From Astropecten irregularis (lineage: Eukaryota > Echinodermata > Asteroidea > Paxillosida > Astropectinidae), in assembly GCA_963971285.1 (NCBI GenBank), contig OZ020255.1:14838931-14902930 (forward strand): a DNA stretch of 64,000 nt, written 5' to 3'. How positions within the stretch are numbered: position 1 is the stretch's first letter; every line of letters begins with the position of its first letter. The translations under genes were made by a program, and so were the position numbers. The notes beneath the pieces were generated by a model, which searched no databases, was not told the origin of the DNA, and saw only the letters and a list, made by a program, of their open reading frames with translations. Positions 1 through 64,000 of the stretch are shown here, in pieces.

Positions 1-100
1 ATAGCACCGATAGTGAATTTTAAATAAGGTTATACTCGGGCACTAGGGTCGTACTAAAATGATATTGAACAATCAATAAGAAATGTTCAACACAATCCAG

Positions 101-240
101 GGGCCGATTTCACGAAGCACTAAAATTGTTCTTAAGTGTGAATTAATCCTAATTGCTAAGCAAAGTGTGTTGTCACAATACGAATCACTAAGGTGATACA
201 GACAACTTATCTTAAGATTAATCTTGTTTGGTGAAACGCA
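101..240. repeat. Foldback MITE, diverged copy of the GATTTCACGAA family
   Basis: The copy opens with GGGCCGATTTCACGAAGCAC and closes with TTTGGTGAAACG. Its inner arms (CTTAAGTGTGAATTAATCCT against ATCTTAAGATTAATCTT) are partly self-complementary. The body differs from the main family, so this may be a sister family that shares the ends. It lies in the intron before the exon at 325-589. Confidence 0.5.
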
Positions 241-324
241 GCCCAGAAGTTGTCAACTTGTTTCTGAAGACATGTCTGCTTTGTTTGATTCCTAATTCTA
301 TTTGTTTCCTTTCGACCCTTCCAG

Positions 325-589
325 AGCTGATTACTCAACGGGGGTTTTCTCTGGGGCCTTGGGCAATGTGTACGGTCTTTCAATGGTGCTATTTGGTAGC
401 GTACTCGCATTCGTAACCACTAGATCAGAATACAAGACCGACACAACTACACATGACGTAGACTCGCCTCGGGAGCGTTACCAAGCAACTACCTACCAAG
501 ATGGCGTGCCAACTGAGAATACTGATGTCAGAGATGACGTCATGGATGACGGGGATGGCTTGAAGATGCAACAGCAAAATTCCCCGTGA
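325..589 (+). CDS. Last coding exon of an unidentified membrane protein (partial)
   Basis: A pyrimidine-rich tract ending in CCTTCCAG at 324 precedes an 87-codon open frame that ends in TGA at 587-589. The exon starts with one base that completes a codon from an exon outside the window. Residues about 8-29 of the exon (GALGNVYGLSMVLFGSVLAF) form a hydrophobic segment long enough to span a membrane. The remainder is a polar, acidic tail of about 55 residues rich in Asp, Thr and Gln, as in a cytoplasmic C-terminus. I do not recognise the family. No start codon is needed because this is an internal-to-terminal exon. Splice acceptor, frame and composition support a real exon; the function is unknown. 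Confidence 0.55.
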
Positions 590-1760
590 ACTATTTTTTT
601 AATTGCCTTGTGATCTGATAGTTTGTCAATCGATGTTCGCTGCCTTGGTGCATTGGTTTAAGAATTAATGCATTATAAGTCATACAATATTAAGTTACAA
701 TGAGTTTGGTGAAATCGATCAAGGGTCTTATACATCGATGCGAAATAGCAGTTGAAGTAGAATGACGTTTCTAAGCACGTTGGGTCGTCTAAGAATTGTT
801 ATTTCAGCCGGCAAAAGAACATATTTATTTGCGGTATCACTCATGTATTAGTCATGATTGTAAAGGCCGATAGGGTCATACCACGGTACCTTTCTTTGTT
901 TCTTAAATGGTATGTGCCTACATGTAGGTCCAACACCAACATGTTAATGTATATTCTCGCTTCCTTAGGAGCCGAAATTAACTTCGTAACTTCGGCATGC
1001 GTGTTTCTTGTCAAAAGGAGGGCGCCATTTACTGCCCTGAAGTTTGATTTGATGAACTCCGCACGTAAGTGTACACTGGTCCCCCGTAGACGTCAAGAGA
1101 CAACGGTAGGGAACGGGAACCAGTCTATGTACGTGATCACAATTTAAGAACAAGTTTTCACTGTGCTTATATACGTTTCGCTATCCAATCAACGACCGAC
1201 TTCGAGCTGCAGTGGTGCAGCTGCGTAATATCGATTGTCCAATCAGAACATATCAAACGATAACCTGAAAATCGGATCTCACATTGTTTGTTCACCATCC
1301 CGTGCATGCAATTAGTGTATTAGAAATTGCGACAGACAAGTTGTAGTTTCATCTCAAACAGCATCATTGATGCCCTTATACTGGAGGTAGAAATAGTACA
1401 TGATGTTTCAAGATGCTGCACATATGCCATGTGGAACAACACTATGAAGTATGAGAGTAACTATGACACAAAGCGTGAATTTCACTGCCCGGGGGAGTCT
1501 TTTCACTGTGAAGTCACGGTGTGTGGCTTGTAAGGTTAGTGGTGGCACTCACGTTGGGCCTATCCTTGAATCCCTTAATTGAAGAAATATTAACAATACT
1601 TCAGTGTATACAATTTTCATATCTCCCGCGTTGCGAACTTGAAAATAACCTGTCTGTCGTGCCACTCGACGTCAGTCTTTTACCAGACCCAACGGATCAA
1701 GGGTCGTCAAACTCCGGAGCGGAAACCAAACTATTTAATGGCTAAGTGTAATAAAGTTTA
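590..1760 (+). other. Probable 3' UTR/downstream region of the first gene
   Basis: No convincing coding exon is visible. A partial foldback-repeat end sits at about 667-722 (GAGTTTGGTGAAATCGAT). The first good AATAAA on the + strand is at 1750-1755, which would give a 3' UTR of about 1.2 kb. A 74-codon ORF at 1521-1745 ends just before it, but it lacks splice or family support and I do not call it a gene. Confidence 0.3.
1750..1755 (+). terminator. Candidate poly(A) signal AATAAA
   Basis: AATAAA is the first canonical signal downstream of the TGA at 587-589 on the + strand. It could end the transcript of the unidentified membrane protein. No cDNA evidence is available. Confidence 0.3.
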
Positions 1761-1974
1761 ATGGTTATAAAGTGTTTTGTCAATTGTCTTGGTGGAAATG
1801 TCGCCTATTCTTTGCGGTTTTGCGCCACAATTTCCTTTAAAAAGCAAAGCCCTTCATGTTCGTGGCCAAAACTATACAATCTCTGTTATTATAATATTAT
1901 GGAACCTGGGGTAATTATATTGCTGGGGCTAGACTTGACTTGAATTCATCCAACACTTCCTTCCACTTTTGTTC

Positions 1975-2350
1975 TAGCTATCAACTTAACCTTTGACCTA
2001 AAGACCTAGATTTCATAGTCTATCAAGTTTCATGGCCATGTAGGCCTACACTACAGTATTATGTCTAACTTACATTTATATTCTGATAGTATGAGCATTT
2101 TATTTTTGGAGTCTAGCCACATTGACCTTGACCTCTGACCTTGTGACCCCAACATTTAATCTATAGGCTTCTTTGATGTTGTCAGCAAGCTACATGTCAT
2201 TTCATGACAACACACTAATAAGTAAAATGTTTTCCCAATGACTTGCATTGCATTTGTTTAAGCCAAATCGAACTTGACCTTTGACCTAAAGCATCTACAG
2301 TGTATATTCAAATGGAGTATAGTAATTTAGCTACCTGTCAAGTTCATGAA
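1975..2350. repeat. Diverged tandem copies of a TTGACCTTTGACCT-type repeat
   Basis: Three diverged stretches each contain TTAACCTTTGACCTAAAG, CATTGACCTTGACCTCTGACC or CTTGACCTTTGACCTAAAGC. Each is followed by similar text about ATCAAGTTTCATGG or ATGTCATTTCATGA. The spacing is roughly 140-170 bases. The motif resembles nuclear-receptor half sites, but the repeated context points to an old interspersed or tandem repeat. Confidence 0.45.
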
Positions 2351-3057
2351 TATTCATCAAGACTAACTTAAGTTATCTTGATGATGACAAACATTCCCAA
2401 TCCCAATCTTTTACCCATGTCATAATATATTGTACCCTGCTTATAAATCCCCATAGCCATATTGCTTGACTTTGTCTTGATAGAAAGGTAGACAACAAGA
2501 ACAAAAGTGAAAATGAATCATGAAAAAACTCATGTAAGGGCCAATGCATTGTTTATTGTACTTTGTCAAATTGCAATTTTGTTTATTCAAAAAATGGAAG
2601 AAAATCTTTATTTCACAAAAGTAAATGGGAACCAAAGTAAAATATTCAAATTGCAAATTGCTCACAGTTCAGAGACTGGTGAAAATTATTTGTAAAAAAA
2701 ACTCCTCCCCCCAAAAAAAATCAGTTGTGACAATTTTGCAACTAGGCCTAATCGTGATAATATTAATACATTTCCTACCAATTTCTACATGGAAACTTCT
2801 GATAGTATAATTTATTGTAATGATTAATTAACATAATTATGTCATCTAATGAGTGGGGCTAAGATACTGCCCTCATTGACACTGACAAATCAAACTTGAA
2901 CCAAGTTGGTCTGTCAAATCACTTGTAAGAGGTGCCTGGGCTCTAAACTTAATAAGCAATTATGCCCTTCAAAATGCCACATTATGGTGTCCTCCTAAAA
3001 ATGGCACTTTGCCCTTGCACCAGGTTGGTACATCAAGTCCCATACAAGGTATGGTGC
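2351..3057. other. AT-rich spacer, nothing coding seen
   Basis: AT-rich sequence with short ORFs that have no splice sites or recognisable domains. Confidence 0.4.
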
Positions 3058-3059
3058 CT

Positions 3060-3208
3060 GGAGTCGAATTCACGAAGCCCTCGATCAATCGTAACTCGAT
3101 TTACGAAGGATAACCCATCGTAGGGGACATATCCTACATAGGCCTGCAATTGTATCACAAGTCCTACTATTGATAGTAAGTTACGATGAGTTTGGTGAAA
3201 TCGACCCC
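3060..3208. repeat. Foldback MITE-A copy
   Basis: This is a good reference copy of the commonest palindromic family here. It reads GTCGAATTCACGAAGCCC at one end and TTTGGTGAAATCGACCCC at the other. The inner arms (CGAAGGATAACCCATCGTA; GTAAGTTACGATGAG) largely pair with each other. Length is about 150 bases, with no ORF. At least a dozen copies occur in the window. Confidence 0.85.
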
Positions 3209-3299
3209 TGGGCTCTATAGTCCTAAATCTTCCAAATACCTACAAAAGAATAGATGGAACTTCAGAGTTTGGGACAGGTAGGATTACAAAAATGCACAA

Positions 3300-4025
3300 T
3301 CTGCACAGTTTGGGGTATACAGTAAAAAATAAAACAAACATGTATAGTAAATTTAAAATTAATGTTATCACACATCCACAATGGGTATTAGCAAGTATTT
3401 TTTTATATCATTGCTACTTTGAATAAAATAAAGAGTAGAATTGTACATGCATAATTAGTACCAAATAAACTTGCTATTTAATTGCCATGCCATTAATATG
3501 CATTAAACTGGTTTTGACAAGTGTGCTCCAGCAACGTTCCACAAAAAAGGGATATTTTCCAAAGATAGACATCCCTTCCCATTATAACAATTAAAAAATA
3601 AATTCAATTAAGTACATCCATGTTTTGTTTCTAACAAATGCGAGTACTAAAAATATTGATAAATATACTCAATTTTTGAACACTTGTACAAATGTTAATG
3701 GATGTAAATTACTAAAATATTACAAGACAATTCTTTGGTTTACACTAACTTTCTCCACAAATGTGCCTCAGTTCGATGAGCAACCCCAACATTGCTGCCA
3801 GAGCAAAGACTGAGTACTTTGATAAAATAATTTAACTGGCTGGACAACTGTTGAAGCCCTAACCCTTCCAACAATCCTAATCCAACTTCAATGTAAGATG
3901 CAGCCAATCTTCTAAGCATACTGAAAGGATTTCCCACAGCTTTTAACTGACCATTATTTCAACAAATGATTATAAAATTACACAGGTCCTAGGAGTTCAT
4001 CTGAAAGCAAGAATTACAACAGCAA
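3300..4025. other. AT-rich spacer downstream of integrin beta
   Basis: No exon is recognised on either strand. On the minus strand this could be distal 3' flank or 3' UTR of the integrin gene, whose stop is at 8843-8845. I could not place its polyadenylation site. Confidence 0.3.
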
Positions 4026-4029
4026 AATT

Positions 4030-4260
4030 GCATAGAGCGGCCGGCACAAAATTTGCTTAAGCATGAAAAGTCTTCCTTGATCAAATAGGATTGCCAACCA
4101 AATTTTCATGTGATATTTAGTACTTTTGACCTGTATTCAGCCATTGCTTGCTGAGCATGATAACATTCACAAGGAGTTTGGCATACTTAATAATCTATCA
4201 AGGTTTTGGTGCTGAAGTATTATGTTTTTGGTGATTAGGCAGCTCTATGAAATTGGCTCC
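4030..4260. repeat. Foldback MITE-B copy (CTTAAGCA family)
   Basis: It runs from CATAGAGCGGCCGGCACAAA to AGGCAGCTCTATGAAATTGG. The body contains GAAAAGTCTTCCTTGATCAA and ACCAAATTTTCATGTGATA, found again in the copies near 14.4, 54.8 and 63.4 kb. Non-coding. Confidence 0.75.
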
Positions 4261-4960
4261 TGAACAATTTGAAATTACTGTTCATATGCATTCAGTTCAC
4301 ATACAGCAGTCTCTGCTTTCCTATGTAGCAAAAACCTGTGGGACTAAGTTGTAAAGTACTGGGTTTGAAACTTCATGTAGATCTGTCAAAACCTACATGT
4401 AAATGTGGAAGCCAAGGTATTAAGACATCATCTTAATTTCTCTCAATTTTAAGAAAAAGTTTTATCTGTCTTTCTGCTGTAAATCTTTCTGGGAAGTTAC
4501 AAAAAGGAAATGGACGTTGAAATTACAGCAAAATACAATTACAATGTAAAAAATACCAATAATTCATCTCTAATAAACTAAATTAGAAAAGGTGATTTCT
4601 CTAAATATTTTGATTTCTTTTCAAATTGTACAAAAGCTAAGCAAAGCAGGTAGAGTATGTTTTGGGCTTCAGGCATAATACTGTACATCTTTGCTTTTTT
4701 TTAATCAATAGCAGTACTGTAAAATGAGTACTTATGTTCTGTTAATGTAGTATTAAAGCGACAAAAGACAATAAGTTAATAATGAAAATCATACACATTC
4801 TTCAAACTATAGTAAATAGTAAAATACAATTGGCAATATTACACTTGCACTATTATACCGCTACAATGTCTGCTTGTTTTTTGGATTTGTTTTGTTTTTA
4901 CATTTTAGATTATAAACGTAGATTTAAGCACAGGCATGTATTGTGAAGCGCTACATCAAT
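4261..4960. other. AT-rich spacer, nothing recognised
   Basis: AT-rich, with no exon, RNA gene or repeat family that I could match elsewhere in the window. Confidence 0.35.
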
Positions 4961-4964
4961 ACAC

Positions 4965-5276
4965 AGGTTTACACCTTGGCAGCCATCTTAGATTTTGATC
5001 GCAACTTCAAAACGAGGCACTTCCACGCGTGCGCAGTTTTTGAAGTGTAAACCCGTCCATTGTCGAAAACAATACACGGGTTTACACTTCGGCGGTTTTG
5101 ATCGCGACTTCAAAACGAGGCACTATCACGCTTGCGCACTTTTCGAAGTGTAAACCCGTGTTTTGTAATTTCTCAATACACAGGTTCCACTTCAAAAAGT
5201 GCGCATGCGTGGAAGTTTCTCGTTTTGAAGTTGCGATCAAAAGCTAAGATGGCCGCCAAAGTGTAAACATGTGTAT
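4965..5276. repeat. Triple foldback with AATACACAGGTTTACAC units
   Basis: Three units of about 100 bases alternate in orientation. Each begins or ends with AATACACRGGTTTACAC or its complement and carries GATCGCAACTTCAAAACGAG, CACGCGTGCGCA and AAGTGTAAACCCGT. Units 1 and 2 are direct copies and unit 3 is inverted, so the block can fold into alternative hairpins. Confidence 0.75.
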
Positions 5277-7120
5277 TTCATTGCATGCTGATTGTTTTTC
5301 TTAATACTGAGGCTTGTCCAAAGAAACTAACGACATTAATGTGCCCATGCATTGTTGTTAAACTTCCCGTCATGTCTTTTTCTTGACAATGTCGAGATCA
5401 GTGGATATGGAACAGGAACCCATGGGTGCGATTGCTGTCATGGCAAAACAATGATACATGATTGTTTGGGTCAATACATGTAGTGTCTTGTCTTCATGCC
5501 ATATACAAGAATGAAGAAAATAATCACAATGGGTCAAATTTTGTGTTTTGAGTTTTCGGGTTAAAGAAAATAACTTCTGCGGTTCCAAGATTTTATATCT
5601 CCTTCATATTAAATTGTGACTGCTAAATGCATCAGCAGTGAAGTGTTAGCTACATGATTTGCTAAACTCCAATCTTTCTCCCTCAAAAAGTTCTTCCGAC
5701 TATTACATTTCAACAATTTAAACATTTTAACATTACTTCTATTCCACGACACATTGACTGATTTCAAAAACAGTTGCATAACTTGATACATATGTTATGT
5801 CAAATTTTTCATTGCCTTTTAGCACTTATGTATTAAGGTGGTCACAAATTTTATGTTTTCCTAAAAAATAAGTGACCACCTTATTAGGTAACACTTGTAG
5901 TCTCCAAACAAAACAAGACTTTCTCATCAATTAAAAAATCTTACAGCTTTCAAATTTTCTTTCAGGAACCGACAACAATTATTTAAGAGAAGCATCTTCT
6001 TGTTCTACATATTAATGAAGTTCATATTGATTTCCAAGGTGTTTGTGCCATGATATTTCCTGTGCCATGATATTTCCTTCAACAAAGAAAGAAAAAATGG
6101 TTATAGTTTTCAGGACAGCAGTAACCCTGTGTTGAGCACATTAATGTGTACCAAGGCACAGAGTACAACCTAAGGCTACATGTTGTAGCAAAAGTGTAGA
6201 AAATCTTAACAACAATCTTGAACTATTTACATTGCTTAAAAAAACTTTGGATTTCAAAGCTATTTTTCACTCTAACAATATAATATTGGATACTGTTTCT
6301 TTCTACCTCACTCTTTATGAACTGCTTTATTTAGATATAAACTAATACGGGTTAAGTAAAAGACAAAATGGTCCAAATTAACCAATATATAAATTCATAT
6401 ATGTGAATCTTTTTCCTATGCAGGAAAAATAGTCAAATCCTCATTAATTTGAAACAAAAACAAAATGACGAGAAATGTGCATTTTGAAATTATTGAGAGT
6501 TTAAATCTTCACAATTTGGCTGGTTACTTGGTTTCTTTTGGCATTATGTATACCAGTAATGCATTGTGTATAAAAGGATATAGCAGGGAAAGCCAAGACA
6601 GTTGCTTTTTGCAAATTTTCGCTAATTTTTAACTCCATATTGCCTGAAGGCCTGACAAACATTCATACATTATACAATTAAAACACACACACACAAAATG
6701 TACAAGGCAGGTATTTACAAAGTTCGCTTCCAAAAAAGATGTTTCAAAAAGCACCAGATAAAAAAATGAAATTAAACATACATGTAGTTCTCTCCAATAA
6801 AAATCCCTCTACTAACTACCTCACTATGATGGTTTTTAATTTCTCAAATTCTTCCCAAATACGTCAATAGTCTTCAGTTAAAAGTTTGTCTTTAACTCTA
6901 ACCCTGTTGGAAAATGCAAACAAAGTGGATAATAAATGAAAAAAAGACCATAGATGAAATAATCAAAAGGTTAACATTTAGCGAGTTGTACAAAATGATT
7001 TTAAAATATCAAAAACTTGAAAAATTGCGCTGAACCTCAAAAAGATGAAGTAAACTTAAGTAAAAGCAAAGTATTGGGTGGGATAAAAAATTGACTAAAT
7101 CAAGACTTAAAACCCTTTAC
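5277..7120. other. AT-rich spacer with one short hairpin
   Basis: No coding exon is recognised. At 5833-5884 there is a short inverted repeat: TTAAGGTGGTCAC and GTGACCACCTTATT. The rest is low-complexity AT-rich sequence. Confidence 0.35.
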
Positions 7121-7124
7121 CTAC

Positions 7125-7860
7125 TGAGCATCCCCAGTCCTAAACTGCAATCTTCCTACAGTAAAATTACCCTTGCCCTGGGTGCCAAATAGAAGCCATA
7201 TGAACTATTAACTGCCATACCACCACTCTACCATCTGAACTATCCAGCCCTATGATGGGCCTCCCTATAGTCAACTATCTTTGGTCAGGTTGCCAGTCAG
7301 AAGCCCTACAACCCATGAACTGCCATACCAGTACTCTACCATCTGAGCTACAAAGCCCTATGATGGGGCCTTCCTATAGTTAACTATCTTTGCTCAGGGT
7401 GCCAGTCAGATGCCATATAACCCATTAACTGCCATACCAGTACTCTACCATCTGAGCTATAAAGCCCTATGATGGGGCCTCCCTATAGTCAACTATCTTT
7501 GCTCAGGGTGCCAGCCAGAAACCACATAACCCATTAACTGCCATACCAGTACTCTACCATCTGAGCTATCCAGCCCTATGATGGGGCCTCCCTATAGTCA
7601 ACTATGATCTTTGCTCAGGGTGCCAGCCAGAAACCACATAACCCATTAACTGCCATACCAGTGCTCTACCATCTGAGCTATCCAGCCCTATGATGGGGCC
7701 TCCCTATAGTCAACTGTCTTTGCTCAGGGTGCCATCCAGTAGCCATATGAACCACAATACCAGTACATGTACTACTACCCTACCAACACTCTACCTTCTG
7801 AGCTATTCAGCACTGTGCATGGGGCCTCCCTAAAGTGATTTGTACTGTGACAGTCAGAAG
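7125..7860. repeat. SINE-derived tandem array, ~108-112-bp unit, about six copies
   Basis: Units recur with CCCTATGATGGG at about 7248, 7356, 7464, 7573 and 7685, and a degraded copy near 7800. Each unit contains TCTACCATCTGAGCTATC, CCTCCCTATAGTCAACTATC and CTGCCATACCAGTACTC. TCTACCATCTGAGCTATC is the complement of a tRNA D-arm/A-box and matches the tRNA-like SINE found elsewhere in the window. The array therefore looks like a minisatellite born from one SINE. Confidence 0.85.
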
Positions 7861-8240
7861 CCTTATGACCAATTATGAATGTACTTTGACTCAGGATCTC
7901 ATACCACAAATGTCACACACAACAATTGGTAAACCAGGCCATGGCAGCTCGAGGTAAACAATGAATGCTGCATATTTTTTTTACAAACTATATAAATAAA
8001 AGCAGGAAAATGAAAATTCGAAAGCAATTTGTGAGAACCATAACTTGAACTTTATACTCAAGACCACAGAATTTCTGGAACAGTATTCCAGATGTTTGCA
8101 CCACAGGAACACACACACACACTGACCCTCACACAGCAGTTCCACATTATGAAGATTCTATTTGACCCCAAAAATGTAATTTTGACCATGTTCAAAATGA
8201 CAGTATGTAAATTAGTTTTACAATTTCATGGAATTAATGA
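7861..8240. other. Spacer, nothing recognised
   Basis: AT-rich sequence with a short CA run near 8105. No exon or repeat family was matched. Confidence 0.35.
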
Positions 8241-8245
8241 TTCCT

Positions 8246-8395
8246 GGGGTCGATTCCAAGCAGCCCTACGATTGCAGCAACTCACGGTTGCAAAGGATAA
8301 CCCATCGTAGGGGGCCTATCCTACGTAGGACTGTAATGCATTCATAGGTTCTACAATTGATAGCCAGTTGTGATGAGTTTGGTGAAATCGACCCC
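8246..8395. repeat. Foldback MITE-A copy
   Basis: GGGGTCGATTCCAAGCAGCC opens the copy and TTTGGTGAAATCGACCCC closes it; AAGGATAACCCATCGTAGGG lies inside. It sits about 450 bases downstream of the integrin stop on the minus strand, so it may lie in that gene's 3' UTR. Confidence 0.8.
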
Positions 8396-8842
8396 TTACA
8401 AAACAAAATTCATTTGTGAATGTTTAAAAGTGCAATCCTTGCAACTTTCTCAAATAACTGTTTACTTGCATCAACTGTAAGATACAAAAATGTGGCATAA
8501 TATTTTTGCAAAAGAAAAGTCCTGCCAATATTTCCACCTGACACACTAAAGCACCTGTTTACACACCCTTACATACATCAGAGCTCTCTGACAAAATACA
8601 CATACATGAATGAAGAAACAACATCATATTGTTTCACGGCCATTCACATTTTACACACGCACATCTCAACAATAAAAACAAAGTAAAACGTCCGTGTTCA
8701 GAGCTGATTTTGCAAAGTTACTCCAAGGACGGGTAGTTTGACTTTATAGTATTACTGATCCAATGCCCAAGCTGAGATGATGCTTTCTTGGGACTTGTAG
8801 GTCTTCAGTGATGATACTGTTTAATTAACAAGCAGGCTCCGT

Positions 8843-11800
8843 TTATCTGCCGTAGGTTGGATTTCTGAATACTGATGTTGATGGCTTGTAGATGGGGTTT
8901 TCTCCCTGGAAATATGAGGAAAACAAATTGAATCATCAAATAACCACAATGTACAAGGGAAACTTGCGAAATTGTTTAAGTCATTGAAAAGTGAACAACA
9001 AAACATTGACTGGAGCAGGATTTGAACCAATGACCTCCAGAATACTGCACCGGCGCTCTCACCAACTGAGCTATCCAGTGCCATCCAATGTTGGTGGTGT
9101 CCCTAATAGTCAATTACCTTTGTTCGTTTGGCAGTCAGAAGCCATGAAACCATAAAACCATGCACATACAGCTATATGCCAAGTATCATTTTATCGATTG
9201 ATGATAGTGAGTTTGGTGAAATCGACCCCTGGTCGTACATTGTCTCAATTATGTTGCATTAATGAATAGGGAAGTAGCCAAGTAATTGTGAGAAACAGTC
9301 TCCGGTATTTCTCAGCCTCTCTGACTACGAAGGGACACTTGCCCAGCAGTCTGATGCCAAGAGACAAAGAAGGAAAGCATCAAGCCAGGCAGACAATCCC
9401 CATCACAGTGCCAGAGGGACTGCAACTCTCGCATCGGGCTGGTCAGCCACACCCGACACTGTTCCCGAACCAGACCAACATCCCAGAATGCAGGACCATA
9501 GGGTGTTCATGAAACGGAGGCTCGGGCTCAGGCTCCAGCTCTGACATCCATATGCTGAAAATAATAGGTTGTGGTTTTTCATTGAAGCTGAAGCTCTGTT
9601 TTCCTTTTCAAAACAGGGAATCTGCTTCAGAACCGCAGCCATTCACGAACAGTGGAGACGGAGCCTGAGCCTCCGTTTCGTAAACGCCCATATTCTTTCG
9701 AGACTGAAGGACGCCACACACACAACTTCTACTCACCCCTTCCCATCTTGCATTGGCTCTTTCTTTCTCAAATTGCTGGAACTCCCTCCTGTCATGGATG
9801 TACGTTAGTAGACGCCATATAAGAAGGAGAGCAATACCAACCAGGATGATTCCGATCACAATACCGATGATAATCCATAGAACGTCGGCAACAAGTGGAC
9901 AACCTGCAAATAAACATTTCACAATCAATCAAACTCAATCAATGACAATGTATGGAATATCCTAAAAGCAAGCATCAAACAGATTATCATGACCTTTCTT
10001 GTTTTTTCCTTCTTCTTTATGGAGGGGGTGAGGAATCGCTTTGCATAAAACACGCCAAAAACATGTTTTGACCATCATCTTAAGAGAGGGGCCAATGTTT
10101 CCTTGGAGAACTTGTACATGAACATCACAATTTAGATAAGAACATTTTGAGGGCTCTGCAGCCGATTTCACGAAACTTTACGCCATGGCGTAAGTCCACT
10201 TACGCCACAAATGTTGCGTAAGTTGCGCCACTTACGCAACATTTGTGGCGTAAGTGGACTTACGCCATGGCGTAAAGTTTCGCGAAATCGGCTGCAGGGC
10301 CTTATTATAGGCCTTAAACATAACCAGATAGACGTACTTGGTTCCTCAATGGCGTGTAATTCAATGACCCCATCTCCAATCTTCCGATAAGTGAACTCAA
10401 AGTTACACCCATTCTCATCTTGAAAAGGGCATGCGAAGCTTCCTGCAAGAAAAAAAAAATCAATAAATAAACATTTTAGAGAAACATGTTGAATGGAGAC
10501 TGATATCAATACTCAATGATCTTTTGTACAAATAATATAATCAATAAAATCTATAACCAATATTGTATTAACTGATCGACTGGTCATCAATCAAGTCATC
10601 AATACATTAAAAATCAGGGCAAAACAATCAATGAATATTCAAAAGAAACCAATGATCAATACCTTTGGGGTACGGGAGTTCTTCGAAGGTCTCCACTTCA
10701 TGTGGGCAGCTATTGCATGCATCTGCATCGTCCTTGTATTTGCCCGTCTTATAGGCTTTACATTGAACACAAGGTCTATGAAGTTCACACTCGGTTGGAC
10801 AATCCTGTACGGCAAATTACACAACATTGGATTAGCGCTGGTATGGTGTTACGGAGGTCGCTGGTTCAAACCCCACTCCAGTCATTTTGTCTTTGTTCAC
10901 TTTTCAATTACTTAAAATTCAGTCAGTTTCCCTTGTGGTAATTTGATGATAACATTGGAATAGAAATGACAATTTCATAGTTGGTAGATACAATCTAGCA
11001 ATGTTTCTATGAGTAGCAATTTACTTGTACACCACTCTCTTTTCTTTGTGGTTTCCCAGCCTTATTGCATGTTTGCCCCATTTTCAATCTGTTCCCATTA
11101 TCCTGATCCTCTCATTCATTTATGTGTATCTTTACTTGCATGTTCTTGTCCTCTTGTCATTTAGCCTTAGAAAAAAAGATCCTGATGGGATTAAAATATC
11201 AAGCCCAACTAACTCAGCATGACATATTTCATGCCATTATCTTGGTTGATGAGCAATTTGCAGCAGAAACAAGAGAATAGTGCTTTTGAAAATAAATTTG
11301 GGTTGGAAAAATGACACGACAAAGATAAAACTTACGTTACAATTTTGGCAAGTTGATCCAAGGTATTTCTTGTCACTACAGATGCACCGACCACATTCAC
11401 ACTCCCCAACATTGCTGCATATACTCTGGGAAAGAAAACAAATTTTCCATACATAAATAATTACAAATAGGGTATTAGGGAGACATGGTAGCGTCTGAAA
11501 ATGAGCATTTGGGAGGCATTGGGGATTAGGGAGACATTTCAATGTCTCCCTAAGGTATCAGCTACCTTTTAAAGACATATTTTTGCTGTCCATATTTCAA
11601 TAGAAGAGAGAGAATGCTCTCAATATGAACATATGTCAAAATCAAGTTCATTGGTTTGGAGAATGTTTAGGAATAGGTTGTAAAGTCTGTGCACGACCCT
11701 ATGGGAAAGTCTGAGATCGAAAGTGTTGGATTTTTGTAGAGGGGAGAAAAACCGGAGAACCCGAAAAAAAAGAAACCTTGTAGCATAGGAGAGAACCAAT

Positions 11801-14800
11801 GCACAACTCTACTCACATATGACCCAAGCTGGGATCGAACCCGGGCCACATTGGTGAGAAGCAAGTGCCTAACGCACTTTAACCCTATGCCCCCGAATAA
11901 TAAGGGGACCGCATCTGGCTGACAATACTGGGATCGTGTCGTGTCATGCGTGCGTATCTAAATGAAGTATTTTGACTTTCCAGGGCCCCAACTTTGTCAA
12001 GTCCAAACACATTATTGGTTGAAGAATGCCTAAGACACATCCATTCATGTGATAAGAGAATCTCATTGATAAAATAGCTGCCAAAAAAAAAAAAAACAAT
12101 CAAAATCAACAACACCAAATTAATTGTGTAAATGACTCACCCCATCAGGTGCAACGCATTTTTTAGAGTTCACTTCGCAACCACAATTACTGCCATTCCA
12201 CCCCTTGTTACACTTGCAGTAATTGAGACCTGTGTAATTATCGCATTTGCAAACACCTCTGGTTGGTCCTCCACACGGCAGTCCCTTGTATCGTTCACAG
12301 GAGAAGTTATCACATTGACACTTGTCACCATAAATCTCCTCCAACGGATTCTAAAAACCATTTCAAATTTAATTGAAAGGTGAACAAAGAAAAATTTACT
12401 GGAGCGGGATTCGAACCGGCGACCTCCTTCATTACATTGAAAGGTGAACAAAGGAAAATTGTCTGGAGCAGGATTTGAACCGGCGACCTCCTTTATTGCA
12501 TTGAAAGGTAAACAAAGAAAATTTGACTAGGGCGGGATTCGAACCGGCGACCTCCTTGTTCACCTTTCAATGACTTAAAAATTCAGTCAGTTTCCCTTGT
12601 GGTATTTGATGATTAATTAAAATTGCAGACAGACATGGGTTCATAACAGGAGGTACTCTGATTGGTAATTAACTTTCTGTGTTTTCTATACCCCCATAAT
12701 TACCTTGTTAATGGTACTATCAGATTTTGGTAGCATACCGAAACAGAAATCTTCACAGATTTACCTATAAACTTACAGGGTATACAGATGGTGATGGTAG
12801 AAACATACTTTTAAGATTTTTCTGCCAGATCAGAAGTAACAGTGAAGATTTAAAAAATACCATGGGCATTTTTCAGCCTTTTCTCCAAAAGTGGGCACCG
12901 TATGGAACTGAAAATTTCACAGATGACTGTAAATGATACTATATTCTTCCTTGATTTTTCTGCCCATGAATCTGTATTTCTTTGACAAAAACCACCACCT
13001 TCCCTTTTTTGTCCTGATCCTCTCATCCATTTATGTATATCTTTATGTGCATCTTCTTGTCCTCTTGTCATTTAGCCTTTGAGAAAGATCCTGCTAGGAT
13101 TGAATTGGCTAGGCCCTCTTAACTCCAAGCAACTTTTTTTGAATTTTGCTGGCAGCAGTGGAGTTTAAATTTCACAAATCTTTCCAAAAATGAAATGACG
13201 CCAAAATGAAAACAAGGGAAAGGAAACTCACCAATCTTGAATTGCACACACAATTTCCACAAACACATTTTCCTCTGTCTGAACATTCCACCGTGCTGTT
13301 TTGCCTGTAAGAAATGAGTACAAAATTCATTCACCCTGAACAAAAATTTTCTTTTTTTTTCACATTGTATGCTGATGATTTGTGGTGAACGAACTGCTAT
13401 GAATGCATAGCCACTGCCAGGGGTCGATTTCACGAAACTCATTGTAACTAACTATAAAACATAGGACTAATATGCATTGCAGCCCCAGAATTCAAAGGAT
13501 ACAATGGGTTATCCTTCGTATCTTGAGTTACGATCGATCGTAGGGCTTCGTGAAATCGACCCCAGGTTAAATAGATGCTGAATTTTCTCCGTGTGACGTG
13601 GTAAATGTAAATCATTCCACCCAACTTACCATGCGCAAGCAGGATCAACACCCTCTGTTTCTTCTTTATCACACGTACACTTGGCTCCTGAACGTCCGGG
13701 GAAACAGTCGCAGCCTCCGCATACCAGGGTCCCATTACCGTTGCATATGTCTGGTCCTTCCAGCTAAATTATCAGGGATGAGATTGACCAATGATAAAAA
13801 TATCTGTAAACAACTGACAAGGGGCATAACAAAATCTGAACTCTTAAAATATCCTATATTTTTGTACAGGGCCTGTAAGGGAAAACAAATTTGAAATCCA
13901 AAACAAACAAATCTGAAATCAGAAAAAAACAAATTGTGCCTTTTGATCTCACCCCAAGATCAAAACTGTTTTCGGTCTATGTTTTATTAATTTCTGGATA
14001 AATACACCATTTCAGACGGAAATATTTTAACTGTATGTTTCTACCACCACCATCTTTGTACGCTGTAAGTTCTACGTAAAACTGCTGTACATGCCCTTTT
14101 ATACATAGGTCTGTCTATGGTCTATAAGCTGATAAGAAAGAATTATTAAGAATACGTAGCTAATATTCTTTAAAATGATTACTCACTCTCTCATCAGAAC
14201 AGGCACAGTCACAAATTGCTTGGATGTTTATCTCAAGGGATTCTTTGAATGCAGTTGGTCCGACAAAGAACCTAGTGGGACAACAAAAACGAATCAAAAA
14301 CTTTTAATTTTAGACAAAAAGCATTGGAAATTTAACAGTATCCAATTTCATAGAGCTGCTTAAGCAAAAGAAATGCTTTTAAAGCATGAAATGTCTTCCT
14401 TGATCAAACAGGATTGCCAACCAAATTATCATGTGATGTTTATTTCTTTTGACTTGTATTCAGCCATTGTTTGCCAAGCATAACATTCACAAGGAGTTTT
14501 GGCTGGCATACTGATTTTATTGACCAAGGTTCTGGGTGCTTAAGCACATTTTAAATCTGTAAAACGGCATAAAATACTCACGTGAAATTCTTGTTTTGCA
14601 TTTGACAGGTTTTGTTCGTCATGGTAATGTCAAGAAAGAAAGTGACATTGTCACCAAGTTTCAGACCGCTACATTCTTGCATTCCCTTATGTGGAACACC
14701 ATCTAGGCATGTGGCTGTGTACTCTACACCAAACAGATCCGTAGGGGCGTCATCTTCAACTTTAACCCCGGATGTTATGTTCTGAAGGATAAAAGGTAAA

Positions 14801-17800
14801 TGTACGTTAATATCTTGCTGAAATGTCTGCACATGCAAAACAATTTGTAATTCAGGGGCCAATTTCATAGAGCTGCTAAGCACAAAAATTTGCTTAGCAC
14901 AAAAATGTCTCGCCCAATTATCAAAACAAACCACTTTTGAAAATTCCATTTGATATCCATGGTCAGCAAACAACAGCCAAAGAACAATCACAAGTGATAC
15001 ACAACACGTGGAAATTTGGTTGTTAACCCTGTTTTAATTAAGACAGAAATGTCATGCTTAGCTAATTTTCGTGCTAAGCAGCTCTATAAAATTTGCCCCT
15101 GGTCAAGTAATGGTTTCGAATTGCATAATATATGCCTACTTATGTATTCAATTTGTTGTGGATTTTGGTAAGATCATACATGTGTGAGTACATAAAATGC
15201 ACATGTTTTTTCAGCATAGTTATATACATGTATCAGCAAACAATTGTCTGGCCAGGTTTTTAACCTCAAATTGTAACCAAACTTAATGCTATGGCTAATA
15301 CAATGTGGAGCGCCGAAAGCCTTGTTCACTGCAAATTTGTTTTACCAATGACCATTGCCTTTTGTATCATAAAATTATAACAATTTACAAAACACAGGAC
15401 TGTAGATCTCAGACGCTGTAAACTAATTATGGTCTTAACAGGCTAACAATGTCTGAGTCTGAAGACTGTGCAATATGAGTCCTGGGGTCAATTTCACCAA
15501 ACTCATCGTAACTTACTATCAATCATAGGACTTTTGATGCATTGAAGCCCTAAGTGGGATAGGCAGATAGGCCCCCTACGATGGGTTATCCTTCGTAAAT
15601 TGAGTTAAGATCGATCGCAGGGCTTCATGAAATCAACTCCAGGGGTCGATTTCACCAAGCTCATCGTAACTTTCTATCAATCGTAGGACTTGTGATGCAT
15701 TGCAGCCCTATGTAGGATACGATGGGTTATCCTTCGTAACTCGAATTACGATCGATCGTAGGGCTTCATGAAATCGACCCCTGACCATGGAAGGTTACAT
15801 GTGACAGTGTTATTAGTGTATGATGTATCAAACTTACAAGATACACTCCTTTGACAAGTTCCACGACATTGGAGGAATCCTCTGTCAATCTATCAACTTG
15901 GCTCTCATGAAAGAATTTGGGTAAATCCTGCACAAAATAGAAAGACAAATAATGGATTGAATTTCAATTGCAAAATATTAGCAAAATTTGCTTTAGCTTC
16001 GAAATTGGTCAAAAATTAATTCTTCAATGTTTGCTTCCTTTATACAAATCTTGCATATTTACTTAAATCTCATAAAAAAATATATACTCATCAAATAACC
16101 ACAAGGGAAAATAACTGAATTTTTTATTTGAAAGGTCATTGAAAGGTGAACAAAGAAGAATTGATTGGAGTGGGATTTCGAACCAGCAACCTTAGTAGGT
16201 CGCTGGATGGAATCCCTCCCAACCTAAGGAGGTCGCTGGTTCGAATCCCTCCCCACCTAAGGAGGTCGCTGGTTCTAATCCCACTCCAGTAAATTTTTCT
16301 TTGTTCACCTTTCAATGACATAAAATATATACATACTGTATACACCCTGTACTGTATGTATACATTATAAAAACAAATTATGAATCAACTTTAACTAATT
16401 AAGTTGATCAAAATAATATCCAAGGATCAAAACTCAGGCCCTCCTTACTCTGATTAAATATTAATAAAACAAAATTGAATAGTATTAGTAAAAGCTTACT
16501 GTGTAGAATGCCATTGGATCATCCGAACCAGGTGGTACTCTGCCAATAGCAAAAATAGGTAGGATGCTGTTTTCCTTCATCTTGCCGCTAAGCTGACTTA
16601 TGGAAGGATAATCCTGTAATTAAGACCAAGGATTAACAAGGATTATTTATTTAATCAGATATAAATATAATCAGATAAATAAATACTTCTGTAGAATAAA
16701 TCCTTTCACCACTTTGCCACTTTAGGGTCAAATGGAAATTGTTCCGTTCAGATTCTGTACTTTCATTGTCATGATTGTGATACTTGGAGCCTAACGTAAA
16801 CGTTTCAGAACAAATAAATGGTATGATGTGTTTAGTAAACAAGTTATCAGCTGCAAGGTTAACTACTCATAAACATAATATACATTGTTGATAATAATTA
16901 ATAATAAGAAATAATTTATAGAGCGCAGAAACTATGTGTACTGCACATTCTCATTATCCTTGGTCATGGGGCTACATTGACATTTTTTGAAACCATCTCA
17001 AATCCCTGGGCAGCATACAGCCCTGGCTGCTATATGTGCACAAAGGTTTATAATCAAACCACAAAGCCATCTCTACTCTCACAGGTACCCATTTACTCCT
17101 GGGTGAAGAGAAGTAATTGACAAAGCTTACCTGTGTGCTTGATGCAGAATATTCCTTTGTGACGGGATCCATGTGACATTTACCATCGTTCAATTTCACA
17201 ATACCAGCAAGCTGTTTATACAAGATTAAGAACGAGGAAGTCAGAATAAAAAAAAATACAATCAAAAACACCACCAGGATATGAGCCGTTTCAAAGGTTA
17301 CAATTTAAAATGAGAGTCCTAACATCTATCAGATCTTTCATAACAAAATGATATTAAAAAAGCTCCTTTAAGATAATTTCTAAGGTCTTATATTACTTGT
17401 TTCCTTAAGGAGGACATTCTTCTAGTAATAACTTCCCTTTAGAAAAATGTTTTTTGAAAAAACGACCCCCTTCCATCCAAATATATGGCCATGAAAAAAG
17501 TTTCATAACCTCTACTGTGTAATGTGTATGTTGTTCTCAAACTATCTACCGGGTATGTGGTATCGGTTTTGCGGAAACTCCATGTAAGAATCGTTCGTAC
17601 TTTTGCACTTCTATAGCGTTCACACTTTTCGTAAGGTCTCAACGTTTCGACTAGCCTGCTCTAGTCCTCATCAGGAGACGATTGAAATGAGGGATGTCAG
17701 GTCCTTATTATGATTGCTTGGGATCCTGTTCCATGGAGGAGCTTTCTGATTGGTGCTCACTGGAGTGTGTGTAAATCCAGTGTCTGCTCGCTGGGGCGTA

Positions 17801-20800
17801 TTGTGTGAGTGGGGATTGCCTGCTCGGTCGGGTGTGTCAGTAGTAGGCTGGACACGGCTTTGGCTTTGTGGGAGGATAGGGTGCCGGGTACTTGTACATG
17901 TACATTAGTGAGATTTACCTTTCCATCTCCAGCGATGTGAAACGGAGCATCTGTGGAATAAAGCAACATGTGTCTTGCTCGGTCTCGCCAGCCAATTTCA
18001 TCCTACAACAAAAAATAAGCCAAAAAGCAAACTAGTACTGACTCAAAATAGCTATCAACCGCAGCACATACCAACAGAAATAACTGAAACGTCTGTAAAT
18101 ATTTCTCAAAGCAGCCAGAGTAAAATCATTTTGTTTCATGAGAAAAACTAGTTTTGTTAGCATCACGTTAAGATGCCTAGTGTCAGTCTTACAGCTGTTT
18201 TTTATCTTCCAAGGAAACGTTGAGCCTACCTTGCAGACAGTTGCTTGCATCAGGGCATCAAGCCCTCCTTCTGGACTATCCAAGTTCCCTGAGGCATTCA
18301 CTTTGCCAATTTCTTCCTGTAAATAAGACAACAAAAGATTACCACGTTACTGGACACACCCTTCAATTTTATTTCTATACTCGATTTCAAAGGAAAGTTG
18401 ATACTCTGGAAGGATTCCTAATCTTAACTTTGGAAAGATTTTGGCCAATGTTTCTTTCATCATGATGCAACATTCAGATGAAGATAATCTATACCTTCCA
18501 GAAATGTTCCCCTTCTTTATCCCCCCCCCCCCCCAACTCTCCTCTGCATTTTACAATGTGTAATCCATTTAGTCCTATGGTTGATTTCACAAAGCCCTAC
18601 AATCAATCGTAACTCGAGTTACGAAGGATAATCCATCGTATCCAACGTGGGTGCTGTAATGCATCACAAGTCCTCCGATTGACAGTAAGTTATGATGAGT
18701 TTGGTGAAATCTTCCCAAAGAAGAACAATTTCAACTCTTCATGAACACAAGTACTAATGATTATGTCGTAGACTTACCGAGAAGCGATTGGTTTCTGATG
18801 TGAGAGAAAGCACATTTCTGAATCCAAATGGTGGCTGGCAGACTACGTTATTCAAACAAGGATTAGCTAATCTGAAAATACAAAAAACAAACATCAAATA
18901 ACCACAAGGGAAACTGACTGAATTTATACCGACCACCTGTATGGTATTCAAGGAGGTCGCCAGTTCGAATCCCGCTCTAGTCAATTTTTCTTTGTTCATC
19001 TTTCAATAAAAAACAAACAAATGGAATTAATAACCACAGAATTGGGTTATTTAGGGGTCATTTAATAAGGTCAGAGTGCTCTTTTGTGACAAGGGCCCGA
19101 CCTCTGTCGCCTCTTAATCATGAAACTGAAAGCTTTTTCTCCATGGTTTATCACATAAAAATATTAAATGAATGGAATTACTTTATAAGAGATAAGAGAA
19201 TGGTACAATAAGACTTAAACTAACGCATGGTGGAAGTACTAAATAGTTCGCAGAGACACAATGGATGTAATTATCTCTTCTGTAAGTGTGTGGTTCTCAG
19301 AAGAACCGATGTACACTAGCACTGATTTCATTTCCTGTTTCTATGTGCGTTTACGAAACGGAGGCTCAGGCTCCGTCTCAGGCTCCGGCTCCATTTCGTG
19401 AATCCATTCTGAAATAACGGGTATCAAAAATAGAGGCTTTTGGCTGCGGTTCGGAAGTAGATTCTCTAATTTGAAAAAAGAAAACAGAGCTTCAGCTTCA
19501 ATGAAAAACCACAACCTTTATTTTCAGCATATGAATGTCAGAGCTGGAGCCTGAGCCTAAGCCTCCGTTTCGTAAACGCCCTATGTTTCAATAAAGCATG
19601 ATTTAGGTCACTGGATTAAGAATACAACACAAACATGAATCACTCACTTCTTCTGCAGGATGTCGACATACGGCATTTTGACTTTGTCTACAAATGCGCC
19701 GTATCCTAATCGGAAGTCATTGGTGATGTTTCCCATGACCTTAGCTGACGATTAAACCACAAACAAAAATATTAGTTACTATTATTGCGGAAATATTTCA
19801 CAATGTTCATGGCAAATCATGAGTACAGATGCAGATCACTATACATGTACAGTGGAATGCCGCTATAACGAACACCGCTATACCGAACATCATCCTTGGC
19901 TCCCAATTTTTATGTACATTGTAAAGGCATGCTGAACACTATAACAAACGACCACTATGACAAACAATTTCTGTGCATCCCAGCATGTTCATTATACTGT
20001 AGCAGCGCAACCCCCCCCCCCCCCCCCTTGTCCTGATCCTCTCATCCATTTATGTGTATCTTTACTTGTATATTCTTATCCTCTTATCATTTAACCTTCA
20101 ATAAAGATCCTGCTAGAATGGTAACGAGTCAGGCCCTCCAAGCAATGAATCATATCTTAAACATATTTTGATACGCATGTCTTTAATGGTGCAACTCAAT
20201 TACTTTGAAGGATGATTAGAAATACTGGTCGGTATTAAAGTTTTGTTTGTGCATGACCCTATGGGATTGTGTCCCTAAATTATCATAAATTATTTTAACA
20301 TATTGTGGCTAATGAGCAGTTTACAGAAGTTTATTAAGTATTGATTATATTTTGATATCCATGTCTTTAAAGGGAGCATACACTGTAAGAATTGCAAAGA
20401 TGTGCATTTTGGCTGAATTTGGTACTAAAACAGAAGTGAAGGTCTTAAACTTCCTTACAGACGTTGTTTCATGTACCTCTTTACGCTTAGTTCATCTGGA
20501 TTGCAGAAAAAACGGACAAATAATCTTGCCCCCCCACCCTCCATATCCTTCACAGGACGAACAATCTTTTCAAAAGACACTCAATCTTGATTTCCTTGAA
20601 AAACCCAGCATCTGATGAACCAAGATTTCCCATGGTGACTGTTTGCACTGTTAACAAACTGTTGAGTCCATTTTCTGTCTCAAATTCAATAATTGTTTTT
20701 GGAGGCCTTGCAAATCCTGTACGCTGCCTTTAATGGTGCAACTGATTGTCCTGCTTTTATTTTCCTCAGATTCATTCTATGAGTTTACTTTAAGGCATCT

Positions 20801-23800
20801 ACAAATGACACATCCTTTCCTTGCCTTCTTGGCATGATTCATAATCACACTTAGACATAAATGTCACATATGTCCATGAGAAACCGAATTGACCTTGAGG
20901 CTGTTGTCAAGGCGCTCGTTTGTAAGAAACCCATGTCAGGCAGTTGACATCTGAAGAATCCTAAGAATTTGATTAATTTTCATCTACATGAACACATGTA
21001 CATGTACTGTACAATATTATGATAGATTGTTGTTCTTTGCAAGTAAATGCATCATGAATGCAAAAATAAACATCTGACATGCAGTATGTACACGTTGAAA
21101 TGAATCAATACCAGAAATGATTTGGGCAATTCCAAGCTACTGACCTTTCACTGTATGATTACATAGCCTGCAACATTTCCAATTTAGCAAATTACTTAAA
21201 GGCAGCGTACAGGATTTATAAGACCTCCAACAAAAAATCTTGAGTTTGAGACAGAAAAATGGACTAAACAGTTCGTAAACAGTGCAAAAAGTCACCATGG
21301 GAAATCTTGGCTTATCAGATTTATAGAAGTGTAATGTGATTGACTGTGGAATCGCCCGTTTACATTTAATTCACTTCTGAGAAACAGAAAAACTGAGAAA
21401 CTAACCATTTGACAGAAAAATAATTTGGTCAACAATTCTGCAGAGGGACAACAGACTTTTATTTTGTAAAATGTATTTTGAAACAGATTTTAGCCTTCGA
21501 TAAAGATCCTGCTACGATCAAAATGCGTCAGCCCCTCCCAACTCCAAGCATTTCATCAATTTCAGGTCATTATTTTGGCTGATAGGCAGTTTGCTACTTG
21601 TATTGAAACATATTTTATTTAAAGTTGTATCCCCTTGGAATCGAAACCGAAAAATTAATTTAAGCCTGATGAAAACAAGTGTCCCAGGAGTAAAATCATC
21701 GGAGACTTGAACCATTCAACCAGCAATGATGATGATGATGATGATTATTTCATATGAACGTACATGCCTTTAAAAAATTGTCTATATTTAACTTGGCAAA
21801 TCAACCCTCTGAATGTTTTTCCAGCAGTGTTTATTCTTATGTTGCAATGACATAAACAGATGGCACAAACTGATTTATGGATGAGTCAATACCAGCATTT
21901 GGAACATATCAGTGCTTTCCAGGAAAAAAATTGCCAAGTTAGTTCTACTCTTTATTTCTGCTTAATAGCAAAACATGAATCACAAACGAAAGCAAAACAC
22001 AAAACAAAACAAAAAGCCAAGAACCAGTAATTATGCATTTCATGGAATTCTGCTTGGTAACCCTTAGTTTTTGGTAAGTAAGACTTTTGGACAATTTCAC
22101 ACAAACGCTTTCCAGAAAAAAATTGACTAGTTAGTTCTTCTCTAAACAAACTAGAACAGCGAAGCTGTCATGGCTCACTGCAGCCTTATGTGTAGTTACC
22201 AACATGATAGAAAATTAATACCAATATTGGTATTATCAATAAGCAAGACATTTTGATACTCATCAAATTTGTGTCCTCATGAAATTGGCCTCTGATGACT
22301 GAAATACCATGCCTAAAAAAAAACTCAGTTTTCTAAATTAAATATATTTTAGTCATTATTTTGGCTGATGAGCAGTTTGCAGGAGTTTATTACTTGTATC
22401 TTTCTAAATTTTCTTTGATAAACTTACCTAGTTTGTCGCCCAGTCCTTTTAAACTGTCTAAATCATTAGCCATGGACTGAGACAAGTCCATGACATAATA
22501 TAAATCCACAGGGAAGTCCTCCGCTTGCCGAATATTTAGCTGTACCCTCGTTGGCTCACCTACAGGTTACACACAACAAAAGAGAGAACTTGTCACAACA
22601 TGCGAGAAACTGAGACAGGTCAGGTTCAGTGATTGAGGCATGACACAGATCAAAAAATGTCTACAGTGGAATGCCACTTTAATTAACACCGCTATACCCA
22701 GAACAGGTGCATTTATAACCAGAAGGAAAGTAACATTATAATGAGTGATAAAATATTTCTGATTCTATTCACTGAGACCCCCCCCCCCCTCCTGCGAAAT
22801 GCTATTTTCATGTTGAATATTTGTCTGTATTTTTGCCATCAAAAGTACTATTATACTTTGATAGCATACCACAACGGAAATCTTCACAGATTTATCAATA
22901 AGTACATATAACAGGGTATAAAGATGGTGATGGTAGAAACATACTGTTATAATGTTTCTGCCTGAAGTGCTGTATTTATCCAGAAAAGAGTAAAATCAAT
23001 TACCCACAGTTCTGATCTCAGGAAGATAAAGACTGCTGCACTTGGAAATACTGTAAGCGTTTTTCACTGTTTACTGGAAAAAAAGTGTGCACCATGTGGG
23101 ACTGGAAATTTCACAGGTTACTGTATCTTTCTTGATATTTTTGCCCATGAATCTGCATTTCTTTGACAAGAACCAAAGTATGATATTACCTTTAAGGTCA
23201 TGCTGTGATCAAATCACTAGCTTCTGTTAGTTTACCCTCATTTCTCAACCTCTCAGTATAGCATGCTTCCTGTTTTTAGAATTCAGTCAGTAGATCTCAT
23301 TGTCCTATACATTTTTTTTCTAGTGGAATAATATACACACTATTTCCTGTGGAAGTGCCACACACACTTAAGTTTGGATTAATGACAGAATCTATTGTCC
23401 TGACTTCATCAACCTTAAAGGGCAGGTCATTGAGGGGAACCAGACTACTGTACACAGACATTTTAAAACTTGAATCTACAATGTATGTTCTTCAAAACAG
23501 ACATACAACAGAAGTTTGTAGTTTCCTCTTAAAGGTAGTATCGTACTTTGGTAGCATATCGAAACAGAAATCTTCACAGATTTAATACAACTTGCAGGGT
23601 TGCAAGATGGTGATGGTAGAAACATACAATTTTCTGCCTGAAATGCAGTAGTTATCCAGAAAAGAGTAAAAGTAGTGACCAAAATTATTTTTGATCTTTT
23701 AAAGATCAAAAATAAAAGAGAAAAGACTAAAGAAAAACTGGGGCCGTTTTTCACTAGTTTCTCAAAAAAAAAAGAGCACCACATGGATTGCACATATGCA

Positions 23801-26800
23801 ATTCCTTGATATTTTGTCCATGAATCTGCATTTCTTCAACAAAAACCAAAGTGTGATACTACCTTCAAGTATGTACGTATTCAATCAACAGTGAATGAAT
23901 GTGTACCTTAGGTTGAATGATATACAATGCGACTGACTGTTGGTACTGTGCACATTATGTTCACCGCTTGAACCCCAGCACCTTTACATGGGATTACGGT
24001 AGTCAATCCATGTTTAACAGTCTTGCCATGTGATACCAACCAATCTCTATGTTAGTGAATACTATATGTCTGTCTGTATGCAGAGTGCATTATGTGCACA
24101 TGAACTCAGTATGAACATCTGGAACATCTAACCAAAGTTTCATACAGGGTGTCCCAGAAAAAACGCAACACTATCTCAGGAACCATTTTTTTTAGAATTA
24201 AACTGTTTATCACTTCAAGATTCAGCCATGTCTTGGCTATCACCATGTAGAATTTAGGCATACTGGGGCTGAAATTGGCGAAAATATGTACAATTAAAAA
24301 GAGTACTTCTTAAAGACAAATTTGCAAGGATAACACGCATAATGGTCAATACACACATAATGTGTATGAAAGAAAGATGAAGTCGGGATTTGAGGTTGGG
24401 AATTTCATTCCTAATTTTTTCCCTCAATTTCAGTCCAATTTTGCTCAAATTCTACATGGTGATAGCCAAGACATGGTTGTATCACATATCTGAATCTTGA
24501 TGTGGTAAACAGTTTAATTGTCATACAATAGCTCTCGACACAAAGTGTTACGGGGTTTTTTTTTACACCCTGTACAGAAGTCCCATGCTGTTCCGTAATG
24601 TTACATGTAACTTTACCTGGTCTCATTTCAAGTGATATCTTCTGTGGATTGACTTGAACAATTTCTCCTGTATCACCCGCATCACTGAGTTCTTTTTCCT
24701 GGAACAAGAAAACAATATTATGGTAATAATATCTTCTTCTACAGCACACAATGATCAAAGATTCCCTATGTGATATCATTATGATCCCTGGGGTCGATTT
24801 CACAAAGCCCAATTGCAACTCAAGATACGAAGGATAACCCATGGTATCCTTCAACTTCTACGTAGGGTTGCAATGCATCATACATGTAAGTCCTACAATT
24901 GATAGTAAAATGAGTTTGGTGAAATCGGCCCCAGATCATCAGGCCATAATTATTCATTCCTGATGAAACCATCTCAACTACCTAGGGAGTGTACAGCCCC
25001 ATCTGCTGTAAGAGCACAAAGGACACCATAATCAAACCACAAAGCCATCTCTACCCCACCACAGGTACCCATTTACAACTATGTAGGTGAAGAGTGAGCA
25101 ATATATGACAAAGTGTCTTGCCCAAGGATGCAAGCGCCACTAGCCCTTGGCTTGACTCGAACCCACAATCTGTAGATTGGCCACTAGGGGCCAATTTCAT
25201 AGAGCTGCTTAGCACAAAAAAATTACTTAGCACAAAAATAGCTTGCTCAATAAAAAAACCATTTGATATTCATGGTCAGCGAACAACAGCCAAAGAACAA
25301 TCACAAGTGATTCACAACACACAGAAATTTGTTAGTTAATCATGTTTTAACTAAGAAACATCATGCTTAGCAATTTTTTGTGCTAAGCAGCTCTGTGAAA
25401 TTGGCCCCAGATCTTGAGTGCAACATGCTAGGCCATGGCACCCACAAAAACAAGGACATGTACCGAACAAGGACATATACCGCGGTACATAATATGCACA
25501 CAGTCATAGCAACAAAATTGCACTACATTTAGCTCATTGCCAGTAAAAGCCAATCCTTTCATAAGTGACAGGGCAGGGGGTAAGACCGTCACTAAGATGG
25601 CTTACACATACACCTGGAATCTTAAGGAGGCCATGGCCTTTCTTTGCCCTGGATCCAATTTCAGTGAGGTGATTAGCAGAAATAAAAATAAACTTTGTAA
25701 ATTAATCATCAAATAACCACAAGGGAAACTGACTGAATTTTATGTCATTGAAAAGTGAACAAAGAAAACTTGACTGGAGCGGGATTCAAACCAGCGACCT
25801 CCATGTATGGAATACCCCACAGGCACTCTTATCAAATGAGCACCAGTACATACAGTATATTTATCTCGTACAAACCTTTAAAAAGTGTAACTTAGTAACA
25901 ATTATGGGTACAGGTATTCAGAAATGTATTACAATAGAAATGACTATGAATGACATTGTTCTAGTACATAAAACTTACGTCAATGACAGTCAAATTATTC
26001 TTTGGGAAGTTCAGATCATCTTCTTTACAGCCTCGTGTCATAAGATTCTCAGGAAGGTCACACCTCGAATATGAATCACCAAACCCCTGAAATAAAAAAC
26101 AAAAAAACAAATGTATTGAACTTTCAAAAGATGGGAAAAATTGGAGTCAAAATTATTAACTGTTAATAAAAACATAGAAAAGTGAACAAAGAAAAATTGA
26201 CTGGAGCGGGATTCGAACCGGCAACCTCCTGAACACCATACAGGCACTCTACCAACTGAGCTATCCAGCTCTACCAACTGAGCTATCCAGCCCTACGTTG
26301 GTGATGACCCCAATAGTCAATTATCTTTGTTCGTTTGTGGTTATTTGATGATTATGTTAATAAAAACATTAGGCCCTAATTCAGGGTTGCTGGTTTATTG
26401 TCCGCTGTATGTTTCTTCTTGATTTGATGGAAAAGCGTGTCATATATTCTAAGAATTTGTAAGGAATTCTGCCAGATTATTCAGTCAGTTGGTGCATGAT
26501 TAAAATAAAAACCTGATTGGACTGACAGCCGTCCTACTGTACATCATTGATTAATTCCACAAATGTCACTCATCCTGTTGCTCATGTAAACAGGTAAAAA
26601 GATATAGGATGTACATGTATTACTAGTGTGATGAACATTTTTAACATTGCTAATCAAAATAATGCACATATTTTGACTTGCAGACTTTGCAATTTCCTTA
26701 TAACAATGGCCTCCACATACTGTACAGTGTATTTTTTAAGTACGGGCACATGTACATGTAAATTCATCAGACTTTCACTTTACGTACCATTGCAAACTGC

Positions 26801-29800
26801 AATAGCCTCAGTCACATAATGATGATAAATATCTTGTGCATAGGTCACTCATGGGCATGTGCTTAGACTGTAAGACAGGTCAAAGGTCAAGTGAACATGC
26901 AGTAGTCAATGCCAGGTGCATGCTGTTATTCTTTGTCATGATTCATGCAACTCGTGGACAAATCTGAATTTCATGTAACCATTATTTCCAAATCACTTTA
27001 CTCAATGGGAGATTTTGGAGCTGGGTCTTCAACTTGATGGCACAACGCACAACTACGCTCAGAGCTAGCCAAAGTTGAAGTTTCCATTTTAATTGTACAG
27101 TATTTAGGCCTATTTTTGTTTGTATCAACTTGTATGCCAACCTCTGATACGTACATTGCAATACTTGTAAAAATGTAATAGAATATTAAAATCTACTAGG
27201 AATCCCCAAATCAAATCGGGTTGATTTCACCAAACTCTTCGTAACTAACTATCAATCGTGGGACTTTTGATGCATTGGTGAAGCCCTACGTGGGATATGC
27301 CCCCTACGATTTGGTTATCCTTCGTAACTCAAGTTACGATCGATCGTAAGGTTCGTGAAATCGATCCCAGATTTCAAAAGAAATATTTGCCCTTTTTTGG
27401 AACTTACCGTTGATTCACACCATCCGCATAGAGGACTTTTCACTATACACTCATCACAACTCTCAGCTGTTGTACACATGCTATCTGTGATAGCAGCTGA
27501 AAAAAAATCAAGAGAAATGAGAATGAAATAATGTTGGTGTCATATATAAAATCCAACTTCCACTGGTGTAGCATAAACAAAAACAAATACAGTATATAGT
27601 GGGAATATACTGGTACTGATATGCACATATATGTACATATGATTGTGTTTTTCAACATACATGTACTGTGTGTGTACATAATTGGTAAACATTTCTGAAG
27701 TCAGAAGAGAAGGTTTGTTTTTAACTTGTTTTTTCGTTGGGTATGACTTTGTATTTTCATGGGAAAAGGCTCCTACAAAGACGCATAAACATGTATGTCA
27801 TACCACTTCATTTGGTACAAAAAATAAACGATATTTAAGAACATATGTTTGTGTGCTACACCCAAAGATTCATGATGGCACCCTACAGGCAAATATTTTG
27901 AATAGCTTCATTTTTTTCAGAAATCCGAACATACATTTTGGGAAAAGCCCACACAATGTACGATGTACATTGACAATCAAATCAATACAATGCATTGAGC
28001 TACTAGTTATGTGTGTTCACAGGACACAAAAAGAATAGGACCTGTAGGTGAGGTATAAATGTATGTGATAAATGACCCGTTATCGCAGACAATAGATTCT
28101 GGATGTCTTCACAATATTCATCAATCATACATGTACATATGTACACACATGTACGTGTAAATACACTTAATGAACCACTATAAAATACACAACATAATTA
28201 TCAGGCGCAGTTCTAGGGAGGGAGCCTGTAGCTCCACCAAAATTGTGTCTAGCCCCCCCCCCAAAAAAAAATGCTGGAAAATACTGTATCTTTTCAGTCA
28301 AAACGTGCTGTGTAGGATATGTAAGACATGGCAGAAGCAAATGTTCGAAGATGACGTCACGTGTGAAGCCCCCCCCAAAAAAACAACAAATACATTGGCT
28401 CTAGAACCGCGCCTGACAATGATACTGTCCTATATACTGCAGAAAGGCACAGAGATCTATATCTGTCCACGCCCCATGCTAATATATCACCTACAGGCAC
28501 ATCAGGATACAGAGCAGGTGAAATTACAAACTTACTGCAAGTACATCTACTGCCATATGGACATGAATTAATTTCAAATGTAATAGAGTAGACTAATTAC
28601 ATGTAAACCGCATGTACAGTATTATTGATAAAAAGTTGCAGAGACTAGACACACCCTAAAGACTATGAAATTTTATATGCAGACATTTTGTGAATTGCCC
28701 TTCCATTCATATAACGCACAGTGCACGTGTAGTATTGTGTGCATACATGTACGCATGTTCACGTGTAGGCTCCTCTGTAATATTGGATCAAATTTGGCTG
28801 AGCCATTACAAAATTACCATTCAGCTGCACAGCGCATATATCACTCCTACACAAGGCCTTCCTAACCCAAATGGCAAACCTTTACTGGCTTTTGCATTAC
28901 CTGTATTATATTCCAACTACAGTACTTTGTCTGCTACTACACACATAAATGAACAATTTTGATCATCATTTCGGCAACTGACCTCAGTCATGGGACAGTA
29001 TGTCTGCAGGACAACACACCTCTGCGCTGCCATTATGCAATTTACAGATTATAAAACGTAATGAAATTACTGTATTGCACTGAATTTACCAGATAAAAAA
29101 TTGATAATTTGCCTTGGGAAGGGATGTTCCATACTATAACAAAACATGGTACTGTACAGTGTAGTGCTCTGAAAAAAAGTTGGTATGAATATAATATAGG
29201 CCCATGTGCAGTATGTTTTGAGTTATTACAATTAGTGTATCCACCCTCATTTGCCCTACTATTAATTTAGCCTACTCTTCACAGACTATTGACTATTGAG
29301 GCAGGTAATTTCATACTTTGGTTTTTGTCAAAGAAATGCAAATTCTTGTGCAAAAGTACATGTATCAAGAAAGATACTTACCAGTTATCTGTGAAATTCC
29401 TACCCCCATACAGTGCCCACTTTTTGAGAAAACAGTGAAACTACCCCCATGGTATTTTAAAAATCTTTTCATCGTTATTTTTTATCTTCTGAAGATCAAA
29501 ATTGTTTTAGGTCATTAGTTTGACTCTTTTCAGGATAGAAATATTTTAACGGCATGTTTATACCATCACCATTCTTACATAATGTATATTATGTTATTAT
29601 ATAGGTAAATCTGTGGAGATTTCTGTTTCGGTATGCCACCAAAGTATGATACTACCTATAAATACAATGTGCATAATTCTGCAATTTTATGATTGTGATA
29701 TGCTAGAAGGTTTAGGACAGATTTATTAAGTATTTAACTCAGTCAGTATTCAAAATCTGAATTATTTACAGCATAAATAAACGTTGTAGATAATGTGACA

Positions 29801-32800
29801 ACATACACGCGTACATACTGTGTGTATGCCCAATTCGTATGTTTTCTGCACGTACAGTACCAGTATATAATGTAAACTATTCTTGTTTTATTTGTTTATT
29901 TCAAAACACACAGAACAGGATATACATGTATGTCTTATAAATATTCCATGTATTCAGTGTCCAGTGTACAGTATAGGCCTACATGTACAAAGCACTCAGA
30001 AAAAAGGTTCCCCATTTCACTTCTTTAAATCAATGCAAGTAATAAACTGCTGCAAAGTGCTCAACTGCTCATCAGTCAAATAATAACCTAAAATTTATAA
30101 AATGCTTGCATCGAGGAGGGTCTGACGCATTTTGATCAGCACTACATTACATGGAGCAGGATCTTTATCCTTTGACAATGCATCAGGCCATGTAGGCCCA
30201 GACTATTAAACTCCGAGCACTATTTAAAATAATTTTTTAAAACAGATCTGCAATGCCCAGAGGGCAATGACCTCGTTTGCCCTGGTCTTGACCTTATTGC
30301 TCCATTCAAGTTCAAATGCTCCATTACCTTAAGATAATGTACAACTACAAATTACAATGGAAGTGACCATCACAAAGGAAACTAACATCTAGGTCAAACA
30401 TTTTAACTGCCACTTACATATTATTAATCATTCTAGAGCGGATTCACAATTCGCATCAGTGCAATCTGGACCTTCTAGCTTATCTTTTTACTTTAAATTA
30501 TTGTTGTATGTTGCTGGTGTGTGGTTAATGTTTTGGGTTTTTTTAATAATGTAACACTCTTCAATTTGGCCTGAGGGCCACGATAAGTGTGAACAAAACC
30601 AATACCAATACCAATACCAATCACAATCACATTTTATATATTTGGATTATACAAGACTATCAATTTTGCTTTCATAATATTGTCCTTTTTTCAAAGCTGT
30701 GTTACAGCGCATGCAAATCCTCCTTAATTCAATTACAGTTTGTGTCTTAATCCATTGGATGCATAATTTGTCTTCCAGGGGTCAATCCCATTTATATATT
30801 ATTTATATCATATCATATGTAAGTATTCCATACACACACCATAGAGCCGGTTGCCACCTTATAAGGTAAGCCAATCACAGTACACACATTGCTGGGTTGC
30901 ACCACACTACACAACCACAGCATCTGTACATCTCATCCCATGGTCAGTGTACAACGACATTGTGAGCGTTTTTCCGCTCCATACTCACTGCATCTTGTGG
31001 CCAGCCGTTTGCTTGGTATTGCACCGAGGAGTCGTGTATGTGTCTGGCTTAATCACTGGGTCAGAGCAGACAAGCGTGCCCATACTGTGAATCATTGTGA
31101 GCATAATGCATTACTAATACTACTCAGAAATGCATACGTATAGCTGCTGACATCTTTATCACAAATAGCATGCACTGGCCCACAAGCTTTTTGCATATGT
31201 CGTACAAGTATTTACTTGACAAATATTCTAAACTGATGACAAACACAAAATACTTGCAATATTACTGTTCAGATTCTTATTCTCCAATAATTTGACCTCC
31301 CTGATAGAATTTGTAATCATTTGAAAATTCTACAGAAAAATAGCTGAGTTATTTTAATTTTTAAAATCTGACAGCTTTCAAAAACCAAAAAATTGTCAAT
31401 TATAAGTTATCAAAGTGCTACAAACTGCTCATCAACGAAACTAAGTAAGGAACTAAAACATAGGCCTAGGCCTAGGCCTATAGCCCCACAATATTTGTGT
31501 AAATTATGTATCTTGACTATTGAATTGATTGAGTCTTTGAGAAAGATGCAATCTCCTAACTCTGAGCATTTCCGATGTTAAAATAAACTTTTAAAATTCA
31601 GTGTAAATTTATTTGCAAGTATGCACACATGTATACATGTAGGCCTAAAGATTTACAAATTATGTTCTCCTAGTCGTAATTCCCAATGTGAGACCATTGT
31701 CCATAGGCCTATCCTTTGGTCTAACCACAAAAACAATTCCCAGAACTTAGAAGAGGCATGGCAAAAATGTGTGCATTCCCAAATTCACTGAAATAAACGT
31801 ACACCTGTAGCCTACATACTTCAGGGATGTGAGTGACCACACAAAAAATCTGAAAACACCATGGAAAAAGCTGAAATTTTGAGTGAAAATGTTAACAAAA
31901 AAATCGGAATTCAGATTTAAAACTGAAGTTAAACATCCCTGATACTTGTATATTCTTCAAACCCAACCCAATGTCTATAGTTGTGTCTAGTACATGTAGT
32001 AGTACACCATTTTTTGTAGCTTTACCCCCACCATCTGAGGTTATCATGGGGTCACATAGCATGTACAATGACTACAATCATGACAATCCAGTGTTGACCT
32101 TGTGGTAGATTTGGGTGACAAAAGAGTCACAGAGAATTTATGAGTCAGCCCAACTGTCCAAGTATTTACATGTACAGTACAGCTGAGCTCCTTACTGAAA
32201 CCATAGGGCTATAAAGTGAAACTGTTAGTGTTACGATAAATAAATAAACATGTTTGGAAATTTGTAAATGGCAAGGTGACTTTAGGGAGAGACTGTCTAG
32301 GCAGTTATAAGGAATGCGAACCATCATTTTATCAAAGCAACTGATCCTTCACTTTTTATGATGTAGCGCTTCACTTTCAAGGCTTCAAAGTTACATAACA
32401 CTACAGGGGGAACACCTTTGTTTACCTGTGTGTGTGATTATGTACATGCCTATTGTTTGCTGGGTGTTTTGTCTAAAAATGCGGAAACTAAACCACAGGA
32501 AAAATAACTTGATGAGAACTAAAGCATGCATTCATCGTGCAAGCTTTTCATTTTAAAATATTTAACAAGAAACTGGGGAGCTTTCTCTCCTCCAAAATAA
32601 CATACAGTAATTATTGTGCATTTAATTAATTCCACAAATATGTAATTAGCACAGATTTTAGAATCACTTCACATGCAAGTCAAGTGATTTTAAAGGTAGT
32701 TCATAACACGAAGGCCTATCAAACATTGGTAGCATACCAAAACAAAAATTTTCACAAATTCACAGATGTGTACATGATGTACATACAGTGTATGTACTTA

Positions 32801-35800
32801 AAGGGATAAAGATGGTGATGGTAGAAACATACCGTTAAAATATTTCTGCCCGATTGGTATGCTGTAGGCCTATTTATCCAGAAAAGATTAAAATCAAAGA
32901 CTAAAAACACTCTTGATCGTAGAGAACTAGAAACTTTTTTAAAATACCATGACCGTTTGTCACTGCAATCTAAAAAAAAAAAAAATGAGCACCATTTGGG
33001 ACTGGAAATTTCACAGATGACTGTTCAGTGTATTACTATCTGTCTTGATATTTTTGCCCATGAATCAGCATTTCTTTGACAAAAACCAAAAAATGAAGTT
33101 ACCTTTAAATACTGTACACACTTGGTGCCATATCACACTCAATATATACAGCTGCTGTGTAGCCTATAGGGCTTGGGTACATCCTTACAATATTTCATTT
33201 AGCCACAGAAAAATGCAAAATCCGACCTCGGTCATTGATTACAAAAAAACTTTTGAGGAAAAGTTCAAGGGAGGTCCCCATGTAGGGGGCCAATAGCAAT
33301 CCTGCAGTGGCATAGGGACTTCAGCACTCTGGTTACCGGTGAAATGCTGCCAGTCAAATTTCTTTGCTTGAACAGCCAATGATTCTGGGTCATGCCATCT
33401 GGTGTCAGTTTCATGATCATGGTTGTGTTCAACCGTACATCAGATAGGGAATTGTGAAACGGCAGGGGCTTTTCTGTACCGACTGATTTAATCAAAGACA
33501 CAGCATGGGTTTTTGAAGGGGAAATCGAAGCATGTATTGTTGATGTACACACATATTGCATGACCCATTGCTTTTAATATACTGTACAACGTGGAATTGG
33601 ATATTTTCCTTAAACATTGATTATTATTACACATCTAGAGCTATATTAAAATTACTAGAGCGCTAGCTCCGTGTAGAAAGTGATGCCTGCTGGGCGCATC
33701 CATGTTTGTGCACAAACCTATGGAAAGACCATGGATAATTTTGTACGTTTTTTTGTACGTTCATTTGCATATATATCTGCATTGCGTTCTATACAGGTGC
33801 GTTATCGAAGCTAAATACGCCCAAAATTTGACGCACCTCTGGAAAATGCACGTTTCATTTAGCGCCGTGCGCGCACATGCTCTGCACTTCAGTCACGCAA
33901 TGATTGCATGCGTCATCAAGACGCGCTACTAGTACCATTCGCACAGACTTGCGCGTTGCATATAGAGTACACTCTTCGAAAGGCATTCCAGTCAAAGTTT
34001 TCTTGTTCCACAGACACGCACTCAAATTCAAAATGACTGTGCTCAGGACGGCTTCAAATCGTCTACGCACGGAGAACGCAGAGCTAGCCCTCTAGTAATT
34101 TTAATATAGCTCTATATGTTATTACATCAAGTACATTTTTATTTTGTTATGCAGGGGTCGATTTCACAAAGCTCTACGATCGTTCGCAACACGAATTACG
34201 AAGGATAACCCATCGTAAAGCTGCAATGCATCATTCATGTAAGTCCTACGTTTGATAGTAAGTTACTAGTATGAATTTAGCGAAATCAACCCCAGGGCTT
34301 CAAATTACATATACCCACGTAATGAAGGTACTACTGTACACAGTACATTTTGTGGGAGGTTCATGACATCATTTACGTACACATGCGTGTATCATGTAAT
34401 TTTGAATGTAATTTATAAATTGCAGGATAAGTGAAGGAAAAGTGTTTCAGGAAAACATGGGAAAAAGCCATTGAGGGATACATCATGTAACATAACTGCT
34501 ACTGCTACTTCCTCCATGTAGTCCGTGGGCCGAGGCCTTTTTTTCGCTCATCACGCGGTCTTGTCTTCGGAATCTTTTCTAATATATCGCACTCGATAGA
34601 TAAAAAATAGCAAATGCATAAAATGCTTGTTCCCACGCTGGGAAATTGCTCCCAACTTCAAAAAGAATTTTTAAAGACCGAAATAAAATTGAAAATGATA
34701 GCAGTGAGAGAGACTAGGAAAATACCCAATAGGAAGCATTGTTTGAGCCGTTGCGGCAGAAGCAGCCAATCAAGCTCTACGTTACATGAATGCGGAAGTA
34801 AACAACATGGTGTCGTCTGCTACGAGTCGATGTCAGACACCGACGTTGAAAATTCCCTAGAAAGACATAATTTAGTACTTAATGCATTTTCAAACTGATG
34901 GAAGCTTAAGTACAACAGGGTTTACTGACATCTGGAAGACCATTCTCGACAGGCCAGTATGTCCAGTGCCCGATTTCACGAAACTTTACGCAGTTGCGTA
35001 AGTCCACTTACGCCACGAAATTTGTGGCGTAAGTAGACTTACGCAACTGCGTAAAGTTTCGTGAAATCGACTGCTGATCACCCATAATCGCAATTTCCAA
35101 GGCCAGTTCATCACTGAACATTGCACCGTCGAGAAAGGGATCGGACGTGCGTATCATATGGCATGTTACATGTACAACAATGTAGGCCTAGCCCTAGTCC
35201 TACGCGGAGTGAGCCTACCGACGCGACCGTGCTGATTCCAGCAACATCGCCGAGGCCGAGTGAGTAAAACCGTATTCAGATGATCATGATAATTATTGGC
35301 ATTAGTGTAGTTTACGCCACCCATATTATTTTCAGTATTTATTTGGGTAAGAAACTGTTTTGTTTTCACTGAAATATTGCCGAAATAAGTTCATTTTAGG
35401 GTTTCAGGACCATGAATAAATTTGCTTTAAGTAACGAATCTCATTTTGGAACAGAAGAAGGTAAATAAATACTGAAAATAATATGGGTGGCATAAACTAC
35501 ATTAACCCCATGACATTGGTGTACAGGGTAAAAGTTCTTCCTGAATTCTCCACCAGGGAGATTAATTGATTTCATTTGATTTATATATTTATTAATTTTT
35601 GATTTTTTTTCTTGGCGGGGTTGCATTTTTAAATGTTGTGGCTCCAGACAGGGGTCAATTTCAGTCACTATAAAACTCATCGTAGTTTACTATCATTCGT
35701 GGGGCTTATGTTATGAGGCATTAACCCTATGTAGGATTTCTAGAATACGATCATGGGTTATCCTTCGTACCTCGAGTTACGATGGATAGGTTTCTTGAAA

Positions 35801-38800
35801 TCGACCCCTGGCTTAGAGTCCTATTCTAGTCTTTGAAATTGAAGTGGCTTAAATTAGAGTTCGACCTATGAAATAATGATCAGGAAATGATGTAGGAGTG
35901 TACATGCATCATTTCATGATCATTGGGAGTAGTGTACGACTGCTCGCAACGCATGCCTATACTGAAGATCTAGGTGCATTGTGCACTGTGGATGAACATG
36001 TACATTAATTAAAGATGTGCATGTAGCTTTATTTATTACTAATTTAGGGAGGCATTACTAATTTAATTCATTGAAATTAATGTTTTAATTAAATTTTTTT
36101 CCCAATCTGTAGTGCTGGAGTGGGTCAGCCGGGAGCCTCGAGAGCTTCAGCAACAGTAGGCTGTGGATGTTAGTGAATGGCTACTGGATCTCCCAATCCC
36201 AAAGAATGCTGGTTATCATCGGTAAGATAATAATACAATGGGCTCTAATTAGTATACACTCATGTCATGCAATTATTCAATTGATTAATTAATTATGTAA
36301 ATGTCTGTGTGATTTATATCAGCTAAGAATTTTAGTCCTTACTCATGTTGTATAGTGTCAGTAAATGTCCATGTGATTGAAAACGGATTGAATCTAGGGT
36401 TTGTAATTACTGTAATAGGAATAAAGCATGGCAGCATTTGGAACTACTGTATAGCACAAGTTGCACAACCAAGTGTTGACCTGCAAATTGAAAAGATGTA
36501 TTACTTTAGCAAATACTGAAATACATGTACAAGTTCATGCATCTGATTACATTTTACTATGTTTGTGGAACAAAGGATTATTTTTTCTCTTGCTCCTTTC
36601 TTGTGTTTTAGAACCTGAAGCAGCCCAGGAGATACTTCCACCAGTTCCACCCCTGGAAAAACTAGGAGACTCTGCTCTGATACACAGAGGACTTCTGTGC
36701 CTGCTGCACAATCAGTGAATGTTCTGCCCAGAGAGTGTATACTCTGCAGGAAAGAAGGTGCAGAGCAACAAGAAAGAGAAGACCTGAACCTCTGGTCACA
36801 GCGTGCAGCACCATCAATGCACACAAATTATCACAAGGATGATATCAATAACTTTTTACTTTGTACATGATAATTGATAGGCCTAAACCTTGAACTTTTC
36901 TGTTTATTTTGAATTTTTGTAAAGTCTCAGATTTGCAACTCTAGTATAGTCTTGATCGAAGTACTTCTGTAACAGTGTTATAGACCCAAACATTAATTTC
37001 TTGATGGTTATCTAAAAGTTGGCACGCACAACAGCCTGTAATTTGTTTGTCCTACCATGTTAAATGTCAATTCACTAACTGGTTTAAAGCATCCAACACT
37101 ACTGTAAATGGGCATGTCATCAGACAGCTGTATTAATTCATACCATGTTGTTCACCGTATGCACAGGATAAGAGTTGGCCTATATTGATGCATTTTGAAA
37201 ATCATCAGAAACGCTGGAAACACAACCTCGAAGTCCAATTTATCAACATGTATTTGTGATATATACTACTGTATAAAGAAAAAAGAAAACTGAAATATGT
37301 AATAATTATTTTATTTTAAAACTAAAAATAAAGTATTTATTTGACAGAAATCACATTGAAATTTACAATAAATAAATCACTTAATGTACTGGAACAGCAT
37401 GAGTTTTCATTTTAATTTTTATATTTTAAAACATTACAATTATTGTGATTAAGACCTAATATGCCCATTTTAACAGGTGTGGTAACAACAACAATTAAGG
37501 TAGCAGCTTTGGCTGAAAAATATTTCCATTTCCACCACGGCAAGTCCATAATTTTATACACCCTTTTTCCCGAAAAACATAATATAAACGCATATTATTT
37601 CTTATGCCGGCCGAAAATTACCCAGGTATTCATTTGGATTCCCTGAAGTAATCAAAATATACACATGCTAGAACTGCCGCTTGTAACAACAATGTTTTGT
37701 GCACAGAGTTGTACTTGATCTACCAATAGAGGGCGCTGTTTCTTTTATGTTTTCTTTATACACGAATTTTGGTCGTTTTTAACCGCAAATTTCTCTTTAT
37801 GGAGCAATTTGTGCAAGCGGGAACAACTTGTTTGTTGATGAGTGTACCACAATCTACACCCCTGCCAAATTTTATGGAATTCCGTGATGCAGACCACGTA
37901 TCTCAAAAACTAAAGCGTTTTCGGCTGCTCGGCCCACGGACTAATGCTACTACTAGTACTAGGCCTATTTGGTCATGGCCTCCATTTCTTCGTTTACAGT
38001 AACAGAAGATTTTTCTCAAACTATACCTGGCATAAATATGGCACACAGCTAGAAATGGTTTGAAGAATGAATGGGTTTAATAAAGGGTGCCCAATTTTTG
38101 TGTCTTCTCCATTTTACTGATATCATCTGTCTGTGATAGAAGGGGGGGCGTGCTTCAATTTGCATACTATGACAAGTATGAGGATGTAGCGATGCATAGA
38201 TCATTCCATTCATTATGAAGTACACGCTGCACAAAGGCAAAATGATCTCCGCATTGCCACATCCACATTAACATGTAACACAACACGTTATGCACGACGT
38301 CAAGGCTACCACCACACAAAATGACGAATGCTTTGATGCGATCGTCTGCCTTTTGGTCGTAAATCATCCAGTACAAATATGGAGGGAAGGAACGACTTCA
38401 TCCATGGACCGGTACAAATAAATACGTTGCACTAATCAGATGGAATAATTTTCAAGTCCATTTGTAATGTCTTTGTTGTTATTTGGCTGCGGTTGGGGAC
38501 ATTTTCGGCACAGCCACAGGTAACAAGTTACTGTTCCGTGAAGAACGATATATTTGTTTCTGTCTACAAAATAGACAGTCTAGTAATTAGTACTGCTGAT
38601 CGTTAACGGGTCAACTCACCCTTACCAACTCGCCCTCTTGCCAACTCTCCTCTTGATCAACTCGCCCTGAACCAACTCGCCCACATGGGGATGGGCATGG
38701 CCAACCCCCAAAATAAAAAAAGGGATCAGCGCCCCAGTTACTGGGTCTACATTTTATCCAAACATTGCTGAGTACATAAATTATTGTGATGATATCTTAA

Positions 38801-38996
38801 ATCATCACACATAATAACCCAAAACTGCTGAAAAACAGTTAGAACAGGACAAAATCATTCCATATCGCAACTGGTTTATACGAATCTGTACACAAAGGTT
38901 TTGTTACCTACCTGGTGCAAGCGGTTCTTGAGCCCAACATGTTGCAGCTACACACCAAATCACACACACAATGAAACTGCTTCGATTCTTCATCAT
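8843..38996 (-). CDS. Integrin beta subunit, complete, 22 coding exons
   Basis: Integrin beta pairs with an alpha subunit as a plasma-membrane adhesion receptor. Exons in order: 38996-38912, 27496-27408, 26086-25979, 24698-24617, 22559-22428, 19744-19648, 18871-18778, 18316-18230, 18002-17919, 17211-17131, 16613-16500, 15927-15838, 14781-14582, 14271-14187, 13763-13630, 13304-13232, 12350-12141, 11425-11336, 10804-10663, 10442-10338, 9903-9737, 8905-8843. All junctions are GT-AG and phases agree, giving 2,412 bases or 803 residues. Signal peptide ~1-22; PSI ~31-75; beta-I domain with MIDAS DLSQS at 146-150 and NLDSPEGG; cysteine-rich I-EGF repeats ~455-645; beta-tail; membrane segment ~735-757 ([16 protein letters not shown]); tail with [17 protein letters not shown] and NPTY. 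Length fits the family. Asn replaces the first Asp of the usual ADMIDAS pair (residue 153). Which beta type it is cannot be said. Confidence 0.95.
8932..9165 (-). repeat. tRNA-derived SINE copy
   Basis: On the minus strand it has a tRNA-like head (GAGCTCAG-like A box at CAACTGAGCTATCCAG; B box as GGATTTGAACC), followed by a shared tail, CAAATAACCACAA. It lies in the integrin intron between the last two coding exons. Similar copies are near 12.4, 16.2, 18.9, 25.7, 26.2, 47.5, 56.3 and 58.7 kb. Confidence 0.8.
9192..9230. repeat. Partial foldback MITE-A end
   Basis: Only the right end survives: TGAGTTTGGTGAAATCGACC. It directly follows the SINE copy. Confidence 0.6.
9345..9501 (+). pseudogene. 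LINE ORF2 3'-end fragment with CCHC/C2H2-like finger
   Basis: In one + frame, ending at TAG 9499-9501, the conceptual peptide contains [18 protein letters not shown]. This is the short zinc-finger-like end (C-x3-C ... H-x3-H/C with SRIGL) typical of the C-terminus of many non-LTR retrotransposon ORF2 proteins. The upstream frame is broken by stops, so the copy is 5'-truncated and dead. It lies inside an integrin intron in the opposite orientation. Confidence 0.55.
9505..9695. repeat. GGCTCAGGCTCC foldback copy
   Basis: The ends are inverted: GAAACGGAGGCTCGGGCTC and AGCCTGAGCCTCCGTTTCG, then TAAACGCCC. Inside are CATATGCTGAAAATAATAGG and CATTGAAGCTGAAGCTCTG. Four more copies occur (19.3, 56.8, 59.6 and 61.9 kb). 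It begins right after the LINE fragment and ends about 40 bases from an integrin exon. Confidence 0.8.
10156..10297. repeat. Near-perfect 142-bp palindrome
   Basis: Arms of about 70 bases read CTGCAGCCGATTTCACGAAA outward to CGCCATGGCGTAAGTCCAC, and are mirrored with almost no mismatch (one CAC/CGC difference near the ends). It is in the integrin intron 41 bases from exon 10338-10442. Transcribed, it would form a long hairpin. A related palindrome is at 34,971-35,071. Confidence 0.9.
10830..10955 (+). repeat. tRNA-derived SINE fragment
   Basis: GGAGGTCGCTGGTTCAAACC (B box) is followed by CACTCCAGTCA and TCAGTCAGTTTCCCTTGTGG, the reverse orientation of the other SINE copies. It starts about 25 bases upstream of the integrin exon's acceptor at 10805-10806. 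Confidence 0.7.
11035..11225 (+). repeat. Repeat I copy (GATCCTGCTAGGATCGAAACG family)
   Basis: Contains TTCCCAGCCTTATTGCATG, ATCCTCTCATTCATTTATG, CATGTTCTTGTCCTCTTGTC and AAAGATCCTGATGGGATT. The same order is seen at 13.0, 20.0, 49.0 and 61.3 kb. Non-coding interspersed repeat. Confidence 0.7.
12374..12618 (-). repeat. Three tandem SINE heads plus inverted SINE tail
   Basis: The ~63-bp segment AAGGTGAACAAAG ... GGATTCGAACCGGCGACCTC occurs three times in tandem. It is followed by an inverted tail, TTCAGTCAGTTTCCCTTGTG. The block starts 24 bases beyond the 5' edge of integrin exon 12141-12350, on the intron side. Confidence 0.8.
12710..13000. repeat. Foldback MITE-C, partial copy
   Basis: Contains TTTGGTAGCATACCGAAACA, GATGGTGATGGTAGAAACAT and TTGATTTTTCTGCCCATGA, but it lacks the outermost ends of the family. 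Integrin intron. Confidence 0.7.
13010..13130 (+). repeat. Repeat I copy
   Basis: GTCCTGATCCTCTCATCC, then TTGAGAAAGATCCTGCTAGG and GGCCCTCTTAACTCCAAGC. It adjoins the MITE-C copy. Confidence 0.7.
13420..13563. repeat. Foldback MITE-A copy
   Basis: From GGGTCGATTTCACGAAACTC to CTTCGTGAAATCGACCCC, with GGGTTATCCTTCGTA inside. It lies in the integrin intron between exons 13232-13304 and 13630-13763. Confidence 0.85.
13955..14065. repeat. Foldback MITE-C fragment
   Basis: GATCAAAACTGTTTTCGGTC, AAATATTTTAACTGTATG and TACCACCACCATCTTTGTA match the middle of the MITE-C family in reverse orientation. Confidence 0.6.
14342..14552. repeat. Foldback MITE-B copy
   Basis: CCAATTTCATAGAGCTGCTT opens it. 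GTCTTCCTTGATCAAACAGG, CAGCCATTGTTTGCC and GGGTGCTTAAGCACA follow. The far end is truncated. It lies about 30 bases from exon 14582-14781. Confidence 0.75.
14855..15099. repeat. Foldback MITE-B2 copy (GCTAAGCA subfamily)
   Basis: GGGGCCAATTTCATAGAGCT to AGCAGCTCTATAAAATTTGCCC. The inner marker is GTTTGCTGACCATG-like text with TTGTGATTGTTCTTTGGCTG on the complementary strand. It shares its ends with MITE-B but has a different body. Confidence 0.8.
15484..15640. repeat. Foldback MITE-A copy, first of a tandem pair
   Basis: GGGGTCAATTTCACCAAACTC to CTTCATGAAATCAACTCC. It abuts a second copy at 15,642, with the two in the same orientation. Confidence 0.85.
15642..15781. repeat. Foldback MITE-A copy, second of a tandem pair
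   Basis: GGGGTCGATTTCACCAAGC to TTCATGAAATCGACCCCTG, with GGGTTATCCTTCGTAACTCG inside. It ends 57 bases before the donor side of integrin exon 15838-15927. Confidence 0.85.
16085..16325. repeat. Rearranged SINE copies (inverted pair with duplicated B boxes)
   Basis: A minus-oriented head (GAATTGATTGGAGTGGGATT) is followed by three plus-oriented B-box pieces (GGTCGCTGGTTCGAATCCC type) and a plus-oriented tail (CTTTGTTCACCTTTCAATGA). This makes a local foldback. Confidence 0.75.
16974..17113 (-). repeat. Second SINE-like family, fragment
   Basis: GAAACCATCTCAAATCCCTG, ATAATCAAACCACAAAGCC and CACAGGTACCCATTTACTCC recur at 24.96-25.18 and 46.69-46.96 kb. The copy ends about 18 bases from the donor edge of integrin exon 17131-17211. 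Confidence 0.65.
18580..18715. repeat. Foldback MITE-A copy
   Basis: TTGATTTCACAAAGCCCTAC to GAGTTTGGTGAAATCTTCCC, preceded by a poly-C run at about 18,521-18,535. Integrin intron. Confidence 0.8.
18890..19010 (-). repeat. tRNA-derived SINE fragment
   Basis: Tail CATCAAATAACCACAAGGG, then the complement-oriented CGCCAGTTCGAATCCCGCTC and CAATTTTTCTTTGTTCATC. It is rearranged and lies 19 bases from integrin exon 18778-18871. Confidence 0.65.
19340..19585. repeat. GGCTCAGGCTCC foldback copy
   Basis: TTTACGAAACGGAGGCTCAG to GCCTCCGTTTCGTAAACGCC. The arms also hold CAGGCTCCGGCTCCATTTCG and GAGCTGGAGCCTGAGCC. It is one of the most complete copies of this family. Confidence 0.85.
19850..20150. repeat. 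GCTATAACGAACACCGCTATACC repeat followed by Repeat I
   Basis: GTGGAATGCCGCTATAACGA and CAGCATGTTCATTATACTG form an imperfect inverted pair. A poly-C run near 20,010-20,027 leads into a Repeat I copy (CCTGATCCTCTCATCC, AAGATCCTGCTAGAATGG). A second copy of the first part is near 22,660-22,790. Confidence 0.6.
20366..20733. repeat. Repeat H, full-length copy
   Basis: Contains TTGGCTGAATTTGGTACTAA, AGAAGTGAAGGTCTTAAAC, GATTTCCCATGGTGACTGTT and CCTGTACGCTGCCTTTAA. The same block occurs at 49,350-49,702, and in inverted, shorter form at 21,197-21,310. Confidence 0.75.
21197..21310. repeat. Repeat H, inverted 3' fragment
   Basis: TTAAAGGCAGCGTACAGGAT and CACCATGGGAAATCTTGG match the end of Repeat H in reverse orientation. 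Confidence 0.7.
22845..23200. repeat. Foldback MITE-C copy
   Basis: From TACTTTGATAGCATACCAC to AAGAACCAAAGTATGATATTACC, with GATGGTGATGGTAGAAACAT and GGAAATTTCACAGGTTACTG inside. The family is ~360 bases long with ends that read as inverted TAGTATCATACTTTGGT. Confidence 0.8.
23533..23866. repeat. Foldback MITE-C copy
   Basis: AAAGGTAGTATCGTACTTTGG to CCAAAGTGTGATACTACC. The central GATCTTTTAAAGATC is a perfect palindrome at the fold. It lies in the same integrin intron as the previous copy. Confidence 0.85.
24143..24574. mobile_element. 432-bp MITE with TACAGGGTGT ends
   Basis: TACAGGGTGTCCCAGAAAAA opens and TTTTACACCCTGTA closes the element as inverted ends. Subterminal segments (CACTTCAAGATTCAGCCATG; GATAGCCAAGACATGG) also pair across the middle. 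No transposase ORF, so it is non-autonomous. It ends 43 bases from integrin exon 24617-24698. Confidence 0.75.
24790..24932. repeat. Foldback MITE-A copy
   Basis: GGGGTCGATTTCACAAAGCCC to GAGTTTGGTGAAATCGGCCCC. Integrin intron. Confidence 0.85.
24958..25185 (-). repeat. Second SINE-like family, long copy
   Basis: GAAACCATCTCAACTACC, CACAGGTACCCATTTACAAC, GTCTTGCCCAAGGATGCAAG and CTCGAACCCACAATCTGTAG. The last part resembles a tRNA B box. The MITE-B2 copy starts immediately after it. Confidence 0.7.
25187..25408. repeat. Foldback MITE-B2 copy
   Basis: GGGGCCAATTTCATAGAGCT to AGCTCTGTGAAATTGGCCCC. The arms include GCACAAAAATAGCTTGC and TTTTTGTGCTAAGC. Confidence 0.85.
25705..25850 (-). repeat. 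tRNA-derived SINE fragment
   Basis: CATCAAATAACCACAAGGG, GTGAACAAAGAAAACTTGAC and GAGCGGGATTCAAACCAGCG. It lies in an integrin intron next to exon 25979-26086. Confidence 0.75.
26168..26352 (-). repeat. tRNA-derived SINE with duplicated A box
   Basis: GAGCGGGATTCGAACCGGC (B box), then TCTACCAACTGAGCTATCCA twice within 30 bases, then TAGTCAATTATCTTTGTTCG. The internal duplication resembles a first step towards the tandem array at 7.1-7.9 kb. Confidence 0.8.
27218..27369. repeat. Foldback MITE-A copy
   Basis: GGGTTGATTTCACCAAACTC to GGTTCGTGAAATCGATCCC. It ends 39 bases from exon 27408-27496, which encodes part of the integrin PSI domain. Confidence 0.8.
28202..28415. mobile_element. hAT-like MITE, 214 bp
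   Basis: CAGGCGCAGTTCTAGGG and CTCTAGAACCGCGCCTG are near-perfect inverted ends. The interior is C-rich and A-rich (AGCCCCCCCCCCAAAAA type) with no transposase. The flanking octamers ATAATTAT and ACAATGAT match at 6 of 8 bases, so the target-site duplication is degraded. A better-preserved relative is at 44,067-44,370. Confidence 0.7.
28572..29300. other. Integrin intron 1 sequence, nothing recognised
   Basis: AT-rich intronic DNA with several ACATGTAC-type runs. No exon or repeat family was matched. Confidence 0.35.
29308..29656. repeat. Foldback MITE-C copy, reverse orientation
   Basis: TTTGGTTTTTGTCAAAGAAATG to GCCACCAAAGTATGATACTACC. Integrin intron 1. Confidence 0.85.
29660..32690. other. 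Integrin intron 1, mostly unassigned
   Basis: A reversed Repeat I fragment lies at about 30,095-30,230 (GACGCATTTTGATCAGC, GGAGCAGGATCTTTATCC). A CAATACCAATACCAATACC microsatellite is near 30,600. The remainder is AT-rich with ACATGTA and AGGCCTA runs. No exons were recognised. Confidence 0.4.
32692..33105. repeat. Foldback MITE-C copy
   Basis: AAAGGTAGTTCATAACACG to AAAACCAAAAAATGAAGTTACC, with GATGGTGATGGTAGAAACAT and TTTCACAGATGACTGTTCAG inside. The ends have diverged. Confidence 0.75.
33635..34114. mobile_element. 480-bp element with long inverted ends
   Basis: The left end CTAGAGCTATATTAAAATTA and right end TAATTTTAATATAGCTCTA pair over about 35 bases, continuing into ACTAGAGCGCTAGCTC against GAGCTAGCCCTCTAGT. 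The interior is GC-richer than the intron around it and has no transposase-like ORF. I did not see a second copy in the window. Confidence 0.75.
34154..34293. repeat. Foldback MITE-A copy
   Basis: GGGGTCGATTTCACAAAGC to GAATTTAGCGAAATCAACCCC. Integrin intron 1. Confidence 0.8.
34971..35071. repeat. 101-bp near-perfect palindrome
   Basis: CCGATTTCACGAAACTTTAC, CGCAGTTGCGTAAGTCCAC, then their mirror image ending TTTCGTGAAATCGACTGC. Same outer ends as the palindrome at 10,156-10,297, but a different next segment (CAGTTGCG in place of CATGGCG). Confidence 0.9.
35303..35504. repeat. Inverted repeat with ~42-base arms
   Basis: TAGTGTAGTTTACGCCACCC...CAGTATTTATT is mirrored by AATAAATACTGAAAATAATA...TAAACTACATTA. 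The loop is about 115 bases. Confidence 0.75.
35651..35808. repeat. Foldback MITE-A copy
   Basis: GGGGTCAATTTCAGTCAC to TTTCTTGAAATCGACCCC, with GGTTATCCTTCGTACCTCGA inside. Confidence 0.8.
36160..36870 (+). pseudogene. Two exon-like pieces of an unidentified protein with a CxxC motif
   Basis: The piece 36160-36221 is preceded by AACAGTAG and followed by GTAAGA; it reads open with [15 protein letters not shown]. The second piece, 36624-36870, follows an AAGCAG acceptor and stays open for 81 codons in the matching phase to TGA at 36868. It contains [13 protein letters not shown], a CxxC-type segment such as occurs in some transposon-associated proteins. No start codon, no family match and no confirmed upstream exon. 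It could be a remnant of the element in which it lies, or coincidence. Confidence 0.25.
37000..38580. other. Integrin intron 1, unassigned
   Basis: AT-rich intronic sequence. Apart from the right edge of the candidate element at 37,943, I see no exon or matched repeat. Confidence 0.35.
38586..38712. repeat. Short CAACTCGCCC-type repeat cluster
   Basis: CAACTCACCC, CAACTCGCCC, CAACTCTCC, CAACTCGCCC and CAACTCGCCC occur within about 100 bases. They are followed by GGGGATGGGCATGG, which can partly pair back. Confidence 0.5.
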
Positions 38997-39500
38997 TTCA
39001 GAAACGATGTTTTACTGTTAGTACTGGTCTTTATATTTCCTTCGATTTCCAGCTACACGACCATGAGTTCAAATCGTCTGTATAGTCCCTTGCAGAGAGC
39101 AAGAACTGCGGAAATCAGGTGAATCTTTTCGAAGAATTTGACAGTAGCGCTGCCCAACCTTACCATACCGCATGTATTAACGTACAAACCGCTATGCTCA
39201 CTGATTTTTCGCTGTATCCTCCGGCCTTGATCCAACAGTCACTGTTCTAGAAATGCACGCGTCCGTGTAAACGCGTAAGCGATAGCATTCCTGGGCGGCT
39301 AGACATCAAATGCGGGGGGTTGAATCTTTACCCACATTCCAACAATGAGTAACACAATGTACATGTTTTGCGGTTTTCATAATATTTATAATTTTAAGCA
39401 GTATACCGAATCCTTATATCAAATGTTCAACTGGGTTTTGATATTCTTTTAGAGATAAAGTCTAGCATAGATTTGACTTATGAAAATACAGAAGAACTAG
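38997..39500. promoter_or_regulatory. Region upstream of the integrin beta start codon
   Basis: This stretch precedes the integrin ATG (38,994-38,996, minus strand) and should hold its 5' UTR and promoter, unless there is a further 5' exon. I found no TATA box or other decisive element. Confidence 0.35.
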
Positions 39501-40611
39501 ACATTGTGGTTGTGGGAACAACCACTAGGTGTTCGGGGTCTCATTTCGTACTGGAACTGTTGTTATGAGAATGTTTGATGGAACGCATGTATGGCATATT
39601 GAAATACACTTAAACTGTGTGACTGAGCAAATACTGATCATGCAGATTGCACAGTGTATTCGTACAAGTACACTGACTGATAGCGTATAGAAAATCGTGT
39701 CACCTTTAAAAAATGTAAAATTGTCAGGGCGATAACTTCCGTTTAGTTAATCACAAACAACTGAAAATTTGCAGAAATTATCAAATGCGTACGATGTAAA
39801 CAATTTTCAATTTGCACTGATGTATGTCATGTAGTTACCGAATAAACAGTATTTGAATAATTACATCATGTTTCCTTTAAAAACGCATAACTTCCGGTTG
39901 AATGACGTCACAGATTTCAAACTTCACACGTATGTCGAGGTGCATCAATGCTTCACACTCACCAAATTTAGCGGAAATCCGTTATTTACTTTTGGATTAC
40001 GTAATCACTGTATATCTTTAATCCACCATAGAGGGCGCTATACAGCCCGTATGACGTCATCGTTTATATTTTCTGAAAGCTTAAGACCTACTCTATCTTT
40101 TACCCCGCGAGGTTTTATGTGCCCAAATCCTTCCGTTTTCGAGTTATTTTGAGTCAAACGTCAACTTCCGGTAACACCGGAAGTGAAGGTCATTTGTACA
40201 CAACATAGAATATATTAATTGTTGAAATTTATGTGGTGAGTAACATATGTCAATATCAAAATCGTAGGTCATGTGGTTCTCAAGTTATAAAGCACCAAAG
40301 TTTTTCCTAAAAACGCGCGTAATTTGACACCTGATGACGTCATCATGACGTCAATCTTCTAGGCACAACTTGGCATCACTACCGAAGTTCCCACCAAGTT
40401 TCAGGTCAATATCTTGTACCTGTCACCAAGAAGTCCTGCTGACAAGTTTGAGCGGAAGGAGAAAAAAAAAAACTAGAGATTGTGTCTATTGAAAACAGAA
40501 CACAAGGCTTTTCCGTTTTATGATATTCAAATAAATTGTCAAAACCTTTTACACACAAAGACATTTGATTAAGATATTAAGCCTACTTTAAATATACTTG
40601 GTCATGTTTGT

Positions 40612-41195
40612 GTCAAAAAGAAAGACCTTGCCTTATATTAACATTTGGTGAAAGAATCCTGATCATAGCTCTTACCACTTTTAAATGAGGAGCTACTTCA
40701 GGTTTGACCGGAAGTAGAGGTCAAAAGGGTCAACCAATGTATCACAAAGAAAGACCTTACCTTACTCTCACTTTTTGTGAAAGAATCATGATCCTAGCTC
40801 TTACCACTTTTAAATGAGGAGCTACTTCCTGTTTGACCGGAAATAGAGGTCACAGAGGTCTAGCAATGTGACACAAATGAAAGACCTTGCCTAACATTGA
40901 CCTTTGGTGAAAGAATCATGATCACAACTCTAAACACTTTTAAATTAGGATCTACTTCCTGTTTGACCGGAAGTAGAGGTCACTGGGGTCAACCAATGTA
41001 TCACAAAGAAAGACCTTGCCTAACATTGAGTTTTGGTGAAAGAATCATGATCATAGCTCTTACCACTTTTAAATGAGGACCTACTTCCTGTTTGACCGGA
41101 AGTAGAGGTCACAGAGGTCAAGCAATGTGTCACAAAGAAAGACCCTGCCTAACAATCACTTTTGGTGAAAGAATCAACTTAATATCTGAAACCGT
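40612..41195. repeat. Tandem array A, ~129-bp unit, about 4.5 copies
   Basis: Each unit contains GGTGAAAGAATCATGATC, ACTTTTAAATGAGGAGCTAC, TGTTTGACCGGAAGTAGAGG and AAAGACCTTGCCTAAC. Unit starts (AGACCTT) are at about 40,622, 40,751, 40,882, 41,011 and 41,141. Confidence 0.9.
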
Positions 41196-41629
41196 TGATT
41201 TTTTGTTGATTTTTGAAGATTTAGATTTTTAAATTCAAATTGCTTGTCACATGATACCTGATGACGTCATAACGACGAATAGTTTCGGGAGACAACTTCC
41301 CTATATGGACTTCGTTCAGACCAACTTTGGGTAAAATCGGCTATTAAAAAATGACCGAAGTGCCGCAGACAAAATTTGTGTACAAAGTCAATACAAATTG
41401 AGGAGAAGAAGAAAAAAAACAAACTAGAGGTTGTGTCTGTTGAAAACAGAACACATGGCTTTTCCGCATATGATATAGAATATTTCTCAAATTGTATAAC
41501 TTATTTTGTCAGTTTAAGACATGTGCTTTAAAAGTATCAATTATTTCAATGTAGAAAATGTTAAGTTTTACAAAATAGTTGCAGGGTTTATGGAACACAT
41601 TGCTTGTCATTTAGAATTGTGTCACTAAA

Positions 41630-42575
41630 AAAAATTGCCTAACATTGACTTTTGGTGAAAGAATCATGAACAAAGCCCTTACCACTTTTAAATGAGGACC
41701 TACCTCCTGTTTGACCGGAAGTAGAGGTCACAGAGGTCAAGTAATGTGTCACAAATGAAAGACCTTCCCTAACATTGTCTATTGGTGAAATAATCATGAT
41801 CATAGCTCTTACCACTTTTAAATGAGTAGCTACTTCCTGTTTGACCGGAAGTAGAGGTCACAGAGGTCAAGCAATGTGTCACAAATGAAAGACCCTGCCT
41901 AACATTGTCTATTGGTGAAAGAATCATGATCATAGCTCTTACCACTTTTAAATGAGGAGCCACTTCCTGTTTGACCGGAAGTAGAGGTCACAGAAGTCAA
42001 GTTATGTTTCACAATGAAAGACCTTGCCTAACATTGTCTGTAGGTGAAAGAATCATGATCATAGCTCTTACCAATTTTAAATGAGGAGCTACTTCCGGTT
42101 TGACCGGAAGTAGAGGTCACAGAGGTCAAGCAATGTAACACAAATGAAAGACCTTGCCTAACATTGTCTATTGGTGAAAGAATCATGATCATAGCTCTTA
42201 CCACTTTTAAATGAGGAGCTACTTCCTGTTTGACCGGAAGTAGAGGTCACAGAGGTCAAGTTATGTTTCACAATGAAAGACCTTGCCTAACATTGTCTAT
42301 TGGTGAAAGAATCATGATCATAGCTCTTACCACTTTTAAATGAGGAGCTACTTCCGGTTTGACCGGAAGTAGAGGTCACAGAGGTCAAGCAATGTAACAC
42401 AAATGAAAGACATTGCCTAACATTGTCTATTGGTGAAAGAATCATGATCATAGCTCTTACCACTTTTAAATGAGGAGCTACTTCCTGTTTGACCGGAAGT
42501 AGAGGTCACAGAGGTCACGTAATGTGTCACAAAGAAAGACCCTGCCTAACAATCACTTTTGGTGAAAGAATCAAC
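41630..42575. repeat. Tandem array B, ~129-bp unit, about 7.3 copies
   Basis: Same unit as array A, more homogeneous: unit starts at about 41,760, 41,890, 42,019, 42,148, 42,277, 42,407 and 42,537. Both arrays exit into the same text, AATCAACTTAATATCT and CCGTTGATTTTTTGTTGA. Confidence 0.9.
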
Positions 42576-43206
42576 TTAATATCTCAAACCGTTGATTTTT
42601 TGTTGATTTTTAAAGATTTTGATTTTTAAATTCAAATTGCTTGTCACGTGACACCTGATGACGTCACAATCACGAAAAGTTTCGGCAAACAACTACCCCA
42701 TAGGGACTTCCTTCTGACCAAGTTTGGTAAAAATCGGAAGTTTTAAAGTGACCAAAGTGCCGCCGACAAAAAGTCTATGGTAACTCAAACGACAAGAAGA
42801 AGAAGAAGAAGAAAAAAAAAAAAAATCAGAACAAAAACAATACCTTTTCCGATTGAAATCGAAAAAGCCAAAAAACAGAACAAAAGTAATACCTTTTCCG
42901 ATCACAATCGGAAAAGCCAAAAAAAAAAAAAACTCGAACAATTACAATAGGTGTTCGGCTTGAACCCGAACACCTAAATATTATAAAGGGATTATGGGAA
43001 TAAATGTTACTGATAATAATGAGGGTGAGGATATTCCTCGGAATGTGACGTCGACCGCTCAGTCACTTGCATTCATGAAAACTAAATCAGCAGGAGGGCG
43101 GGGTCATCTGTGGTGAAACATTACTTTTCCATGAAATTGAACTTCTCAATGGTGAGAAATGTGGTGACATTTTTGTGCGCGTGTTTAGTAAACTGACGTT
43201 TGTATT

Positions 43207-43582
43207 TAAGGTACTACAATGTATCATACTTTGATAACATACCGAAACAGAAATCTTCACAGATTTACCAATAACTTAGCAAGTTACAGGGTATAAAGAT
43301 GGTGATGGTAGAAACATAATTATCGTTCAAGTCTTTCTGCCTGAAATGCTTTATTGATCAAGGAAAGAGTAAGACCAATGTCCAAAACAATTTTGATCTT
43401 ATGCAGATAAAAAACATGAAGAGATTTGAAAAATACTGCGGGCGTTTTAACTATTTTCTCAAAAAGTGAGCAGCGTATGAGACTGGAAATCACAGATGAC
43501 TGTTAGGCCTGTACTGTACCTTCCTTGATATTTTTGCCCATACGGAATCTGCATTTCTTTGACAAAAACCAAACTGTCATAA
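43207..43582. repeat. Foldback MITE-C copy
   Basis: AAGGTACTACAATGTATCAT and CCGAAACAGAAATCTTCACA to TTTGACAAAAACCAAACTG. It lies in the intergenic region between integrin and phenoloxidase. Confidence 0.8.
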
Positions 43583-44066
43583 ATAAATAAGTCTTTTAGA
43601 TAAAACTCCATTGGACAAATATTATTCACGCCTGAGTAAATAACCAACGAGGCAGAAACAAAACCTTCACGCATGAGTAGACATCCAATTATGGATGGAT
43701 GGGGCTGTCGCGTTATCGTCCATCAGTAATTATTATAATTATATGGGTTGGAAGACTAAACAATTAATTATTGCAGTGATTGCTGTACTGTTTTATTGCA
43801 ATGATAAGGCCACATTAACACTTGTATTTTTTCAAGAGTCATTGTCCTAAATTAGAATTTGCTCATACCGATAAATGTGAACAGTTTTCTGTGTTATTTC
43901 CAATCGAAAAATGTATTTTAACAAATTTACAGCAGTTATAAGAAATGAATATTTATGAGGTATAGAAATAATCAGTTTCTGTGTGAAATCTCGGTTTTTT
44001 TTTAAGTTGATAGAGATTCCATTTTGTTTAATGGAATGCCAAATGACATCGTCCTTCCGTGCAATC

Positions 44067-44370
44067 CATGTGCGGTTCTACGGGGGGGGCTAGGGGGGCT
44101 GTAACCCCCCAAAAAAATTTGTCTAGCCCCCCCAAAAAAATGCAAGTGAAAAAAAAATTCTTGAAAATACTGGATTTTTTTCAGTTATTATGCGCCAATT
44201 ACATAAAAAAAAAACGCGTTGTGTGGGCTATAATGTGCATGTTTTTCGACCCCCAATAAGACATAGCAGAAACGAGTGTTAGAAGAACCAAATATTGGGT
44301 CTTCTAGCCCCCCCAAAAAATAATGGCTCTTCTAGCCCCCCAAAAAATTTTGACTCTAGAACCGCGCCTG
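44067..44370. mobile_element. hAT-like MITE with exact 8-bp target duplication
   Basis: CATGTGCGGTTCTACGGGG and TCTAGAACCGCGCCTG are the inverted ends. GTGCAATC occurs directly on both sides (44,059-44,066 and 44,371-44,378), as expected for hAT insertion. The interior has several AGCCCCCCCAAAAAA runs and no transposase. Confidence 0.85.
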
Positions 44371-44652
44371 GTGCAATCGTTTAATATTCCGTTATTTTAT
44401 GAACTGAATCTCCCAACAAAGTGTCATATTAATTAGAACTGTATAAGACTGTCTTGGTGGGATAATCCTTGTATTAAATGCTTTGGAGGATTAGATCAGA
44501 ATCTTTGCATTATGACAGAATACAGAAGGTATTAACATTTCGGATAAGTAAATTGTTACTGACGAATCTTTCGCAATTGAATATTATTTGGTTTAATATG
44601 ATCGTTTTCGCTTTCATCGTTGAGGGCAGTATTTCGAATTCGCAATAATAAG

Positions 44653-44703
44653 GGTGCACCACAGACATAAATAACCCAGGTTATTTATGTCTATGGGTGC
44701 ACC
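44653..44703. repeat. Short near-perfect hairpin
   Basis: GGTGCACCACAGACATAAAT and ATTTATGTCTATGGGTGCAC pair around AACCCAGGTT. It overlaps the left end of the element at 44,695-45,181. Confidence 0.85.
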
Positions 44704-45181
44704 ACACTGAAAAGTGTCCCATTGTGTAAAATGCCTCAACTTCACAGTTAAAATAAATCCCATCCAGGAGCTCTCTCCGTGTTTGGTACAATAATGCAAA
44801 ACAAAGCTTGAACCCTCATCTACCCGATTCCTTTCAATTTTTGGTTTGTTAGCCTATCCGATTTTTCAAGTGCTAATTGCCCCAAGAAAAAAAAACACCC
44901 ACAAAATGTCCATTTTCCCAAACCAACTTCCTGCCGGTTCTCATGAAGCAACCCTCCACGTGTTCAAATCAATGTAGGGCCATATTTTAAGCCAACATTT
45001 TTTAAAGTCTTCACAAAAGGCTGAAGCACTGGACCCCCAGGTTGTGATAACCCGTTATAATTACATAACATATTAATTGCATAACCCCCAAATTGCATAT
45101 TTTAAAAACATTTAGAGGGTACACAGAATATGATAATCACCTCGGCGCATTGATTTGGGAGCTATTTAGTGTGGTGCACCC
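44695..45181. mobile_element. 487-bp element with GGGTGCACCACAC ends
   Basis: Thirteen-base perfect inverted ends, GGGTGCACCACAC and GTGTGGTGCACCC. The interior is non-coding. It sits next to the hairpin that contains a further copy of the end. Confidence 0.65.
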
Positions 45182-45199
45182 ATAATGGACCCTTTTAAA

Positions 45200-46130
45200 A
45201 CGGACTCGAACCACGGCTCTTCACTGCAACTTTCTACTAATGTTGGAGCTCCGTTTTCTTTTTCCAAACTGGTCATGACAACGTCTATATACACCAACAG
45301 CCTCATTTATAAAAATTAAAGCTTGGAGTAGGATGGCCTAGCAGGATCTAGGATCTTTATAGATAGCTTTATCTTGTATAGCATTTGATATTAAATAATA
45401 ATGAGCGATTGCTTATCGTGTAGCATGCACTCTCTACCCTATAGACATTGGCATGACATTAGATTGAACCATTTGGCGTTTACTACATCTTGAATTTCAC
45501 CATTTGAGTCATTTGTGAAATTTAAGGATATACATTAGTCTTGACATATTAATTATACAGACAGATAATGATTTCTCATAATTTATGACAAGAATAAAAA
45601 CCTTTCTTGAAGTTACTTTCTACATACATGTAGTTTTTCAGAAATAACCGAGACAAACTATACTTATTATCAATTTAAGTAAATTATTGCTTCAAGCTGA
45701 TGTTCATAACCAAAATTCAAAAGAGTAACATTCGAACAACTTTAGTTAGGCCCCTATACCTTACCGTACCTAAGATAGCACCTGCGTAATGTATACGAGT
45801 ACATTATGCAAATAGCACCCTCTATAGCAGCACTGTGTTTCATTGGCACTCGATTCTATTATACGAACTTTCTTCAAATTTTCCACACCGTTGTTATAAT
45901 TCTAACTTCGACCTATTACTACCAACAACAACTGACTAAAGCAATGCAAGCTCAGCACCTTTTCTGACAAATTAACATTAGCATGTATTAATGTTCATGA
46001 ATGTGTCAATATAAAAATAATATAGGCCTAATTATAAAAATATATAATTTATTATCTGTTATCTATTGTATGTTTTTGTCAGTCGAATTACTTTTTAAAA
46101 TGACTGGACATTCGTTAGGAATTTGCATTC
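45200..46130. other. Intergenic AT-rich sequence
   Basis: A weak Repeat I-like piece is near 45,325 (GGATGGCCTAGCAGGATC). Otherwise there are no exons or repeats that I can match. Confidence 0.35.
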
Positions 46131-46131
46131 T

Positions 46132-46137
46132 TTTATT
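46132..46137 (-). terminator. Poly(A) signal of the phenoloxidase gene
   Basis: AATAAA on the minus strand (TTTATT as given), 22 bases after the stop codon at 46,159-46,161. Position and sequence are canonical. Confidence 0.6.
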
Positions 46138-46158
46138 CGAGGCAAATATGATTTCCTT

Positions 46159-49100
46159 TTAACTGTTTCCATTGTCCACCCTCTTAATTATTATCGGGGT
46201 GGTTATCATGTTAGAGTAACTTTCTGCAAACTTGATGAGATTAGGATACTTGATGCTGTCGATCTTGCGATCAAATGGAAAACCCATCGCTTTCTTGTCC
46301 GGGTAGGTTTTGTCTTTAACACCGCAATAACTGGTACCCCGATCCAGATCATCAGTGCTGCTATCCATAGCCCAGTTGGTAACCATGACGAATAAATCAA
46401 ATTTCATACCAGATGTGGTGCCACGTGGTAGGAGCATATGTTGGGGCCATCCGCATTCGCAGTAGCGATCAGACCTGCAGGCACACTTAGCGCTACCTGA
46501 TTTATCCTTCTTCATATTATTACTATTATTTTTGGCTCGAATCTTAAGCTCAGGTACGGTCAGGTCACGTGGTTTAATCACGGAGGAGCTCACTGAGCTA
46601 CGTTTGATGGAGTTGGCGCCAGATTTCACTGCAAGTAAAAATCCATTATAATTCATTAATGACCAAAAAAAAATTAATCCCTGGCAATCGGGCCATAACT
46701 TACATTCCTGAAACCATCTCAACTCCCTGGTGAGTATTATAGTCCGGCGGTCACCGAAAGGTGCACAGAGGATAATCAAACCACAAATGCATCTTGCAGG
46801 TACCCATTTACACCTGAGTGAACATGAGCAATATGCGCAAAGCGTCTTGCCCAAGGACGCAAGTACCACTAGCCAATGGCTGGATTCAAACACACAATCT
46901 GTAGATTGACCACAAGCCCTTTGAGTTCGATACACCAGACCACAGGGCGCAGCACCCCATCGGGAAACCAATGCATAAGGTCTTATGGGCCTATAATCGT
47001 GAATAATGCGTTTCGGTATAACTACGATGGAGTTTGAATGAACCCAGTTTCACACTGAGCCACATCCGAATGTTAGAAGAATGATAGAACCAGTTTCATT
47101 CGTGCGCGAATAACGGCGAGTTCTCATTCCACACGCCTATACTTATACAAATGGACATTCATTCGTTTGCTCAGTAACTGTGAGATAAAAATGAAATTCG
47201 GTTAATTCGATTCGTTCTCGTTCTTATTGTTCTCGTGATTAATTCTTTACTGAATGAAATGTCTATATACTCACGTGTTATGACAAACTTATCCATCTCA
47301 ATACAGAGGCGTCTCTGCACGTCAAGTGAATGAAATGCATCGTCTTCGTCAAAACTGGGAGCCATGAAAATACGAATCGCTGCCTTCACATTCTTCTTAG
47401 TCGTATTAGTGATTTTAATGAAGTAGTCAAACTCATCATGGTTTATCTGTTGCACCGTGACCTATTGAATCGAAAAAGAGAACAAGAAATAATGACTGAA
47501 GCGGGATTCCAACCTGCGACCACCGGAATACCATATATACCGGCACTCTATACCATCTGTACGAGCTATCCAGCCCTATGTTGGTGGTTCCCCTAGTAAC
47601 AGTCAATTATATATCTGTTGTTCGTTTGGCAGTCAGAATAATTATCATTATACATGGGGCCAATTTCATAGGGCTGCTTAGCACACAAAAATCGATAAGC
47701 ATGACATTTCTGTCTTAATGAAAACAGGATTAAGAACCAAATTTCCACGTGTTGCGTATCACTTGCAATTGTTCTTTGGCTGTTGTTCACTGACCATGAA
47801 TATCAAATCGAATTTTCAATAGTGGTGTGTTTTATTGAGCAAGCCATTTTTGTGCTAAGCGGTGTGCTAAGCATCTCTATGAAATTGGCCCCTGGATGTT
47901 GTAAGTAATAATTAACGATGGTTGATTTCCGCCGTATGTAGGTCTATACTTACATTAACATCAGTATTTGCATTGAACTGCTCGTGTGAAGCCAGGAACA
48001 TGTCATGTCCAATGTTAACCACATTCGTTTCCATTCGAGTAGTCAGAAGGTTCGTGGGAACATCCTTAGCCTTGTTCGTCACCTGTGTGACAGAGCAGAG
48101 AAGTTGGTCCATTCGGTTAAAGGTAGTATCATACTTTGGTAAGACACCAAAACAGAATTGTTCACAGATTTACGTATAACTTACAGGGTATGAAGATGGT
48201 GGTGGTAGAAACATATACCGTTAAAATATTTCCGCCTGAAATGGTGTGTTTATCCAGAAATTAGTAAAACAACGACCGAAAATCTTTTTGATCTTTTAAA
48301 AGATCAAAAATAAAAGAGAAAAGACTTAAGAAATACTGTGGCCGTTTTTCACTGTTTTCTCAAAAAGTGAGTAACGTATGGAACTGAAATTTTCACAGAT
48401 GACTGTTATTGTATCTTCCTTGATATTTTTGCCCATGAATCTGTACATCTTTGACAAAAACCAAAGTATGATACTACCTTTAAGCCTTTGAGAAAGATCC
48501 TGCTAGGATCGAAACGCGTCAGGCCCTCCTAACTCCAAGTAAATTCAAGGTATTTGAATTCAGTGACAATGCATGGACTCACCTTAACCTCCAGGGAATT
48601 TACTGTAATGTCCTCGAATTCAAGCTCCTCCGGTAGGTATGGCGTCAAAGTGATCTTATGCTTGACAAACAGACCATCGATGAACTTGTGCCAGCGGAAA
48701 AAAATAGGATCACGAATGGATGCAGATACGTCCCCCATGACTCCTTGGGCCTTTGATTAAAAAAAACGAACAAATTTTATCAGTGTTCAATTTGTATAGT
48801 ATTGCACCCATACCTCCTTCAGTGAAACACGTTTTGTTTTCTCCATAACTACAAGTAATAAACAGCTGCAAAATGTTCATCAGCCAAAAAAATTACCTGA
48901 AATTTATAAAAAATTATTGGAGTTAGGAGGGCCTGACACGTTTCGATCCTATAGCAGGATCATCGAAGGCTAAATGGCAAGAGGACAAGAACGTGCAAGA
49001 GGTATAACATCTTTACTTGCATGTTCTTGTCCTTTTGTCACTAAGCTTTCGATAAAGAGCCTGCTAGGATCGAAACGCGCCGAGGGAATAATGAATAATT

Positions 49101-52100
49101 TGTTACGATAGAATAATTATATCCTTCCGATCACCGGAGAAGACATAGAAAGAAATAATAGTTTTATACCTGCTGATAACGGTAATCTGGATCAGTGATT
49201 GCTGAAAGGAGGTCATGACCCAGGTTATGAATTCCAACCTCGCCGTATAAATTTGGATTAGGAGAAGTGATGTTGGCCTCTACGGCCGCACCCAGATTAT
49301 CAATGGCCACATCTACGTCTGTACCATCGGGCTAGAGTGAAAAGGTTAGATACAGGTAATTAAAGCGTCTTGGCTGAATTGGGTACTTAACAGAAGTGAA
49401 GGTCTTAAACACCCTTACAGACGTTGTTTCATGCACCTTTTTACGCTTTATTCATCTGGATAGCAGAAATACGGCCGAAATAATCTTGCCCCCTCCGAAT
49501 CCTTCACGGTTACACCACACTTTCGAAATCGTTTGGACTAACGATCTGTTTACACTTAAAATTCATTGAAAACCCCAGTATCGGATGAACCAAGATTTCC
49601 CATGGTGACTGTTTGCACTGTTTACCAACTGTTGAGTCCATTTTCTGTCTCAAACGCAATCAGTTTTTTGGAGGCCTTGCAAATCTTGTACGCTGCCTTT
49701 AACAGGAAAACGGCGACTTTGGTGAAGGGCACAAAGCTTTTAAGGGGAATACATGCCGTCGAACTTTACCTTTCTAAACTTGCCCGTATTGATGGCATCC
49801 AGTAGGCGGTCGCGATGATATTCTTGTTCAGTGACCAGAGTAGGTTCAGTCGGATCACGCCAATTGTCGGCAAGAATCATCCCAGCAGGTCGGGCGGCAA
49901 ACTGATATGTGCCATAGTAGTCACTCAGCTGAGGATTGTACCCTTCCTGTATAATGAAATCAGTAAACTCCTCTTATAAAACCAGGGGCCAATTGCATAG
50001 AGCTGCTTAGCACAAATTGTTTGCTAAGCATGACATTTCTGTCTTAGTAAAAACAGGATTAACAACCAAATATCCGCGTGTTGTGTTACTTGTGTATCAC
50101 TTGCAATAATTGTTCAAATTGGCTGTTGTTCGCTGACCATGAATATCAAATGGAATTTTCAATGGTGGTTTGTTTTATTGGGCAAGCTATTTTTGTACTA
50201 AGCAAGTTTTTTTGCTAAGCAGCTCCATGAAATTGGTTAAGTTAAGCGTTCTTGTAGGCCCTACGTGATCCCGACAAGGCCCTCTCAATGCTGCCAAATC
50301 TTACGCCAACATAATTATTGGCATAAGAGATGCGGCAGGATTTATCGGATCCTGATCCTGTGAGCGTTTACACTCATCCTTGATCGCTATCGCGGGATCT
50401 GATTGCCCTCGCGGTATCAAGTGTAAACACGGTGATATAGGCCTTGGCGGGATCACGTATAGCTATACAAATAACCAAAGTAAATGGCTACGCTCTACCG
50501 GTTGTTTCAGCTACTGACCTGAAATAATGTTGAGTGTTCAATATGGCCGTTCTTGGAGGCCAGTGGCTCGAGTTCTCAGGGTGCAGACCAGTAAATAAGT
50601 CCAAATCAATCTCAAAATCTTTTTAATAAAAGCATTTGCTGAGGCCTACAGACAAAGTCTTGTAAAGGAAATGGATGGAACCCGGTCACCAGTCTGGACT
50701 TTCAGTTTTGAGCTGTTTGGGTGAAATCAGGCCCCCAAATCGCTCTATTTGGGCATGTAATGGAGGGGTACATTTTTTTAGTCTGGCACCAGTCAAAATG
50801 GCCGTTTTCATGGTATTTTTCTTTGGATGGATTTTTCTCAAAAAGTCATTGGTAACCCTATATAAAATTGAAAAGAAAATGAAAATTGAAGATTTCAGCT
50901 TTATTTTGCTGTATGGCTCGATTGCCTGAGAAACTTCTGAGTATTTTTAATATTTTTTGGAAATTTGCCATTTTGCATCGGAGCATATGGGAAATTATTT
51001 ACTGGTCTGCACCCCTCAACGCGCCGAATTTCATATTATCATTATGTTGATAAATAGTGCCTTCGTACTGGTGTAATTGTATGAGACGTGGTCAAGCTTT
51101 ACTCAACAATTATTGTGACAGATTAAGCCGTGTTTTCAATCTATATCATTTTTGTTAATTGAGCTTAGTAGAATCTGTTTATGATGCAGATCAGTTGTAG
51201 TTTGTTATTTTGAGAACACATACTATACAGTTTACAACATAATTATAATCTTCTGGGACGAAATTGGTTTGGTGACGGCGACTGACGGGAAACCTATGCA
51301 TTATCATTTCCACCTTTTCTGCCTAAGTACTGTACCCAATTCACGAAATTAGTGCAGACGTTCAAAATGAAAGAAAATGTATAGGGCCTACTTTTCCAAT
51401 AGAACGAGTGACCCGTAAAGTATGATTGTCATAAGGTATTTACGAAACCAGGCTTGAGGCTAGGCTTGGGACTTATATCGCTACCGCCATTAGAGTCACA
51501 CAAAACGAAATTAAGGGATTGGGTCACATGATGAAGCCGAAGGAAGGCTCCAACTTCGCCATGTATTTCAAGCCCCTTATTTCATCCAGGACACAAAATG
51601 GCGGTAGCAAAATGAATCTCAAGCCGTAGCCTCAAGCCTCATTCAGTATAAAGGCCACAACTTGCAGCGAAAGGCATATTTCTATTGACCCTGGGGTCGA
51701 TTTCACGAAGCCCTACCGTCGATCGCACTCGATTTACGAAGGATAACCCATCGTATCCTGTGTAGGGCTACAAATGCTTCATAAGTTTCACGATTGATAG
51801 TAAGTTACGATGAGTTTGGTGAAATCGACCTTAGCCTGGAACAAGCGTGGAATTAAACTCAGTCCAACAGTAGCTCCATAATTTTACCTGAATAGGTTGA
51901 TGCCAATTGATATAGGGTTCTACTCGGAGCATGTTAAGTCCCAATCTTTCGGCATCATAACGAGCAAGCATCTGCTGGTGCATGTAGTAGAATAGCTCGC
52001 CCTGTCGTTCCTTGATCACTCCTTTAACACCTCGCCATGGGTATACCTTTCCCAACAAATGGTAGAAATGTTTAAATGATGAGAGGAAAAACCACGGGCA

Positions 52101-53483
52101 GTGCAGGGGCCAATTTCATAGAGCTGCTTAGCACAAAAAATCGCTAAGCATGACATTTCTGTCTTTGTAAAAAAAAGGATTAACAACCAAATTTCCGTGT
52201 GTTGTCTATCACTTGCAATTGGTCTTTGGCTGTTGTTCGCTGACCACGAATATCAAATGAAATTTTCAATGGTGGTTTGTTTGATTGGGCAAGCTATTTT
52301 TGTTCTAAGCAATTTTTTGTGCTAAGCATCTCTACGAAATTGGCCCTAGGTCAAAATGTTCAAATACTGTACATCATCAGGTGATGACCACATAGTCTGA
52401 GTATCACCTATTCTACTCCGTGTATACGCTTGCTCGCTGTACGGCGAGTGCGTCTATCACATAAACTATATCAACTAAAAAGTTATTCATAGGCTTTCTT
52501 GAAAAAGTAAGTTTGAAGTTTACATCTGAAATATTGACAATCTCCATTTCACGAACGGAGACATCTACATAGTAACCTCCCATAATGCATTTAACCTCGT
52601 GTTCAAATGCAGCAAGCATAGTCCTATCATTAAAATTATAATAATCGAGTATTTTTGGTGGATCTGGAGAATGTAAAACAAATGTAAACGATTAAAAAGT
52701 TACTCAGCTAGCTCTATAGCCATTAACGCTTTAGTTATACACAATGTAGTTGAACATTGTTCAAAACTTTGTCATTATGATTACAAGTTGATAAAATGAG
52801 GAAGATTTTTCATAATTAGATATTCGATACAGAGGAAGAATTACCTGATGCCAGTGGTAATGGTGAGCATTGAGTGCACAATCCTCTCTCCACCAGGCTA
52901 ACTTGAACTCGGGATCGCGGTGAGTACCGGTGACGAACGGAGGGTAAGTTGGGACGTCCTTGGCACCATCTTCAAGACTGTGACTGAGAGCAATCTCGTG
53001 GGCGCGCTTTATGGCCGGCCACGGGAAGTAACTCCGTGGATTGACCTGCCAGAGGGGAGGCAGAAGAGCTCCTTCATTCTCCTCATGATGTATCATGGCC
53101 GTGGAGACGGCGTACATGTAGATGCCTTCGTTGAGTATTTTCTTGAGATGGGCAGCATTTTCCATGAATTTCTTAAAGTCACCGGAGAGGAGGTAGTCCA
53201 CTACCAAAGCTGCTTCCTCAGCGTGCGACTTCTTAAAGACGGAGAACTGTTTACCCTTGGGTAAGAGGCCAATACCAGGAGGCAGACTATCTATCGCCAG
53301 TGTTTCCTCCATCACAAATTGCCCCAAATGTCCTGGACTGTTCGTCGAGGCTCCAGTGAACATAGAGCGAACGCCTCGCTTCGGGATTCCTCCTCGGCTC
53401 GCGCCGTTGGAAATCGGCAAGGGCCTTTCATGCCGCTCAAATGGCTTGAAGAGAGACAGGACCAAGTTCTGTTTTGAATCCAT
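46159..53483 (-). CDS. Arthropod-type prophenoloxidase/hemocyanin family protein, complete
   Basis: Members bind dioxygen at a two-copper centre; phenoloxidases oxidise phenols to quinones, leading to melanin. Exons: 53483-52845, 52046-51888, 49946-49770, 49331-49170, 48750-48583, 48082-47954, 47461-47275, 46628-46159. GT-AG junctions and phases agree, giving 696 residues, the usual length for arthropod prophenoloxidases. Copper A: HHYHWH at 207-212 (ligands 208, 212) and YYMHQQ (236). Copper B: GIHNLGH (360, 364) and DPIFFRWH (400). CECGWPQHM at 597-605 is the proPO thioester-like region, and AMGFPFDR lies in the C-terminal domain. No signal peptide, as in many insect proPOs. I start at MDSKQNLVLSLF because it fits the family; an in-frame ATG at 53,577-53,579 would add 32 residues. 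Oxidase versus oxygen carrier cannot be settled by sequence alone. Confidence 0.93.
46690..46960 (-). repeat. Second SINE-like family copy
   Basis: GAAACCATCTCAACTCCCTG, CAGGTACCCATTTACACC, GTCTTGCCCAAGGACGCAAG and TTCAAACACACAATCTGTAG. It lies in the last phenoloxidase intron, next to exon 46628. Confidence 0.75.
47480..47645 (-). repeat. tRNA-derived SINE copy
   Basis: GAAGCGGGATTCCAACCTGC, then GAGCTATCCAGCCCTATG and TGTTCGTTTGGCAGTCAGA. It starts 20 bases upstream of phenoloxidase exon 47275-47461 and could influence that acceptor. Confidence 0.75.
47656..47892. repeat. Foldback MITE-B2 copy
   Basis: GGGGCCAATTTCATAGGGCT to CATCTCTATGAAATTGGCCCC. Phenoloxidase intron. Confidence 0.85.
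48118..48482. repeat. Foldback MITE-C copy
   Basis: AAAGGTAGTATCATACTTTGG to CCAAAGTATGATACTACCTTT, with GATCTTTTAAAAGATC at the fold. The terminal inverted ends are essentially intact, making this one of the best copies. It begins 36 bases from exon 47954-48082. Confidence 0.9.
48484..48545 (+). repeat. Repeat I fragment
   Basis: CCTTTGAGAAAGATCCTGCT, GGATCGAAACGCGTCAGGCC and CTCCTAACTCCAAG, directly after the MITE-C copy. Confidence 0.8.
48900..49085. repeat. Repeat I inverted pair
   Basis: GGAGTTAGGAGGGCCTGACA with TTTCGATCCTATAGCAGGAT is a reversed copy. It is followed by a forward copy, CATGTTCTTGTCCTTTTGTC and GAGCCTGCTAGGATCGAAAC. Together they form a foldback in a phenoloxidase intron. 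Confidence 0.8.
49350..49702. repeat. Repeat H copy
   Basis: TTGGCTGAATTGGGTACTTA, GATTTCCCATGGTGACTGTT and CTTGTACGCTGCCTTTAA. It matches 20,366-20,733 closely. Confidence 0.8.
49985..50237. repeat. Foldback MITE-B2 copy
   Basis: GGGGCCAATTGCATAGAGCT to AGCAGCTCCATGAAATTGG. It lies close to phenoloxidase exon 49770-49946. Confidence 0.85.
50263..50458. mobile_element. 196-bp inverted-repeat element
   Basis: ACGTGATCCCGACAAGGCC and GGCCTTGGCGGGATCACGT are 18/19 complementary ends. Internal ATCGCTATCGCGGGATC and CCTCGCGGTATCAAGTG give partial secondary pairing. Confidence 0.7.
50579..51014. mobile_element. 436-bp MITE with 20-bp perfect inverted ends
   Basis: GGGTGCAGACCAGTAAATAA and TTATTTACTGGTCTGCACCC. 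CTCA flanks both sides and may be a 4-bp target duplication. The interior has a + strand ORF of 84 codons with no recognisable domain. Phenoloxidase intron. Confidence 0.8.
51438..51655. repeat. GCTTGAGGCTAGGCTTG foldback copy
   Basis: TTTACGAAACCAGGCTTGAG opens and AGCCGTAGCCTCAAGCCTC closes. CTACCGCCATT and AATGGCGGTAGC form inner arms. The second copy is at 57,281-57,502. Confidence 0.8.
51693..51830. repeat. Foldback MITE-A copy
   Basis: GGGGTCGATTTCACGAAGCC to GAGTTTGGTGAAATCGACC. It ends 58 bases from the donor edge of phenoloxidase exon 51888-52046. Confidence 0.85.
52106..52348. repeat. Foldback MITE-B2 copy
   Basis: GGGGCCAATTTCATAGAGCT to CATCTCTACGAAATTGGCCC. First phenoloxidase intron. 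Confidence 0.85.
52413..52663 (-). CDS. Orphan terminal exon-like ORF in phenoloxidase intron 1
   Basis: On the minus strand an acceptor, TTACATTCTCCAG, precedes 82 open codons and a TAG stop at 52,413-52,415. The frame would need a phase-1 intron, whereas the surrounding phenoloxidase intron is phase 0, so it cannot be a skipped cassette without changing frame. The peptide starts PPKILDYYNFNDRTMLAAF and includes MEIVNISDVNFKLTFSR. I do not recognise it. It may be a gene fragment carried in by a transposon, a nested gene's end, or chance. Confidence 0.3.
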
Positions 53484-53730
53484 GATGTTGTAGTTGTAGC
53501 TTACACTGGCTCCATCCAACGTTAACTTGCGTGTCTTTTTAAACTTCGATAACAAACTTTTCCCTAAACAGCAGTCCATTACGTTTTGGTCGTGCCGAAA
53601 GTGCCGAAACGAGTTTTGTGAGATATTGTACTTTTCCAGCAATAACCGTGGCACCGTAGCACCAACCACATCCCATCATCAGTTTTGGAGGTAATACGCA
53701 TTTTTTTATTCTGTTACGTGAGCACGGCTT

Positions 53731-53739
53731 CTTTTTATA
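53731..53739 (-). promoter_or_regulatory. TATA box upstream of the phenoloxidase gene
   Basis: The minus strand reads TATAAAAAG, preceded by GCAATA. A start site 25-30 bases downstream would give a 5' UTR of about 220 bases to the ATG at 53,483, with no intron needed. Several out-of-frame ATGs lie in that leader. Confidence 0.5.
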
Positions 53740-53939
53740 TTGCAGCACTGATTGTTATCCTGTCCTGGCCTGGTTCAAAAGGGTGTGACCTTGGTCTCAA
53801 TAATACGTGCTATTGCCATTATTCTTTTCAGCGCCAGTAAACTGCTGCTGCTCACTATACCCTATATGAGATTGGACTAACAATGAAAAGATGACAACAA
53901 AACTTTACCCATTCAAACAGAAAACCAACCCGAACCAAC

Positions 53940-54480
53940 AAACAGTCTGATTTACATGTACTTGTCAAGCTGTACTGGCCAAGCGTTTCTGCCAGCAGTG
54001 GCGCACCCAGGGGGGGGGGCTCGGGGTGCTTGAGCCCCCCCCCCCCCCCCCCCCCCAAGAGGGTCCCTGAAAAATAAAACCGAAAAAAAAACGAAAAAAG
54101 GGGGGAGGGAAAGGGAGAGGAGGGAGGGGGGGGGGGGGGAGTCACAAAATGTTTTGTGGGAAAAAATATTTATTTGAGCCCCCCCCCCCCCCCAAGACGA
54201 AATCCTGGGTACGCCAGTGTCTGCCAGTGATGTTCAGAAGTTGAACTCTGTTGTTAGATCTGCAGAGAGGATTATTGGTACTAACCTTCCATCACTTGAA
54301 TCAATCTATAATGAGAGACTGAGTAAACGCACTAGATCAATTATGCAGGACGAGTTCCATCCAGCAGCAGACTATTTCCAATTCCTTCCATCCAACCAAC
54401 GTCTTAAGCATTTTTATGGTAGTAAGCGCTTCACAAAGAGTTGTTATCCATGTGCAGTTCGTGTTTATAATGCAACATAG
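53940..54480 (+). pseudogene. LINE ORF2 C-terminal fragment, split by a MITE
   Basis: Removing the insert at 53,996-54,227 rejoins a frame reading LYWPSVSASDVQKLNSVVRS across the junction. It continues RSAERIIGTNLPSLESIY, FLPSNQRLKHF and SCYPCAVRVYNA, ending at TAG 54,478-54,480. This is the typical C-terminal end of a non-LTR retrotransposon ORF2 (R-A-x-RIIG, LPS, FYPxAVRxxN). Only the 3' tail of the element is left. It is a dead fragment. Confidence 0.7.
53996..54219. mobile_element. hAT-like MITE inserted in a LINE, 8-bp target duplication
   Basis: Ends CAGTGGCGCACCCAGG and CCTGGGTACGCCAGTG are inverted with two mismatches. TCTGCCAG flanks it on both sides (53,988-53,995 and 54,220-54,227). 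The interior is long G, C and A runs. Confidence 0.85.
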
Positions 54481-54733
54481 CTAGTTGTTATTTAGTGAAT
54501 TGCTTGACTTTTTATGTATATTTTTCTTTTTAAATCGCCAATGTATAATAAGGCTAATGTGTGTTGTATGTATTGTAATAATCATTTTAATGTTTAGCGG
54601 TTCTTCAGTGTTTTTAGAGAGGTCGAGGTGCAAAACAATTTCCGATGTTATTGGTTTTTAACTTATACATTGGCTGAATAAATACTTATCTTATCTTGTC
54701 TCTTATCTTGTCGCCATCACGGAGGAAACATCT

Positions 54734-54975
54734 GGGGCCAATTTCATAAAGCTGCTTAAGCACCAAAATTTGCTTAAGCACCCAAAACCATGGTAGATAA
54801 AATCAGTATGCCAGCCAAAACTCACTGTGAATGTTATGCTCAGCAAACCATGGCCGAATACAAGTTAAAAGCAGTAAACATCACATGAAACTTGGTTGGT
54901 AATCCTGTTTGATCACGGAAGACTTTTCATGCTTAAGCAAATTTTGTGCTTAAGCAGCTCTATGAAATTGGCCCC
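54734..54975. repeat. Foldback MITE-B copy
   Basis: GGGGCCAATTTCATAAAGCT to AGCTCTATGAAATTGGCCCC. The arms include GCTTAAGCACCAAAATTTGC. It is the most complete copy of this family here. Confidence 0.9.
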
Positions 54976-55129
54976 AGTTTCTTATGCAGGATTAAAGGGT
55001 CTGCATGCATGGGTAAAGATCCCATCAAACACCATTGACTTCCATTGAGGTATAGGCCTACCAGGATTCAACCGTATTAAAAAAAACTATACCATATTAT
55101 CCATCTTGGCGCAAGGGATTATATTATTT

Positions 55130-55215
55130 CCATTAAGCCTTTGAGAAAGATAGGATAGAAATGCGTCAGACCCTCAAACATGTTTATTAATTTCATGTGT
55201 GGGTTTGTTGGGCTG
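55130..55215 (+). repeat. Repeat I fragment
   Basis: TTAAGCCTTTGAGAAAGATA and AAATGCGTCAGACCCTCAAA, then CTGATGAGCAGTTTGCAACA, as in other Repeat I copies. Confidence 0.65.
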
Positions 55216-55477
55216 ATGAGCAGTTTGCAACAGTTTATTACATGTACTTGTATATTAGAAGGCTTGTGGATACACCACTGTGCTCTTTTTGTAAGAACTG
55301 TGGTTCTGAAAAAGAACAGTGAGTTTAGACCCGACGTTCAGACAAGTGTGATCTGGTCGTCCTCGTGAGAAAAAACGCCGGACTACACTGGAAGATCGTT
55401 ATTATAGTTATAGGATAAAAATGGGACTGAGCAATTATTGTGTTGGCGCAAAACATACACAGTTCTTTTCTCTTTTG

Positions 55478-55560
55478 GGGCAGAGGCTATGCACTTCATA
55501 AGTCACAAGGATCCACTGTGATGCAACTACTGTTCTATGAACCTATACAAGCAGCAATAC
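55478..55560 (+). pseudogene. Possible PIF1-like helicase remnant
   Basis: A short open frame reads GYALHKSQGSTVMQ, which resembles the late PIF1/RecD helicase motif (A-x-A-L-x-x-HKSQGxT) with two or three residues missing. Such domains occur in Helitron proteins and in cellular PIF1. The flanks do not continue the domain. At most a relic; it could be chance. Confidence 0.3.
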
Positions 55561-55614
55561 GTAACGTGAACACGGTACGGGTGGATGTATTAATTTTTGT
55601 CGCAGCAATTCGGG

Positions 55615-55790
55615 TGGCACTCTCTAAATGCAAAAGAGTGAAAAGCCACTCGTTGAAGAGCCATTATGAAGGACAACTCTTTTTCGAGTTGTCTTCCAGT
55701 CTTTCAGAGTGATGTTTGCATCGTTTTGAGTGATTTTTCACTCTGGTCCAGAGTGAAAACCACTCAAAAAGAGTGAAATAACCACCAGTC
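55615..55790. repeat. Cluster of AGAGTG/CACTCT inverted motifs
   Basis: GCACTCTCTAAATGC, AAAAGAGTGAAAAGCCACTC, GACAACTCTTTTTCGAGTTG, TTTTTCACTCTGG and CACTCAAAAAGAGTG all pair locally. The block ends where a MITE-C copy starts. Confidence 0.55.
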
Positions 55791-55793
55791 GTT

Positions 55794-56155
55794 TTAAAGG
55801 TAGTATCATACTTTGGTAAGAGACCAAAACAGAAATCGGTTCACATACTTACGTATAACTTACAGGGTATGAAGATGGTGGTGGTAGAAACATACCATTA
55901 CAATATTATTGTTCCGCTTGAAATGGTGTATTTATCCAGAAATTAGTAAAACAACGACCGAAAATCTTTTTGACCTTTTAAAAGATCAAAAATAAAAGAG
56001 AAAAGACTACTGTGGCTGTTTTTCACTGTTTCTCAAAACTGAGTGGGCACCGTATGGGATTGAAATTTTTACAGATGACTGTTACTGTATTTGTCTTGAT
56101 ATTTTTGACCATGAATCTGTAAGTTCTTTGATAAAAACCAAAGTATTACCTTTAA
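55794..56155. repeat. Foldback MITE-C copy
   Basis: AAAGGTAGTATCATACTTTGG to AAAAACCAAAGTATTACCTTT. It is very close in sequence to the copy at 48,118. Confidence 0.85.
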
Positions 56156-56247
56156 GCAGCACTATGAAATTGGCCCCTGGTCTGAGTACTTGTCTACAGT
56201 ACGGTATTACTGTTATGCCTATACACTAACAGCTAAATCATTCATGT

Positions 56248-56400
56248 AATCATCAAATAACCACAGGGGAAACTGGCTGAATTATAAGTCATCATTTAAA
56301 AGTGAAAAAAGAAAAATTGACTGGAGCGGGATTCGAACCATCGACCTCCAGAACGCCGCACTCCGTATACCGGCGCTGCTAAATCATACAACTAAACTTT
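56248..56400 (-). repeat. tRNA-derived SINE fragment
   Basis: CATCAAATAACCACAGGGG, then GAGCGGGATTCGAACCATCG. The 3' part is lost and a MITE-C fragment (56,405-56,600) follows. Confidence 0.75.
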
Positions 56401-56404
56401 TCTT

Positions 56405-56600
56405 TAAAGGTACAGTAGGCCTACAGGATTGGAAACATACCCAAAAAGATTTTTGTTTTCATTCACAGATTTACGTATAAGTTTGAGGGTATGAAGATGG
56501 TGCTGGTAGAAACATACTGTTAATCCGCCTGAATTGCTGTATCTATCCAGAAATTAGTAAAACAAACAAACAGTTTTGATCTAGGGGTAAGATCAAGACC
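56405..56600. repeat. Foldback MITE-C fragment
   Basis: AAAGGTACAGTAGGCCTACA, GATGGTGCTGGTAGAAACAT and TTGATCTAGGGGTAAGATCAA at the fold. Confidence 0.6.
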
Positions 56601-56764
56601 CTTCTTATTATAATTTTTCATTTTAAGAAAATTTGAGTCGGGTTTCACTTTTGCTGTTTTATCGTGACTCAGATGTCCGATTGAGCTCAAATTGTCACAG
56701 GTTCATTATTCCATGTACATCTTGGATCAGACAAAATGTGATACTGTTCTGTGACCTGTGAAAT

Positions 56765-56820
56765 GGATTCACGAAATGGAGCCGGAGCCTGAGAGCCTAG
56801 CCGGAGCCGAGAGGTAGGTT
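56765..56820. repeat. GGCTCAGGCTCC foldback fragment
   Basis: GATTCACGAAATGGAGCCGG and GAGCCTAGCCGGAGCC, then AGGTTTGGAAAATGCCCC. It is a deletion derivative of the family. Confidence 0.6.
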
Positions 56821-56829
56821 TGGAAAATG

Positions 56830-57270
56830 CCCCATTGCACGACTCATCATGTATGGAATCAGGAAAACGGTCGGTTAGGGGGCGCCCTATTTTTCTAACT
56901 CGGATAAAAAAATAACCCGCCTGTGGGCGAAGTGACCTTCACTGGTAACCTGCCTAGACAATTATAAACATCGCTTCAAGTGTTGGATACCAATATTTTT
57001 CTTGGTGGCGCTATACAGTGTGCGTTAGAATTGTCGCATTTCGTCATTGATGTGTGGAGTTTACCTGTACAAAATTGCTTATTTTCTGTGTAAGAAAACA
57101 TGGTGAAAACATGGAAAGCCATTGACATTTGCATTGAAGGTATTTACTATTTCTAAATACTTTTTTGTGTGTATATTAGATGACAAAATCAAGAATTCTT
57201 AGTGGTAATTACAACTGTAAGTGTAAGTGTTGGTGTTAACGTTAGTTGTTAGTGTTACTTGCCTAGATTT
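56830..57270. other. Intergenic spacer
   Basis: No exon or matched repeat was seen. Confidence 0.35.
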
Positions 57271-57280
57271 AACGTTACAT

Positions 57281-57502
57281 GGGGCCTTTACGAAATAAGG
57301 CTTGAGGCTAGGCTTATGATTTATTTTGCTACTGCCGTTTTGTGTCCTAAATGAAAGGAAGGGCTTGAGGCACATGGCGAAGCTGGAGTCTTTCTTCTGC
57401 TTCCTCGTGTTGCCCAATCCCTTCGTTTTGTGAGCCTCAAAATTAATGGCGGTAGCAAAATTAGTGCCAAGCCTAGCCTCAAGCCAGGTTTCGTAAAGGC
57501 CC
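57281..57502. repeat. GCTTGAGGCTAGGCTTA foldback copy
   Basis: GGGGCCTTTACGAAATAAGG opens and CAGGTTTCGTAAAGGCCC closes the copy. Inner CTACTGCCGTTTTGTG pairs with AATGGCGGTAGC. The ends are intact. Confidence 0.85.
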
Positions 57503-58390
57503 ATGGATGACTTCATACACAGCCCAGTAAATCATGGTATAGGTAGGCCGGTTACGTACATTTGTTTCTCATGCAGTTGCATTATGACTATTGCTTGATT
57601 TACACTAGTCACTAGCACACCGTTCCTATAGTTCAGCGCGGAGTGACGTTATTCCAACTCGCCGACCTTGGATTTCGAGCCGATGAAAACAAAGCATGAT
57701 TAAGTTGTCATGGTTGTAGTTTGTACAGATTTTACGACAAAAAGCTGCCAGAATTGTTTAATCTTAGTATACGGTATATACTTCAAGCTTCAAAGAAGGA
57801 TTATTGTCTGAGGAAAAACTATGACTCGACAATGAAAGTCGTGCAGAACACGATTTCTGCTTCTTGACAAAAATATTTGGAAAACAATTCTCGACGACGG
57901 GCGGTTTGTGCGTGATTTGTCCGTAGTTTGCGCCATCTACACGTTAGTTTCCATCGGTTCATTCGGTTGTCAAGTTATGAGAATGAAAGTACCTGGATGT
58001 CCGCGCTGATCTATAGGCCCTAATTATTAGGCCTATTATAATGTAAGGGTGTTCCTGTAGTTTCAGACACCTGAAAGAAAAACAGGGAATTATCTTGATT
58101 TAAAATTTATGAGCTGAGTTTCATCCCAAACATTCTGAGAAGAGATGGAGCAAATTTTCAAGCCGATGTCTTAACTGTTTGACTTTGAGACTTTGTTGTC
58201 ATTTGCGGACATTTTCTGTGCAAGTACCGTGAAGTACAATATACTTTTTTTTACAAAATGTCGAACTCTATCACTTGTATCAGTCTATGGGATTCTCTGG
58301 GGCGGCAGATCGACTGCAGGCCTTGATTTTTAAGGAGAGTGATCACTCTCACTCTCTTCCGCTCTCCTGCACGTGACGTCACTTGACAGC
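57503..58390. other. Intergenic, nothing recognised
   Basis: Moderately GC sequence with no repeat family match. A 5' untranslated exon of SCAP could lie here or further downstream, but nothing proves it. Confidence 0.3.
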
Positions 58391-58395
58391 TTATC

Positions 58396-58580
58396 GGCCA
58401 TTTTGGACGGCACGCGTACTTACGCACGCATGTGCGTGGTACCAGACAGCATGAGCAGCAGCATCATATGCACGCACTTCTGCGTGCACGTCTGATTGAT
58501 TTGCGAATGCATGTGGGTTACATGTATTCACTGTACGTACGTGCATTATACACGTGTTCAGCGTTGCCGTCCAAAATGGC
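58396..58580. mobile_element. 185-bp foldback with GCCATTTTGGACGGCA ends
   Basis: GGCCATTTTGGACGGCACGC on the left and GCGTTGCCGTCCAAAATGGC on the right. The interior is alternating CGCACG/TGCGTG sequence. CACGTGA motifs lie just outside on both sides. Confidence 0.75.
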
Positions 58581-58659
58581 TTCCTGATCACGTGACTGCA
58601 CGTCCTCTATAGACCCTTAGTTTGGTTCTGCTTCCAAAGTGAAATTTGTGACTTTCAAG

Positions 58660-58890
58660 AAATCATCAAATAACCACAAGAGAAACTGACTGAATTTAAA
58701 GACATTGAAAAGTGAACAAAGAAAAATTTACTGGAGCAGGATTCGATCCAGCGACCTCCTGAATACCGTACAGGTGCTCTACCAACTGAGCTATCCAGCC
58801 CTACATTGGTGGTGTTCCCAATAGTCAATTATCTTTGTTCGTTTGGCAGTCAGAAGCCATGAAACCATGCACACACTACCATATCCCAAG
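58660..58890 (-). repeat. tRNA-derived SINE, most complete copy
   Basis: CATCAAATAACCACAAGAG, GAGCAGGATTCGATCCAGCG, TCTACCAACTGAGCTATCCA and CAATTATCTTTGTTCGTTTG are in the usual order. On the minus strand the tRNA-like head has A and B boxes, but its ends do not form a proper acceptor stem, so it is not a tRNA gene. Confidence 0.85.
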
Positions 58891-59002
58891 GATCATTTTA
58901 TTGATACACGCAGCTAACATTGCTGCAATCTGGGAACGGTACATGGGGGATCACTCATAGAGGATGCGGCTTTTTGATTAATATAATATAATTAATATAA
59001 CA

Positions 59003-59105
59003 GTATGTTGCTACCAGCACACTCTTCATACCCTGAAAGTTATACACATACGTAAATCTGTGAACATTTCTCTTTGGGTACCAATCCTGTACTGTACCTT
59101 TAAAA
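59003..59105. repeat. Foldback MITE-C fragment
   Basis: GTTGCTACCAGCACACTCTT, ATACGTAAATCTGTGAACAT and CTGTACTGTACCTTTAAA are one end of the family. Confidence 0.55.
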
Positions 59106-59109
59106 TCAT

Positions 59110-59570
59110 TTTACAGAGGAACCATCCAGTCGTAGAAGTAGGTCCATGCATAATTATGCATTGTATGTACCGGTACATGTACACATCATGTAATGACTGC
59201 GCCCAAGTGGAAATATTTGCTGAATTGTTCAAATTTCCCACTAGTTCATGTACCTTCTGCATCTTTATATGAAAGATGTGTGGCCTTTTATTCCATCGCA
59301 AACCATTTTTTATTCACCAAAGTACGGTAATCAAACCATCAATTGGCATTTTATTACATATGAAGTATAATTCTGTGTGATTTAGTACCGTACGTACAAT
59401 GTATAATAATTTTAACCTTGAATGTTGCTTGTCATTTATGATAATCACTCACTTATCAGTTGTAGTTAATCTGCCATTATTTACTGAATGTCTATGAAAT
59501 TGACTGACCCCCCCCCCCCCTACCCAACACACACATATAATGAAAAAATGATTTCAAGGATTTTTGGATT
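59110..59570. other. Intergenic spacer with poly-C run
   Basis: ACATGTAC-type runs and a poly-C tract near 59,508-59,520. No exon was recognised. Confidence 0.35.
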
Positions 59571-59574
59571 GCTG

Positions 59575-59785
59575 GGCCCTTTTCCAAACCTCGGCTCAGG
59601 CTCCGGCTCCGGCTCCAGCTCCATTTCTTGAGTCAATTTTAAAATAACGGGTATCAACATAGAGATCAAAGTACATTTTGGTTTGAAAAGGAAAACGGAG
59701 CTTCAGCTTCAATGAAAACCCACAACCTCTATTTTCAGCATATGGATGACGGAGCCGGAGCCGAGGTTTGGAAAAGGGCTCTGGT
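59575..59785. repeat. GGCTCAGGCTCC foldback copy
   Basis: GGGCCCTTTTCCAAACCTCGG opens and CCGAGGTTTGGAAAAGGGC closes. The interior matches other copies (CAAAGTACATTTTGG, CAGCATATGGATGACGGAG), but the outermost ends differ: CCAAACCTCG in place of ACGAAACGGAGG. Confidence 0.8.
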
Positions 59786-59789
59786 CATG

Positions 59790-60200
59790 TTTGCTTGCGT
59801 GCAGTTAAAGGAATATGTTAGAATTACTTGACAATGCACATGTATACATACATACAAAATAAACCAGTGTGAAATCAATGCCCCAATTGTCCAACCGTTA
59901 AGCTACTCCCAAACTGTCTCGTAATTTATTACAGTAAATGCAGTGTAATGTAATTTACATAAAATTACTTCCTTTGTCTTTTACACTTTTAGTTTGAGCA
60001 ATTTACTTCCAATGAAATTGGAACAAGTACAGTATGTTGCATGTGCTAACATGTACAAGATTTCTGATATTGCACGTGTTTACATGTACATGTGTACATG
60101 TTTCTATATTACACAAAGGAATCTTTGACCTGTTCTGATGCTAAAGTACCGGTATTATTAATTTTACCCTGGATTTCAGACTACTTGTTTTGGAAAGTGC
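59790..60200. other. Intergenic spacer
   Basis: Palindromic ACATGTACATGTGTACATG microsatellite-like sequence near 60,080-60,105. Otherwise featureless. Confidence 0.35.
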
Positions 60201-60203
60201 CAA

Positions 60204-60371
60204 GGGTCAATTTCACAAAGCCTTTGATCGATTGTAACTTGAGTTATGAAGGATAACCCATTATCATTGTATCCTATGTACAGTACTAGGGCTTCAATGC
60301 ATCATACATGTAAGTCCTATGATTGATAGTAAGTCAATGTAAGTTAAGATGAGTTTGGTGAAATTGGCCCC
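60204..60371. repeat. Foldback MITE-A copy
   Basis: GGGTCAATTTCACAAAGCC to GATGAGTTTGGTGAAATTGG. An internal duplication, GTAAGTCAATGTAAGTTAAG, makes it longer than usual. Confidence 0.8.
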
Positions 60372-60374
60372 AGG

Positions 60375-61260
60375 TACGCTGTCCATTCCTTATGGGGTAC
60401 CATACTACCATTCATGCAACTTGAGGTCAGAATTGGTCATTATCCATATCTGACACAAAGTACAATACCACTATCTCCAGGTGCACATCGGGTAGACAGG
60501 TAACAAGGTCCCATTATTTGAGTTTGGGAATTGCCCAATAAATATCAAACCCTTGATCGGCTGTTATCAAACCCAATTGTTCTTCAGATACAAGCACAAA
60601 GTATACTGTTAGTTGCAGAAAGTATACATGTACACTAGGTCTGTATTTTCACGTGGATTGGCCAATGCAGTGTATGAACTCCTAGTTACCGGTACCTGCT
60701 CTAGTGCTCTCACATGTAGTGTAATTGGCAGGAGGACCGAACTTCATCAGTTGTGTGTCTTTTTAGAGCTGAAGTTTTGTGATTGTGTACTAGCTAGACA
60801 GAGATGTGTGATGTGCAATTTGCATATTGAGCTACTCAGTTACATGTACATGTACTTGCAACTCGGACCTCAACACTTCTCCAACTGAATTTCTTCCTGT
60901 ATCTGTGTTAACCGGACTTCCAACACATCTCTTGTGTTGTTAATTGAATGCACCTGTTCACTTTGATGCACCTGTTCAAAAGTGACTGAATCTGTACCCA
61001 ATGAATCACCTTTTGAAGAGAACTGAATTTCTGTTGTTTCTCCATAAGTTTGTTACAATTTTTGAGATATGGAGACGCATGTGGCTGTCTAGTAGTATGA
61101 GATTGAAAAACCGGTACGTAAGTTGTTGTTGGTATCAACTATCAAACCTTTTACTTTTTTCATGTTTCAAAGTTTAAGCATTATTGTTTAAGCATTTTGA
61201 CCATAGCAGGATCTTTCTCAATGGCTAACCCTAACGACCACCTTTGATCATGCCTACCAT
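60375..61260. other. Intergenic region upstream of SCAP
   Basis: No coding exon was recognised. It may contain the SCAP promoter and first non-coding exon. Confidence 0.3.
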
Positions 61261-61261
61261 T

Positions 61262-61495
61262 CTCACACCCCTTTGACCCCTTCCCTTGGCCTCACTTGCC
61301 CACCTCTATCCTCTGATTTCCCAGCCTCATTGCATGCTTTCCCTGTTTCCCTGGTTACACTGTCCAACTTTGTTTCAATCCTCTCATCCATTATGTCTAT
61401 CTTTATTTGCATGTTCTTGTCATTAGCCTTTGAGAAAGATCCTGCTGGGATCAAAACGTCAGGCCTTCCTAACTCCAAGCATATTGTGAGTTAAC
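61262..61495 (+). repeat. Repeat I, long copy
   Basis: CCTCACTTGCCCACCTCTAT, TTCCCAGCCTCATTGCATGC, CATGTTCTTGTCATTAGCC, GAGAAAGATCCTGCTGGGAT and CTTCCTAACTCCAAGCAT. It ends about 100 bases before the first SCAP exon. Confidence 0.75.
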
Positions 61496-61597
61496 TTAAA
61501 AGTGGCCTAATTCCTCCTAGAACGGAGAAGAACTGCCGGTCAATTTCGAAACGGTGCCTAACCACACTCACAAAATGTTCGTGTCTTTTTTTTTCAG

Positions 61598-61703
61598 AAA
61601 TCAAGAAATCCGTCACATCAGGTGCTGCTTCTCGGATCCAAGTCAGCCCAAGGAATTGAAAGATGCCCTCAGAAGACCAAGACCAAGACGATACATAGTA
61701 GTC
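61598..61703 (+). other. Probable 5' UTR part of the SCAP first coding exon
   Basis: A strong acceptor (T9 then CAG at 61,595-61,597) precedes this stretch, suggesting at least one non-coding exon upstream. There is no in-frame stop between 61,598 and the ATG at 61,704, so a longer N-terminus cannot be excluded. Family alignment favours the ATG. Confidence 0.5.
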
Positions 61704-63295
61704 ATGGTTGTGGAAAGGCTTAAGTGCTTGGTGGCAGACGCCTTCTACAGGCATGGGCAGTTCTGTAGTGCTCATCCATGGCCCATCATCTCCTTTGTAT
61801 GTGCAGTTATCCTCATATCCAGGTAAGAAATTATTCAAAAAGAATCTATTAGTACAGTATATGGGGTTTACGAAATGGAGGCTCCAGCGCAGGCTCCGGC
61901 GTAGACTCTGACACAGGCTCAGACTTAGGCTCTACATGTAGATCTGGCTCAGGCTCGGACTCGTTCTCAGGCTCATTCTCCGGATCAGGATCAGGCTCAG
62001 GCTCCATTTCGTGAATCCATTCTAAAAATCGGGTATCAAAATAGAGGCTTTTTGGCTGCAGTTCGGAAGGAGATGAATTCTCTGGTTTGAATTTAAGGAA
62101 AACAGAGCTTCAACTTCAATGGAAAACCACAACCTATATTTTTGGCATATGGATGACAGAGCTGGAGCCCGAGCCCGAGCCGCCATCTGCGTTTCGTAAA
62201 CCCCAAGTGTCTGACCCGTGACATTTTTACATAACATCCTCAAAATAATTTTACCAGTATTGGATATTCTTCTTCAATATGTGTTAAATGAGCAGTTTAA
62301 TGCATTGTGTCTGTTGGTGTGATAATAGAGTTGGTAGTAATGCAGTTTAATATTGAATGACAATGTACAGAGACAATCATCTGTACATCCATGTAGACCT
62401 TTCTCAGACATGCACGACGAAAATGAATTTTAAAAAGACAACAATTTACTTGCCTGTGGATCAGTTCTATTCATAAACACACTTCTGCAGTTTCAATGTA
62501 TATATCTTCAAATGTCTGTCAGGGGCTCATGTATATTTTCCGTATTAAAGTCAAATAAAGGCAACAAATAAAATTCCAGTTGCATGTACTATGTAAGGTT
62601 GGAAAGGTGGGTCGCTATTAACATAAAGTGTATTTCACAAGTACCTGTTTTGTATTCATATTTCACTACATGCACACAGTGTTTTGTTTGTTCTGAACTA
62701 TGTAAATATTTGATATCTATCTTGGGTCCATTTCCCCCTTTGGTGTAGAATAACTAGAATTACATCTAGTGTTCTAGCCACGCTGTTCGCCGATCGGAAC
62801 CGCACCGTTCGGGACAACCGGCATTGAGCCTTTCCCACTGGCACTCGAGATGAAAAATCATGTTAAAATACATTATAAAATGTATTAACTTTAAAAACTT
62901 TAAAAGCCATTATAAGCCTTTATAAGTGCGTCCCAGGACCAGTGGCCGTGAGGGTCAAGAGCTCCGCTCGCTACGCTTCGCAATTTGTAGTAAATTTAGC
63001 CGGCACTCAAATTGTGCTAGCTTCATTATAACCCTGATTACATGTATACATGTACATAATTCCATTGGATTGGGTCATGCTTCTTGACTGTATCAAACTC
63101 AAATGTTATACGTCTACACATGGTGAATGATCATTTCCACCCTTTGTTTGTAGCTATCCCATAGTGAACCTTCCCTTGCCTGGGACTGCACCTTTGGAGT
63201 TTTCCTCACCCATGCAAGGGTTCTCGGTGCCTCTTCTACGTTCAAAGGGACCCATACAAGATCCAGGTGTGGAAGGCATCGTTGCTCCAAGATGG
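61704..63295 (+). CDS. SCAP: SREBP cleavage-activating protein (SCAP), first two coding exons, partial
   Basis: SCAP is a polytopic ER membrane protein that senses sterols and escorts SREBP to the Golgi for cleavage. Exon 1 is 61704-61822 and exon 2 is 63154-63295; the codon AG|C joins them and GTAAGA follows at 63,296. The 87 residues fit the SCAP N-terminus: VERLKCLVADAFYRHGQFCS resembles the amphipathic start of vertebrate SCAP, residues about 27-43 form the first membrane helix (WPIISFVCAVILISSYP), and NLPLPGTAPLEF matches the conserved lumenal segment (LPLPGTGPVEF in vertebrates). The sterol-sensing domain and WD repeats would be outside the window. The start ATG is chosen by family alignment. 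The gene points away from phenoloxidase. Confidence 0.85.
61866..62206. repeat. GGCTCAGGCTCC foldback, expanded copy
   Basis: It lies in SCAP intron 1. GGGGTTTACGAAATGGAGGC opens and GTTTCGTAAACCCC closes it. One arm has an expanded run of GGCTCAGGCTC hexamers of about 120 bases; the other arm has only a few, so the arms are unequal. Confidence 0.85.
62210..63150. other. SCAP intron 1, remainder
   Basis: Mostly unmatched AT-rich sequence. A GC-richer patch near 62,770-63,000 contains GCACCGTTCGGGACAACCGG and CTCCGCTCGCTACGCTTCG but no repeat or exon that I could confirm. Confidence 0.35.
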
Positions 63296-63351
63296 GTAAG
63301 AATGTTGTCCCTGGTTCACATCCAAACGGCAGTATTAATGTGCTCTCATCA

Positions 63352-63595
63352 GGGACCAATTTGATAGAGCTGCATTAAGCACCAACATTTGTTAAGGCAC
63401 CCAAAACCTTGGTAACTAAAATCAGTATGCCAGCAAAAACTCCTTATGAATGTTATGCTCTGCAAACAATGGCCGAATACAAGTCAAAAGCAGTAAACAT
63501 CACATGAAAATTTGGTTGGTGATCCTGTTTGATCAAAGAAGACTTTTTGTGTTCAAGTAAATTTTGTACTTACGCAGCGCTATGAAATTGGCCCC
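63352..63595. repeat. Foldback MITE-B copy
   Basis: GGGACCAATTTGATAGAGCT to GCAGCGCTATGAAATTGGCCCC, beginning 57 bases after the donor of SCAP exon 2. The left end has decayed more than the right. Confidence 0.8.
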
Positions 63596-63599
63596 TGAT

Positions 63600-64000
63600 G
63601 TGTTTGGGTAGCTGAGAAAGTTCTTAGACAACATTTTACCACCTGTAGGTTTTAAATTTTCATCCCTAATGCTCTCTAATGCGGTTAAATTCATTCTATG
63701 CCTCACTTTTGCTAGTCATTTTTGGGAGCAGTAGAATCTGTTGCTTTTTCTTTTGTCCTTTAAACTTTATAATATACTGAAGATATATATTGTTTGCAAA
63801 CATATGGAATACATGTAATTATTGATCTTATTGATTGATTATTCTCAGACATACAGACATACATGTATGAAGGATGTTTCTTTGTTTTTCTTTTTTCAAA
63901 AATGTTGCATGGATAACAGTTACTGTGTGTACATGTACTGTATACGTATCCATGTGCACCACATGTGTACATATAATTTACATGTGTATGAAGTGAGAAA
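63600..64000. other. SCAP intron 2, nothing recognised
   Basis: AT-rich with ACATGTAC-type runs. The next SCAP exon is beyond the window. Confidence 0.4.

Follow-up and report, generated by a model that had tools for sequence, protein, structure and literature searches.

A starfish gene of the arthropod-type hemocyanin and phenoloxidase superfamily, with two tandem paralogues and an apparent split before the sampled arthropod proteins

The hemocyanin and prophenoloxidase superfamily is best known from arthropods, where its copper proteins form melanin in insects and transport oxygen in crabs. An apparently intact gene of this type within 64,000 nucleotides of DNA (the window), assigned by an earlier note to a probable deuterostome, raises the question of which animal it belongs to, how it was inherited and what its product does. 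The same note called such genes under-described outside arthropods, which is fair, but members from hemichordates, tunicates, sponges and fungi are already published (PMC3658974, PMC6034248 and PMC9395347, in the portions available). For echinoderms, the PMC3658974 survey, in its available text, looked at the sea urchin S. purpuratus and found no gene for a type-3 copper protein; PMC3334994, likewise in its available text, found none of the tyrosinase family in the echinoderm genomes of its time and pointed to phenoloxidases instead. Echinoderm phenoloxidase activity or melanin has been reported: PMC4503460, in its available part, refers to studies of 1989 and 1991, and as gene evidence it puts forward a quinone oxidoreductase. 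Among the matches listed in the open-access literature, judged by title and the start of the abstract, none describes an arthropod-type phenoloxidase gene in a starfish; subscription journals or automatic annotations could hold one.

The identity of the host is best read from its mitochondrial genome, which is contig C168 (16335 bases) of an assembly of 475.7 Mb in 168 contigs. The order begins with trnF, the stretch where 12S is expected (12S itself was not detected) and trnT, then 16S, ND2 and ND1 on the minus strand. The plus strand next carries a tRNA cluster, COX1 and further genes, and ND6 stands on the minus strand before CYTB. Here, 16S was called with Rfam, COX1, ND5 and CYTB with Pfam, and the other protein genes by reading frames. 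The published starfish arrangement has ND1, ND2, ND6 and 16S on one strand, puts 12S beside trnPhe and has trnThr and 16S flanking the control region (PMC1382216, available part), and one gene order is common to eight asteroids (PMC6262923, available part). Gene order and strands of C168 agree with this arrangement, and on that basis the host belongs to the echinoderms, almost certainly to the asteroids, which narrows the probable deuterostome to Asteroidea. Gene order is the stronger evidence, and codon AAA adds modest support. With AAA read as Asn (table 21) rather than Lys (table 5), two of three ND5 Pfam scores rise, by 4.1 and 2.3 bits, and the third falls by 2.0; the three CYTB scores change by +2.3, +1.7 and −1.0. 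Elsewhere in the assembly, C131:32162-33484, on a small contig that is perhaps bacterial, carries a COX1 frame free of stops and TGA, and C25:9951047-9952018 a partial mitochondrial-type COX1 with 7 TGA, perhaps a nuclear copy.

The window gene lies on the minus strand, 53483-46159, of a 20.07-Mb contig (C19), and its eight exons join in frame to 696 residues, as had been read from the letters, with all seven introns GT...AG (419 to 1941 bases), the first six in phase 0 and the last in phase 1. Exon 1 (639 nt, 52845..53483) contains the start ATG, the N domain with blocker Phe83, and CuA histidines 208 and 212. Exon 2 (159 nt, 51888..52046) holds the third CuA histidine (236), the segment GELFYYMHQQ, and Gln228 at the site that is Arg or Lys in arthropods. 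Exon 3 (177 nt, 49770..49946) is followed by exon 4 (162 nt, 49170..49331), with the catalytic Glu343 and CuB histidines 360 and 364, and by exon 5 (168 nt, 48583..48750), with the third CuB histidine (400). Exon 6 (129 nt, 47954..48082) and exon 7 (187 nt, 47275..47461, ending in phase 1) lead to exon 8 (470 nt to the stop, 46159..46628), which carries the CECGWPQHM segment and Cys589, 591, 597, 599 and 642. On the same strand, a TATAAA (53734..53739) precedes the ATG by 256 bases and an AATAAA (46132..46137) follows the stop by 21. Both are present as first described, but they count as motifs rather than as a TATA box and a poly(A) signal, and TATAAA sits elsewhere in the two paralogues described below, at −62 in both.

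The best support for the predicted exon structure comes from these paralogues, which have the same eight exons, with exons 2-7 identical in length. In both, an in-frame stop lies 20 codons upstream of the start with no ATG between, which supports the start ATG of the window gene; an alternative in-frame ATG 32 codons upstream in the window copy was rejected on this ground. Also rejected as an extra exon was an open frame in intron 1 (52413-52691, minus strand), which has no Pfam match and needs no counterpart in the paralogues.

The genome-wide profile search matched Hemocyanin_M three times and Hemocyanin_C six times, counted by exon; since scoring was confined to the best candidates, these are minimum counts. 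All of the matches fall within three genes, and none of 14 control genomes gave a match to either profile. Besides the window copy, these are two full-length tandem paralogues on a 21.46-Mb contig (C16), copy A at 16196383-16202170 (688 residues) and copy B at 16210693-16216404 (689 residues), neither with an internal stop and each with one GC-AG intron. The window protein is 83.1% and 82.4% identical to A and B, and A is 93.3% identical to B. Nei-Gojobori dN/dS values of 0.234 (window-A), 0.240 (window-B) and 0.295 (A-B) show that all three copies are under purifying selection.

The introns of the window gene also carry a MITE-like repeat of about 250 bp, with inverted matches between its ends. 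Five near-full-length copies are present in the window, three of them inside the gene, on the plus strand in intron 1 (52104..52343), intron 2 (49981..50244) and intron 6 (47656..47888), and two elsewhere (14859-15103 and 25191-25408); at an E of 1e-5, none is found in 40 kb around the C16 genes. These insertions, in a single dispersed copy whose upstream region is mostly unlike that of the tandem pair, are what one might expect if the window copy were decaying and without function. Against this, its frame is open, all splice sites and active-site residues are intact, and dN/dS to the paralogues is 0.23-0.24, so that we regard decay as very improbable. The same setting bears on whether the gene came from an arthropod, either as contamination or by recent transfer from a prey or commensal species, as the prominence of the superfamily in arthropods might suggest. 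A 20-Mb contig, two paralogues on a second contig of 21 Mb, and introns holding a repeat present elsewhere in the window all argue against contamination.

Other features of the window include integrin beta exons on the minus strand at 9611-18346, possibly extending to about 24857, with cytoplasmic, EGF-like and VWA domains matched by Pfam in three scanned frames. Rfam matches three tRNAs, at 9007-9080, 26198-26270 and 58728-58800 (minus), and ARAGORN only the middle one, as tRNA-Thr. Long C/G homopolymer runs at 54000-54200 lie beside a plus-strand frame, 54178-54477, without Pfam support, which we take to resemble the end of a LINE reverse transcriptase.

What kind of protein does the gene encode? 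Three Pfam domains follow one another in the order Hemocyanin_N (8.3e-13), Hemocyanin_M (4.3e-56), Hemocyanin_C (1.8e-59), with E-values that chance would not give. The Hemocyanin_N match begins at profile position 58 of 124, and residues 1-66 have no significant match of their own; full-length alignments of PDB chains 8ji8 and 8jib to the protein start at residue 5. The tyrosinase profile PF00264 also matches (4.5e-06), and the alpha- and gamma-subclass tyrosinases share the type-3 copper site, but the starfish copper domain is flanked by Hemocyanin_N and Hemocyanin_C. A second type-3 copper relative was noted in the genome, L019:1180-1968 minus (C16:13319662-13319841), with a tyrosinase domain (PF00264, 1.6e-10). 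By eye, its third CuB histidine seems to be missing, and GYDRxGYD-like repeats follow; it is possibly a tyrosinase-like protein that is not an enzyme.

The window protein matches 25 distinct solved sequences in the PDB, led by 3ixv, “Hemocyanin AA6 chain” (1.3e-125), and Manduca PPO1 (3.5e-113), with hexamerin-type chains and fungal AsqI (5yy2) scoring below both. The chains 8ji8_A and 8jib_A are deposited as “TK receptor”, probably a naming slip, since by sequence they are phenoloxidases (8jib matches Manduca PPO1 at 2.6e-250 and is placed accordingly in the tree). On sequence grounds, the window gene is confirmed as an echinoderm member of the arthropod-type hemocyanin/phenoloxidase superfamily. 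The prophenoloxidase/hemocyanin identity first proposed stands at that level, but we do not file the protein as an arthropod prophenoloxidase, because it has no Arg-Phe dipeptide, lacks one disulfide partner and has Gln or His in place of Arg or Lys at an active-site position.

These features emerge from mapping residues onto Anopheles PPO8 (AgPPO8), with roles taken from the available part of PMC4700666. We compared the three starfish proteins with ten bacterial relatives and eight arthropod chains, four of them phenoloxidase-type (Manduca PPO1 and PPO2, Anopheles PPO8 and 8jib) and four hemocyanins (3ixv, 1oxy, 1hc1 and 6l8s). We take 3ixv, 1hc1 and 6l8s to come from scorpion, spiny lobster and shrimp; 1oxy is from Limulus (PMC3658974, available part). 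All three starfish copies keep the six copper histidines in two H-x3-H...H sets, bearing out the six reported for the window protein in canonical motifs. Also kept in all three are the blocker Phe (AgPPO8 F99, here Phe83), the equivalents of F248, F415 and N380, together with catalytic Glu343 (E364 in AgPPO8), which hemocyanins keep too. Changing this residue in AgPPO8 (E364Q) removes nearly 89% of the oxidase and 93% of the hydroxylase activity (PMC4700666, available part). The three-domain fold, six histidines, blocker Phe, catalytic Glu, Asn at N380 and a CxCGWP segment are thus shared with arthropod prophenoloxidases, and the domains and copper site are also shared with arthropod hemocyanins.

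The differences lie around this core. At the R244 site, two starfish copies have Gln and one has His, as do all ten bacterial proteins (Gln or His), whereas the site is Arg in the four phenoloxidase chains and Lys in the four arthropod hemocyanins. From this distribution, a basic residue here looks like an arthropod change, and Gln or His in the starfish would fit a branch preceding the arthropod ones; the E364-R244 salt bridge cannot form in the starfish proteins. In domain 3, AgPPO8 has disulfides C592-C636 and C594-C643, which are common in the superfamily but do not define it. Equivalents of C592, C594 and C643 are present in the starfish, but C636 is Leu in all three, leaving one disulfide unpartnered. 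This is no bar to superfamily membership, since two accepted crustacean hemocyanin chains likewise lack C592 and C636. Two extra cysteines (589 and 591) form a C-x-C just upstream of CECGWPQHM. The residue before CGWPQHM is Glu, between the two cysteines of the segment, in the starfish, Gly in the four phenoloxidase-type chains and Ser in the four hemocyanins, so that the Glu noted in place of the Gly usual in arthropod proPO, with Cys retained, is real. The GWPQHM segment was also called thioester-like; the segment is there, but the term describes a resemblance only. The deuterostome relatives, tunicate CinPO1/2 and the hemichordate “hemocyanin” of the beta-subclass, belong to the same superfamily and were compared by their descriptions (PMC3658974, PMC6034248, PMC9395347, available parts). 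The PMC3658974 table, as available, gives no disulfides for hemichordate and urochordate members, whereas the starfish proteins keep Cys at C594 and C643.

Where, then, does the starfish family branch? With two starfish proteins aligned to two arthropod ones as the query, we scanned bacterial and archaeal genomes and obtained 84 pattern matches. Ten loci (L021-L030) encode relatives, all bacterial, from six phyla: Chloroflexi, Cyanobacteria, Acidobacteria and kin, Proteobacteria, Bacteroidota and Actinobacteria. In viral contigs, 29 stretches fit the pattern and none encodes a relative. The six histidines and catalytic Glu are present in all ten bacterial proteins, and the six scanned with Pfam all have Hemocyanin_M and Hemocyanin_C, as in the starfish, but none has a Hemocyanin_N match. 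In the available PMC3658974 table, bacteria are listed under the alpha-subclass only.

The maximum likelihood tree contains 21 sequences over 513 trimmed columns and is rooted on the ten bacterial proteins, the root being an assumption. It was built on a set without tunicate, hemichordate or sponge members, leaving out 3wky (Prophenoloxidase b), ten hexamerin-type or storage chains, AsqI (5yy2), two near-duplicate Limulus chains, 8ji8 and two of the three 6l8s chains. The eight arthropod chains form one group, with SH-aLRT/UFBoot support of 97.4/96, and the three starfish proteins are its sister; the bacterial relatives form a separate clade (100/100). The window protein is 40-42% identical to chelicerate hemocyanins (42.4% at most), 36-38.5% to phenoloxidase chains (four chains, 36.1-38.5%), 33-34% to crustacean hemocyanins and 30-36% to bacterial proteins. 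In the AU test, grouping the starfish with phenoloxidase chains (0.007) or a chelicerate hemocyanin (0.034) is rejected, while grouping with all hemocyanins (0.082) or a crustacean hemocyanin (0.090) is not, and the more conservative SH test leaves all four arthropod placements standing (p-SH 0.30-0.38). When the two crustacean hemocyanins, which have long branches, and the incomplete bacterial protein L029 are removed (reduced tree, LG+I+G4), support for arthropod unity is 97.3/99, and both remaining alternatives, phenoloxidase and chelicerate hemocyanin, are rejected by AU (0.018 and 0.036) and by SH (0.029 and 0.037). The best tree thus places the starfish proteins outside the eight sampled arthropod chains, although some tests leave this open.

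For contamination, which the earlier note had named as its own refutation if a tree placed the gene inside crustaceans or insects with near identity, the outcome is a position outside arthropods in the best trees and at most 42.4% identity to the eight chains over the 513 columns. Contig context, paralogues, repeat-bearing introns and this low identity exclude it, and recent transfer from an arthropod is refuted as well, the phenoloxidase and chelicerate placements being rejected by AU in the full set and by both tests in the reduced one; we give an arthropod source hardly any probability.

An ancient bacterial transfer into the lineage of echinoderms or ambulacrarians, separate from the history of the arthropod genes, deserves more weight, since full-length bacterial relatives exist, share Gln or His at the R244 site with the starfish and are no further from it than crustacean hemocyanins are. 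Constraining the starfish to group with all bacteria is uninformative, because without a root that tree and the best one are identical. Joining the starfish to L023, the bacterial protein with the highest identity, is rejected, however (p-AU 4e-5, p-SH 0.0014), and chelicerate hemocyanins and phenoloxidases are nearer to the starfish than most bacteria are. Vertical descent is also simpler, because hemichordate and tunicate members are known, and we consider a bacterial origin improbable.

With vertical descent as the preferred reading, the question of function comes down to enzyme or oxygen carrier, which sequence alone cannot separate. Several findings count against a phenoloxidase: the best single match is a hemocyanin (3ixv), and the Arg-Phe dipeptide, the E364-R244 bridge and a partner for one disulfide cysteine are missing. 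An oxygen-binding or storage protein, hemocyanin-like or hexamerin-like, would account for the rank of 3ixv ahead of Manduca PPO1 and for the blocker Phe, which hemocyanins also have. Of these, a copper-free hexamerin is ruled out because all six histidines are kept. A secreted carrier would be expected to have a signal peptide, but by hydropathy the starfish proteins have no evident one. No strongly hydrophobic N-terminal stretch was found, the best 11-mer means being 0.72, 1.01 and 1.25 in the three copies, which sets the starfish apart from hemocyanins and agrees with arthropod prophenoloxidases. Beta-subclass enzymes have no signal peptide (PMC3658974, available part). The catalytic Glu, kept in all three copies, also speaks for an enzyme, though hemocyanins keep it too. 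We judge the carrier reading unlikely.

In our view, it is likely that the asteroid genome encodes three functional paralogues of beta-subclass type-3 copper proteins, most likely phenoloxidases, that descended vertically and parted from the arthropod line before the hemocyanins and phenoloxidases sampled from arthropods separated from each other. Each protein would fold into an alpha-helical N domain, a helical M domain holding the dicopper site and a beta-barrel C domain, and would lack a classical signal peptide and be stored, probably in coelomocytes (blood cells), in a latent state with Phe83 covering the copper pair. Release and opening may be triggered by a protease, a lipid, a detergent-like compound or a conformational change. 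Glu343 would then take a proton from a mono- or diphenol, and copper-bound O2 would hydroxylate the phenol or oxidize it to a quinone, which could go on to melanin polymer or protein cross-linking. For the starfish protein, we infer its expression, cell type, latency, activation route and reaction in this way, and with them a role in melanisation. In arthropods, the activation site is R51-F52 in PPO8, and several cleavage sites exist among species (PMC4700666, available part). The Arg-Phe dipeptide is absent throughout all three starfish copies, which suggests a trigger different from the arthropod switch, with that variety of sites as a caveat. A genome search for CLIP domains gave no matches, and no control genome gave one either.

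A more specific reading, which we put forward only tentatively and hold to be doubtful, is that the asteroid gene represents a pre-arthropod form, an intracellular phenoloxidase of the beta type in which the Arg/Lys partner and the Arg-Phe switch were never present, and which is activated without a CLIP cascade and is the source of the echinoderm activity. If this were true, the protease-switched prophenoloxidase and the hemocyanin carrier would be arthropod inventions built on an older enzyme shared with bacteria. More broadly, an echinoderm member fills the gap reported for the sea urchin. The three intact starfish genes provide a concrete candidate for the long-reported echinoderm phenoloxidase, whose gene identity becomes directly testable. 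In a family that keeps ancestral-looking active-site residues, they also offer a deuterostome reference for the ancestor of hemocyanin and prophenoloxidase, before oxygen transport and protease switching.
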